This document shows positions 1-45,247 of a stretch of 45,247 bases of DNA, in pieces. A model generated the notes under the pieces. It saw only the letters and a program-made list of their open reading frames with translations. It was not told the origin of the DNA and did not search any database. The stretch's first letter is position 1; every line of letters begins with the position of its first letter. The stretch is from an uncultured Lachnospiraceae bacterium (lineage in GTDB: Bacteria > Bacillota > Clostridia > Lachnospirales > Lachnospiraceae): contig CANQCY010000012.1 of assembly GCA_947591245.1 (NCBI GenBank), forward strand, positions 1-45,247, given 5' to 3'. Made by a program: the position numbers and the translations under genes.

Positions 1-200
1 CAGATGCACCGCCTGTTCCGGTTGAACCGGATCCGACGAAGGCGCCCGATCCGACGAAGGCGCCCGATCCGACGAAAGCGCCCGATCCGACGAAAGCGCC
101 CGATCCGACGAAGGCGCCTGATCCGACGAAGGCGCCCGATCCGACAAAGGCGCCCGATCCGACAAAGGCGCCCGATCCTGCGACCGAGGCGGTCGGATAA
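1..200 (+). CDS. C-terminal end of an unknown protein with DPTKAP repeats (partial)
   Basis: The reading frame that uses codons from position 3 ends at the TAA at 198-200 and is open to the left edge, so this is the last ~65 residues of a gene that begins outside the window. It reads DAPPVPVEP, then eight copies of DPTKAP, then DPATEAVG. The composition (Pro, Asp, Thr, Lys, Ala) is typical of flexible linkers or wall-spanning tails of surface proteins, but no domain is visible, so no function can be given. mutS follows 75 bases downstream on the same strand. An overlapping frame from 4 to 276 would encode an Arg/Pro repeat; the 18-base repeat keeps all frames open, and the DPTKAP frame is preferred because its composition is normal for a protein tail and it stops before the mutS leader. 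Confidence 0.7.
   Translation, partial: DAPPVPVEPDPTKAPDPTKAPDPTKAPDPTKAPDPTKAPDPTKAPDPTKAPDPTKAPDPATEAVG
30..173 (+). repeat. 18-bp tandem repeat, 8 copies (DPTKAP)
   Basis: Eight contiguous 18-base units, each GATCCGACRAARGCGCCY, start at 30, 48, 66, 84, 102, 120, 138 and 156. Differences between units are almost all silent third-position changes, which points to recent tandem duplication with the protein sequence maintained. The unit length is a multiple of three, so copy-number change would lengthen or shorten the tail without frameshift. Confidence 0.95.
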
Positions 201-232
201 ATATACTACATACAAGGAAGCCAAAGACCCGC

Positions 233-256
233 GCGGGCTGTTCCGCCGGAACCCGC
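233..256 (+). other. Hairpin in the mutS leader
   Basis: GCGGG (233-237) pairs with CCCGC (252-256) and TTCC (241-244) with GGAA (248-251), leaving a CTG bulge and a GCC loop. There is no T-run after it, so it is not a clear intrinsic terminator. It lies between the end of the repeat protein and the mutS ribosome binding site, and could be an RNA-stability or attenuation element; this is only inference. Confidence 0.3.
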
Positions 257-275
257 CCGCAGAAATGAGGATATA

Positions 276-2933
276 ATGCAAGAACAGCTTACACCGATGA
301 TGCAAAAATATATGGAGACAAAAAATGAATATAAAGACTGTATTTTGTTTTACCGGCTGGGCGATTTTTACGAAATGTTTTTTGAGGATGCAAAATGCGT
401 ATCCAAGGAGCTGGAACTCACTCTTACAGGTAAAAGCTGCGGATTAAAGGAAAGGGCACCCATGTGTGGTGTCCCGTTTCATTCTGCGGAGAGTTATATC
501 ACCCGGCTGGTGTCGAAAGGGTATAAAGTAGCGATCTGCGAGCAGGTAGAGGATCCAAAACTTGCCAAAGGGCTTGTGAAGCGAGAAGTCATCCGCGTTG
601 TTACGCCGGGGACAAACTGCAGCATGACGGCGCTTGACGAGGGCAAAAATAATTATTTGATGGGAATTGTATCGCTCGGAGGCCTGTTTGGCATATCTGC
701 CGCAGACGTTACGACCGGTGAATTTTTTTTGACGGAAGTGGACGCGCCGGGAAAACTGCTGGATGAAATAAATAAGTATATGCCGTCGGAAATTATATGC
801 AACGACTCCTTTTACATAAGCGGAATAGATATTGAAGATCTGAGCGGCAGGCTGGGAATTACGGTATCGGCGCTGCCTCCCCGCTATTTTGATGAAGAGA
901 TTTGTGAAAAAACGCTCTGCCGTCACTTCGCAGTCGCTTCGCTGGACGGTATGGGGCTTAAGGATTACTCGGTCGGAATTACGGCGGCTGGGGCGGTAAT
1001 GGAGTATTTGCTGGAAACGCAGAAAAACTCACTGGCGCATATTTTGTCGCTTGTTCCGTACCAAACGGGCAAATACATGATTCTTGACCGCAATACAAGA
1101 AGAAATCTGGAACTTGTGGAAACGCTCCGTGAAAAGCAGAAAAGGGGTTCCCTTTTGTGGGTGCTTGACAAAACAAAGACGGCGATGGGGGCAAGGAAGC
1201 TTCGTTCCAGTTTAGAGCAGCCGATGATTGACCGGGATGAGATTTTAATGCGGTACGACGCAATTGACGAACTCAATCAAAATATGATTACGAGGGAAGA
1301 ATTGAGGGAATATTTAAATCCGATCTATGATTTGGAGCGGCTGCTTGGCAAGATCAGTTATAAATCGGCAAATCCGAGGGATATGACAGCGCTTCTTGCT
1401 TCGCTTCAAATGCTGCCGCATATTTTATTTTTGTGCCGGAGTTTTGAGAGCCGCTTCTTTCAGCAAATAAGCGGCGAGCTTGACCCGCTGGAGGATATCT
1501 GCTCCCTGATCGGCGACGCCATTCAGGAAGAACCGCCGTTGGCGCTTCATGACGGCGGAATCATCAAGGATGGGTACAATGAGCAGATCGACAGGCTCCG
1601 CGCTGCGAAATCGGATGGAAAAACATGGCTCGCGTCGCTGGAAGCAGAGGAAAGGGAAAAGACGGGAATTAAAAATTTAAAGGTTAAATTTAACCGCGTG
1701 TTCGGTTATTATCTTGAGGTCACCAATTCTTATAAAGAGCTTGTCCCCAAGGACTGGATACGCAAACAGACGCTGGCAAATGCGGAGCGTTACACGACAG
1801 AGCGCTTAAAGGAGCTGGAAGACGTCGTATTGGGCGCGGAAGAGAAGCTGTATAATCTTGAATACCAGCTGTTTTGCGAAATACGCGATCATGTTTTTAC
1901 GCAGGCGGAGCGGATTCAGAAAACGGCAAAGACGATTGCCATGCTGGATATGGTGGCTTCGCTGGCGTATGTGTCGGAAAAGAACCATTATGTGCGGCCT
2001 GTAATTAATGAAAGCGGACTGTTGCATATTAAAGAAGGAAGGCATCCTGTGATCGAGCAAATGATCGACCATGATATGTTCATTCCGAATGACACCTATC
2101 TTAACGAGGATTCTCATCGGCTCGTGATCATTACCGGACCGAATATGGCGGGAAAATCCACCTATATGCGCCAGACGGCGCTCATTGTTCTGATGGCGCA
2201 GATCGGTTGTTTTGTCCCGGCAGAATCGGCGGATATAGCGCTTGTCGATCGCATTTTTACCCGGGTAGGAGCTTCGGACGATCTTGCCAGCGGACAGAGT
2301 ACGTTCATGGTAGAGATGACAGAGGTTGCAAATATTTTGCATAATGCCACCAAAAACAGTTTGATTATATTAGATGAAATCGGAAGGGGGACGTCTACGT
2401 TTGACGGTCTCAGTATCGCCTGGGCTGTGGCAGAGCATATCGTTGACAGGAATAACATCGGGGCAAAGACGCTGTTCGCCACTCATTATCACGAACTGAC
2501 GAAGCTGGAAGGGAAGCTGGAAGGCGTTCAGAACTATTATATCGCCGTCAAGGAGGATGGGGAGGATATTGTATTTCTGCGGAAAATTGTAAAGGGCGGT
2601 GCAGATAAAAGCTATGGAATACAGGTTGCGAAGCTCGCCGGCGTTCCTGAAGATGTTCTGGACAGGGCGCGCGAGATTGCGGCAAAACTGGAAAGCGGCG
2701 ACGCAAACACATTTATTTCGGGGGAATTGCCAGATTGTAAAAATGCGGATACGGTTGTTTCGCCCGCCCCAAAACAGGAGATGATGCAGCTGTCTATTTT
2801 CGATGCCGTGACGTCGTTTTGCTCGGAGGATATTCTTTTTGAACTGAGGGATATTGATTTGTCGCATGTCACGCCGATGGACGCTATTAATTTGATCTAT
2901 AAATGGCAGAATAAGCTGAAGGATCAGTGGTAA
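276..2933 (+). CDS. mutS: DNA mismatch repair protein MutS
   Basis: An 885-residue MutS, normal length for the family, that recognises mismatches and small loops and hands over to MutL. The N-terminal mismatch-binding motif GDFYE is at residues 29-33, with the intercalating Phe31 and Glu33. The ATPase domain carries Walker A GPNMAGKST at 621-629 and Walker B LIILDE at 696-701, followed by the signature GRGTSTFDG. The C-terminal tail is variable. The ATG at 276 has GAGG at 267-270. mutL follows within 40 bases and miaA after that, so the three are probably co-transcribed. Nothing in the sequence looks defective. Confidence 0.98.
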   Translation: MQEQLTPMMQKYMETKNEYKDCILFYRLGDFYEMFFEDAKCVSKELELTLTGKSCGLKERAPMCGVPFHSAESYITRLVSKGYKVAICEQVEDPKLAKGLVKREVIRVVTPGTNCSMTALDEGKNNYLMGIVSLGGLFGISAADVTTGEFFLTEVDAPGKLLDEINKYMPSEIICNDSFYISGIDIEDLSGRLGITVSALPPRYFDEEICEKTLCRHFAVASLDGMGLKDYSVGITAAGAVMEYLLETQKNSLAHILSLVPYQTGKYMILDRNTRRNLELVETLREKQKRGSLLWVLDKTKTAMGARKLRSSLEQPMIDRDEILMRYDAIDELNQNMITREELREYLNPIYDLERLLGKISYKSANPRDMTALLASLQMLPHILFLCRSFESRFFQQISGELDPLEDICSLIGDAIQEEPPLALHDGGIIKDGYNEQIDRLRAAKSDGKTWLASLEAEEREKTGIKNLKVKFNRVFGYYLEVTNSYKELVPKDWIRKQTLANAERYTTERLKELEDVVLGAEEKLYNLEYQLFCEIRDHVFTQAERIQKTAKTIAMLDMVASLAYVSEKNHYVRPVINESGLLHIKEGRHPVIEQMIDHDMFIPNDTYLNEDSHRLVIITGPNMAGKSTYMRQTALIVLMAQIGCFVPAESADIALVDRIFTRVGASDDLASGQSTFMVEMTEVANILHNATKNSLIILDEIGRGTSTFDGLSIAWAVAEHIVDRNNIGAKTLFATHYHELTKLEGKLEGVQNYYIAVKEDGEDIVFLRKIVKGGADKSYGIQVAKLAGVPEDVLDRAREIAAKLESGDANTFISGELPDCKNADTVVSPAPKQEMMQLSIFDAVTSFCSEDILFELRDIDLSHVTPMDAINLIYKWQNKLKDQW

Positions 2934-2972
2934 GGAACGGTCATGACGGTTCCTAAAGGAAATGGAGAATCT

Positions 2973-4802
2973 ATGATACAGGTATTAGATCAGAATACGA
3001 TTGATAAAATTGCGGCGGGAGAGGTGATTGAACGTCCCGCTGCCGTGGTAAAGGAGCTGGTGGAAAATGCGATCGATGCCGGCGCCAGCGCGGTTACGGT
3101 TGAGATTAGGCAGGGCGGGATCAGTTTCATCCGTATCACGGACAATGGCTGCGGCATACGGAGGGAAGAGATTCCTCTTGCATTTTTGCGCCACGCCACA
3201 AGCAAGATCAAGTCAATAGAAGATTTGTTCTGCGTCAGAAGCCTCGGCTTTCGGGGAGAGGCGCTCTCGAGCATAGCCGCGGTGTCGCAGGTAGAGCTTA
3301 TTACAAAAGAGGCCGGTTCGATTATTGGTTCCCGCTATGAAATACAGGGCGGCGAAGAGACGGCAAACGATGAGATCGGATGCCCGGACGGAACGACTTT
3401 TATCGTGCGGAATTTATTTTACAATACGCCAGCCCGCAGCAAATTTTTGAAGTCGAAGACGACGGAGGGCGGATATATCAGCGACGTTGTTTTGCATTTT
3501 ATTTTATCCCATCCGAAAATCCGTTTTAAATTTATATGGGACGGAAAGATCAAAATCCAGACCTCGGGAAACGGAAACATAAAAGACAATATTTTTAATC
3601 AGTTTGGGGCGGATATCACGAATGCGCTTCTTCCTGTGGAGACAGAAAAATACGGAATGAAATTGGCGGGATACGTCGGGAAACCGGAGCTGTCGCGAAA
3701 TACCCGCACATTTATGTATTATTATATCAACGAAAGATATATCAAAAGCCCGGTTGTGCAAAAAGCGGTTGAGAGCGCCTATGAGGGATTTTCAATGAAG
3801 AACCGCTTCCCGTTTACGGCGCTGTTTCTTGATATCGACAGCTCCCTTCTTGATGTGAATGTTCATCCGTCTAAAATGGAGGTGCGCTTTACGAATCAGG
3901 AGGAAGTGTTTGAACTGTTCCGGTCAGGGGTGCGCGAAGCGCTGAATCACGCAGTCCTCATTCCCGAAGCGACGGTCGGCAAAAAAACAGATGCCGTTTC
4001 CGGCGAGACCGCACAGCGGCAGAAAACAGAGCCGCAGCCAGCCAAACCGCAGCCAATGAAACCGCAGCCGTTCAAATCTCAGCCGCTTCAAGAGCATTCG
4101 CCGGAAGAAAGAAAGCCGCAGCCGGAGCCATTTGAGACCAGACGGATTCAAGCGAAGCCGGAACACGCCGCCGTCTATGAACAGCAGACGCTGCCGGATA
4201 ATGCGGTATTTAAGGAGGAAGCGCCGGCATCTTTCCGGCTGATCGGCCAAGTGTTTGGCACATACTGGCTCGTTGAGTGGAATGATGAAATGCTCGTTAT
4301 CGACCAGCATGCCGCTCATGAAAAGGTACTTTACGAGAAAATCAGAAAAGAGCTGTCGGAGAGCCGTGTCTACAGCCAGAATCTCCTGACGCCGATTATG
4401 CTGACGCTTACGCGCCGGGAGAAGGAGGTTCTGCAAACATGCCGCGAGTCATTTGAAGCGCTCGGCTTTGAGATCGAGGAATTCGGAGGGGATGAATATG
4501 TAGTCAAGGCAGTCCCTTCCCATTTCCTTCATCTGGCTTCCAGAGAGCTGTTTTACAGTATGCTTGATGAGCTTTTGGACAATCCTCTGGCCCTAAAAAA
4601 TGAAATGATTACGGACCGTTGCGCCACGATTGCCTGCAAAGCTGCCGTCAAGGGAAATCATACGCTCTCCTTTGCAGAGGCAAAGCAGCTGCTAACGCAG
4701 CTGATGAACGCCGACGAACCGTACCATTGTCCCCATGGACGCCCGACGATTATTTCTATGACCAAAAAAGAATTTGAGAAGAAGTTTAAGAGGATCGTGT
4801 AA
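2973..4802 (+). CDS. mutL: DNA mismatch repair protein MutL with endonuclease motif
   Basis: MutL couples mismatch recognition to strand removal. The GHKL ATPase half shows ENAIDAGA (Glu31), DNGCGI, the ATSK loop and GFRGEALSSI. A Gln/Pro/Lys-rich linker (residues ~345-425, many KPQP units) joins it to the C-terminal dimerisation domain, where DQHAAHEKVLYE (from Asp444) fits the DQHA-x2-E-x4-E metal site of nicking MutL proteins. The ACKAAVKGN and CPHGRP motifs of that class are also present. This implies strand nicking by MutL itself, as in bacteria without MutH. The start at 2973 (MIQVLDQNTI) has TGGAG five bases upstream and matches the usual family N-terminus. An in-frame ATG at 2943 would add ten residues. 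Confidence 0.97.
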   Translation: MIQVLDQNTIDKIAAGEVIERPAAVVKELVENAIDAGASAVTVEIRQGGISFIRITDNGCGIRREEIPLAFLRHATSKIKSIEDLFCVRSLGFRGEALSSIAAVSQVELITKEAGSIIGSRYEIQGGEETANDEIGCPDGTTFIVRNLFYNTPARSKFLKSKTTEGGYISDVVLHFILSHPKIRFKFIWDGKIKIQTSGNGNIKDNIFNQFGADITNALLPVETEKYGMKLAGYVGKPELSRNTRTFMYYYINERYIKSPVVQKAVESAYEGFSMKNRFPFTALFLDIDSSLLDVNVHPSKMEVRFTNQEEVFELFRSGVREALNHAVLIPEATVGKKTDAVSGETAQRQKTEPQPAKPQPMKPQPFKSQPLQEHSPEERKPQPEPFETRRIQAKPEHAAVYEQQTLPDNAVFKEEAPASFRLIGQVFGTYWLVEWNDEMLVIDQHAAHEKVLYEKIRKELSESRVYSQNLLTPIMLTLTRREKEVLQTCRESFEALGFEIEEFGGDEYVVKAVPSHFLHLASRELFYSMLDELLDNPLALKNEMITDRCATIACKAAVKGNHTLSFAEAKQLLTQLMNADEPYHCPHGRPTIISMTKKEFEKKFKRIV

Positions 4803-4805
4803 GAT

Positions 4806-5753
4806 ATGAACAAGAAACCTTTGATTATTGTAACCGGGCCGACAGCGGTTGGAAAAACATCCGCTTCCGTTAAGCTGGCGAAAGCGACAGGCGGCGAAAT
4901 TATTTCTGCGGATTCCATGCAGGTATATAAAAATATGGATATTGGGACAGCGAAAATCACGCCGGAGGAGATGGACGGGGTTCCGCATCATCTGATTGAC
5001 CGGATTACGCCGGACACGCCGTTCCATGTATATGAGTTTAAAAAGATGGCGGAAGCGTGCATGGATGAAATATATGGCAGGGGGCGGCTCCCTATTTTTG
5101 CAGGCGGGACGGGTTTTTATATACAAGCGCTTCTGTATGATGCGGACTTTTGCGAAGAGGAAGAGGAAGGGCATGCTTATCGGAGGGAGTTAGAACGCCT
5201 TGCGCAGGAGAAGGGCGCGGCATGCCTTCATGATATGCTCCGGCAGAGGGACGCGGATTCTGCCGAAGCGATTCATCCGAATAACGTAAAGCGCGTGATC
5301 CGGGCGCTTGAATATATTCATAATATGGGAATTCCGATTTCCGTTCACAATCGGGAGCAGCGGAAGAAAGAATCGCCCTATGAATTTTTGTATTTTGTAC
5401 TGACAATGGATCGGGGACGGCTGTACGAACGCATTAATGACCGCGTTGACCGCATGTTTGAGCGGGGGCTTGTGGATGAATTTCGGATGCTTCTGGAAAA
5501 CGGATGCGCAAAAGATATGATCTCTATGCAGGCAATCGGTTATAAAGAGCTCTTTCCGTATGTGGAGGGAGAGATTTCGCTGGAGGAGGCAAAAGAGCAG
5601 ATCAAGAGAGATTCGAGGCATTTTGCAAAGCGGCAGCTGACATGGTTTCGGCGGGAGAGGGAAGCGGTTTTTTTGGATAAGGATGACTATGAAAGCGAAA
5701 ATGAGCTTGTGAAAGATATGATATACCGGGCGGAAAGGAAAAATTTAGTATGA
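4806..5753 (+). CDS. miaA: tRNA dimethylallyltransferase MiaA
   Basis: MiaA transfers dimethylallyl from DMAPP to N6 of A37 in tRNAs that read UNN codons. The 315-residue protein has the P-loop GPTAVGKT at residues 11-18, the substrate motif DSMQVYKNMDIGTAK, AGGTGFYIQALL and the C-terminal RQLTWFRRE, all in the family order. It starts three bases after the mutL stop, and its stop overlaps the next start in an ATGA, so translation is probably coupled across mutL-miaA-5750. The mutS-mutL-miaA order is common in Firmicutes. Confidence 0.97.
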   Translation: MNKKPLIIVTGPTAVGKTSASVKLAKATGGEIISADSMQVYKNMDIGTAKITPEEMDGVPHHLIDRITPDTPFHVYEFKKMAEACMDEIYGRGRLPIFAGGTGFYIQALLYDADFCEEEEEGHAYRRELERLAQEKGAACLHDMLRQRDADSAEAIHPNNVKRVIRALEYIHNMGIPISVHNREQRKKESPYEFLYFVLTMDRGRLYERINDRVDRMFERGLVDEFRMLLENGCAKDMISMQAIGYKELFPYVEGEISLEEAKEQIKRDSRHFAKRQLTWFRREREAVFLDKDDYESENELVKDMIYRAERKNLV

Positions 5754-7084
5754 TAGAAAATGACGGCTTTACAAATATATTGTATAAAAAATATGAAGAA
5801 AACGGAATCAGCAGGGAGTTGCTGCAGTATGCCGACGGCATTCTGGAACCGTTAAGAGAACGGTTTGAGCAGATTGACCGGGTGGCAGAATACAATCAGA
5901 TCAAAGTGCTGCAGGCTTTTCAGAAAAACCGCGTCAGCGCAGAACATCTGAATGGGAGTACCGGCTACGGATACAACGACAACGGAAGAGATGTGCTGGA
6001 GCAGGTATATGCTGATATTTTCAAATGCGAGGACGCGCTTGTGCGTTCCCAGATCACCTGTGGAACACACGCCATCACAATTGCGCTCTCGTCGATCCTG
6101 CGGCCGGGAGACGAGCTTCTTTCCCCCGTGGGGAAACCGTATGATACGTTGGAGGGGATTATCGGCATTCACGGAAAAAGCGAGCCCGGATGCCTGAGAG
6201 AATTTGGCGTCACGTATGCCCAGGTCGATTTGAAGGAGGACAGCAGCGTTGATTTTGACGGAATAAAAAGGGCGATAAACGACCGCACCAAACTTGTGAC
6301 GATTCAGCGTTCCAAAGGATACGCCATGCGGAAAACCCTGTCGGTCAAGCAGATCGGAGAAATCATTGCTTTCATCCGGACGTGCAAACCGGATGCGATC
6401 TGCATGGTAGATAACTGTTATGGGGAATTTGTGGATGTGATCGAGCCGTCTGAAGCGGGAGCCGATTTGGTTGCGGGCTCTCTGATCAAAAATCCAGGCG
6501 GCGGCCTCGCGCAGATGGGAGGCTATCTTGTTGGAAGGAAAGAACTGATCGAACTGGCAGCAAGCCGCCTGACGGCGCCGGGGCTGGCAAAAGAGGTGGG
6601 AGCATCGCTGCAGGTTAACGCCTCCTTCTATCAGGGACTGTTTTTTGCGCCCACGGTAGTGGCAAGCGCATTGAAATCAGCAATATTTGCGGCAAAACTT
6701 TATGAGGGGCTGGGGTTTGCCACAAGCCCGTCGGGAGACGAGGAGCGCAACGATATCATTCAGGCGGTGGCCCTCGGCTCGCCGGAGCGGATTATTGCGT
6801 TCTGCCGCGGCATTCAGTCCGGTTCTCCGGTGGACAGCTATGTGGCGCCGGAACCGTATGCGATGCCGGGGTATCACAGCGACGTCATTATGGCAGCCGG
6901 CAGCTTTATACAGGGCGCGTCCATTGAGCTGAGTGCAGACGCGCCGATTGAGCCGCCGTACAGCGTATATTTTCAGGGGGGGCTGACGTGGCAGCATGGG
7001 AAATACGGGATTATGAAATCGTTACAGAGGATGCTGGATGAAAAATTAGTCGAATTGCCAAAGCAAAAGACGAAAAGTATATAA
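5750..7084 (+). CDS. PLP-dependent protein of the Met_gamma_lyase (YnbB / 'aluminium resistance') family
   Basis: A 444-residue fold-type I PLP enzyme. The likely Schiff-base lysine is Lys247 in SLIKNPGGG, preceded by the cofactor Asp region VDNCYGEF; SQITCGTHAI at ~102-111 lies in the phosphate-binding part. The family is annotated as aluminium resistance protein or methionine gamma-lyase-like, but the physiological substrate is not established. In Bacillus subtilis the homologue ynbB also lies downstream of miaA, which supports orthology by position. The start ATG overlaps the miaA stop by four bases. I am sure of the family and not of the reaction. Confidence 0.85.
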   Translation: MIENDGFTNILYKKYEENGISRELLQYADGILEPLRERFEQIDRVAEYNQIKVLQAFQKNRVSAEHLNGSTGYGYNDNGRDVLEQVYADIFKCEDALVRSQITCGTHAITIALSSILRPGDELLSPVGKPYDTLEGIIGIHGKSEPGCLREFGVTYAQVDLKEDSSVDFDGIKRAINDRTKLVTIQRSKGYAMRKTLSVKQIGEIIAFIRTCKPDAICMVDNCYGEFVDVIEPSEAGADLVAGSLIKNPGGGLAQMGGYLVGRKELIELAASRLTAPGLAKEVGASLQVNASFYQGLFFAPTVVASALKSAIFAAKLYEGLGFATSPSGDEERNDIIQAVALGSPERIIAFCRGIQSGSPVDSYVAPEPYAMPGYHSDVIMAAGSFIQGASIELSADAPIEPPYSVYFQGGLTWQHGKYGIMKSLQRMLDEKLVELPKQKTKSI

Positions 7085-7093
7085 AAAAACTTT

Positions 7094-7131
7094 TGGAATT
7101 TCTATACTTTTTAGAAATTTTATGGTAAAAT
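7094..7131 (+). promoter_or_regulatory. Inverted repeat and extended -10 element before radC
   Basis: AATTTCTA (7097-7104) and TAGAAATT (7112-7119) form an 8-base inverted repeat with a 7-base loop. It is followed at once by TGGTAAAAT (7123-7131), which resembles an extended -10 element. No good -35 sits at the right distance and no T-run follows the hairpin. It may be a radC promoter with an operator, or a weak terminator for the upstream operon. Confidence 0.35.
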
Positions 7132-7170
7132 AATCGTGTATGGTTTTGACTGGCGGAAATAGTAGGAAAC

Positions 7171-7869
7171 ATGAGCCAAAAATATTATACGATGAAGGAA
7201 CTTCCCGAATCGGAGCGGCCGTATGAAAAGTTTGAAAAATACGGGGCTTCGAGCCTTTCGGATGCAGAGCTTGTAGCAGTGCTGATCAAAAGCGGCACGA
7301 AAGACAAAAACTGCATTGAGCTGGCATGGGAGATCCTGAAACTGCACCCCGTTCATAAGGGGCTGATGGGACTGCATCATCTCACGGACAAGGAGTTGAA
7401 GCATGTCGCCGGAATCGGCAGAGTAAAAGCGGCCCAGCTTCTCTGCGCCGCAGAGATCGCCAAGCGGATGGCAAGACAGCGCCTGCCGGAACGGGATCCT
7501 TTTGATGCGCCTGAAATAGTAGCGGGATTTTTCATGGAAGAAATGCGTACGAAAGAGATGGAAACTACAATTGTAGTCTATCTGGACTCGAGGTGCCGCC
7601 TGATCCGGTATGAGTTATTATTTATCGGTTCGGCGTCATTCTGCGTCGCAAATCCGCGGGAGATTCTAAAAAAAGCGCTTCAGTACGATGCGTCCTGCTT
7701 CATTCTGATACATAATCATCCGAGTGGGGATCCAACTCCGAGCAAGGCGGACCTGTCTTTGACAGAGCGTATGAAAACTGCCGGAGAACTGATCGGGATC
7801 AGCATGCTGGATCATATCATTCTTGGTGATTGCCAATATATCAGCCTCCGCGAGAGAGGGTATATATAA
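7171..7869 (+). CDS. radC: RadC-family JAB/MPN domain protein
   Basis: A 232-residue RadC. The N-terminal part has a helix-hairpin-helix-like segment (VAGIGRVKAAQLLCAAEI, ~residues 76-93). The C-terminal JAB/MPN metalloprotease-like domain carries HNHPSGDPTPSKAD, the HxHPSG-D zinc signature. The historical link with DNA repair is weak and the biochemical role is unresolved. It precedes mreB, as in many Firmicutes where radC heads the mre cluster. Confidence 0.95.
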   Translation: MSQKYYTMKELPESERPYEKFEKYGASSLSDAELVAVLIKSGTKDKNCIELAWEILKLHPVHKGLMGLHHLTDKELKHVAGIGRVKAAQLLCAAEIAKRMARQRLPERDPFDAPEIVAGFFMEEMRTKEMETTIVVYLDSRCRLIRYELLFIGSASFCVANPREILKKALQYDASCFILIHNHPSGDPTPSKADLSLTERMKTAGELIGISMLDHIILGDCQYISLRERGYI

Positions 7870-7920
7870 AAAGTAAAGAACATATGCGAAACATGAGTAA
7901 AAATAGAGAGGATGAACAAA

Positions 7921-8913
7921 ATGCCGGGAAAAGCAGTAGGAATTGATTTTGGTACAAGCTCGATTAAAATTTATAAGAACGGAGAAGGAATCATATTACA
8001 CCAGAAGAGCGTAATTGCGATCTACAAAAAAAGCCACGTTTTCGCCGTAGGCGACGAGGCGTTTGAAATGTATGAAAAAGCGCCGGAAAATCTTGATGTG
8101 TCATATCCTATCAAAAACGGGGTGATTGCGGATATCGGAAATATGCAGTCGATGATTGACTATTTCTTTAACGAACTGAACGGAAAGAAACGGTTTAAGG
8201 GAGCCGAATATTTTATTGCCGTGCCCACAGATATAACCGAGGTGGAGAAGCGGGCGTATTTTGACCTGATCGCGAACACGAACTTAAAGTCGAAGAAAAT
8301 TCATGTAGTAGAAAAACCGATTGCAGATGCGCTCGGCATGAATCTTGACATTACAAAATCGACGGGAACGCTCGTTGTCGATATCGGAGCGAACACTGCT
8401 GAAATTTCCGTGCTGTCGCTGGGAGGAATCGTTCTGAGCCGTCTGATTCCCGTGGGCGGCAACCGTTTTGACGAGGCAATTATACAAAAGATCAAAAAGG
8501 ACATGAATTTTGTGATTGGCGAAAAAAGCGCGGAGCTCATCAAGAAAAATATCGCATCCGCTTATGTGACGGAAGATACGCTCGATATATGCGGGCGAAA
8601 TCTGGTGACAGGGCTTCCCAGTGAAATCACCGTGACAGGAGCGGATATACACGACGCGCTTTCCGAGCTGTTCCAGAATATCGTTGATTCGGTAAAAATC
8701 ATATTGGAGCGGACGCCGCCGGAAATTTCTTCGGACATTTATAAATCGGGGCTTTATCTGACCGGAGGTTCGAGCCGGATCAAAGATCTCGGTAAATTCA
8801 TCTATGAAGAGCTCGGACTTAAAGTTAATTTGTGTGAGGAACCGGAGAGTACGGTTATCATGGGGCTTGGCGCCGTGATTGAAGATCCGCAGCTGGCAAA
8901 GCTCGCATTGTAA
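7921..8913 (+). CDS. mreB: MreB-like rod-shape actin, divergent active site
   Basis: A 330-residue bacterial actin that should guide the cylindrical wall-synthesis complex at the membrane. The start at 7921 is chosen because AGAGAGGA (7905-7912) sits eight bases upstream; an ATG at 7912 overlaps that site. Phosphate-1 loop GIDFGTSS is at ~7-14. Two core motifs differ from the MreB pattern I know: EEP before the AAAIG helix reads EKP here (131-133), and phosphate-2 DIGGGTTE reads DIGANTAE (154-161). The C-terminal LTGGSSRI is normal. Position ahead of mreC, mreD and the PBP supports the assignment. It could be a specialised MreB whose canonical copy lies elsewhere. Confidence 0.87.
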   Translation: MPGKAVGIDFGTSSIKIYKNGEGIILHQKSVIAIYKKSHVFAVGDEAFEMYEKAPENLDVSYPIKNGVIADIGNMQSMIDYFFNELNGKKRFKGAEYFIAVPTDITEVEKRAYFDLIANTNLKSKKIHVVEKPIADALGMNLDITKSTGTLVVDIGANTAEISVLSLGGIVLSRLIPVGGNRFDEAIIQKIKKDMNFVIGEKSAELIKKNIASAYVTEDTLDICGRNLVTGLPSEITVTGADIHDALSELFQNIVDSVKIILERTPPEISSDIYKSGLYLTGGSSRIKDLGKFIYEELGLKVNLCEEPESTVIMGLGAVIEDPQLAKLAL

Positions 8914-8937
8914 ACAGGAACTGCAGAGGATTGGAAT

Positions 8938-9816
8938 ATGAAAAATAAACGAAGAAAAAAATCGTCCATTCATCCTAAATATATTTATATTTTCCTGAGT
9001 ATTGCATGCGCCGTGCTGGTCGTTGTCAGCTTTCGGTTTTCAAGCCAGTTTACCGGAGTCAAGACGGTTCTGGGGGATTTTATTTCGCCGATGCAGGGGG
9101 GAATCAATAAAGTCGGAAGATATATTTCGGATAAGATGGATTTGCTTACGTCCAAAGAGAAACTTCTTGAGGAAAATAAGCAGTTAAAGGAGAGGATTGA
9201 CGCGCTCAAGTATGACAATAAGATACTGGCGAGCGAAAACAGCAACCTTGATAATTTCCGCGAACTTTATGAGCTGGATAAGCAGTATCCGGATTATCCG
9301 AAAGTGGCGGCTACGATTATCGGGAGAGACGGGAATAACTGGTTTAACCTCTTTACGATCGACAAAGGAAAAGACGACGGCGTGGATGTGGACATGAATG
9401 TGATCGCCGGGAACGGGCTGGTTGGAATCGTGTCGGAAGCGGGCAGGCATTATGCGAAGGTAAGGAGCATTATTGACGACAAAAGCAATGTGAGCGCCAT
9501 GTTTGAAAAAACGGGCGAGACTTGTATTGTGAAAGGAAATATGCAGAGCATTTACAAGGGCTTTATCGACATTACGATGATCAATAACAGCGCCAAGGCA
9601 AAAGATGGGGATTCCGTCGTCACATCGCGCATCAGCGAGAAGTTTCTTCCCGGACTGCTCGTGGGATATATATCAAACATAAAAGAGGAGACGGACGGGC
9701 TGTCAAAATCGGCGCAGCTGACGCCGGCCGCTTCTTTCGACAATCTGGAATCGGTACTTATTATTACAACGCTGAAGGATTCATCTGAAATTGAGGGCAT
9801 AAAGAATTATGATTAA
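8938..9816 (+). CDS. mreC: Rod shape-determining protein MreC
   Basis: A 292-residue bitopic membrane protein. It has a basic N-terminus (KNKRRKKSS), one transmembrane segment at ~residues 14-34, a coiled coil at ~65-105, and the MreC beta domain with GNGLVGIVSEAGRHYAKV and later SRISEKFLPGLLVGYI. MreC links the MreB filament to PBP2 and RodA on the outer face. It ends inside the first codons of mreD (8-base overlap), consistent with translational coupling. Confidence 0.95.
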   Translation: MKNKRRKKSSIHPKYIYIFLSIACAVLVVVSFRFSSQFTGVKTVLGDFISPMQGGINKVGRYISDKMDLLTSKEKLLEENKQLKERIDALKYDNKILASENSNLDNFRELYELDKQYPDYPKVAATIIGRDGNNWFNLFTIDKGKDDGVDVDMNVIAGNGLVGIVSEAGRHYAKVRSIIDDKSNVSAMFEKTGETCIVKGNMQSIYKGFIDITMINNSAKAKDGDSVVTSRISEKFLPGLLVGYISNIKEETDGLSKSAQLTPAASFDNLESVLIITTLKDSSEIEGIKNYD

Positions 9817-10315
9817 AAAACGCATATCGACCGTTATCATTATTATTATTGCTTTTTTGCTCTGGACAACGCTGTTCCAGTCTTTGAAGCTTGCGAATGT
9901 GGCGCCGAATATTATGCTTGCGCTTGTCGTGTGCTATGCGTATATGCGCGGCAGAACGTCCGGTCTCATGATCGGGTTTTTGTGCGGTCTGTTGTCCGAC
10001 ATGATGTACGGAACCGTAATCGGGCTCTATGCATTTGCGCTGATGACGATCGGGTTTTTGTGCGGATACTGCCAGAAAGTGTATTTTACGGATAATTATA
10101 TTCTTCCGTGCGTGCTTGTCGGTATCAGCGATTTTGCATATGGACTTTACTATTATGTGACGGAATTTCTTGTGCGGGGACGGCTCAGCTTCGGTTTTTA
10201 TTTAAGTAAGGTTATACTTCCGGAAATGATATATACGATGATTATAACCGTTGTTTTGTTCCGATTCCTCAACGTGCTTGAGAGATATGTTACGGAGAAG
10301 CGAAAGGAGGCATAA
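9809..10315 (+). CDS. mreD: Rod shape-determining protein MreD
   Basis: A 168-residue multi-spanning membrane protein with about five or six hydrophobic segments. MreD proteins are poorly conserved in sequence, so the assignment rests on size, topology and position directly between mreC and the PBP. The start overlaps the end of mreC by 8 bases, and its last codons contain the Shine-Dalgarno sequence of the PBP gene. Confidence 0.92.
   Translation: MIKKRISTVIIIIIAFLLWTTLFQSLKLANVAPNIMLALVVCYAYMRGRTSGLMIGFLCGLLSDMMYGTVIGLYAFALMTIGFLCGYCQKVYFTDNYILPCVLVGISDFAYGLYYYVTEFLVRGRLSFGFYLSKVILPEMIYTMIITVVLFRFLNVLERYVTEKRKEA
10303..10310 (+). promoter_or_regulatory. Ribosome binding site that fixes a TTG start for the PBP
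   Basis: AAAGGAGG lies inside the last codons of mreD, eight bases before a TTG at 10319-10321. No ATG or GTG in this frame is better placed, and the N-terminal membrane anchor starts soon after, so TTG is the likely start codon. Confidence 0.85.
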
Positions 10316-10318
10316 CGA

Positions 10319-13213
10319 TTGATAGCTGCAATCTTTGATACAATTAAATCGCTTGTGAAATCCCGGATTTTTCCATTGATCATTGTTTATGTCATCCTGT
10401 TCGGCATTCTGGTTTCCCGCTTGTTTTATCTGCAGATTGTTCAGGGGGAAACGTATGATGAAAAGGCGGCGATAAAAAAAGAGAAGGTGAAGATGTTAAA
10501 AAGCTCCCGCGGGAAGATTTATGACTGCAACGGCAAACTGCTCGCCTCCAATGAACAGAGCTACGCCATTACGATCGAAGATACGGGGGAGCTCAAGGAC
10601 AATAAATCGCTCAATGGAATGATATTAAAATGCATTCAACTGATCGAGAAGCACGGTGACAGAATCTCGCTGGAATTTCCGATCGAGATCACGAAAAAGG
10701 GGCGGTTTAAATTTACTGTGGATGAAAACGCCCAGATGCGCTTTAAACGCGAAATATATTTTTTGAAATCGGGCGACGAACTGACGGATCAGCAAAAAGA
10801 AATGACGGCAGAAGAGTGTTTCCGCTATATCCGGACGTCGACAAAGGTAAACCATATCCATTTTTTTGACCCGCTGACAGGCGAGGAACAGACGGAGGAA
10901 GAAAAAAGCAAAAAGGAACCGGATTATGATGACGCTACAGCGCTCAAAATTATGACCGTACGGTATGCGCTTCTCATGAACAGATACCAGAAATACGAAT
11001 CTGTTACGGTCAGCTCCGACGTCTGTCCGGAAACCGTTGCTGCGATTAAAGAGAATGCGGCGGAATTAAACGGGGTGGAGGTGAGCGAGGACGCAAAACG
11101 CGTGTATTATGAGAGCAAATATTTCTCGCATATTATCGGATATACCGGGCTGATTTCTTCCGATACCCTCGCTGCGATGCAGGAGAGTGAAAATAATACA
11201 TATACGGCGGCAGACCAGATCGGCAAGACCGGCATCGAATACACGTATGAGAAACAGCTCAGGGGCAAAAAAGGAAAGGAGACGCTTGTCGTAGACAATA
11301 GCTCCCGCGTCGTAGATACGAAAGACCACGTTGACGCCGTGGCAGGAAACGATATCTACCTGACGATTGACTCAGATCTGCAGAGAGCCGCCTATACGCT
11401 TACGGAGAAGGCGATTGCCGGCGTTCTGATCTCAAAGCTCAATGACAGCAAGAGCGCCGGGTCGAAAGGGAAAAAGGCGGATGATATCCGGGTTCCGATC
11501 TATGACGCGTACTGCGCTATCATAGAAAACAGTATTGTGGATATCACAAAATTTACGGCGGAGGGGGCGTCCTCTCTGGAAAAAAGCGTTTACAACAAAT
11601 TTTCTGCTACGAAAAAGACAACGGTTCAGTCGCTGAAGCGGCATTTAAAATATGATTTTGGGACGCCGGGCAATGATCTTCCCGAAACGACAGACGAGTA
11701 TCTCGATTATATTTATTCCATGCTCCGTTCAGAAGAAATCATTTCATCGGAAAAAATGGATAAGGCAGACGAGACATACCTCAAATATGCGGACGGTAAA
11801 CTGAGCCTCAGCAAATTTCTGATTTATGCCATATCGAATAACTGGATCGATCTGGATGCGTTGGACGTCGGAAACGATTATTACAGCACGGAGGAAATAT
11901 ACAACAAGCTGTTTGATTATATATTTGACGCGCTTTCCGATGATACGGCGTTTGATAAAAAAATATACCGCACGTTGATTTATGATGATGTTATCAGCGG
12001 AAGCGAGATCTGCCTCCTTATGTATGAGCAGGGGTATTTTAAAAAAGACAAAGATATGATGGCGAAGCTTCGGACAAGCATGATTTCGCCGTATAAGTTT
12101 TTGAAATCCAAGATTAAGTCGCTGGAAATTCCGCCGGGCGAGCTTGGGCTGACGCCATGCGCCGCTTCCGTAATTATCACGGATCCGAAGACGGGCAAGG
12201 TGAAAGCGCTCGTGTCATACCCGAGCTATGATAACAATCAATTTGCCAATTCGGTTGACGCCGACTATTTTGCCAAAATCAATACGAATTCTGCCGCACC
12301 GCTTTTAAACCGTGCGACGCAGCAGCTGACCGCACCTGGTTCCACTTATAAAATGGTAGTTGCCACGGCGGCTATGGAAGAAAATATTATCGATCCGTAT
12401 ACGACGGTGACAGACCGGGTGGTGTTTGATAAAATCGAAAAGCCATACCCGAAATGCTGGAGTAATTACAGCCATGGAAAGATCAATGTTTCGCAGGCGA
12501 TTCAGCATTCCTGCAACTATTTCTTCTATGAAATGGGGTATTTGCTGAGCGGACATTCCGGAAAGATTGTAAATAACGGGCAGGGACTCAAAAAGCTGGA
12601 AAAGTACGCCGATAAGTACGGACTGACGAGCACATCCGGCATAGAGCTTTCTGAAGCGGAGCCGCATGTATCCGATACGGACGCCGTGCGTTCCGCCATC
12701 GGGCAGGGGTCGAACAGTTACACGCCCACCCAGCTTTCCAGATATGTTTCTACGATCGCAAACGGCGGGACATGTTATGACCTGACGCTTGTAGACAGCA
12801 TTCAAGATATCACAAAGGATAAGAAAAAATCAAATAAGGCAAACATAAGAAACAAACTGGACATTAAAGACAGCACGCTGGAAGCGATCCGGAAGGGCAT
12901 GTCTATGGTAGTTAAGAACAACAGCAATATGGAAGCGCTGTTCAAGGACGTGCCGGTTGATGTCGCAGGGAAAACGGGTACGGCACAGATCAGTAAAAAC
13001 GAACCAAACCATGCGTTATTTGTTTCTTTCGCACCGTATGAATCACCGGAGATTTCGGTCACCGTAGTTATGCCGAACGCATTTACATCAAGCAATGCGG
13101 CGTCTCTTGCCAGTTATATTTACCGGTATTATTTTGATGAGGCCGCCAGAAAACAGCTATTGAAGAATATGGCGATGGATCCTGCCAGCAATTCAGGAAG
13201 CGTTGCCGATTAA
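10319..13213 (+). CDS. Class B penicillin-binding protein (PBP2/MrdA type), unusually long
   Basis: A 964-residue transpeptidase that crosslinks lateral-wall peptidoglycan as partner of RodA. It has a short cytoplasmic N-terminus, one membrane anchor (~residues 18-38), a PBP dimer domain beginning KSSRGKIYDCNG, and a transpeptidase domain with STYK (Ser675, Lys678), SCN (731-733) and KTGT (885-888). All three catalytic motifs are intact. PBP2 proteins are often 600-720 residues; the extra length is mostly at ~370-600, between the dimer domain and the SxxK motif, and includes Lys/Ser-rich and acidic helical stretches. Start is TTG with a strong ribosome binding site. It belongs to the mreBCD operon. 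Confidence 0.93.
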   Translation: MIAAIFDTIKSLVKSRIFPLIIVYVILFGILVSRLFYLQIVQGETYDEKAAIKKEKVKMLKSSRGKIYDCNGKLLASNEQSYAITIEDTGELKDNKSLNGMILKCIQLIEKHGDRISLEFPIEITKKGRFKFTVDENAQMRFKREIYFLKSGDELTDQQKEMTAEECFRYIRTSTKVNHIHFFDPLTGEEQTEEEKSKKEPDYDDATALKIMTVRYALLMNRYQKYESVTVSSDVCPETVAAIKENAAELNGVEVSEDAKRVYYESKYFSHIIGYTGLISSDTLAAMQESENNTYTAADQIGKTGIEYTYEKQLRGKKGKETLVVDNSSRVVDTKDHVDAVAGNDIYLTIDSDLQRAAYTLTEKAIAGVLISKLNDSKSAGSKGKKADDIRVPIYDAYCAIIENSIVDITKFTAEGASSLEKSVYNKFSATKKTTVQSLKRHLKYDFGTPGNDLPETTDEYLDYIYSMLRSEEIISSEKMDKADETYLKYADGKLSLSKFLIYAISNNWIDLDALDVGNDYYSTEEIYNKLFDYIFDALSDDTAFDKKIYRTLIYDDVISGSEICLLMYEQGYFKKDKDMMAKLRTSMISPYKFLKSKIKSLEIPPGELGLTPCAASVIITDPKTGKVKALVSYPSYDNNQFANSVDADYFAKINTNSAAPLLNRATQQLTAPGSTYKMVVATAAMEENIIDPYTTVTDRVVFDKIEKPYPKCWSNYSHGKINVSQAIQHSCNYFFYEMGYLLSGHSGKIVNNGQGLKKLEKYADKYGLTSTSGIELSEAEPHVSDTDAVRSAIGQGSNSYTPTQLSRYVSTIANGGTCYDLTLVDSIQDITKDKKKSNKANIRNKLDIKDSTLEAIRKGMSMVVKNNSNMEALFKDVPVDVAGKTGTAQISKNEPNHALFVSFAPYESPEISVTVVMPNAFTSSNAASLASYIYRYYFDEAARKQLLKNMAMDPASNSGSVAD

Positions 13214-13230
13214 GAAATGGAGAAAGAATC

Positions 13231-13893
13231 ATGAAGAATCCTGTAGTGATAAAAGGAACCAAATCGGGTATTGTTGTTCATTTAAGCGCTGACATTCCTT
13301 TTGACGAATTGAAGGAGAAGGTGTGCGAAAAATTTAAAGCGTCCGCCAGCTTTCTTGGAAACGCCCAAATCGCTCTTTCCTTTCAGGGAAGAAGCATAAG
13401 CGATTCAGAACAGTTTGAACTGGTTGAATGTATAACAAAAAACTCCCAGCTTGACGTCGTATGCATCATCGATGATGATGCGGCGAGAGAGGCTTATTTC
13501 AACAGGACGCTGGAAGAAAAACTGATGGCGATGAACAGCAATACCGGGCAGTTTTATAAGGGCACGCTGCGCTCGGGCCAGGTGCTGGAATTTGATACGA
13601 GCATCGTGATCCTCGGGGATATCAATGCCGGAGCTCAGGTCGTTTCGGCGGGAAACGTCGTTGTTCTCGGAAAACTGCTCGGCAACGTGTATGCCGGCGC
13701 CTCGGGACGGAACAATTCTTTTGTCGTGGCGCTGCAGATGTATCCCACGCAGATTCGCATCGGGGACGTAATCGCCAGAAGTCCGGATGAGAGATGGAAA
13801 ATCGAGACGGAGGCGAAAATTGCGTTTTCACAAAAAGGAAATATATATATTGAACCGCTGGACCGAAATGTCTTAAAAGATATTTCCCTTTAA
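13231..13893 (+). CDS. minC: Septum site-determining protein MinC
   Basis: A 220-residue inhibitor of FtsZ polymerisation. The N-terminal domain (~1-75) is the FtsZ-interacting part. The C-terminal beta-helix domain contains GTLRSGQVLEFDTSIVILGD and GKLLGNVYAGASGRNNSFV, the segment that binds MinD. It lies 17 bases after the PBP stop and ahead of minD and minE, and has GGAG upstream of the ATG. The join of mre, PBP and min genes is typical of Clostridia. Confidence 0.95.
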   Translation: MKNPVVIKGTKSGIVVHLSADIPFDELKEKVCEKFKASASFLGNAQIALSFQGRSISDSEQFELVECITKNSQLDVVCIIDDDAAREAYFNRTLEEKLMAMNSNTGQFYKGTLRSGQVLEFDTSIVILGDINAGAQVVSAGNVVVLGKLLGNVYAGASGRNNSFVVALQMYPTQIRIGDVIARSPDERWKIETEAKIAFSQKGNIYIEPLDRNVLKDISL

Positions 13894-13899
13894 AAAATA

Positions 13900-13928
13900 T
13901 TGCTTTTTTATTAGATTTCAAGTATTAT
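13900..13928 (+). promoter_or_regulatory. Promoter for minD-minE-rodA
   Basis: TTGCTT (13900-13905), a 17-base spacer and TATTAT (13923-13928) lie in the 90-base gap between minC and minD. This gives minD and the genes after it their own transcription start, separate from minC. Confidence 0.65.
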
Positions 13929-13983
13929 TAAGAGTGAGCATAATAAAAAAGACTTGAAAGAATGAAAGGACAGGTAAAAGAAC

Positions 13984-14775
13984 ATGAGTGAAGTAATTGT
14001 TATCACATCCGGCAAAGGCGGCGTAGGAAAAACAACTACAACTGCAAATGTTGGAACTGGATTGGCGAAGGAAGGAAAAAAAGTCGTACTGATCGATACG
14101 GATATCGGACTCCGCAATCTGGATGTCGTGATGGGATTAGAAAACCGAATTGTATACAATCTTGTTGATGTTATAGAAGGGAACTGCCGGATTAAGCAGG
14201 CGCTGATCAAGGACAAGCGTTATCCGAATTTGTATCTTCTTCCGTCTGCACAGACGCGGGACAAGACGGCTGTCTCCCCCGAGCAGATGGTAAAGCTTAC
14301 TGATGAATTGAAAGATGAATTTGATTACATACTGCTTGACTGCCCTGCGGGTATTGAACAGGGATTCCAGAATGCGATCGCCGGAGCCAGCCGCGCTATT
14401 GTTGTTACAACGCCGGAGGTGTCCGCTGTAAGGGATGCCGACAGAATCATCGGCCTCCTCAATGCCAACAGCGTGAAACGCATTGAACTTGTTGTCAATC
14501 GCTTGCGTGCGGACATGGTGAAAAAAGGGGATATGATGTCCAGCGATGACGTGGTTGAGATACTTGCAGTCGATCTTCTTGGCGTCGTGCCGGATGATGA
14601 GCATATTGTTGTTTCCACCAACCAGGGCGAACCGCTGGTAGGGACAAAATCGATGGCAGGACAGGCATTTTCAAATATCTGCAAACGAATTATGGGGGAA
14701 GAGGTGGCGTTTTTGGACTTAACAAAGGGTACGGGAATTTTGTCTAAGCTTAAGAGTAAATTTAAAAACAATTAG
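13984..14775 (+). CDS. minD: Septum site-determining ATPase MinD
   Basis: A 263-residue ParA/MinD ATPase. The deviant Walker A GKGGVGKTT is at residues 10-18 with signature Lys11 and Lys16, and LIDTDIGLRNLDVVMG and the Walker B-like ILLDCPAG follow. The C-terminus GILSKLKSKFKNN is the amphipathic membrane-targeting helix. MinD recruits MinC to the membrane and is released by MinE, which is encoded next. Confidence 0.98.
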   Translation: MSEVIVITSGKGGVGKTTTTANVGTGLAKEGKKVVLIDTDIGLRNLDVVMGLENRIVYNLVDVIEGNCRIKQALIKDKRYPNLYLLPSAQTRDKTAVSPEQMVKLTDELKDEFDYILLDCPAGIEQGFQNAIAGASRAIVVTTPEVSAVRDADRIIGLLNANSVKRIELVVNRLRADMVKKGDMMSSDDVVEILAVDLLGVVPDDEHIVVSTNQGEPLVGTKSMAGQAFSNICKRIMGEEVAFLDLTKGTGILSKLKSKFKNN

Positions 14776-14793
14776 AAAAGAGGTTAAACCATT

Positions 14794-15066
14794 ATGGCAA
14801 TTGCAGATTTTTTTCGTAGGAAATCCTCTGGAAATGTCGCAAAAGACAGATTAAAGCTTGTCCTTGTTTCGGATCGGGCAAATTGCTCTCCGGAGCTGAT
14901 GGAGCAAATAAAAAATGACATTATCCGCGTTCTTTCAAAATACGTTGAAATTGACCAAGAGGGTTTGGATATTAAAATAGAACAGACGGAATCCGAAGGA
15001 AACAACGGTACAGTACCCGCGCTGTACGCCAATATTCCGATCGTCAGCATGAAACAGTCAAAATAA
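14794..15066 (+). CDS. minE: Cell division topological specificity factor MinE
   Basis: A 90-residue MinE. The N-terminal amphipathic part is MAIADFFRRKSS, the MinD-contact segment contains KDRLKLVLVSDR, and the C-terminal dimer domain follows (IRVLSKYVEIDQEGLDIKIEQ). MinE triggers MinD ATP hydrolysis, so this organism should use an oscillating Min system, unlike Bacillus subtilis, which uses MinJ with DivIVA. A DivIVA-domain protein is nonetheless encoded at 19452. Confidence 0.96.
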   Translation: MAIADFFRRKSSGNVAKDRLKLVLVSDRANCSPELMEQIKNDIIRVLSKYVEIDQEGLDIKIEQTESEGNNGTVPALYANIPIVSMKQSK

Positions 15067-15094
15067 GTGTCTATGATAGGTAAGTGAAACGAAT

Positions 15095-16291
15095 ATGTTA
15101 AATAAGGTTAAGGCAAGCATATACCGCTGGCTGACATCAAAGAGATATAACTGGCGAAACTATGACATATCCCTCGTGGTCGTCGTCCTTTCGCTATCTC
15201 TGATCAGTTCTTATGTTTTATCCCTTTTAAATGTACAGAATGTCGGTTCGTTAAAACGTCAGATCGTGACGGTAATAGCGAGCCTGTTTATCATTGCCTT
15301 ATTTTCTGTGATCGATTACCATTCATTATGCGCATATATTCCGATTTTGTATATCATTGCGACAATTATGGTCGCGGCCACGCGTTTTTCTCCGATTGGT
15401 ACAAAAGGGGTGACGGACTCGTACCGCTGGCTTGATTTCAAGATCATTACATTTCAGCCGTCCGAGGTATGTAAAATTGTCGTTATACTTTCGCTGGCGG
15501 CCTTTTTTGTCTACCGAAAAGAAAAGCTGCAGAGATTTTCCACATTTTTCCTGGCATGCCTGATTGCTCTCGTTCCGACGGCGTTTATCTTTGTGCAGTC
15601 GGATTTGTCATCGAGCGTCGTCATTGTTATTATTCTGGCAATGATGCTGCTTTCGTCCGGGATTGGCAGAAAAGTCCTGGGGCCTGTGGCTGCAGTGCTT
15701 GTTCCGGTCAGCGGCTTTCTCGTCTGGTATATTTTCCAGCCGAATCAAAAGCTGTTGTCTGGTTACCAGTTGAACAGAATTACCGGTTTTTTGAATCCGG
15801 ATTCGCAGGCGCTTGGAACTATGTACCAGCAGAACAATTCCGTTTTGTCGATCGCATCGGGCAGACTGTACGGCAAGAGGCTATTAGAGGGAGCTTCCGG
15901 GAGCCGTAATTATCTTTCTGTGGACGTCATAGAGAGTGATTTCATATGGACTCCGATCAGTGAGGAGTTTGGTTTTGCCGGTTGCATGTTTATCTTAGCG
16001 CTGCTTTCAGTTATTATTATTAAGTGCTTTCTCGCAGCAAAACGGGCAAAAGATTATTTGGGGATGATGATTGCGATTGGGATTGGGTCGATGTTTTGCT
16101 TTCAGATATTTTTTAATATTGGCGTCGCTACTTCTATCCTGCCCAATACAGGACTGCCGCTGCCTTTTTTGAGCAACGGCCTTTCTTCCCTGTTGAGCAA
16201 CATGATGGCGATCGGCATCCTGATCAATATTGGAATACAGCCGAACCGCGGGAGCAACAGCAGTTTTGCGGACAGCAATGGCTTTGACTGA
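15095..16291 (+). CDS. rodA: SEDS-family peptidoglycan glycosyltransferase RodA
   Basis: A 398-residue polytopic membrane protein with about ten transmembrane segments. SEDS signatures include FQPSEVCKI, QSDLSSSVVI (with the conserved Asp), and ESDFIWTPISEEFGFAG, plus the C-terminal TGLPLPFLSNGLSS. RodA polymerises glycan strands with the PBP encoded at 10319. The RodA call over FtsW rests on position with the mre/min genes. The ribosome binding site before the ATG at 15095 is weak. Confidence 0.92.
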   Translation: MLNKVKASIYRWLTSKRYNWRNYDISLVVVVLSLSLISSYVLSLLNVQNVGSLKRQIVTVIASLFIIALFSVIDYHSLCAYIPILYIIATIMVAATRFSPIGTKGVTDSYRWLDFKIITFQPSEVCKIVVILSLAAFFVYRKEKLQRFSTFFLACLIALVPTAFIFVQSDLSSSVVIVIILAMMLLSSGIGRKVLGPVAAVLVPVSGFLVWYIFQPNQKLLSGYQLNRITGFLNPDSQALGTMYQQNNSVLSIASGRLYGKRLLEGASGSRNYLSVDVIESDFIWTPISEEFGFAGCMFILALLSVIIIKCFLAAKRAKDYLGMMIAIGIGSMFCFQIFFNIGVATSILPNTGLPLPFLSNGLSSLLSNMMAIGILINIGIQPNRGSNSSFADSNGFD

Positions 16292-16305
16292 GAGGAGGGG
16301 TCGAT

Positions 16306-16704
16306 ATGAACATAGGTTTGATTGCCCATGATTCAAAAAAGGTGCTGATGCAGAATTTCTGCATCGCTTATAGGGGGATATTGAGCAAGCATGATGTATT
16401 TGCCACGGAAACGACCGGGCGTCTGGTGGAAGAGGTGACGAACCTGAATATACACAAATATCTCGCCGGACATCTCGGCGGAGAGAAACAGATGGGGGCG
16501 CAGATAGAAAGTAACGGCATGGATCTTGTGATTTTCCTGCGGGATCCGCTGACGAAAAAATCACATGAACCGGAAGTTACCACGCTGTTTCAGCTCTGCG
16601 ATGTCCATAATATTCCGCTGGCAACGAACGTAGCGTCTGCCGAGCTGCTTGTCAAGGCATTGGAGCGCGGCGACCTTGACTGGCGCGAGCTGGTCCGCTC
16701 CTAA
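16306..16704 (+). CDS. mgsA: Methylglyoxal synthase-like protein with altered active-site residues
   Basis: A 132-residue MGS-fold protein aligned along its length with MgsA, which turns dihydroxyacetone phosphate into methylglyoxal. Conserved parts are AHDSKK (8-12), LGG at 57-59, QMGA, Asp80-Pro-Leu, His87 and NIPLATNVASAELL. Compared with Escherichia coli MgsA as I recall it, catalytic Asp71 is Glu60 here, Asp101 is Glu90, ATGTTG is ATETTG (Glu35), SGP is AGH (Ala54, His56) and FWDPL is LRDPL (Arg79). The fold is likely kept, but activity is uncertain; it may sense a phosphorylated metabolite. It starts 14 bases after rodA and ends the mre/min/rodA run. Confidence 0.8.
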   Translation: MNIGLIAHDSKKVLMQNFCIAYRGILSKHDVFATETTGRLVEEVTNLNIHKYLAGHLGGEKQMGAQIESNGMDLVIFLRDPLTKKSHEPEVTTLFQLCDVHNIPLATNVASAELLVKALERGDLDWRELVRS

Positions 16705-16765
16705 ACGAAAATCAGGCAAACATTAACTTGATTTTAGGATCTGACGGGCAGGAATGGAGTTGAAA

Positions 16766-18151
16766 ATGGAGAATAACAAAATAATCAGGTATAGAAAACC
16801 GTTTCGACCTAACGTTGCAACGGTGATTACCATTATTATTATTATATATGTTTCGCTTGTCGCATGGAATTATTTCAACAAAGAACAAATAGCGATTTAT
16901 GAGGTCAATGAGACGAGCATAGCGGACGACAGTACGATCACCGGATTTATTATCCGAGATGAGACTGTCATATCGGCAGAAGAGAGCGGTTATGTGAATT
17001 TCTATCATGCGGATCAGAGCAAGGTGGGAAAAAACGAGGTAATTTACACGATTGATGCAAACGGTTCCGTGGGGGAGCTTTTAAATGATGTGAAGGCGGC
17101 GTCAGCGGCATCGGAAAATGATATAGCAAAAATGCGCAGCATCATACGGGATTATTATAAAAATTATAATCCGGCGGCTTATTATCAGGTTAAAGAACTT
17201 CACTATAACATAGAAAATGCAATTTTTGAGCAGAGCCGCGACAATCTTTACAGCGACTTAAAGAAACAGATGTCGGAGAAGCATATTTCCGATGATTTCA
17301 AGAAATCGCGAGCCAAAAACTCCGGCATTATTTCCTATTCGATCGATGGGTATGAGAATCAGGGGCTGAACGATGTTACGGAGGATTTATTTAAAAACAG
17401 CGCGGCAGTGGAACGAAAGCAGCTGAGCTCATCGGAAAAAATAGACAGGGGCACGCCGGTCTGCAAACTGGTGACGGATGAAAACTGGAGTATTGTGATT
17501 CCGGTATCAGAGGGATTATATAAAAAAATCAGCGATTCACAGTCTCTGCGGATCACGGTGAAAAAGGATAATATATCGTTTAACGCCGGCGTTTCGTTTC
17601 ATGAAAACGGGGGAGCCCGCTTCGCCGTTCTTTCTTCGGGCAGATATATGGGAAGATACTTAAATGACCGCTTTCTTGATATTGAATTGAACTTAAACGC
17701 TGCCAGCGGATTAAAAATTCCCAATTCCTCCCTTCTGGAAAAGGATATGACGCTTGTTCCTGAGAATCTGGCGACAACGGGCGGCGACGGGGAACAGACC
17801 GGCGTTATCAAGCTGATATACGGGGATGACGGGAGCAGCCGAAAGGAGTTTACGTCACTTGCGGATTATTCGCTTTCCGACGGGAAATACTGTGTGGATC
17901 CGTCTGTTTTGAAACCCGGGGATTCTGTCGTAAATCCCGCGAATAACGAGGCGTATACGCTTCAGGATACGATCTCTGTACAGGGCGTGTACTGCGTGAA
18001 TACGGGATACTGTCAATTCAGAAAGATTGAAAAAATCTATGAAAATAATGAATATACGATTATTTCTCCCAATACGAAAGGCGGAGTATCAAATTATGAC
18101 CATATAGTAGTGAATCCCGGGAAAATAAACGAAAATGATTTTGTGGAGTGA
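16766..18151 (+). CDS. HlyD-family membrane-fusion-like protein of unknown role
   Basis: A 461-residue protein with a basic N-terminus (KPFRPN) and one membrane anchor at ~residues 21-40 (VITIIIIIYVSLVAWNYF). A lipoyl/barrel-sandwich-like piece follows (GFIIRDETVISAEESGYVNF...KVGKNEVIY), then a helical central section and a beta-rich C-terminal half. This is the layout of HlyD-type adaptors, which normally work with a transporter, but no transporter gene is next to it. It lies directly ahead of yggS-sepF-divIVA, so a role at the division site or in wall assembly is possible. The ATG at 16766 is better spaced to the preceding GGAG than an in-frame ATG at 16754. Confidence 0.75.
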   Translation: MENNKIIRYRKPFRPNVATVITIIIIIYVSLVAWNYFNKEQIAIYEVNETSIADDSTITGFIIRDETVISAEESGYVNFYHADQSKVGKNEVIYTIDANGSVGELLNDVKAASAASENDIAKMRSIIRDYYKNYNPAAYYQVKELHYNIENAIFEQSRDNLYSDLKKQMSEKHISDDFKKSRAKNSGIISYSIDGYENQGLNDVTEDLFKNSAAVERKQLSSSEKIDRGTPVCKLVTDENWSIVIPVSEGLYKKISDSQSLRITVKKDNISFNAGVSFHENGGARFAVLSSGRYMGRYLNDRFLDIELNLNAASGLKIPNSSLLEKDMTLVPENLATTGGDGEQTGVIKLIYGDDGSSRKEFTSLADYSLSDGKYCVDPSVLKPGDSVVNPANNEAYTLQDTISVQGVYCVNTGYCQFRKIEKIYENNEYTIISPNTKGGVSNYDHIVVNPGKINENDFVE

Positions 18152-18173
18152 TGAAATTGGAGGAGATCATGTC

Positions 18174-18863
18174 ATGGTTACAGAGAATTTGAAATTGGTG
18201 GAAGAGAAAATAAGCGGGGCATGCAGGCGGTGCGGAAGAAAACGGGAAGAAGTCACGCTGATTGCCGTCAGCAAGACAAAACCGGTTGAGATGATTCAGG
18301 AGGCGCTGCAGTCCGGTATCCGAACATTCGGAGAAAACAAAGTGCAGGAAATTTTGCAGAAACAGCCGCTCCTTCCCGACGGGCTCGACTGGCATATGAT
18401 CGGGCATCTTCAGCGCAATAAGGTGAGGCAGATCGCCGGAAAGGTCTGTATGATTCATTCGGTAGACTCGCTCCGGCTTGCGGAACAGATTCAGAAAGAA
18501 TACAATAATTTGGATATGACGGCTAAAATACTGATTGAAGTAAATATTGCCGGTGAAGAGTCAAAATTTGGATTGGCGCCGGAAAAGACGGAAGAAGTGA
18601 TTCGAAAAATTGCAGAAATGCCGAATTTAAAGGCGTGCGGCCTTATGACAATCGCTCCCTTCACAGACGATCCGGAGGAAAATCGCATACATTTTAGCAA
18701 TTTACGTAAATTACTAGTTGACATTAACAGCAAAAACATTGATAATATTAGTATGACCGAGCTTTCTATGGGTATGACTGGAGATTATGAGGTGGCGATT
18801 GAAGAAGGAGCCACTATGGTCAGGGTAGGCACCGGTATATTCGGAAACCGCCAGTATACATAA
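18174..18863 (+). CDS. yggS: YggS-family PLP-binding homeostasis protein
   Basis: A 229-residue single-domain alanine-racemase-fold protein that buffers pyridoxal phosphate and affects amino-acid balance. The PLP lysine is Lys34 in AVSKTKP. Other family motifs are FGENKVQEI, WHMIGHLQRNK, LIEVNIAGEESKFG and ELSMGMTGDYEVAI. GGAGGAG at 18159-18165 is eight bases before the ATG at 18174, which decides the start; a frame from 18135 would overlap the previous gene. As in Bacillus subtilis (ylmE-ylmF), it lies just ahead of sepF. Confidence 0.96.
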   Translation: MVTENLKLVEEKISGACRRCGRKREEVTLIAVSKTKPVEMIQEALQSGIRTFGENKVQEILQKQPLLPDGLDWHMIGHLQRNKVRQIAGKVCMIHSVDSLRLAEQIQKEYNNLDMTAKILIEVNIAGEESKFGLAPEKTEEVIRKIAEMPNLKACGLMTIAPFTDDPEENRIHFSNLRKLLVDINSKNIDNISMTELSMGMTGDYEVAIEEGATMVRVGTGIFGNRQYT

Positions 18864-18913
18864 TATTTATTGATGTTGCGAACCGTCAATACGATAAGGA
18901 AAGGGTTAGGATT

Positions 18914-19426
18914 ATGAGCATAAATTCTCTTTTAAATTTTTTTAAGTTAGATGATGTGGAAGATGAATATGACGATTATGAATACGACGATTATGAAGAA
19001 GAGGTATCGGCAGCGAAAGCCTCATCCGTCCGTAAGGCGTCTTCTTCTGCGGCAAGGGGGCCGGTTGAAGAGCCTCAAAGACCCAAATCAGGCTTCCTGA
19101 ACACAAAACCGAAAGTCGTGTCGTTAAACCGCTCCATGATGGAAGTTAAAATCGTGCAGCCCACGTCGTTTGAGGACTCTCAGGAAATCTGCAATACGCT
19201 TTTGGAATCAAAACCGGTTGTCGTCAATCTGGAAGGGTTTGACCCTGACGATGCCCAGCGTATTATGGATTTTATATCCGGCTGCATTTACGCCATTAAC
19301 GGAAAATATAATCAGATATCCAAGTACATTTTTATTTTTACGCCGGAGAATGTCGATATAAGCGGCGACTCTTTGTCGCTCGGCGACGGGACGGCGGCGA
19401 TGCCTACGCTTAGCAGAGAGTTTTAA
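18914..19426 (+). CDS. sepF: Cell division protein SepF
   Basis: A 170-residue SepF. The N-terminus MSINSLLNFFKL fits the amphipathic membrane anchor. An acidic Asp/Tyr/Glu stretch (~14-36) and a Ser/Ala-rich linker follow, then the C-terminal domain (~76-155) with VKIVQPTSFEDSQEI, KPVVVNLEGFDPDDAQRIMDFISG and the final IFTPENV. SepF tethers FtsZ to the membrane and organises the septum. The genes ylmG and ylmH, which often lie between sepF and divIVA, are absent here. Confidence 0.96.
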   Translation: MSINSLLNFFKLDDVEDEYDDYEYDDYEEEVSAAKASSVRKASSSAARGPVEEPQRPKSGFLNTKPKVVSLNRSMMEVKIVQPTSFEDSQEICNTLLESKPVVVNLEGFDPDDAQRIMDFISGCIYAINGKYNQISKYIFIFTPENVDISGDSLSLGDGTAAMPTLSREF

Positions 19427-19451
19427 TATAAAATAAGGGAGGAAACTGTAT

Positions 19452-20666
19452 ATGTTATCATTGATAGAATTACAGGGAAAAAAAGTTGAGGCAAAAAGAA
19501 AAAAATATGAGAAGGATGAAATGGACGCTTATTTGGAGCTTGTATATGAGAATTACAAGCAGCTTGCCAACCAGAACAAACAGCTGGAGGCAGAGAAAAA
19601 TGAGCTGAGCCAGAAAATAAAAAAATTAAGCGATGGCGTACAATATTACCGCTCGATTGAGACGACGCTCCAAAAGGCGCTGATTCTGGCTGAAAAGACA
19701 TCGAAAGAAACGAAGGATGCGGCTCTTCTCAAGGCAGAAGCAATTGAGAAGGACGCCCATAAAAAGGCAGATGAAATCATTCGTTCCGCTGAGGGCGAGT
19801 ACAATAAGATTAAGGATAAATGCGTCCAGCTTGTTCAGCAGTTTAACCAGTTTAAGCACCAGTTAATTGATGCTGCAAGCGCCCAGCTTGAGATGGTTGA
19901 ACGCGACGAGTTTGCAATCAGCAGTCCGGATGATTATGAGAAAAAATTAAATTATTCGTTGAAAAAAGAAGAGAAGAGGGCGTCTGCTCAGACGCAGGAG
20001 GCAAGCGCTCCTGTTGTACAAGACGCTCCCGCACGTCAGGAGAAGCCGGAAGCGCCGGAACAGCCGAAGATGCCGGAGCAGCCGAAGGCTCCGGAACAGC
20101 CGCTTCCACAAGATATTCTGACAGCGGATACGATTGACCTTGGTTCGACGCTTGAATCATTGCATGCGCCGGAACCGGCAGTGGAAGAGGCAAAACCTGT
20201 ACAGGCTGCCGCTGCATCTGAACCGGAAGCTTCTGTGATTTTGGGAAATCCGGAGCCGGAAGAAGAGTCGCAGAATCTGCAGGGACCGGATTTGTCAGCG
20301 TCGCTGAATATTCCGTCTGAAACTCCGCAGGCGGCGAAAGATACAGAGCTTACGGCAACGCTTGATGCTGATGTTTCTGCGGCTTCCGTCAGCAGCGGCG
20401 AGCCGGTGACGGTAAAAGCGGCCGATGTAGTTCCCGCAACCGTTGTAGAGCCAATATCGGCGTCTCCGTCAGCATCCGGCGGAGGACTGATGGATGCTGA
20501 ATTTGTCAGCAGCAGTAAAGGGAACGGCCAGGCGCCGGCGCCAAAGGCATCAGAGCCGGTTCCGACATTGGATTCCCTGCTTCAGGACTTAAATTTGAAT
20601 AATAAAAACAATCAGAAATCGGATGATCCGTTTGAATTTTTAGGCTCAACGGTGGATGATTTTTGA
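19452..20666 (+). CDS. divIVA: DivIVA-domain coiled-coil protein with long disordered tail
   Basis: A 404-residue protein. The N-terminus MLSLIELQGKKVEAKRKKYE with KDEMDAYLELVYENY corresponds to the DivIVA N-terminal membrane-curvature domain. A heptad-rich coiled coil runs to about residue 155 (KADEIIRSAEGEYNKI and similar). Residues ~170-404 are Pro/Ala/Glu/Ser-rich with PEQPK repeats and are probably disordered. Classical DivIVA proteins are ~160-230 residues, so the tail is an extension of more than 200. Position after sepF and before lspA matches the Bacillus arrangement. Confidence 0.85.
   Translation: MLSLIELQGKKVEAKRKKYEKDEMDAYLELVYENYKQLANQNKQLEAEKNELSQKIKKLSDGVQYYRSIETTLQKALILAEKTSKETKDAALLKAEAIEKDAHKKADEIIRSAEGEYNKIKDKCVQLVQQFNQFKHQLIDAASAQLEMVERDEFAISSPDDYEKKLNYSLKKEEKRASAQTQEASAPVVQDAPARQEKPEAPEQPKMPEQPKAPEQPLPQDILTADTIDLGSTLESLHAPEPAVEEAKPVQAAAASEPEASVILGNPEPEEESQNLQGPDLSASLNIPSETPQAAKDTELTATLDADVSAASVSSGEPVTVKAADVVPATVVEPISASPSASGGGLMDAEFVSSSKGNGQAPAPKASEPVPTLDSLLQDLNLNNKNNQKSDDPFEFLGSTVDDF
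20052..20105 (+). repeat. Three 18-bp repeats encoding APEQPK/MPEQPK
   Basis: Units at 20052-20069, 20070-20087 and 20088-20105 encode APEQPK, MPEQPK and APEQPL inside the DivIVA tail. They differ mainly at silent positions and the first codon. Confidence 0.8.
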
Positions 20667-20685
20667 TGGGATCAGCAGGTTATAA

Positions 20686-21219
20686 ATGAACAGGAACTCA
20701 AATGCAAACAATAATAACAGGCGTATATTGATCAGTAAAACAAACATTATATGTATTATAATGTTTGTTTTACTTACGTTCATGGATCAGTTTAGCAAAC
20801 AGCTTGCATTCCGGTTTTTGCGAGACGGAAGTATTGAACTTATACCGGGTGTGCTGGAACTGCGCTATCTGGAAAATAAGGGCGCCGCGTGGGGTATATT
20901 GCAAAACCAGACGTGGTTTCTCATTGCGGTTACGTTTATCGTCCTCGGCGTCATAGCATATTTTTTTTTCCGTCTGCCGGATACGAAGCGCTTCTTGTTA
21001 TTGCGTCTCTGCCTCGTCATGCTGGCATCAGGAGCAATAGGAAATTTTTTGGACCGCATCATAAACCATTATGTCATAGATTTTATATATTTCTCCCTTA
21101 TCAATTTCCCGATCTTTAATTTTGCAGACTGCCTTGTCTGTATCTCTGCGGCAATGCTGCTATTTTGCCTTTTCTTCAAATATAAAGAGAATGATTTTTC
21201 CCGATACAACGAAAATTAA
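20686..21219 (+). CDS. lspA: Lipoprotein signal peptidase (signal peptidase II)
   Basis: A 177-residue polytopic aspartyl protease that removes signal peptides from prolipoproteins after diacylglycerol attachment. It has four hydrophobic segments. Family motifs are MDQFSKQLA, RYLENKGAAWG, and the two catalytic aspartates in GNFLDRI and FNFADC. The N-terminus is Asn-rich (NSNANNNNRR). It lies between divIVA and rluD, the same order as in other Firmicutes (lspA-ylyB). Confidence 0.97.
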   Translation: MNRNSNANNNNRRILISKTNIICIIMFVLLTFMDQFSKQLAFRFLRDGSIELIPGVLELRYLENKGAAWGILQNQTWFLIAVTFIVLGVIAYFFFRLPDTKRFLLLRLCLVMLASGAIGNFLDRIINHYVIDFIYFSLINFPIFNFADCLVCISAAMLLFCLFFKYKENDFSRYNEN

Positions 21220-21254
21220 TACTTGAGGCAATCAAGAAAGGCATGGTGATTTAT

Positions 21255-22181
21255 ATGGAATGCAGGATTACTTTGCAGGCGGAGGAGTGCGATGCGGACA
21301 AACGTCTGGATCAGTTTATTGCGTCCAGATGCATGGATTTATCGAGATCTTATATCCAGAAACTCATTAAGGAAGGCGGGCATGTGAGCTGTAACGGCGA
21401 TTTCAGCGTCAAATCAAAGCTTCTCGTTTCACCGGAGGATATTGTAGTCATACAGCTTCCGGAACCGCAGGAGGTCAAAATCGAGCCCCAGAACATAGCA
21501 TTGGATATTTTGTATGAAGATGAGGATATTATTGTCATAAATAAGCCAAAGGGCATGGTGGTGCATCCTGCATTCGGACACTATACGGACACGCTTGTCA
21601 ATGCTGTTCTGTATCATTGCGGCGGCCATCTGTCCGGTATCAACGGCGTACTCCGTCCCGGCATCGTACACCGTATCGACAAGGATACGACCGGTTCGCT
21701 TGTTGTATGTAAAAATGACCGCGCACACCAATGCCTTTCCCAACAATTTCGGGAGCATACAATTACGAGAACCTATCACGCCATCGTGTATAACAATTTT
21801 TCCGGGGAATCCGGGACGATTGATAAGGCGATTGGCAGGCATCCAACTCAGCGGAAAAAATGGAAAGTCGTGGCGCAGAACGGAAAAAGGGCAGTGACCC
21901 ATTATAAAATCCTCGACCATTTAAACAAAAAATTTAATTATATTGAATGCCGTCTGGAAACAGGACGCACACATCAGATCCGAGTACATATGGCGCATAT
22001 CGGACATCCGCTTCTCGGCGATTCTGTGTACGGACCTGACGACGCCAAATTCAAATGCCTTGAAGGGCAGACGCTGCATGCAAAAACGCTTGGTTTTTTG
22101 CATCCTACAACTGACGAATACATGGAATTCGAGGCCCCTGTACCCGAGTATTTTACAAAGCTTTTAAGAACCTTGAAATAA
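21255..22181 (+). CDS. rluD: 23S rRNA pseudouridine synthase, RluD/RluA family
   Basis: A 308-residue enzyme with an N-terminal S4 RNA-binding domain (RLDQFIASRCMDLSRSYIQKLI) and a RluA-type catalytic domain. The catalytic Asp142 lies in RPGIVHRIDKDTTG, and LETGRTHQIRVHMAHIGHPLLGD is also present. It probably makes pseudouridines in helix 69 of 23S rRNA, though RluA/C/D specificities cannot be told apart reliably by eye. The start is either 21255 or the in-frame ATG at 21243; 21255 gives the usual N-terminus. Confidence 0.92.
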   Translation: MECRITLQAEECDADKRLDQFIASRCMDLSRSYIQKLIKEGGHVSCNGDFSVKSKLLVSPEDIVVIQLPEPQEVKIEPQNIALDILYEDEDIIVINKPKGMVVHPAFGHYTDTLVNAVLYHCGGHLSGINGVLRPGIVHRIDKDTTGSLVVCKNDRAHQCLSQQFREHTITRTYHAIVYNNFSGESGTIDKAIGRHPTQRKKWKVVAQNGKRAVTHYKILDHLNKKFNYIECRLETGRTHQIRVHMAHIGHPLLGDSVYGPDDAKFKCLEGQTLHAKTLGFLHPTTDEYMEFEAPVPEYFTKLLRTLK

Positions 22182-22199
22182 CTTTCTGTAAAAACCCCC

Positions 22200-22240
22200 T
22201 TGACTTTGCAGTTCTATTGTAGTAGTATATAAATACTACA
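22200..22240 (+). promoter_or_regulatory. Promoter with overlapping operator for the BlaI/MecI-type repressor
   Basis: TTGACT (22200-22205), a 17-base spacer and TAGTAT (22223-22228) form a good promoter. GTAGTAT (22222-22228) and ATACTAC (22233-22239) form a perfect 7-base inverted repeat with a 4-base spacer that covers the -10 box; it can also be read as TGTAGTA...TACTACA. BlaI/MecI family repressors bind TACA/TGTA-containing half-sites, so autorepression of 22308 is likely. Confidence 0.7.
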
Positions 22241-22307
22241 GTGGAAGAAAGAAAATTAGCGCAATTCTACAAAGGAAGAAAAACGTAGTGCGAGGAGGTA
22301 TGGGAAT

Positions 22308-22685
22308 ATGGGGCAGCAAAAAGGAAAAGAAATCCGTTTACATGAAGGCGAATTGAATGTAATGGAGCTTTTGTGGAGCAACAAGGTTCTTGCCGCAAAG
22401 GATATTTCTAAAATCATAAAGGAATATATCGGATGGGAAAAAAATACCACATATACATATATTAAACGTCTGATTGACAAAGGCGCCATTACGCGGGAAG
22501 ATCCAGGGTTTATGTGCCGAGCGTCAATTTCCAAAAAGCAGGTTCAGGAGATTGAGATGGGCGTACTTATAAAAAATCTGTATAACAGTTCCCTCGCCAG
22601 TTTTATACATGAATATTTTGACGGACGCAAGCTGTCGTCAGAGGAAATATTGGAATTGAGAAGGGTTTTGGATTCAAATCTATGA
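22308..22685 (+). CDS. BlaI/MecI/CopY-family winged-helix repressor (orphan)
   Basis: A 125-residue transcriptional repressor. The winged-helix domain is LHEGELNVMELLWSNKV... with the recognition segment NTTYTYIKRLIDKGAITRED, then a C-terminal dimerisation helix region. Classical members are released by proteolysis through a BlaR1/MecR1 sensor encoded next door; no such membrane metalloprotease is present here and no beta-lactamase gene is in the window. It is therefore an orphan that may sense another cue or a sensor encoded elsewhere. AGGAGG at 22293-22298 lies nine bases before the ATG. Confidence 0.88.
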   Translation: MGQQKGKEIRLHEGELNVMELLWSNKVLAAKDISKIIKEYIGWEKNTTYTYIKRLIDKGAITREDPGFMCRASISKKQVQEIEMGVLIKNLYNSSLASFIHEYFDGRKLSSEEILELRRVLDSNL

Positions 22686-22697
22686 TATCGTGTCAGA

Positions 22698-22715
22698 AAG
22701 CAGCGAAAGCTGCTT
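22698..22715 (+). terminator. GAAA-tetraloop hairpin after the repressor gene
   Basis: AAGCAGC and GCTGCTT form a 7-base stem closed by a GAAA tetraloop, 13 bases after the repressor stop. No T-run follows, so it may stabilise the 3' end or terminate weakly. The next promoter starts at 22766. Confidence 0.45.
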
Positions 22716-22765
22716 ATAGCGGTTTCATAACTCTCTTGGACAAACCCCAGTTTTTCAAATAGACC

Positions 22766-22794
22766 TTTACACGAAAGCTGAAATGTGGTATTCT
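22766..22794 (+). promoter_or_regulatory. Promoter of the tyrosine recombinase gene
   Basis: TTTACA (22766-22771), a 17-base spacer and TATTCT (22789-22794). Transcription should begin near 22801, which leaves a ~15-base leader carrying AAGGA before the ATG at 22816 and excludes an in-frame ATG at 22783 as the main start. Confidence 0.6.
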
Positions 22795-22815
22795 ATACGT
22801 AAGGACGGTGATTAT

Positions 22816-23874
22816 ATGGATAAAAAAATAACGTATCATGAAGAAAATACGCAGTCAAACACGCTTAAACTCCGCGAAGTGCTGGCTACAATGCCGCAGT
22901 TTTCAAAAGATTATTTTCGCAGTATTGAACCAAATACCTCTGCCAAAACGAGAATTTCCTATGTATATGACATTCGGGTTTTCTTCCGATTTCTTATTCA
23001 GGCAAATCCCCTGTTTAAGGAAAAAGATGTGACAGACATCCGGTTGGATGATTTGGAACGATTAAAGCCGGTAGATATTGAAGAATATCTTGAATATCTT
23101 AAATTGTATACAGATTCAGAGGGGAAAACACATACCAACAATGAACGGGGCCTTCACAGAAAATTAGCTGCCTTGAGAAGCTTTTTTTCATATTATTATA
23201 AACGTGAATTGATCAGCAATAATCCCACCGTGATAGTTGATATGCCTAAATTACATAAAAAGGAAATTATTCGATTGGATTATGATGAAGTGGCTGAATT
23301 GCTGGATTATGTTGAGCACGGCTCGGAACAGCTTTCGGGAATGAAAAAGGTATACTTTGAAAAAAATAAAGAGCGAAATCTGGCGCTGTTCACTCTCCTG
23401 CTGGGAACGGGTATTCGAGTTTCAGAATGCGTGGGACTGGATATTGAAGATATTGATTTTAAAAATAATCGGATAAAGATTATACGCAAAGGCGGTAAGG
23501 AAGATTTTGTATATTTTGGCGATGAAGTTGCCGACGCCATGAAGCAGTATTTGCGCGTCCGTGAGAATATTGAGGCAAAGGAAGGACATGAACACGCGTT
23601 GTTTTTATCCGTCCAAAAAAGGCGGATTTGCGTACAGTCTGTCGAAAATCTTGTAACCGACTGCGCGAAACACGTGACGACGATTAAGCATATCACACCG
23701 CACAAACTTCGCAGTACGTACGGCACCTCTTTATATCGGGAAACAAACGACATCTATCTTGTTGCCGAGGTACTTGGGCACAATGACGTAAATACAACGC
23801 GAAAACATTACGCCGCCCTTGAAGATGACAGAAAAAGGCGTGCTGCATCGGCAGTTACGCTGAGAAAAGATTGA
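22816..23874 (+). CDS. XerC/XerD-like tyrosine recombinase
   Basis: A 352-residue site-specific recombinase. The N-terminal SAM-like core-binding domain covers ~20-120 (KTRISYVYDIRVFFRFL). The catalytic domain has the full set: Arg201 in GTGIRVSE, Lys225 in RKGGKE, His296-x-x-Arg299 in HKLRS, His322 in LGH, and nucleophile Tyr332 in RKHYA. Length is slightly above XerC/D (~300). It has its own promoter and terminator and no phage or integrative-element genes beside it, so it looks like a resident chromosomal recombinase rather than an active element's integrase. Whether it is the dif-acting enzyme cannot be told here. Confidence 0.88.
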   Translation: MDKKITYHEENTQSNTLKLREVLATMPQFSKDYFRSIEPNTSAKTRISYVYDIRVFFRFLIQANPLFKEKDVTDIRLDDLERLKPVDIEEYLEYLKLYTDSEGKTHTNNERGLHRKLAALRSFFSYYYKRELISNNPTVIVDMPKLHKKEIIRLDYDEVAELLDYVEHGSEQLSGMKKVYFEKNKERNLALFTLLLGTGIRVSECVGLDIEDIDFKNNRIKIIRKGGKEDFVYFGDEVADAMKQYLRVRENIEAKEGHEHALFLSVQKRRICVQSVENLVTDCAKHVTTIKHITPHKLRSTYGTSLYRETNDIYLVAEVLGHNDVNTTRKHYAALEDDRKRRAASAVTLRKD

Positions 23875-23892
23875 TAGGTCAAGACAAGAATG

Positions 23893-23930
23893 AGGGCGTT
23901 CCAAAAGCCATTCGGCTTTTGGAACGCCCT
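23893..23930. terminator. Strong bidirectional terminator
   Basis: Arms of 16 bases (GGGCGTTCCAAAAGCC at 23894-23909 and its exact reverse complement at 23914-23929) enclose an ATTC loop, with an extra A-T pair outside. It lies between the recombinase (+) and the amidase (-), whose stop is at 23938. TTATTT follows on the + strand. Confidence 0.93.
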
Positions 23931-23937
23931 TATTTGA

Positions 23938-26112
23938 CTAACGCCCAGTCGGATAAGAGGTGAAGATCTGATTGATACTATCATATATAATCTGCGCGGC
24001 TTTTTGCTGGAATGACGCATTGGTAAGCTTGGAATAATCCGAACTTCCGGATATAAAGCCAAGTTCGATCAGCACTGCCGGTACGGTATTGTGCTTGATA
24101 ACGTAATAGCCCGCTGTCTTGACGCCGCGGCTCTTTGTTCCGAGCCCTGAAACAAGATTATTCTTGAATAAAGTGGCGATCGTACTGCTTTTAATACCTG
24201 AGAAAGATGAAGCGTTATTGTTTACAGAATAATACACTTCTGTGCCGTTTGCGCTTGCACTGCTGGCAGAATTCATATGCAGGCTTATAAATATGTCGGC
24301 GCCGACTTTATTGGCAAATGCGGCCCTGTTTGCAAGTGTGATGAACGTGTCTGTCGTACGCGTCCAATAAACTTTTGTATCAGGCGCATTGGATGAAAAA
24401 TAATTTTTCATCAGGGTGTAAAGTATTTTATGATTAAGATCTTTCTCTTTTGTCCCATTATGCGTCGCACCGGAATCATGACCGCCATGCCCGGCATCGA
24501 GAACAACAATATTTTTATAAATTGATTTTGGATTGCCGACTGTCACTACAAAGGAATCAGCTTGATCAAAAATTTTGTATCCCTGAAGTTTCGACGTAGT
24601 GACAGATATCACGGTGTTTCCATCTGATCCCAGAGATGTTGAAACATCGGTGATCGCATCGTTGTTAATAATAATAGGATTCTTCGTAAAGAAATCTACA
24701 TGATTTCCCCGAATAAATATTTTAAATTTTTTACTGTTATACAAATCTTCGTTTGTTACATCTGTAATTGTAATTCCTGACGGTTTCATAATCTTTATCG
24801 AGTACTGGCCGATAAGCTTATTCATGATGTTAAGCGTTAGGACGCCATCCGCCACTCCGTATGCAAAATCAGAAGGATTGATTCCTGTTATATGGAATAA
24901 TACATTTCCGGCGCCGTCTTCCACCACCTCAAATTTCTCAAGCGTATTTACAAATTTAGTGAAAGAAAACTGATCCAAACAGTATTTGGAAGATGCCGGT
25001 ATCGTTACCGTAATTACCCGATCGTCCCGCACGACCGTTGCCTGGCTCATAATGGCGGCATCGCTCCCTTTAAAGGTAAAAGAGATACAGTCAGCTGCAG
25101 AATTATATACTGCGCCTACTTCGGTAATTAAATTGGCGGCATCGGCTGAATTTACAACATTCTCCGCCTTCCAGTTGAAATAAACAAGATCATGAATGCT
25201 CAATACCGATTTTGCCTTGTCCCACTTATAAGAATAGCCGAGTTTTTTTGCAACAATTTTGGCGGGAATGCAGAGTACTCTCTTGTTTGTGTCCTTTCTC
25301 TTAACCATATACATAGGCGCATCCAGCTTCTCTTCTATCTCGTTTACCATAAATGTATCCTGATCTGGTGAAAGTTCTACTGTCGCATCGGTCGCCTCGT
25401 TTTTCAGCGTAAGGGTCTCGGATTCCGCATCATAATTATATTCAATTCCCACTATTTTGCTGAATGTCTCTTCTGCCGGAATGTATAGGGTATTCTCCAA
25501 TTTGATGACGGGCATAGCTGCAAGTTTATGTACCTTATCATTATAGGAAAAACGTCCCACAACAGAAGATTTTGCGATTGTTCCGTCATATTCCACCAGA
25601 AGCGCATCCGTAATCGTTATTATAGAAGCTGCCGTCTTGTAGTTGTAACCGAATTGATTACACAAAAATTTGACAGGTACTAGAATCTTTGTTTTTTTCT
25701 TTTTTACATATTTTACTTTAACCGGCGCAGAAGGAAGTTTAACCTTTTTCCCGTTGACAGTGGCATTTTTTTTGCCAATCGTCATTTTTACCTTCATGCC
25801 GTTTTTGGACATGATAATTTCTTTTGAAGATGATTTATATCTTGTTTTTATTTTAAGTCCCTTTTTAAATACGTCGTCATAAGGAGCCATTTTGGTTCCC
25901 TTGATCGTGAGGCCCTTATATTTGGTACTTGAGATTCTTTTAGAGCCGTATTTGACCGTAGACTGTACTTTTTTATAATTTGTCTTTTTGCCGTTTATTT
26001 CAAGTTTCAGTGAAGCCGCCTGCGCCGGCGCCGGTATAAACAAAACAACGCCAACCAGACAAATGAAAATTATTGCCAGTTGTTTCAAAATACTGCTTTT
26101 TGATGCTAACAT
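23938..26112 (-). CDS. Secreted N-acetylmuramoyl-L-alanine amidase (Amidase_3) with copper-amine-oxidase-N-like repeats
   Basis: A 724-residue secreted wall hydrolase. The signal peptide is residues 1-32 with an AQA cleavage site. Residues ~33-320 are Lys-rich and contain repeated stalk-type modules (VPVKFLCNQFGYNY, IPAEETFSKIVGIEYNY, IPAKIVAKKLGYSY), as in Cu_amine_oxidN1 domains. An AMIN-like beta region covers ~330-520. The Amidase_3 domain follows with zinc ligands His542 (DAGHGG), Glu556 and His612 (SLHMN), and catalytic Glu683 (LIELGF). It cuts the bond between MurNAc and L-Ala, probably in cell separation or wall turnover. A 29-base palindrome lies 35 bases upstream. Confidence 0.92.
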   Translation of the reverse strand: MLASKSSILKQLAIIFICLVGVVLFIPAPAQAASLKLEINGKKTNYKKVQSTVKYGSKRISSTKYKGLTIKGTKMAPYDDVFKKGLKIKTRYKSSSKEIIMSKNGMKVKMTIGKKNATVNGKKVKLPSAPVKVKYVKKKKTKILVPVKFLCNQFGYNYKTAASIITITDALLVEYDGTIAKSSVVGRFSYNDKVHKLAAMPVIKLENTLYIPAEETFSKIVGIEYNYDAESETLTLKNEATDATVELSPDQDTFMVNEIEEKLDAPMYMVKRKDTNKRVLCIPAKIVAKKLGYSYKWDKAKSVLSIHDLVYFNWKAENVVNSADAANLITEVGAVYNSAADCISFTFKGSDAAIMSQATVVRDDRVITVTIPASSKYCLDQFSFTKFVNTLEKFEVVEDGAGNVLFHITGINPSDFAYGVADGVLTLNIMNKLIGQYSIKIMKPSGITITDVTNEDLYNSKKFKIFIRGNHVDFFTKNPIIINNDAITDVSTSLGSDGNTVISVTTSKLQGYKIFDQADSFVVTVGNPKSIYKNIVVLDAGHGGHDSGATHNGTKEKDLNHKILYTLMKNYFSSNAPDTKVYWTRTTDTFITLANRAAFANKVGADIFISLHMNSASSASANGTEVYYSVNNNASSFSGIKSSTIATLFKNNLVSGLGTKSRGVKTAGYYVIKHNTVPAVLIELGFISGSSDYSKLTNASFQQKAAQIIYDSINQIFTSYPTGR

Positions 26113-26146
26113 AGATCACTCGCCCCTTGTCCGAATATTTTTCACA

Positions 26147-26175
26147 ATGTCAAATATAACAGTTATATTTGACAT
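26147..26175. promoter_or_regulatory. 29-base perfect palindrome upstream of the amidase gene
   Basis: ATGTCAAATATAAC (26147-26160) and its exact reverse complement (26162-26175) flank one A. Further ATGTC/GACAT elements occur to the right: ATGTCC at 26180 and TGACAT near 26210. The arrangement suggests a multi-site operator controlling the amidase gene or the divergent promoter inside it. It has no T-run suited to a terminator. The protein that would bind is unknown. Confidence 0.7.
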
Positions 26176-26198
26176 AAATATGTCCTTTTGGATATAAA
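26169..26198 (+). promoter_or_regulatory. Plus-strand promoter antisense to the LysM gene
   Basis: TTGACA (26169-26174), 18-base spacer, TATAAA (26193-26198). It uses the right arm of the palindrome as its -35 and points into the 3' end of the LysM gene at 26260, where no plus-strand gene is seen. It could make an antisense RNA, or the match may be chance in AT-rich DNA. Confidence 0.4.
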
Positions 26199-26259
26199 CA
26201 TGCCTTTTCTGACATATTGTAACAAAATATGAGCAAGAAGCAATCCGCGGCATCAGCTG

Positions 26260-26592
26260 TTATCTCTCATCGATATCATAATACTTCGGTATTAAAATAT
26301 AGTTTCCGGTATGTATTTTTGCGCATGCCAGTTTGTTTAAGGAGATGATCTCATCGACATAGGACTGTATTTCCGTGTTGGTCGGATGATCGAGATTCGC
26401 CCTGGCGATCGACCAAAGCGAATCCCCCCGGCAGATCAGTACGGACTCATAGCGCATGACATCGTCTACCTGTTTACCGGCGCTTTCCGCATGAATATCA
26501 GTAAAAAATAAAATTGCGCATGTTAAGATAATGAGCGGTAAAGCGATATAAAACACCGTTTTGTTTAATATAAGGATGCTATTATGTTCCAT
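26260..26592 (-). CDS. Small membrane-anchored LysM protein, YneA-like
   Basis: A 110-residue protein with an N-terminal membrane segment (~12-32, VFYIALPLIILTCAILFF) and a LysM domain (~50-105) beginning YESVLICRGDSLWSIARANL and ending TGNYILIPKYYDIDER. The ATG at 26592 has GGAGGT just upstream; the frame extends further 5' but without a good start. Size and layout match YneA, the Bacillus SOS-induced division inhibitor. The SOS-box-like sites in its leader support that, but no lexA gene is adjacent, so the assignment remains inference. The amidase is encoded downstream on the same strand. Confidence 0.82.
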   Translation of the reverse strand: MEHNSILILNKTVFYIALPLIILTCAILFFTDIHAESAGKQVDDVMRYESVLICRGDSLWSIARANLDHPTNTEIQSYVDEIISLNKLACAKIHTGNYILIPKYYDIDER

Positions 26593-26657
26593 GACAACTA
26601 CCTCCGTTTGTAAGAAAATCCGTACTAGTACATGATCAGGCCTGCATATTCTGCAAT

Positions 26658-26697
26658 CGAACAAATAATCCGAACATATGATGCGAACATTTGTTTT
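26658..26697 (-). promoter_or_regulatory. Three CGAACA sites at 13-base spacing (SOS-box-like)
   Basis: On the + strand CGAACA occurs at 26658, 26671 and 26684, exactly 13 bases apart. The last is CGAACATTTGTTTT, close to the Gram-positive LexA box GAAC-N4-GTTC. They lie immediately downstream of the LysM gene -10 box and span the predicted start of transcription. Confidence 0.6.
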
Positions 26698-26701
26698 AAT
26701 T

Positions 26702-26730
26702 ATAGTACTATACAAACGTGTGTTTGTCAA
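26702..26730 (-). promoter_or_regulatory. Promoter of the LysM gene with internal palindrome
   Basis: Read on the minus strand: TTGACA (26730-26725), 17-base spacer, TACTAT (26707-26702). The spacer region holds the palindrome ACAAAC-GTGT-GTTTGT (26712-26727), which has the same spacing as a LexA box but with A/T at one position of each half. Repressor binding here would block RNA polymerase directly. Confidence 0.75.
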
Positions 26731-26769
26731 GCTTTTTTGACAGTATTTTTATAAAAATTATAATGCCGT

Positions 26770-28281
26770 CTATTCAATCATATATTTGTAAAGATCCGTG
26801 CCATAGCTGGAATAATGCGGTTTGCCCGGAATCATCCGGAACGTGCGGTCGCCGTTTTCCTTGCGTTCTGCCACAAGGAATTCCGTATTGTCCAAATGCT
26901 CTTCATACACCCTGCTGGCAAATTCGTGAAGGTGCGTCACCATCATTATTTCAATTTTCTTTTGATAGAGAGGCATAATGACATTGTATGCGATCTGCGA
27001 CCCCTCTTTTTCTGTGGTGCTGGCAAAAGATTCATTCAAGAGAAGCAGGCTGTCGCGCGAAAGATGCGAAATAATGCCGCTCATGCGCTTTAGTTCCTCT
27101 TCCAGCCTTCCACGCGACAGCATGGCATCCTCTTTCCTTGTAAAGTGGGTATGGATTTTTGAATACAGATGCGAGCGGAATTTTGAGGCCGGAACAGGCA
27201 TGCCGCACTGCAGCAACACCTGAGCAATGCCAAAGCTCCTTAAGAACGTTGATTTTCCGCCCTGATTGGCGCCCGTTATTATGGTTAAAACCGTATCCTT
27301 ATCGTTCAGAGAATTGGACACCGGACGTACCTGAACGTATAATGCAAGGGATAGTTCATACAAATCAACAATGTCTTTTTGTTCCGAATCGGTACAGCCT
27401 TCCCCATAGCAGAGGGGAAGGGACAATTCCGCCATGCGGTTTTGCAGCGTATTGACCCCTTTATAAAAGCTGATTTCTCTTGAAAAATCAAACCAGAACG
27501 ACGACAATTCCGCAATAAGAGGCTGATAGAATTTCATCAGGTGATGCATATGGATATCGACAAATGCGTGAAGGTCACGTTCCAGTTCTTCGCTTTCCAC
27601 AAGTATGGTATCCCGTTTTACTATCTTATAGTAGAGTTTTAGGATTTTGCGGGAAGTATTTTTTAATGCGGCGGCGCTATAACTTCTGCATTTGCACAGA
27701 CGGCTGCTGTCCAGCTTGAGTCCGCCGCTGATCCGAATAGAAAAAATCCCCTCGCCGCCTGTCGTATAAAACATGGCATTCCTGTGAAATTCCTGAAAAT
27801 CGTCCAGCGGATAAGAGGAAAAACGCTCGCAAAAACGCCGAAGCCCTTCTGATTTAAGATCCTGCTTCCGCTCTTCTGCCGCGGCGGTAAGTTCTTTTAA
27901 AAGCGCGATGGATTCAGCCGTAAAATTAAGGGCGGATATGACGGCTCCCGCTCCTGACGCCGACTTGTTCCGATTTTGTTCCAGTTCCTTTTTGTAGCGG
28001 TCGGCAAGCCGCATGCCGCGCCGGCAAATGCCGTACATCGTATCGATCAGGTCGCGGTGGCAATAAAAATCCTGAATCACTGCGTGGCGGTATGCGATCA
28101 CAGCCGGTTCGCAGACGGGAACCATCATTACGCTCCGGATATGCTCCATTATGAATACATCATCCTGAGCCATTGTTTTTAAGACGATATTTAAATTCAA
28201 ATCTTTGTAAATATCCTGAAAGGATGGATACGGTTCCTCTCCGGCGATTGTTTTTTCCGGATACAATAAAAATGAATTCAT
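26770..28281 (-). CDS. MutS-related ATPase, second of a tandem pair (Walker B Asp replaced by Asn)
   Basis: A 503-residue protein with a MutS core-like helical region (residues ~20-320) and a MutS-type ABC ATPase domain. Walker A is TGANQGGKST (Lys343). Walker B reads LLLLNE (Asn416, Glu417), where MutS has LDE. The mismatch-binding domain with GxFYE is missing and there is no Smr domain, so it is neither MutS nor MutS2. The ATG at 28281 has GGAGG five bases upstream and is preferred to an ATG at 28293. It starts 18 bases after its paralogue's stop, so the two are probably co-translated and may form a heterodimer. Function unknown. Confidence 0.85.
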   Translation of the reverse strand: MNSFLLYPEKTIAGEEPYPSFQDIYKDLNLNIVLKTMAQDDVFIMEHIRSVMMVPVCEPAVIAYRHAVIQDFYCHRDLIDTMYGICRRGMRLADRYKKELEQNRNKSASGAGAVISALNFTAESIALLKELTAAAEERKQDLKSEGLRRFCERFSSYPLDDFQEFHRNAMFYTTGGEGIFSIRISGGLKLDSSRLCKCRSYSAAALKNTSRKILKLYYKIVKRDTILVESEELERDLHAFVDIHMHHLMKFYQPLIAELSSFWFDFSREISFYKGVNTLQNRMAELSLPLCYGEGCTDSEQKDIVDLYELSLALYVQVRPVSNSLNDKDTVLTIITGANQGGKSTFLRSFGIAQVLLQCGMPVPASKFRSHLYSKIHTHFTRKEDAMLSRGRLEEELKRMSGIISHLSRDSLLLLNESFASTTEKEGSQIAYNVIMPLYQKKIEIMMVTHLHEFASRVYEEHLDNTEFLVAERKENGDRTFRMIPGKPHYSSYGTDLYKYMIE

Positions 28282-28299
28282 GCCAACCTCCATATTGAT

Positions 28300-29877
28300 C
28301 TACAAATGAGCAATTCGTTCTGTAATCTGATCGTAACCCAGTCCGTATTTTTTTACAATAGAATCCGAATAGCCTAGCCCCTCCGCTTTTTCCGGAATAA
28401 TTTTAAACGTCCGTACGGAGAGGTCGTTTTTGTCTACTTGCGCAACCATGCTCTGGATGCCCTTCTGCTCTGTTTCATCCGCCAGTTCGCGTATATGGGT
28501 CACATATATGCCGAGACACCCATTCTGTATAAAATGCCGCATTACTTTTTTTGCCATGATTTGGGCGTCGTATGTCGTCGCGGTGGTAAACAGCTCGTTT
28601 AGTATGACAAAACTGTTTTGCGAAGACATGTGCATCATCGGTTTAAGCCGGCGGAGCTCCTCCTTCAGCTTTCCCGCACCGGTTTCCACGCTCTCTTCCA
28701 CTTCAAAGTGGGTCAGGATACGTTCAAAAAATCTTGTATTCATGGAACGGCAGGGCGCTTTCAGCCCTATCAGCATAAAGTAAACGGATTGTCCCAGCGC
28801 TCTCGCCAACGTCGTCTTTCCACCCTGATTTGGCCCGGTTATGACCAGAAATGATTTTTCCGGCTGATAAGCGATGTCATTGCAGACGATCCGGTATTCG
28901 GAAAAACGGTTTTTCCATGCGAGCGCAATGTCGTAAACATCCGTTATGTCAATGCCGCCGCCCTCCTTTATATCGGGAAACGAAAGCTCATATCCAAACG
29001 TATTAAGCTGACGTTCAAATTCATAAAAACTGATGTAAAAAATTATTTCATTTTTTAAATGGATAAATGCGTCGCCTTCCGGCGTAAACGGGAAGGAAGC
29101 AAATTCCCGCAGCATGCGGAAAACGTCAGGGCTGCTTCGTCTCAGTATATCGACAACTGCCTGCTCAAGCGGGCTCGTTTCCAAAGGCGCCGGAAACAGA
29201 TTGGCAACCGCTTCATCATATTCTTCCCATTTATCGTCTGTCGGAACGTCAAAGGCGCGTATATAATTTTTTAGCTGTTCCAGAAAGCTCCCGGCTTTAT
29301 CCGGCTGATCTTCCCTATCTTCCAGTACGCTGATTTCCTTATCGCGGACAAGCAGGGTAAGTTTCAGTTTTTCCATATCCGAAAACGACCGCCGCACAAT
29401 CTCACGAAAATGGCAAAAATCAGGATCTTCAAATGCCTCATCCAGAAGGCGTCGGTACTCCAGAAGCCCTTCCGAAGTAAGACGCGCCTTTTTAAGAGCA
29501 TCCCTCATAAGTTCCAGAGCCTCCACATATTTTTGGCAGGAAAGAAGCCGGTAGCTGCCCTTTTTTATTTCGTCTTCCGCCTGACGGCAAAAGGAAAAGA
29601 ATTTTTCACACGCCAGAAGAAGCCCCGTATATTTCTTTAGAGGAAGAATGATATCGCTGTTTCGTTCCAGATCTTTGTATATTTCCTGCCGGTAACGCAC
29701 TGTTCGGGAGGAATTCGGTATCGTGTAATAATATTTCCGGATGTCAAAATCCATGTATTTTGATGTAATGGCGCTGCAAACCGGTTCTAACTGTAAATCC
29801 CCGAAAAATGCGGGCGGCAGGGTCTCATAGCGATTGCATTCCTGAAGATCAAGCAGGCTGAAAAATGTTTTTTTCAT
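28300..29877 (-). CDS. MutS-related ATPase, first of a tandem pair (Walker B Asp replaced by Asn)
   Basis: A 525-residue paralogue of the gene that follows. Walker A is TGPNQGGKTT (Lys354) and Walker B FVILNE (Asn427, Glu428), again with Asn for Asp. The region before is helical and charged, like the MutS clamp and lever. There is no mismatch-recognition or nuclease domain. The start is placed at 29877 (MKKTFFSLLDL), preceded by AGGA; the frame stays open upstream toward rpoZ but that part is rich in Arg/Cys and covers hairpins. Two hairpins separate it from rpoZ. Function unknown; a role in genome maintenance is only suggested by family. Confidence 0.85.
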   Translation of the reverse strand: MKKTFFSLLDLQECNRYETLPPAFFGDLQLEPVCSAITSKYMDFDIRKYYYTIPNSSRTVRYRQEIYKDLERNSDIILPLKKYTGLLLACEKFFSFCRQAEDEIKKGSYRLLSCQKYVEALELMRDALKKARLTSEGLLEYRRLLDEAFEDPDFCHFREIVRRSFSDMEKLKLTLLVRDKEISVLEDREDQPDKAGSFLEQLKNYIRAFDVPTDDKWEEYDEAVANLFPAPLETSPLEQAVVDILRRSSPDVFRMLREFASFPFTPEGDAFIHLKNEIIFYISFYEFERQLNTFGYELSFPDIKEGGGIDITDVYDIALAWKNRFSEYRIVCNDIAYQPEKSFLVITGPNQGGKTTLARALGQSVYFMLIGLKAPCRSMNTRFFERILTHFEVEESVETGAGKLKEELRRLKPMMHMSSQNSFVILNELFTTATTYDAQIMAKKVMRHFIQNGCLGIYVTHIRELADETEQKGIQSMVAQVDKNDLSVRTFKIIPEKAEGLGYSDSIVKKYGLGYDQITERIAHL

Positions 29878-29919
29878 AGTTTCCTCATTTCCGCGCCGCT
29901 TTATTGCTCCTAACGAAAT

Positions 29920-29945
29920 GTTTGCGTCGCAGCGCAGACGCAAAC
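29920..29945 (-). other. Hairpin upstream of the MutS-like pair
   Basis: GTTTGCGTC and GACGCAAAC form a perfect 9-base stem with an 8-base loop, 43 bases before the start of 28300-29877. Read in the gene direction it is followed by ATTTCGTT, so it could act as a weak terminator or leader structure. Confidence 0.5.
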
Positions 29946-29977
29946 TTGCCGTGTGAATGAACAAAGTAAAACAATAA

Positions 29978-30000
29978 GGAGCTTCGCATAGCGAAACTCC
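29978..30000 (-). terminator. Probable terminator/attenuator after rpoZ
   Basis: Read in the gene direction, GGAGTTTCGC and GCGAAGCTCC form a 10-base stem (one G-U pair) with a TAT loop, followed by TTATTGTTTTA. It lies 22 bases after the rpoZ stop and may reduce read-through into the MutS-like pair. Confidence 0.6.
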
Positions 30001-30022
30001 CATTTGATGCCGCATATCTTTT

Positions 30023-30361
30023 CTATTCGTTCTCTTCCTCGGATTCTGCATCCGGCGCATTTTCCATCTCGCCGGCATTCGCTTCTTCTTCTGCTTTTGC
30101 TTCCGGTTCTGCTTCCGCTTCGGGATCTTCGCCGGTTTCCGTATCGATTTTAATTGCGGAAGTAGATAATTCTTTAATCGCTACGCTAAGCGGTTTTGGA
30201 TAGTTTCCATCTACTAACGGCTGTGAGCCGTCGATCAGCTGCCTTGCCCTTTTTGCCGTGGCAAGAACGATAGAATATCTGCTGTTTACCACCGGATGTT
30301 CTCCGGGTTCTACAGCGCTATTTACAACATTCATTAAGTCATTATACGATGGATGAAGCAT
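30023..30361 (-). CDS. rpoZ: RNA polymerase omega subunit with acidic tail
   Basis: A 112-residue omega subunit. The conserved part is residues 1-70: MLHPSYNDLMN, SRYSIVLATAKRARQLI and KPLSVAIKEL, which folds around the beta-prime C-terminus and helps assemble RNA polymerase. Residues ~75-112 form a Glu/Ala-rich tail, an extension beyond the usual ~65-90 residues of Firmicutes omega. AAAGGAG lies ahead of the ATG. Position after gmk, with lepB in between, fits the gmk-rpoZ pair of Firmicutes. Confidence 0.93.
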   Translation of the reverse strand: MLHPSYNDLMNVVNSAVEPGEHPVVNSRYSIVLATAKRARQLIDGSQPLVDGNYPKPLSVAIKELSTSAIKIDTETGEDPEAEAEPEAKAEEEANAGEMENAPDAESEEENE

Positions 30362-30400
30362 AATTTTAATCTCCTTTCAAGCGTCAAATGCAACTCAGAT

Positions 30401-31060
30401 TTAAGGTGTTCCAAATTTATCCAACGGCCATATCCGTAAAATCACATGGCCTGCAATGTTTTCTTTTTCAATCGGTCCAAGGTCGCGGCTGTCTAAACTG
30501 ACTTCACGGTTATCGCCCAGAACGAAGTATTCATCATCTGCAAGGGTAACCGGCTCTTCTGCAATCCCGGCATCATCCATTTTATTTTTCGCAAAATCAT
30601 CTTCAATGGCATTGCCATTGATGTATACTTGATTGTCTTTGATCTGAATCGTTTCGCCGGGAAGACCGTAAACCCTCTTGACATAATATTCGTCCACTTC
30701 CCTTCCTTCAGGATAGAAAACGATAATATCATACCGCTTAGGATCTTTGAAATGATATGAAATCTTTTCTACAAGAAGGCTTTCTCCTGTATGAAGCGTG
30801 TTTTCCATTGATTCGCCGTTTACTACCGTCCGTTGTATCACATGCTCCGGAACCCAGAACACGCAGACCAGAATGAGTACGATATAGATAATAAACTCTG
30901 CCGCATAGCTTAACGGGGTGCGTTTTTTCTTGTCTTTGCCGGCGCTCTTTTCTTCCCATTCCCACGCCGCCTCTCCGGCTGCCGGATATGATGTTTCATT
31001 TATTGTTTTATTTGCCGCGCTGTCAGCTAAAGCGCCGTCGTCAAGCTTCTCCTCACTCAT
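30401..31060 (-). CDS. lepB: Signal peptidase I
   Basis: A 219-residue type I signal peptidase that removes signal peptides from secreted proteins. A hydrophilic N-terminal region of ~50 residues, longer than usual, precedes one membrane anchor (~54-71). The Ser-Lys dyad is Ser84 in NGESMENTL and Lys128 in YYVKRVYGLPGE. The later box GDNREVSLDSRDLGPI is also intact. It sits between gmk and rpoZ, an insertion into a usually tight gene pair. Single-anchor topology is the Gram-positive type. Confidence 0.95.
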   Translation of the reverse strand: MSEEKLDDGALADSAANKTINETSYPAAGEAAWEWEEKSAGKDKKKRTPLSYAAEFIIYIVLILVCVFWVPEHVIQRTVVNGESMENTLHTGESLLVEKISYHFKDPKRYDIIVFYPEGREVDEYYVKRVYGLPGETIQIKDNQVYINGNAIEDDFAKNKMDDAGIAEEPVTLADDEYFVLGDNREVSLDSRDLGPIEKENIAGHVILRIWPLDKFGTP

Positions 31061-31088
31061 GACTCAGTCTCCCTTCTACAATTTGCAG

Positions 31089-31718
31089 TTACTCTTCTGA
31101 TTTTGAAAACCCTCCGATTTCGCGTTCCATTTTTTCGATCATCCGGGCGCTGTTGCAGGCTTTATAGTGATCGTAACGGATCAGGTCGTTTACTTTATCG
31201 ATCGCATCCTCAAGAACATCGTTTACAATAATATAATCATATTCTTTCATATATTTAACTTCTTCAACGGCACGGAGCAGGCGTTTTTCTATTTCTTCAG
31301 GAGATTCAGTTCCCCTCCCCGTCAAGCGCTCTTTTAACGCTTTCGCCGACGGCGGTGAAATAAAAATCAACAGGGCGTCTGGAAACTGCTCTTTTACAAG
31401 CATTCCCCCCTGCATTTCTATTTCCAGCAGGACGTCCCGTCCATTGGCAAGCTGCTCTTCAACGTATTTTTTCGGCGTGCCGTAATAATTTCCGACATAT
31501 TCCGCCCATTCGATCAGTTCCCCATTATCAATCATCTGCTGGAACTCTTCTCTTGTATGGAAATAGTAATCTTTTCCATCCTCTTCCCCGGTTCTGGGTC
31601 TGCGCGTAGTCGCTGAAACCGACAAAAAATAATCGTATCGGCGAATCAGTTCCTTCATGATCGTACCTTTGCCTGCACCGGAAAAACCGGATATCACTAC
31701 TAATATTCCTCGCTCCAT
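31089..31718 (-). CDS. gmk: Guanylate kinase
   Basis: A 209-residue enzyme that phosphorylates GMP and dGMP to the diphosphates. P-loop GFSGAGKGT is at 11-19; SATTRRPRTGEEDGKDYYF is the GMP-binding region, and EIEMQGGMLVKEQFPDALLIFI and the lid segment RLTGRGTESPEEIEKRL follow. The ATG at 31718 has GGAGGT upstream and gives the family N-terminus, in preference to the upstream in-frame start at 31757. Part of the yicC-remA-gmk-lepB-rpoZ run. Confidence 0.97.
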   Translation of the reverse strand: MERGILVVISGFSGAGKGTIMKELIRRYDYFLSVSATTRRPRTGEEDGKDYYFHTREEFQQMIDNGELIEWAEYVGNYYGTPKKYVEEQLANGRDVLLEIEMQGGMLVKEQFPDALLIFISPPSAKALKERLTGRGTESPEEIEKRLLRAVEEVKYMKEYDYIIVNDVLEDAIDKVNDLIRYDHYKACNSARMIEKMEREIGGFSKSEE

Positions 31719-31782
31719 AGACAACCTCCAAATCATAATCTGACGTAACCTGTCCACAGTTTCTCGCTACTATAAACGTGTT

Positions 31783-32031
31783 CTATTTTTGCGGGTCTGC
31801 CATATTGAATCGTCCGGCGACGGTATCCGGCAAAAGGGAAGACAGCACGAGCATCTGGTTTTCCATGACCAGTACGGATTTTGTCTTTTTGCCGCACGTC
31901 GCATCGATGGCAATCCCATCATCCTTCGCTGTCTGTATCATCCGTTTCACAGGCGCCGCTTCCGGACTCACAATACTGATGACTTTTTCGCTGTTTACCA
32001 CATTGCCATATCCGATATTCACAAATGCCAT
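31783..32031 (-). CDS. remA: Extracellular matrix regulator RemA (DUF370)
   Basis: An 82-residue DNA-binding regulator. The family N-terminus MAFVNIGYGNVVNSEKVISIV and the PEAAPVKRMI and ATCGKKTKSVLV segments are clear. In Bacillus subtilis RemA activates biofilm matrix and osmoprotection genes; targets here are unknown. AAGGAG precedes the ATG. It lies between yicC and gmk, the standard Firmicutes order. Confidence 0.96.
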   Translation of the reverse strand: MAFVNIGYGNVVNSEKVISIVSPEAAPVKRMIQTAKDDGIAIDATCGKKTKSVLVMENQMLVLSSLLPDTVAGRFNMADPQK

Positions 32032-32060
32032 CGTTTAACCGCTCCTTGCTCCTATTGTAA

Positions 32061-32939
32061 CTATTCCAGATTTTGTATTTGCTCTCGGATCTTTTCGATT
32101 TCCGTTTTCAAAGCAATTCCCTGATTGGAAATAATGATATCATTTGCCTTTGACAAGGCAGTGTTTGCTTCCCGGTTCAATTCCTGAGCGATAAAGTCCA
32201 GTTTTCGTCCCACGCTTTCCTCTGAATCCAGCGTCTCTTTCATATGGAGGATATGGCTTTTTAAACGCACGAGTTCTTCATCCACGCATATTTTATCTGC
32301 ATAAACGACGAGTTCCGCAGCTATGACGCTGTCGTCGATCGGCGCATCTCCCAAAAGTTCTTTTACCTTTGCCGTCAGGCGGTTCCGATACTCTTCAAAT
32401 ACAAGAGGGGAACGTTCTGCAATATCGTCCGCTATAGCGGACAGGTAATCCAGCTTCGTAAGCAGATCTTGTTTTAAAACCAGCCCTTCGGTTTCGCGTG
32501 ACCGTATGAAATTTTCTATCGCGCCCGCCACGGAAATACGCACAAGTTCCTGAAGCTTTTCTTCATCCACGTCAGTTTGTTCCAATGTGTAAACTTCCGG
32601 ATATCTCGATAAAGCAAGTGCGTCGACAGGGTTTTCCAAGCCAAAATCCTCCGCCAGACAGTCAAGCAGTTTCATATAGGACTTGGCGATCGCTTTATTG
32701 TACGCTACAAGGGATTCGCTTTCGCGATTGCTTTCATATGTTATGTACACATCGATTTTTCCACGGCTTACATTGGCTTTAATCTGATTTCGTATATCAT
32801 TTTCAAACGCGTTCAGATTTTTGGGAAGCCGAATGGAGATATCGCAATACCTGTGGTTCACTGATTTGATTTCCACAATGAGTTTGGCGTCTTCATTCTG
32901 CGCTTCGTATAAGCCGTAGCCAGTCATACTTCTGATCAT
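32061..32939 (-). CDS. yicC: YicC-family endoribonuclease
   Basis: A 292-residue protein with the family N-terminus MIRSMTGYGLYEAQNED, the VEIKSVNHRYCDISIRLPK motif and the C-terminal GRKLDFIAQELNREANTALSKAND and EIEKIREQIQNLE. YicC proteins are metal-dependent endoribonucleases that affect small-RNA decay. It is the first gene of its operon behind a consensus promoter at 32973-33001, with GGAGG before the ATG. Confidence 0.96.
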   Translation of the reverse strand: MIRSMTGYGLYEAQNEDAKLIVEIKSVNHRYCDISIRLPKNLNAFENDIRNQIKANVSRGKIDVYITYESNRESESLVAYNKAIAKSYMKLLDCLAEDFGLENPVDALALSRYPEVYTLEQTDVDEEKLQELVRISVAGAIENFIRSRETEGLVLKQDLLTKLDYLSAIADDIAERSPLVFEEYRNRLTAKVKELLGDAPIDDSVIAAELVVYADKICVDEELVRLKSHILHMKETLDSEESVGRKLDFIAQELNREANTALSKANDIIISNQGIALKTEIEKIREQIQNLE

Positions 32940-32972
32940 ACGTTCCTCCGTTTTATCTCCGCACTATTCATC

Positions 32973-33001
32973 ATTATAAAGGAATTGGTATAATAAGTCA
33001 A
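32973..33001 (-). promoter_or_regulatory. Promoter of the yicC-remA-gmk-lepB-rpoZ operon
   Basis: On the minus strand: TTGACT (33001-32996), a 17-base spacer and a perfect TATAAT (32978-32973), 34 bases before the yicC start codon. Confidence 0.85.
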
Positions 33002-33009
33002 GGTTTGTC

Positions 33010-33038
33010 TTTCTTTTTTCAATGCCTTGTTATATAAT
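33010..33038 (+). promoter_or_regulatory. Possible promoter of rqcH
   Basis: A perfect TATAAT (33033-33038) with a weak -35, TTTCTT (33010-33015), 17 bases away. It is divergent from the yicC promoter in the same 144-base gap. Confidence 0.45.
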
Positions 33039-33083
33039 AGTTACTGTAAATGATGGCTATGATTGAAGATGGAGGAAAAAAAG

Positions 33084-34841
33084 ATGGCTTTTGATGGTTT
33101 TACCGTGGCGGCGCTGACGAAGGAGCTCTCCCATTACCTCACGGAGGGCAGGCTTCAGAAGATTGCCCAGCCGGAACCGGACGAACTTCTTTTGACAATA
33201 AAAAACAACCGCACCAATTACCGGCTAGTCTTATCGGCAAGCCCCTCTCTTCCCCTCGTTTATCTGACGGAGGAAACAAAAACATCCCCGCTCACAGCGC
33301 CGAATTTTTGCATGCTTCTCCGCAAACACTTAAATGGGGCGAGGATACTGTCAATCTCACAGGAAGGACTTGAACGCGTAATCAGGATTCATATGGAAAA
33401 CCGCAATGAACTCGGCGACCTCGTTCGGAAATCGCTTGTGATAGAGCTTATGGGAAAACACAGCAATATAATTTTCTTAGATGAAACAGATAAAATCATT
33501 GACAGCATTAAGCATGTTTCCGCCATGGTAAGCTCGGTTCGGGAGGTGCTGCCCGGACGGGAGTATTTTATTCCCAATACAAAGGGAAAGCACGATCCTT
33601 TCGCCATTTGCACGGAACAATGGGTAAATGAGGTTGTAAAACAGCCGGCCAGCGTGGCCAATGGGCTCTGTCGTTTTTTCACCGGTTTCAGCGCCGGTTT
33701 CGCTCATGAGATCGCCTACCGCAGCAAAATCGACGGGGATGCTCCGTTCTCTTCGCTGAATGGGAACCAGCTCTCCAGCCTTTTTACTGTATTTAAAGAT
33801 ATGGTCGGCAGGACAAAATCCGGTGAATTTTCTCCTGAAATTGTATTTGACAAAGGAACCCCCGTTGAGTTTTGCGCGTTTCCCCTCATGATGTATGAGG
33901 GCTTGGAACATCGGGCATTTTCTTCTATGAGCCGTACGGTAGAGATATTTTACGGAGAGAAGGAGGTTGTTCAGCGGATCCGGCAGAAATCAACAGATCT
34001 CAGAAAAAATGTGACGCTGCTTCTTGAACGAAACCGAAAGAAGCTTTTCATTCAGGAAAAGCAAATAAAGGATACGGAAAAGCGGGAAAAGTACCGTGTT
34101 TACGGAGAACTGCTCAATACGTACGGCTATTGCCTCACGCCGCAAGACAAAACCCTCGCATGCACGAATTATTATGACGGAAGCGAAGTAAAAATCCCGG
34201 TTGACAATACGCTGACGCCCGCGGAAAATGCAAATAAATATTTCAACCGGTACAACAAACTGAAACGGACGTTTGAGGCAGTCACCGTTCAGCTTGCGGA
34301 GACGAGGGAAACGATCGAACATCTGGAGACGATACTGACATCCCTTGACATTGCCAGACAGGAAGAAGACCTTATACTGATTAAACAGGAACTCATAGAC
34401 AGCGGATATATGAAAAGCCATGGCAGGGGCGGCAGGAAAGGCGGAAAGGCAATGCCGAAAAGCCAGCCGCTTCACTATATATCCTCTGATGGGTACGATA
34501 TATATGTCGGAAAAAATAATTATCAGAACGACCAGCTTACATTTAAGACGGCGACCGGCAATGACTGGTGGTTTCATGCAAAGCAGGCGCCCGGCTCTCA
34601 TGTCATCGTAAAATGCAATAATGAAGAGCCGCCGGTGACTACATTTGAGGAAGCGGCGAGTCTTGCCGCCTATTATTCCAAAAATAAAAATGCGGATAAG
34701 GTAGAGATTGATTATCTCCAGAAAAAGAATGTGAAGAAACCAAATGGAAGCAAGCCCGGTTTCGTTGTATATTATACCAATTATTCAATAGTTGTGTCGC
34801 CGGATATCAGCCATATTACAGAGGCGTATGAGAAAAGTTAA
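33084..34841 (+). CDS. rqcH: RqcH (NFACT family), ribosome quality control
   Basis: A 585-residue Rqc2/NEMF homologue that binds stalled 50S subunits and recruits tRNA-Ala for C-terminal alanine tailing of incomplete proteins. The N-terminal NFACT-N domain begins MAFDGFTVAALTKEL, and VIELMGKHSNIIFLDE is the family hallmark. The middle is coiled coil. The C-terminal NFACT-R domain has NDWWFHAKQAPGSHVIV. The DR motif described for the Bacillus protein (Asp97-Arg98) is Glu97-Arg98 here. Older annotation calls it fibronectin-binding protein FbpA. GGAGG is seven bases before the ATG at 33084; a TTG at 33063 in frame is less likely. Confidence 0.93.
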   Translation: MAFDGFTVAALTKELSHYLTEGRLQKIAQPEPDELLLTIKNNRTNYRLVLSASPSLPLVYLTEETKTSPLTAPNFCMLLRKHLNGARILSISQEGLERVIRIHMENRNELGDLVRKSLVIELMGKHSNIIFLDETDKIIDSIKHVSAMVSSVREVLPGREYFIPNTKGKHDPFAICTEQWVNEVVKQPASVANGLCRFFTGFSAGFAHEIAYRSKIDGDAPFSSLNGNQLSSLFTVFKDMVGRTKSGEFSPEIVFDKGTPVEFCAFPLMMYEGLEHRAFSSMSRTVEIFYGEKEVVQRIRQKSTDLRKNVTLLLERNRKKLFIQEKQIKDTEKREKYRVYGELLNTYGYCLTPQDKTLACTNYYDGSEVKIPVDNTLTPAENANKYFNRYNKLKRTFEAVTVQLAETRETIEHLETILTSLDIARQEEDLILIKQELIDSGYMKSHGRGGRKGGKAMPKSQPLHYISSDGYDIYVGKNNYQNDQLTFKTATGNDWWFHAKQAPGSHVIVKCNNEEPPVTTFEEAASLAAYYSKNKNADKVEIDYLQKKNVKKPNGSKPGFVVYYTNYSIVVSPDISHITEAYEKS

Positions 34842-34861
34842 AAAAGAAGGGGGCATATCGC

Positions 34862-35689
34862 ATGATTTACCATGATTCGCACGTACACACCTTATTTTCC
34901 ACGGACAGCAGTACCCCGATGGCTTCTATGGTACGGCGGGGAATTGAAAACGGCCTGCGCGGCATTACGTTTACCGACCATATGGATTATCATTTTCCGG
35001 ATCGATATAGGGATGAGGACGGCGGAACGCCGTTTGCCTTTGATCCCGAAGCATATCTGTATGAAATCTCGCAAGTCAGGGAACGCTATGGGGATCAAAT
35101 CCGCATCTATGCCGGTGTGGAACTCGGCTTAAAAGAAGACGCCGCAGAACAGAATATTGCGCTGAGCCGGGATCTGCGGTTTGACTATATGATCGGATCC
35201 ATTCATCTCGTAGACAATATGGATCCCTATTATGCGGAATACTGGGAGGCAAATGAAGAAAAGAAAGGGATTGAAAAATATTTTCTGGCAATGGCTGAAA
35301 ATTTAAAGGCTGAAAATATACAAATAGATACGCTCGGACATTTGGATTATATCGTGCGGTATGCCCCATCCGGAAGCCGAATTTATTCCTACCGTATGTA
35401 TGCGGATATTATTGATGAGATCCTCCGGCGGATCATTGGCAGGGGCATAGCGCTGGAGGTCAATACGGCGGGATACAAAAACGGCGGTTTGATGCCAAAC
35501 CCGAATGAAGATATTATACGCCGTTACCGGGAGTTTGGCGGCGAGCTCATCGCATTTGGCTCAGATGCGCATGAGCCCGCCCGTCTTTCCGCGCGGTTCG
35601 AGGATGCGGAAAAAATCGTAAGAAATGCCGGATTTCAGTATTATACGACATTTGTACAACACAAACCGGCATTCCATAAATTTTCATAG
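34862..35689 (+). CDS. PHP-domain phosphatase, histidinol-phosphatase (HisK/HisJ) type
   Basis: A 275-residue metal-dependent phosphoesterase. PHP motifs are HDSHVHT (His7, His9), FTDHMDYHF, GVELGLKED, GSIHLVDN, TLGHLDYIVRYA and AFGSDAHEP, all of which supply metal ligands. The family includes histidinol-phosphatases of Gram-positive bacteria, but no other histidine genes lie nearby, so the substrate is not certain. AAGGGGG precedes the ATG. Its stop is only four bases from the convergent iscU stop. Confidence 0.87.
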   Translation: MIYHDSHVHTLFSTDSSTPMASMVRRGIENGLRGITFTDHMDYHFPDRYRDEDGGTPFAFDPEAYLYEISQVRERYGDQIRIYAGVELGLKEDAAEQNIALSRDLRFDYMIGSIHLVDNMDPYYAEYWEANEEKKGIEKYFLAMAENLKAENIQIDTLGHLDYIVRYAPSGSRIYSYRMYADIIDEILRRIIGRGIALEVNTAGYKNGGLMPNPNEDIIRRYREFGGELIAFGSDAHEPARLSARFEDAEKIVRNAGFQYYTTFVQHKPAFHKFS

Positions 35690-35693
35690 ACTG

Positions 35694-36137
35694 TTAATAT
35701 TCTTCCTCCTCTTCTTCTTCGCCCTCATGGATATCGGATTTCGGCTTTTCAAGCCCTTCGATTTTGATATCGTTTTTTTCCGCATAGTCCCACAGTGCGG
35801 CATGAATCGCTTCTTCTGCAAGGAGGGAACAGTGGACCTTCACAGGCGGAAGTCCGTCCAGCGCTTCCATGACCGCTTTGTTTGTGATCTGCATCGCCTC
35901 TTTGATGGATTTCCCTTTGATAAGCTCTGTCGCCATACTGCTTGTTGCCACGGCAGCCCCGCAGCCAAACGTCTTAAATTTGCAGTCATTGATAATGCCA
36001 TTATCATCAATGTCCAGATAAATTCTCATGATGTCTCCGCATTTTGCGTTTCCCACGGTTCCTACCCCGCTGGCATTTTCTATTTCTCCTACATTTCTCG
36101 GGTTGCTGAAATGATCCATAACTTTTTCACTATACAT
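35694..36137 (-). CDS. iscU: Iron-sulfur cluster scaffold IscU/NifU-type
   Basis: A 147-residue scaffold on which Fe-S clusters are built with sulfur from IscS. Conserved cysteines are Cys33 (AKCGD), Cys59 (FGCGAA) and Cys103 (VHCS); Asp35 follows the first. The N-terminus MYSEKVMDHFSNPRNVGE is the NifU_N hallmark. The C-terminus ends in a run of seven glutamates and Tyr, an extension of unknown role. The start at 36137 has GGAG nearby. It is the last gene of iscR-iscS-iscU. Confidence 0.95.
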   Translation of the reverse strand: MYSEKVMDHFSNPRNVGEIENASGVGTVGNAKCGDIMRIYLDIDDNGIINDCKFKTFGCGAAVATSSMATELIKGKSIKEAMQITNKAVMEALDGLPPVKVHCSLLAEEAIHAALWDYAEKNDIKIEGLEKPKSDIHEGEEEEEEEY

Positions 36138-36208
36138 TTTCCATCTCCATCCTTTCCGCATCATATACATGACGCGACAATAATTAAGTCCCGGATATAT
36201 TCGTTACG

Positions 36209-37393
36209 CTAGTGCGAATTCTTTTTTACAAAGTCCTCGTAAAGAGGCGACATGCTCCGAAGCCTCTCCACAATTCCGGTCAATTTTTCCACGACATAAT
36301 CCACATCCTCTTTCGTGGTATCTTCGCTCAGGGTCATACGGAGCGAACCGTGCGCAATCTCATGGGGAAGCCCGATCGCCAAAAGCACATGCGACGGATC
36401 CAGAGAGCCGGACGTACATGCCGACCCGCTTGAGGCGCATATTCCTTCCATATCAAGCATAATCAGTAATGATTCCCCTTCTACAAACTGAAAGCTGAAG
36501 TTCGCATTGTTTGGCAGCCGTTTCGTACGGTGTCCGTTTAAGCGGCAGTACGGAATGTTTTTTTCTATTTTTTCTATGAGATAATCTCGCAGCTCCGTTT
36601 CTTTCCGGATCCTCTCTTCCATCGTCTGTACAGCTATGGAAACAGCGGTTCCGAATCCCACGATTCCCGGTACGTTTTCCGTGCCCGCCCGTCTCTTTCG
36701 CTCCTGTGCGCCGCCGTGTATAAAGGAACGAAGCTTTAATCCTTTTCGGATGTAAAGAAATCCGATCCCCTTTGGACCATTCAGCTTGTGCGCGCTGGCG
36801 CTCAGCATATCGATATTCATCTCATCGACGTCGATCGGAAGCTGTCCGAACGCCTGTACCGCATCGGTATGGAACAGGATGCCGTGCTGTTTTGCAAGCG
36901 CACCGATCTCCTTCACCGGCTGCACCGTGCCGATCTCATTATTGGCAAACATTACGGAAATCAGTATCGTATCCGGCCGGATGGCTTCCTCCAAACGATC
37001 CATGCGGAGGACGCCATGTTCATCAACATCAATATATGTGATCTCAAAACCGCGTTTTTTCAGATAATCGCACGTGTGCAAAATAGCATGGTGCTCAATT
37101 TTGGAAGTAATGATATGCTTTCCCTTGTCCTCATACGCTTCCGCCGCCGCAATGAGCGCCCAGTTATCCGCTTCCGTTCCTCCCGCCGTAAAATAAATAT
37201 CTCGCATATCCGTATGCAGCGCATCGGCTATATGCTGCCTGCTGTCGTTGACAGCTTTTTTATTTTGGGCCGCAAAATCATATACGCTGGATGGATTTCC
37301 GAAATTCTCGGTAAAATAAGGAAGCATCGCTTCCACCACTTCCGGACGCGTAGAAGTAGTTGCGGCATTGTCTAAATATACAAAATGATTCAT
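36209..37393 (-). CDS. iscS: Cysteine desulfurase IscS/NifS
   Basis: A 394-residue PLP enzyme that takes sulfur from cysteine. The family N-terminus is VYLDNAATTSTRPEV; PLP lysine is Lys203 in SASAHKLNGPKG; the active-site loop SSGSACTSG holds Cys326. GAQERKRRAGTENVPGIVGF is also present. It follows iscR by 25 bases and precedes iscU, forming a minimal ISC set without hscAB or fdx, as in many Clostridia. Confidence 0.97.
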   Translation of the reverse strand: MNHFVYLDNAATTSTRPEVVEAMLPYFTENFGNPSSVYDFAAQNKKAVNDSRQHIADALHTDMRDIYFTAGGTEADNWALIAAAEAYEDKGKHIITSKIEHHAILHTCDYLKKRGFEITYIDVDEHGVLRMDRLEEAIRPDTILISVMFANNEIGTVQPVKEIGALAKQHGILFHTDAVQAFGQLPIDVDEMNIDMLSASAHKLNGPKGIGFLYIRKGLKLRSFIHGGAQERKRRAGTENVPGIVGFGTAVSIAVQTMEERIRKETELRDYLIEKIEKNIPYCRLNGHRTKRLPNNANFSFQFVEGESLLIMLDMEGICASSGSACTSGSLDPSHVLLAIGLPHEIAHGSLRMTLSEDTTKEDVDYVVEKLTGIVERLRSMSPLYEDFVKKNSH

Positions 37394-37418
37394 TGTCTAT
37401 ACTTTCTCCTTTCCAAGA

Positions 37419-37853
37419 TCAGTGATCAGCTTTATCCGGTTCCGTACCGTCAAGCAAGTCGGAAAGCATCAGATTGTCAACGGCATCATTGATGCTGTCG
37501 CTGATTCGTTTCCAGACAAGCTTGGAGATACATTGTCCGGACTCCTTGCACGGAATTCCGTTTTCCGATACCTCCGAACAGTTGACCGGAGACAGGTCTC
37601 CCTCCAGTGCGCGGAGAATTTCCCCAACTGAAATTTTATCCTTTGAGGCTGCAAGAGAATATCCTCCCTTTGCCCCTCTCACACTTGTTACAACCCCGGC
37701 CTTCCGAAGCCTTGAGATCAATTGCTCCAAATATCCCATCGATATATCCTGCCGGATTGCAATATCGCTGAGCGATACCGGTTCGTTCTCTCCATGGAGT
37801 GCAATGTCGATAACAGCCCGAAGACCATATCGGCCTTTAGTGGAAATCTTCAT
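37419..37853 (-). CDS. iscR: Rrf2-family regulator, IscR type
   Basis: A 144-residue winged-helix regulator. MKISTKGRYGLRAVIDIALH is the Rrf2 N-terminus, and LEQLISRLRKAGVVTSVRGAKGGY (given here only as residues 42-65) forms the recognition helix and wing. Three cysteines, Cys92, Cys102 and Cys108, could ligate a [2Fe-2S] cluster, although their spacing differs from Escherichia coli IscR. That favours IscR over CymR, which lacks them. GGAGG lies upstream of the ATG at 37853, inside an alternative start at 37865. It probably represses its own operon through the palindrome at 37958-37990. Confidence 0.92.
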   Translation of the reverse strand: MKISTKGRYGLRAVIDIALHGENEPVSLSDIAIRQDISMGYLEQLISRLRKAGVVTSVRGAKGGYSLAASKDKISVGEILRALEGDLSPVNCSEVSENGIPCKESGQCISKLVWKRISDSINDAVDNLMLSDLLDGTEPDKADH

Positions 37854-37957
37854 ATATTCCTCCATTCTGCTAGTATATTCTCCAAATTCATCGAAAAATG
37901 CGGCGCTTCGCGCCTATTCTGCCGGTAAAGCCTAAAAAGCGCCAGCATTTCCAACTA

Positions 37958-37990
37958 TTTTAATTCCCATTATTTTAATAGGAATTAAAA
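37958..37990 (-). promoter_or_regulatory. 33-base imperfect palindrome, probable IscR operator
   Basis: Ten-base arms TTTTAATTCC (37958-37967) and GGAATTAAAA (37981-37990) are perfect reverse complements. The centre adds four more pairs (ATTA/TAAT) with one mismatch pair outside and one at the very centre. TTCC...GGAA inverted repeats are typical of Rrf2 targets. It begins just downstream of the -10 box, so it covers the transcription start. Confidence 0.8.
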
Positions 37991-37992
37991 AT

Positions 37993-38021
37993 ATTATAAA
38001 CCTTTCGGCTTATTTTGTCAA
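37993..38021 (-). promoter_or_regulatory. Consensus promoter of iscR-iscS-iscU
   Basis: On the minus strand TTGACA (38021-38016), 17-base spacer, TATAAT (37998-37993): a perfect housekeeping promoter. Its strength suggests that control depends on the overlapping operator. The leader to the iscR start is ~130 bases. Confidence 0.92.
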
Positions 38022-38026
38022 TATAT

Positions 38027-39853
38027 TCAGCGCAAAATAAGCCGATAATAAGAACGCTCTTCTCCCTCGCCGTCCGTACGGACCAGATGCTGCGCAAATA
38101 CCCGTTCTCCGGCGCTTTCATCCGGTTCTTCTTCTATTTCGTCCGCTGCCGCCTGTTCTACGTCATTCAAAGCATAGGCAAATCCGGCCGCGTTATTCTG
38201 CCTGCTCTCTTCACCCTGTTTTATTTTCTTCTCTATTTCCTGTTCTTTCAATTCCTGTTCAAGACCGGATACTGTCGGAACATCATCATAATTTTCTTCG
38301 TCCTCTTCCGGCGCGGCTGCCGCTGTATTCTCTGCTTCGCTCTCCAAAGCGGCGGTTGAAGCGTCAAGATCATCCTCCCGACTGTTTTCCTCTACCGCAT
38401 CAGCATTGCCGGAGTTCGATGCAAGGTCGCTTAACGCCGCCGCTACAAGATTTGATAAATCATTTTTGGCATTATTTATCGCCCTTTGTTCTGCTTCTGC
38501 CGCATCCAAGTCAAGACTGTTGCCCTGCGGATTATATTTTTCCGCATCTTCGATACTTCCGGAGAATACATCCAGATTAATATTTTCATCCGAATAATCC
38601 GGTTCATCAGACAGATCGATGCCGAGATCAAACATATCATTGGTAAACGTCATCTCTTCTCCCGGGACGCTTTCCGACGGTACGTCTGCCGGCGCGGATA
38701 CCGGTTCGTTTGCTGCTTTTTCCGATTCAGGCTGCGGCTCCGGCGTCAGTTCGCTCATCATTTCCTCCGGCTCAGGCTGCGGCTCCGGCGTCAGTTCGCT
38801 CATCATCTCTTCCGGCTCAGGCTGCGGCTCCGGCGTCAGTTCGCTCATCATTTCCTCCGGCTCAGCCGACCGTTCAACATTCAGCATCCCTTCTGATTCA
38901 GCGGGAGAGGCGGTTTCTTCTGAAAGAAGCGCGGATGACGTCTCTGTTCCGGCAGATGCTGCCAAAGGCGCCTGTTCCGGCACGCCTGCCGCTGTATCCG
39001 CCGCAGTTGCCGGTTCTTCTGCTTCCGGAGCCTCCGGAGCTTTCGCTGCCCGCAGCAGGGATTCATCTATTTTCCATTCCACCGGATTTTCCACGATTTG
39101 TTTGTCGGCCACAAACCGGAATCCATCTTCGGATGGTTTGGATTCTTCTTTTACAACTGTTTCAAACACATCTTCTGTCGGCACAGAGTTTTTCGATGCC
39201 TTTGCTGATTTCGATGCTTTTGCCGCTTTCGACGATTTCGAAGACGATTTTCCATGTGATGAGGTCTTGTACAATGCAGCCAATTTTTCTATTTCCATTC
39301 CGCTCGTAGAATCGTCAAGCGGTTTTAATTTTGATATCGTTTTTTCTTTCGGTTTCGGCATGTCTGCAGGTTTCGGCTCCGCCGGCGCGGATGCTCGCTC
39401 CTGTCTGGGCTGCGGCTCCGGTGCGGGATCAGGGGTTGCTTCAACAACATTTGCAATCGACTCCTGCGGCGGCTGGGCGGCCGGCTGGTTTTTTGGCGCG
39501 CCAAAAGATCCTGATTCAGAATGATTACTGTTTGCAGGAGTATTTTCGATCACCGGTCCTATATTAATCGCATCAAACAGATCATTGTCCCGTTGCGTCT
39601 GCTCGATCACATCCGCCATATCTTCTCTTGCCGCCGCGCTCATACGGTTCAAGCTTGCCGTAATGTCATCAAGCCCTTGTTTCAAAGACTGGAACGATTC
39701 TCCATCCTCATTATTTCGGGAAATCCCGGACAACATGGCCGCCGCTTCGCTAAGCGCATGTTCCGATTGCTCCCAGTCCTTCATAGAATTTGCAAGATAA
39801 TTTAACTGATCATCTATCTTATCCCCATAATTCTTTTTTTCCTGATCTGCCAT
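38027..39853 (-). CDS. Large acidic, mostly disordered protein of unknown function
   Basis: A 608-residue protein with no recognisable enzymatic domain, signal peptide or membrane segment. Residues ~1-90 are predicted helical (LNYLANSMKDWEQSEHALSE and similar). Residues ~110-440 are Pro/Ala/Glu/Ser-rich and include a Lys/Ser tract (SSKSSKAAKASKSAKASK) and three 15-residue repeats. The last ~150 residues are acidic with some helix (EQELKEQEIEKKIKQ) and a basic end RSYYRLILR. The composition resembles the DivIVA tail at 19452. The ATG at 39853 has AAGGGG upstream. It is a single-gene unit with its own promoter; function cannot be given. Confidence 0.8.
   Translation of the reverse strand: MADQEKKNYGDKIDDQLNYLANSMKDWEQSEHALSEAAAMLSGISRNNEDGESFQSLKQGLDDITASLNRMSAAAREDMADVIEQTQRDNDLFDAINIGPVIENTPANSNHSESGSFGAPKNQPAAQPPQESIANVVEATPDPAPEPQPRQERASAPAEPKPADMPKPKEKTISKLKPLDDSTSGMEIEKLAALYKTSSHGKSSSKSSKAAKASKSAKASKNSVPTEDVFETVVKEESKPSEDGFRFVADKQIVENPVEWKIDESLLRAAKAPEAPEAEEPATAADTAAGVPEQAPLAASAGTETSSALLSEETASPAESEGMLNVERSAEPEEMMSELTPEPQPEPEEMMSELTPEPQPEPEEMMSELTPEPQPESEKAANEPVSAPADVPSESVPGEEMTFTNDMFDLGIDLSDEPDYSDENINLDVFSGSIEDAEKYNPQGNSLDLDAAEAEQRAINNAKNDLSNLVAAALSDLASNSGNADAVEENSREDDLDASTAALESEAENTAAAAPEEDEENYDDVPTVSGLEQELKEQEIEKKIKQGEESRQNNAAGFAYALNDVEQAAADEIEEEPDESAGERVFAQHLVRTDGEGEERSYYRLILR
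38730..38864 (-). repeat. Three 45-bp repeats encoding EPEEMMSELTPEPQP
   Basis: Units at 38730-38774, 38775-38819 and 38820-38864 are nearly identical (a few silent changes, such as TTTCCTCC versus TCTCTTCC). They encode EPEEMMSELTPEPQP three times in the disordered protein. Confidence 0.95.
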
Positions 39854-39907
39854 ATTTATCAACCCCTTTTATAAAATGCTACGCCACACATACCGTTAGT
39901 TACTAAT

Positions 39908-39936
39908 ATAATACTACAAATCTCTACAAAAAACAA
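39908..39936 (-). promoter_or_regulatory. Promoter of the 608-residue disordered protein
   Basis: On the minus strand TTGTTT (39936-39931), 17-base spacer, TATTAT (39913-39908), 55 bases before the ATG. It is divergent from the flippase gene. Confidence 0.65.
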
Positions 39937-40015
39937 TATATGAAATAAAATTCATACATTTGATGCCGCCACATAAATTATAATATATCATTCTGTTTTG
40001 AATGGAGAATGTATC

Positions 40016-41506
40016 GTGAAAGAAAAAATACTAAAAGGAACCATTCTGCTCACTATGGCGGGCATTCTAACGAGGTTAATCGGCTTTGTATACCGTATCT
40101 TTCTGGCAAATATGCTGGGAGAGACGGAGCTCGGGATCTATCAGCTCGTATTTCCCGTATATGGCATCTGCTTTACGCTATATGCTTCCGGGCTTCAGAC
40201 TGCTGTTTCCCAACTGGTATCCAATCCCCGTTATAAATATTCAAAGAAAGTCATTAAAACGGGCATCGTACTGTCCCTTGCCGTTTCCCTGATTCTTTCG
40301 GCGACCGTTTTTACCTGCTCGGATTTCATCAGCCGGCATTTTCTTTTTACGGAAAAAACATCCGATCTTCTGAAAATACTTGCCGTCATATTTCCGTTTT
40401 GCGGCGTGACAAGTATGATTAACGGTTATTTTTACGGATTGAGGGAGGCAAAAGTGCCGGCGGCTACGCAACTGATCGAGCAGCTCTGCCGTGTCGGTTT
40501 CGTGTTTCTGATTTATGCCGGCGCCTTCTGTGAATTTTCCAGTAAGGTCGCCGTAGCCGGATTGGCGGCGGGCGAAATCAGCTCGAATATATATAATCTT
40601 ATCAGCTTGAAACGGTCGAAGGTAAAGGAGGCCGGCGTTTTATCCATTCGCAGTATCCAGATTGCCGGTTCAATCCTGAAACAGGCGATTCCCCTGGGCG
40701 GTACAAAGCTTGTCATCTCGCTTTTGTCGAGCTTTGAATCTGTGCTGATACCGATTATGCTTATGCGGTACGGCTTGTCCAACGATCATTCTCTGGCGCT
40801 ATATGGCGTTATAACGGGAATTGTCCTGCCGTTTATCATGTTTCCGGGAACGATAACCAACTCCTTGTCCGTGCTGCTTCTGCCGGAAATATCAAAAGCG
40901 GACAGTGAAAATAACATGGAAAAGATTCGGTACGCAACAAAAATTACGATTAAATATTCCCTCCTTCTGGGCTGTATCGCAACGGCTGTATTTTTAAATT
41001 TGGGCCAGCAGATCGGAATCCTGTTTTTCCACAGTGAAAATGCGGGGAAACTTCTGACGCTGCTGGCGGTCATCTGCCCGTTTATCTATGTCTCGACAAC
41101 GCTTTCCAGCATTATCAATGGGCTTTCCAAAACACATATTACTTTTCGCAATACAATCTGCGGACTGATCATACGCATTGTGTTTCTCGTTGCCATAACG
41201 CCCCAATACGGCATCTACGGTTATTTGTTAGGATTGCTTCTGAGCCAGATCATGATCAGCATTTTAGACGGCGTATATCTGATCCGGCACGGCTATACCG
41301 AAATTGACCTTTTCCGGTGGCTTGTTTTCCCGGGGGCGCTGCTGACAGTTTCCATTTATCTATGCCGCGTCGTGACGCAGAGATTATGCGTTACCCTCCA
41401 CTTTGAAAAGGATATTATGATATTTTTCGCTATTGTGCCCGCACTGCTGTTATCTTTTTATCTGTTTTGGATTACCGGTTTGATCCGCAAAAGCGATCTG
41501 CGCTGA
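40016..41506 (+). CDS. SpoVB/MurJ-like polysaccharide flippase (MOP superfamily)
   Basis: A 496-residue integral membrane protein with about 14 transmembrane segments. The N-terminus KGTILLTMAGILTRLIGFVYRIFLA with LGETELGIYQLVFPVYG is characteristic of SpoVB-type MVF proteins, which flip lipid-linked wall or polysaccharide precursors. SpoVB itself acts in spore cortex synthesis, so the organism may sporulate, but vegetative paralogues look alike. GTG at 40016 is chosen because GGAG lies eight bases before it; a TTG at 39998 is also in frame. It converges with ligA with a five-base gap. Confidence 0.87.
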   Translation: MKEKILKGTILLTMAGILTRLIGFVYRIFLANMLGETELGIYQLVFPVYGICFTLYASGLQTAVSQLVSNPRYKYSKKVIKTGIVLSLAVSLILSATVFTCSDFISRHFLFTEKTSDLLKILAVIFPFCGVTSMINGYFYGLREAKVPAATQLIEQLCRVGFVFLIYAGAFCEFSSKVAVAGLAAGEISSNIYNLISLKRSKVKEAGVLSIRSIQIAGSILKQAIPLGGTKLVISLLSSFESVLIPIMLMRYGLSNDHSLALYGVITGIVLPFIMFPGTITNSLSVLLLPEISKADSENNMEKIRYATKITIKYSLLLGCIATAVFLNLGQQIGILFFHSENAGKLLTLLAVICPFIYVSTTLSSIINGLSKTHITFRNTICGLIIRIVFLVAITPQYGIYGYLLGLLLSQIMISILDGVYLIRHGYTEIDLFRWLVFPGALLTVSIYLCRVVTQRLCVTLHFEKDIMIFFAIVPALLLSFYLFWITGLIRKSDLR

Positions 41507-41511
41507 ACTTG

Positions 41512-43473
41512 TCATCCGTTCCGCAGCATGTCGATCAGTTCGTCCTCTGTAATAATCGGTATACCCAGTTCTTTCGCCTTCCTGTTTTTTGAGGAACCGG
41601 ATTGTATGTCGTTGTTTACGAGATAATTTGTGTTTTTGCTGACAGATCCGCTCACCTTGCCTCCGGCAAGCTCGATTTCCTCTTTGCACGCATTGCGGTT
41701 CGTAAAATGCTCCAGGCTTCCGGTTATCACAAACGTCATTCCATCCAATTTTGCCGAGCTATTCTGTTCCGGCATAGAAATATGCAGGATTTCTGCCAGT
41801 TTTTTTACAAGAAGATCGTTGCTTTCACGGGCAAAAAAATTTACGAATGATTCTGCCAGCTTTTCCCCAATTCCATCAATGGAAACGAGGTCTTCTACCG
41901 TAAGCTCTTTCATTTTTGTAATACTGACCGGATATGTCCTGCACGCCAGTTTTGCCATATTGAGGCCGAAGCCTTTGATGCCGAGGCTGTAGATAAGCCG
42001 CTCGAGCGGCACGTTCTTCGCTTCTTCAATTGCATGGATCAGATTCTGATACGATTTTTCACCGAACCCATCCATTTGTTCAATCTCGTCCCGGCGCTCC
42101 GACAGGAAAAAGATATCGGATAAATCATGAAGCCACCCCCGCGCGATAAATTTTTCGAGCGTCGCCTCGGAAAGCCCGTCAATATTTAAGGCGTCCCGGC
42201 TCACGAAATGAGTAAACAGCTTGATCTTTTTTGCATAGCATTCCGGATTGGCACAGAACAAAAACTCTGATCCGTTTTCCTTGACGCGCTCGGTCTTTTC
42301 ATGGCATACCGGGCATCGCTCCGGTATGTCGAGCCGGCTGCTCATCGTTTTATTTTCCTGAATCTGGGGAATGATCATATTCGCTTTGTAAACGGTGATA
42401 CGGTCTCCGATTCCGAGCTTCAGTTCCCGTAAAATGCTTAAATTATGGACGCTGGCACGGCTGACTGTCGTTCCTTCCAGTTCCACCGGTTCAAAGACCG
42501 CGACAGGATTAATGAGTCCGGTGCGCGATGCGCTCCATTCCACCGACAAAAGCGTTGTTTCCGCCAGTTCGTCCTGCCATTTAAAAGCGATGGAATCCCG
42601 TGGGAATTTAGCCGTTCTGCCAAGACTGCGGCTATAGTCAATGTCATCATACGTCAAAACCAGCCCGTCGCTGGGCAGATCAAGCCCGTGTACGATTTCA
42701 TCTGAAAATTCCGTGATGGCGCGTTGGACAGAATCTCTCCGGACAGCCTTGTATGGAACGATGTCAAAGCCCTGATCATCCAGAAAGGCTAATATTTCTT
42801 CTTTGCTTTTGAAATCAGGGCCGGATTCGTCCGTCTCAATCAGATTATATACATAAAAATGCACGTTTCTCTCAGCTGTAATCTTGTTATTGAGCTGCCT
42901 TACCGTTCCGCTGCAGAGGTTGCGGGGGTTTTTATACCTTTCCTGTATGTCGGCAACGGACTGGTTTAACTTCTCAAAATCAGAGTACCGGATCAGAGCC
43001 TCTCCCCGGATTACAAGATTTCCCTGAAAACGGATTCTGGCAGGAATATTCGTAAATGTTCTGGCATTATTGGTAATAACCTCTCCGATTTCACCATTTC
43101 CACGCGTCAACGCCTTGGCAAGCATACCGTTATGATACGTCAGTATGACGCTCAGTCCGTCCAGCTTTAGCGAAAGAAGCCCCTTCTGCTCACCCAGCCA
43201 TTGTTCAAGCTCTGCGGCTTCTTTTGTCTTTCCGAGGGAAAGCATCGGCGCCACATGGGGCTCTTTCGGAAGTTCGCTCAGCGTCTCGTATCCTACGTTC
43301 ACCGTAGGACTGTTTGCCATGACGATTCCCGTTTTGTCTTCCAGCGCCGCAAGTTGATCATACAGCTTGTCGTATTCATAATTTGTCATGATCTCATCCT
43401 GCCCCTGATAATACGCTTTTGCAGCAAGATTTAATTGTTCAGTCAGTTTCTTGATCTGTTCCAATTCTTTCAT
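41512..43473 (-). CDS. ligA: NAD-dependent DNA ligase
   Basis: A 653-residue ligase that joins Okazaki fragments and repair nicks. Domain Ia begins with the NAD-binding YYQGQDEIMTNYEYDKLYDQL; the AMP-accepting Lys103 lies in LKLDG; RGNGEIGEVIT and AFKWQDE follow. The four-Cys zinc finger is CPVC...CANPEC. Helix-hairpin-helix repeats and a C-terminal BRCT domain (GMTFVITGSLEHFTNR) complete the standard order. Its first 35 bases overlap the end of rluF, so translation is probably coupled; the recognisable ribosome binding site (AAGGA) is farther away than usual. Confidence 0.97.
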   Translation of the reverse strand: MKELEQIKKLTEQLNLAAKAYYQGQDEIMTNYEYDKLYDQLAALEDKTGIVMANSPTVNVGYETLSELPKEPHVAPMLSLGKTKEAAELEQWLGEQKGLLSLKLDGLSVILTYHNGMLAKALTRGNGEIGEVITNNARTFTNIPARIRFQGNLVIRGEALIRYSDFEKLNQSVADIQERYKNPRNLCSGTVRQLNNKITAERNVHFYVYNLIETDESGPDFKSKEEILAFLDDQGFDIVPYKAVRRDSVQRAITEFSDEIVHGLDLPSDGLVLTYDDIDYSRSLGRTAKFPRDSIAFKWQDELAETTLLSVEWSASRTGLINPVAVFEPVELEGTTVSRASVHNLSILRELKLGIGDRITVYKANMIIPQIQENKTMSSRLDIPERCPVCHEKTERVKENGSEFLFCANPECYAKKIKLFTHFVSRDALNIDGLSEATLEKFIARGWLHDLSDIFFLSERRDEIEQMDGFGEKSYQNLIHAIEEAKNVPLERLIYSLGIKGFGLNMAKLACRTYPVSITKMKELTVEDLVSIDGIGEKLAESFVNFFARESNDLLVKKLAEILHISMPEQNSSAKLDGMTFVITGSLEHFTNRNACKEEIELAGGKVSGSVSKNTNYLVNNDIQSGSSKNRKAKELGIPIITEDELIDMLRNG

Positions 43474-44188
43474 TATAAAATTTTTGTCCTTTCAATGATT
43501 TTTCCAATTCGCGCAACTCTTCTTCCGTCACAGTTCTCCATTTTCCCTTTGGCAGGCTTCCCAACTCGATATTCATGATCCTCACCCTTTTTAATGTGAC
43601 GACTCTGTATCCAAAATATTCGCACATTCTCCGTATTTGCCGGTTCAATCCCTGAGTCAGAACCATGCGCAGCGTGTGCGAATTCAGTAATTCAATGCGG
43701 CACGGCCGAGTCATCGTTCCTAGAATCGGCACCCCCTGCTCCATTGCGCGAACAATTTCGTTCTTCATCGGCTTATTTACCCGTACGACGTATTCCTTTT
43801 CATGTCCGTTTCGCCCGCGAAGGATGCGGTCGGTGAGCTCTCCGTCGTTTGTGAGAAGGATCAGGCCGGTTGAATCCTTGTCAAGCCTTCCGACGGGGTA
43901 AATCCGTTTATCAAAATTCAGATAGTCGATAATATTATTTTTGTCCTTCTTGCTGCTTGTACAGACGACGCCCTCCGGTTTATGAAATGCAATCACGATT
44001 CGTTCCTCCGAATTTCGGACGATTGTTCCGTCGACGCGGACGTCCTGTCCGGCGCATACCCGGTCGCCCGTACCGGCAATGCCCCCATCAACGGTCACGC
44101 GCCCTTCTTCAAGAAGCCGGTCGGCTTCCCTGCGGGAGCAAAAGCCGCATGCGCTCAAATATTTGTTGATTCTCATTGATTCGTTCAA
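43439..44188 (-). CDS. rluF: 23S rRNA pseudouridine synthase, RluF type
   Basis: A 249-residue RsuA-family enzyme. The S4 domain is MRINKYLSACGFCSRREADRL; catalytic Asp103 lies in PVGRLDKDSTGL. QGLNRQIRRMCEYFGYRV with KRVRIMNI matches RluF, which modifies U2604, better than RluB. A TTG at 44188 is the likely start because AGGAG is seven bases before it; an ATG four codons later would have poor spacing. The gene overlaps ligA. Confidence 0.88.
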   Translation of the reverse strand: MNESMRINKYLSACGFCSRREADRLLEEGRVTVDGGIAGTGDRVCAGQDVRVDGTIVRNSEERIVIAFHKPEGVVCTSSKKDKNNIIDYLNFDKRIYPVGRLDKDSTGLILLTNDGELTDRILRGRNGHEKEYVVRVNKPMKNEIVRAMEQGVPILGTMTRPCRIELLNSHTLRMVLTQGLNRQIRRMCEYFGYRVVTLKRVRIMNIELGSLPKGKWRTVTEEELRELEKSLKGQKFYNERIGTDQETD

Positions 44189-44224
44189 ATGCCCTCTCCT
44201 TCCATTGCTCCGGCTGACCGCTGA

Positions 44225-44258
44225 AAGCCCAACGGTCTCTCAACGCACCGTTGGGCTT
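44225..44258 (-). terminator. Intrinsic terminator after the DPN-repeat protein
   Basis: AAGCCCAACGGT (44225-44236) and ACCGTTGGGCTT (44247-44258) form a perfect 12-base stem with a 10-base loop, between the 44304 stop and the rluF start. On the minus strand the stem ends in CTTTC, a short T-run. Confidence 0.75.
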
Positions 44259-44303
44259 ATTGGTTCCAACATTCAATACAGTAAAGCAACTGACATATAT
44301 GAT

Positions 44304-45068
44304 TCAATTGCCTGTTTGTCCGCCGTCCGCATTCGGGTCAGCCGCCGCGTTCGGGTCTGTCGGCGCCGCATTCGGGTCTGCCGCCGCATTTGGGTCTGAC
44401 GGCGCTTCGTTCGGGTCTGCCGCCGCATTCGGATCTTCTGTCGGCGTCGGTTGACTGTTCTCAGATGCCTTTATAACCTGATCCAGTTTCTGATAAAGCA
44501 GGCGGAATGATTCATCGGTATCAATTGCCGCCTGAAATCCCGTGGTCACTTCCTTTTGCAAATCTGCGACATGCGAGTTCTTATCCGCCGCTACGATAAA
44601 GTCTTCTTCATTAACGTCAAGGGCGCTCAAATAGATGAGCTTATTTCCGTCAGAGCCGACTGTTATGTACAGGGCGCTCAGGCTGGGCGCGAGCGTTTCA
44701 ATATTTTTCATTTTCATATCATAGCGGACATACACGCGAAGCGCGCCATTGTCCTCATTTTCAATTGAATAAAACGCAAAATTCAGGTAATCCTCAACGT
44801 ATTCCGCCAGTGTGATCAACTGTTCCTGATTGATCTGATTAACATCGCTGACAAGCGATTCCATCATCTCCATGTCAACGTCGCGTCTCGCCTGAAAGTA
44901 ACTGGTAACCAAATTTATAATATCCTCATCTTCGCATTTGACCAGCGGAGCGTCCTGAACGGGATTTGAACTGTTTCCTCCCGTCGGGATTAGCGTTAAT
45001 ATCAGAAAACTCAGGAGCAGTGCGCCAATCGAAATAATAATAATCAGTTTTTTGTATTTTAATTTCAT
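44304..45068 (-). CDS. Membrane-anchored protein with C-terminal DPNAA repeats, unknown function
   Basis: A 254-residue protein. A basic start (MKLKYKK) precedes one hydrophobic anchor at ~8-27, with no lipobox cysteine, so it is probably a bitopic membrane protein facing outward. Residues ~40-205 look like a compact alpha/beta domain (IINLVTSYFQARRDVDMEMM, LRVYVRYDMKMKNIETLAPSL-type segments) of a size seen in NTF2-like folds, but I do not recognise a family. Residues ~212-250 are DPNAAADPN repeats, probably disordered. It has its own promoter and terminator, so it is a monocistronic gene. Confidence 0.82.
   Translation of the reverse strand: MKLKYKKLIIIISIGALLLSFLILTLIPTGGNSSNPVQDAPLVKCEDEDIINLVTSYFQARRDVDMEMMESLVSDVNQINQEQLITLAEYVEDYLNFAFYSIENEDNGALRVYVRYDMKMKNIETLAPSLSALYITVGSDGNKLIYLSALDVNEEDFIVAADKNSHVADLQKEVTTGFQAAIDTDESFRLLYQKLDQVIKASENSQPTPTEDPNAAADPNEAPSDPNAAADPNAAPTDPNAAADPNADGGQTGN
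44319..44435 (-). repeat. Three 39-bp repeats encoding DPNAAADPN-x4
   Basis: Units at 44397-44435, 44358-44396 and 44319-44357 encode DPNAAADPNEAPS, DPNAAADPNAAPT and DPNAAADPNADGG, in that order along the protein. The inner DPN unit is itself repeated. Confidence 0.9.
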
Positions 45069-45128
45069 TTATCCAACCTTCTTCAGATATATTTTGGCAA
45101 TTTCCGCAATATCGTACTTCACATGTAA

Positions 45129-45157
45129 ATTATAACAAGTATTCTTGAATTTGTCTA
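45129..45157 (-). promoter_or_regulatory. Promoter of the DPN-repeat protein
   Basis: On the minus strand TAGACA (45157-45152), 17-base spacer, TATAAT (45134-45129), with TG just before the -10. It lies 60 bases before the ATG. To the right edge (45247) I see no gene. Confidence 0.8.
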
Positions 45158-45247
45158 TTACTTTAATTTGTATGATGTTGGGGTCAAAACCATAAATAAA
45201 TTTGCCCCTATTCCTATAGTACCTTGAAAAATTCATATTTTGTAGTA

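Follow-up and report, generated by a model that had tools for sequence, protein, structure and literature searches.

The gene pair in the window

The window analysed here, a stretch of 45,247 nucleotides from an uncultured Lachnospiraceae bacterium, carries two adjacent genes, A and B, both on the minus strand and 18 bases apart. A sequence-only reading had described them as tandem MutS-related ATPases; on re-check, its coordinates, strand, lengths and intergenic gap proved exact, and the two Walker A lysines and the two asparagines lie where it had located them, each asparagine followed by the retained glutamate. The genes and the residues of their ATP sites are as follows:

28300..29877, minus strand: gene A, MutS-like ATPase, first of the pair, 525 aa
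28816..28818, minus strand: Walker A Lys354 codon of A, invariant in alignments A1 and A4
28672..28674, minus strand: signature-loop Gly402 of A, Ser in all 25 Asp-type rows
28594..28599, minus strand: Walker B Asn427-Glu428 of A, placed by alignment and codon count
26770..28281, minus strand: gene B, MutS core/lever/clamp/ATPase protein, second of the pair, 503 aa
27253..27255, minus strand: Walker A Lys343 codon of B, placed by alignment
27109..27111, minus strand: signature-loop Gly391 of B, Ser in all 25 Asp-type rows
27031..27036, minus strand: Walker B Asn416-Glu417 of B, placed by alignment and codon count

Walker A is intact in both proteins, and both read LNE at the Walker B position where MutS reads LDE; HMMER sets this LNE (or the INE of the profile) on the LDE/IDE of Taq MutS, MutS2 and MSH2. 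The sole Pfam match above its curated cut-off in either protein is MutS domain V (MutS_V; A 67.3 bits, B 77 bits, cut-off 30.2), and by this score, together with the core, lever, clamp and ATPase fold of the B model described below, A and B are members of the MutS superfamily. Neither protein gave a Pfam match to the mismatch-binding domain or to Smr at E values up to 1, which bears out the absence of both that had been read from the sequence. The profile of A aligns with B over 472 columns (hhalign probability 100). The genome to which the window belongs, 85% complete, contains three MutS_V matches, namely A, B and a MutS1-type gene that also lies in the window (match 2124-2693).

Conservation of the Walker B asparagine and the rebuilt ATP site

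The search for relatives of B found 557, from which 80 named loci were kept; most of them carry Lachnospiraceae or Clostridia in their titles, and a few come from Anaerolineae and other Chloroflexi. Together with loci added later from whole genomes, these provided 105 distinct proteins for each of the two genes. The Walker B residue is Asn in every one of them (105/105 A, 105/105 B; 210/210), encoded by AAT and AAC in both genes (A, 65 AAT and 40 AAC; B, 63 AAT and 42 AAC). One of the two seed patterns included the B Asn, which makes the B count partly dependent on that pattern; the A counts and the HMM-based sets are independent of it. The Asn is correctly aligned and invariant, and its persistence with both codons in use is not a matter of chance. 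This supports the earlier proposal of selection rather than decay, with the Asn maintained as one element of a rebuilt ATP site.

The relationships of these proteins were examined in a tree of 105 ATPase domains from which the Walker B and D-loop columns had been removed beforehand. It contains 80 Asn-type rows (24 A, 24 B and 32 others) and 25 Asp-type rows (3 MutS1, 7 MutS2, 3 KamC and 12 of a membrane-type family); one further MutS2 row, L183, was omitted for its misaligned Walker B. The 80 Asn-type domains form a single clade with support of 100/99, and all 25 Asp-type rows fall outside it, so one change accounts for the Walker B Asn. What the sequence-only reading had taken as the same change made in both copies is instead one inherited change of a large clade. 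A and B belong to this separate clade of MutS relatives, for which we coin the name N-type.

The Asn is one of three linked active-site changes. The 25 Asp-type rows all have a Ser in the signature and a Gly in the D-loop. Among the 80 Asn-type rows, 79 have Gly for that Ser and 78 have Ser, Thr or Ala for that Gly; both replacements are present in every A and B row of the tree, and the exceptions come from three distant members, each differing at a single site (a signature Ser in L080; a D-loop Gly in L080 and in L212). In addition, 13 of the 24 A rows have Phe in place of the His that follows the ATPase strand, so the two subunits may not both hydrolyse ATP in the usual way. This Phe and the three active-site changes would suit a non-hydrolysing scaffold whose ATP sites bind nucleotide only; we consider such a scaffold improbable, as neither the Walker A Lys nor the Walker B Glu varies in the 69-row alignments of A and B (A4, A5).

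Other tandem pairs of Asn-type MutS-like genes, more distantly related, occur at L080, L187, L196, L236, L237 and L281, with no fluoride riboswitch in the stretches searched. A separate MutS-like family of about 530-650 aa, apparently membrane-anchored as judged by eye, was found at L243-L255 and has the normal Asp in 12 of 12 aligned members.

A and B as one unit

At 84 of 90 loci, A immediately precedes B on the same strand. Among the remaining six, A is also present at L113, its end is preserved at a contig edge in L123, and in four it is B that lies at a contig edge; in all examined loci where the contig allows the test, A is directly upstream of B, and neither gene was found to occur independently of the other. 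An overlap of 4 bases between the two genes is seen in 53 of 85 pairs. Among 61 genomes, the window's own included, A was present in 22 and B in 21 with contig-end fragments counted, and the sole genome with A and no B (G022) has an A that runs into the contig end. Distances within A and within B correlate with r 0.94 over 104 pairs, as expected for joint inheritance.

The spread of the pair is patchy: a strong A match was found in 18 genomes besides the window's own, in a draw of 398 from the phylum, and the pair occurs in Lachnospiraceae, other Bacillota and Chloroflexi. At least two copies of the A-B pair are present in some genomes (L128 and L147 in one MAG; G006; G015; G491). No constant third gene was found among the neighbour clusters of the Lachnospiraceae pairs, whose neighbours vary, although the window's subgroup has an rpoZ-like gene upstream of the pair in 9 loci and a small-protein cluster downstream of B in 10 loci, the window included in both counts. 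A viral origin was tried and rejected, as 62 pattern matches included no relative.

Predicted fold and comparison with known MutS families

The structural model of B (pLDDT 86.9) aligns over residues 13-503 to MutS domains III-V, that is, to core, lever, clamp and ATPase, which makes an ATP-driven clamp a reasonable reading of the protein. Among the structural matches, the fold corresponds to the core of MutS2, and a ribosome-bound MutS2 entry is included. One segment of the model deserves separate mention:

27592..27756, minus strand: B residues 176-230, beta hairpin and following helix, from the model

This segment, which has a net charge of +8 in the window protein, is probably clamp-like, judging from the whole-length match of the model to MutS.

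A and B are neither MutS1 nor MutS2 nor KamC. MutS1 and the MSH2-MSH6 heterodimer (MutS alpha) share with the pair the core, lever, clamp and ATPase fold seen in the B model, as well as the idea of a heterodimer, but A and B have no match to domain I or II, score 57.6 and 51.1 bits with TIGR01070 against 641.7, form a separate clade, and carry Asn, Gly and Ser/Thr/Ala at the ATP site where MutS1 and MSH2-MSH6 carry Asp, Ser and Gly. The core of MutS2 (domains III-V) likewise has no mismatch domain, and the B model aligns to its residues 1-500; the two proteins nevertheless reach only 63.2 and 59.6 bits against 400, have no Smr match and lie in another clade from the MutS2 rows, which are Asp-type and group with KamC. 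KamC (NF052383) is itself a MutS-like ATPase of about 500 aa, the best NCBIfam match of A and the second-best of B, and three KamC loci look by eye like kam clusters. A link of the pair to KamC and B12 was rejected on the scores (A 60 bits, B 67.3 bits, far below the cut-off of 300), on the separate clade and on the Walker B residue, which is Asp in KamC. Comparison with anti-phage defence systems (PADLOC) gave short matches in the ATPase region only, the best with an E value of 0.0005, and no whole-protein match.

According to passages of a 2024 review (PMC12292046), many prokaryotic MutS subfamilies that have no domains I and II are largely uncharacterised. The literature search, at the level of titles and the beginnings of abstracts, returned no description of an Asn-type MutS family, and an earlier description elsewhere is possible. 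For E. coli MutS D693N, a crystal structure (3K0S) is mentioned in PMC3848065; no ATPase rate for this variant was found in the literature.

A fluoride riboswitch in the sister branch

A sister branch of the pair, made up of other Bacillota and Chloroflexi, provided 28 cases for counting, and in 20 of them the fluoride riboswitch RF01734 heads A, or an operon ending in A-B, at the Rfam gathering score, a count taken from Rfam hits only. In 16 of the 28 the riboswitch lies directly upstream of A with no intervening gene, at or above gathering:

L284, L287-L291, L293, L297, L300, L301, L259, L262, L128, L145, L147, L158

Among these, L288 has its riboswitch 410 bases from A. In a further 4 of the 28 (L285, L292, L296, L299) it stands at the head of a same-strand gene run ending in A-B. 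The count rises to 23 of 28 when weaker hits are added, one from Rfam (L260, 33.2 bits) and two (L286, L159) from R1, a riboswitch model whose training set was 19 Rfam hits, including 7 from immediately upstream of A. L298 has only a candidate of 24.7 bits, below threshold, and neither Rfam nor R1 found a riboswitch in L294, L295, L154 or L303, the last of which was counted because its A is complete, with B beyond the contig end. Omitted from the 28 were L302 and L261, deeper pairs that have no switch, and L155 and the first pair of L128, where A is at a contig edge. By the RF01734 in their leaders, most sister-branch orthologues of A-B belong to the fluoride-riboswitch regulon.

No riboswitch was found at 48 loci of other MutS-like genes with up to 1.5 kb of flank (three KamC loci counted twice, with some overlap), while the same scan gave 7 hits, all at A/B loci, and none at 4 of the 11 A/B loci. 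A set of 40 high-scoring riboswitches, drawn from the top of the hit list and from 40 genomes that have no A, showed no MutS among up to four following open frames, with the exception of one 15.7-bit MutS match; 13 of these 40 stretches held fewer than four open frames. RF01734 is present in 17 of the 18 genomes with a strong A match and in 138 of 379 others (p 8e-7, kinship ignored).

A gene called mutS was listed in 2010 among those associated with the crcB motif (Weinberg 2010, PMC2864571), in a passage that calls it DNA repair and names no family; the riboswitch-bearing A-B pair fits this entry as far as that passage describes it. The pair of the window differs from the crcB-motif mutS of that passage in having no riboswitch. 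No paper on a fluoride riboswitch together with MutS was found in the literature search.

The recurring neighbours of the pair in 29 loci, mostly of the sister branch, resemble a fluoride regulon: MFS (8 loci), dynamin-like GTPase (8), DUF6062 (7), Na/H exchanger (6), Usp (5), DUF190 (5), enolase (4) and CrcB (3). Enolase is a fluoride-sensitive enzyme, and its presence near the pair, with the precedent of KamC, a reactivase of lysine 5,6-aminomutase according to its NCBIfam name, would fit a pair that helps another enzyme to shed a dead ligand, for instance a metal-fluoride complex bound to it. We regard such a reactivase as unlikely: KamC groups with MutS2 and keeps its Asp, the scores of A and B against KamC are far too low, and no enzyme is a constant neighbour.

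The dynamin-like GTPase (L286, L287, L290, L292, L296, L297, L299 and L301), in which Dynamin_N was found in the one protein scanned, is a possible, unexplained member of the fluoride regulon; in L329 and L338, proteins judged similar by eye stand immediately after fluoride riboswitches. The DUF6062-type proteins (L145, L259, L285, L287, L297, L299 and L301) have CPIC-like motifs, and DUF6062 was identified by Pfam in the one protein scanned.

The branch of the window

In the concatenated tree, the riboswitch-bearing pairs all lie inside one 26-row subclade, and the window lies in a 22-row Lachnospiraceae clade (SH-aLRT 98) in which no member has the riboswitch; L154 and two deeper pairs are also free of it. 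No RF01734 hit at the Rfam threshold occurs in the window or in its genome (85% complete), and the R1 model gave no credible fluoride riboswitch at 73 other named loci outside the sister branch, 19 of which are in the tree and 12 of which were also scanned with Rfam. The only R1 row outside the sister branch is in the window, at E 0.42 and far from the pair. Other riboswitches were likewise not found near Lachnospiraceae-side pairs, where 12 scanned loci yielded only two tRNAs, and CrcB was absent from the matches in 55 of the 61 genomes searched, the window's own included. Since the window's branch has no switch, a fluoride role for the window's pair can be predicted only through orthology. 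Other N-type relatives, outside the riboswitch branch, carry the Asn with no switch; the Asn is older than the riboswitch and did not arise for fluoride.

The confinement of the riboswitch to one subclade would also fit a pair that serves, in the window's branch, as a general clamp on DNA or ribosomes like MutS2, in recombination control or stalled-ribosome rescue, with the fluoride link a later recruitment in the sister branch. The match of the B fold to the MutS2 core, with its ribosome-bound entry, and the basic clamp-like segment point the same way. Against this, A and B have no Smr part, no constant DNA-repair neighbour was found among the Lachnospiraceae neighbour clusters, and many pair-bearing relatives contain, in addition, a frame of MutS2 size that matches along the KamC profile, so that the pair is not simply a replacement. 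A MutS2-like general clamp is therefore a possible but doubtful account, one we would sooner bet against. The DNA-maintenance role proposed from the sequence found no support, the sole functional lead being the fluoride regulon of the sister branch.

Proposed function of the pair

The reading we prefer, to which we give about an even chance, is that A-B is one obligate, probably heterodimeric clamp ATPase of MutS type that is used under stress, and under fluoride stress in the riboswitch branch. The A and B subunits would dimerise head to tail like MSH2/MSH6, and the lever/clamp ring would close, on binding of ATP, around a substrate of nucleic acid or ribonucleoprotein. Hydrolysis may be slowed by the replaced Mg-coordinating and signature residues; alternatively, these may let the closed state rely less on the usual Mg-phosphate chemistry. 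Such a clamp would serve during stress, which in the riboswitch branch would be fluoride stress.

ADP together with Mg- or Al-fluoride can trap ordinary P-loop ATPases. A site that has neither the Mg-coordinating Asp nor the phosphate-gripping Ser might resist such metal-fluoride trapping, and the Asn/Gly/Ser-Thr site could in that case let A-B act as a fluoride-tolerant MutS, a nucleic-acid or ribosome clamp under fluoride stress. We give this extension little credence; in it the Asn would be a pre-existing trait that was co-opted, because it predates the riboswitch.

The crcB-motif gene listed as DNA repair (mutS) in the 2010 passage now finds a match in a defined family of two genes that has a distinctive ATP-site signature. 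This raises the testable question of why fluoride switches on a MutS-like clamp, and whether the unusual site resists metal-fluoride trapping. The annotation "MutS" of Asn-type genes should not be read as mismatch repair, and the pair may belong to stress biology instead.

Flanking features in the window

Two folded hairpins lie between A and the upstream gene, which was named rpoZ by eye:

29977..30001, minus strand: terminator-like hairpin between rpoZ and A, 11 pairs and a T-rich tail
29920..29945, minus strand: second hairpin, in the leader of A, ending 42 bases before A

The earlier view that the pair is fed by the rpoZ operon is doubtful, as the 11-pair hairpin with its T-rich tail separates the two; with these hairpins in between, the pair may not be read from rpoZ, and in the window's branch its leader seems to be its own. 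The region shows no excess of terminator-like sites (5 observed, 4.6 expected).

Downstream of B lies a gene for a small protein with a Pfam LysM match (26260-26730), which presumably resembles division inhibitors of the YneA type and is the window's member of the small-protein cluster seen behind B in 10 loci. A perfect palindrome, CAAACGTGTGTTTG, which we take to be a LexA box, fronts this gene at 26713-26726, with a second near match to an SOS-type palindrome at 26684-26697. The SOS-like promoter of the sequence-only reading stands to the extent that these palindromes exist at 26684-26726; they front the LysM gene and not the pair. The LysM gene is also preceded by a minus-strand promoter-like site. 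On the plus strand, a 12-of-12 match to the sigma-70 consensus lies at 26737-26764, at the 3' end of B and directed antisense into B.
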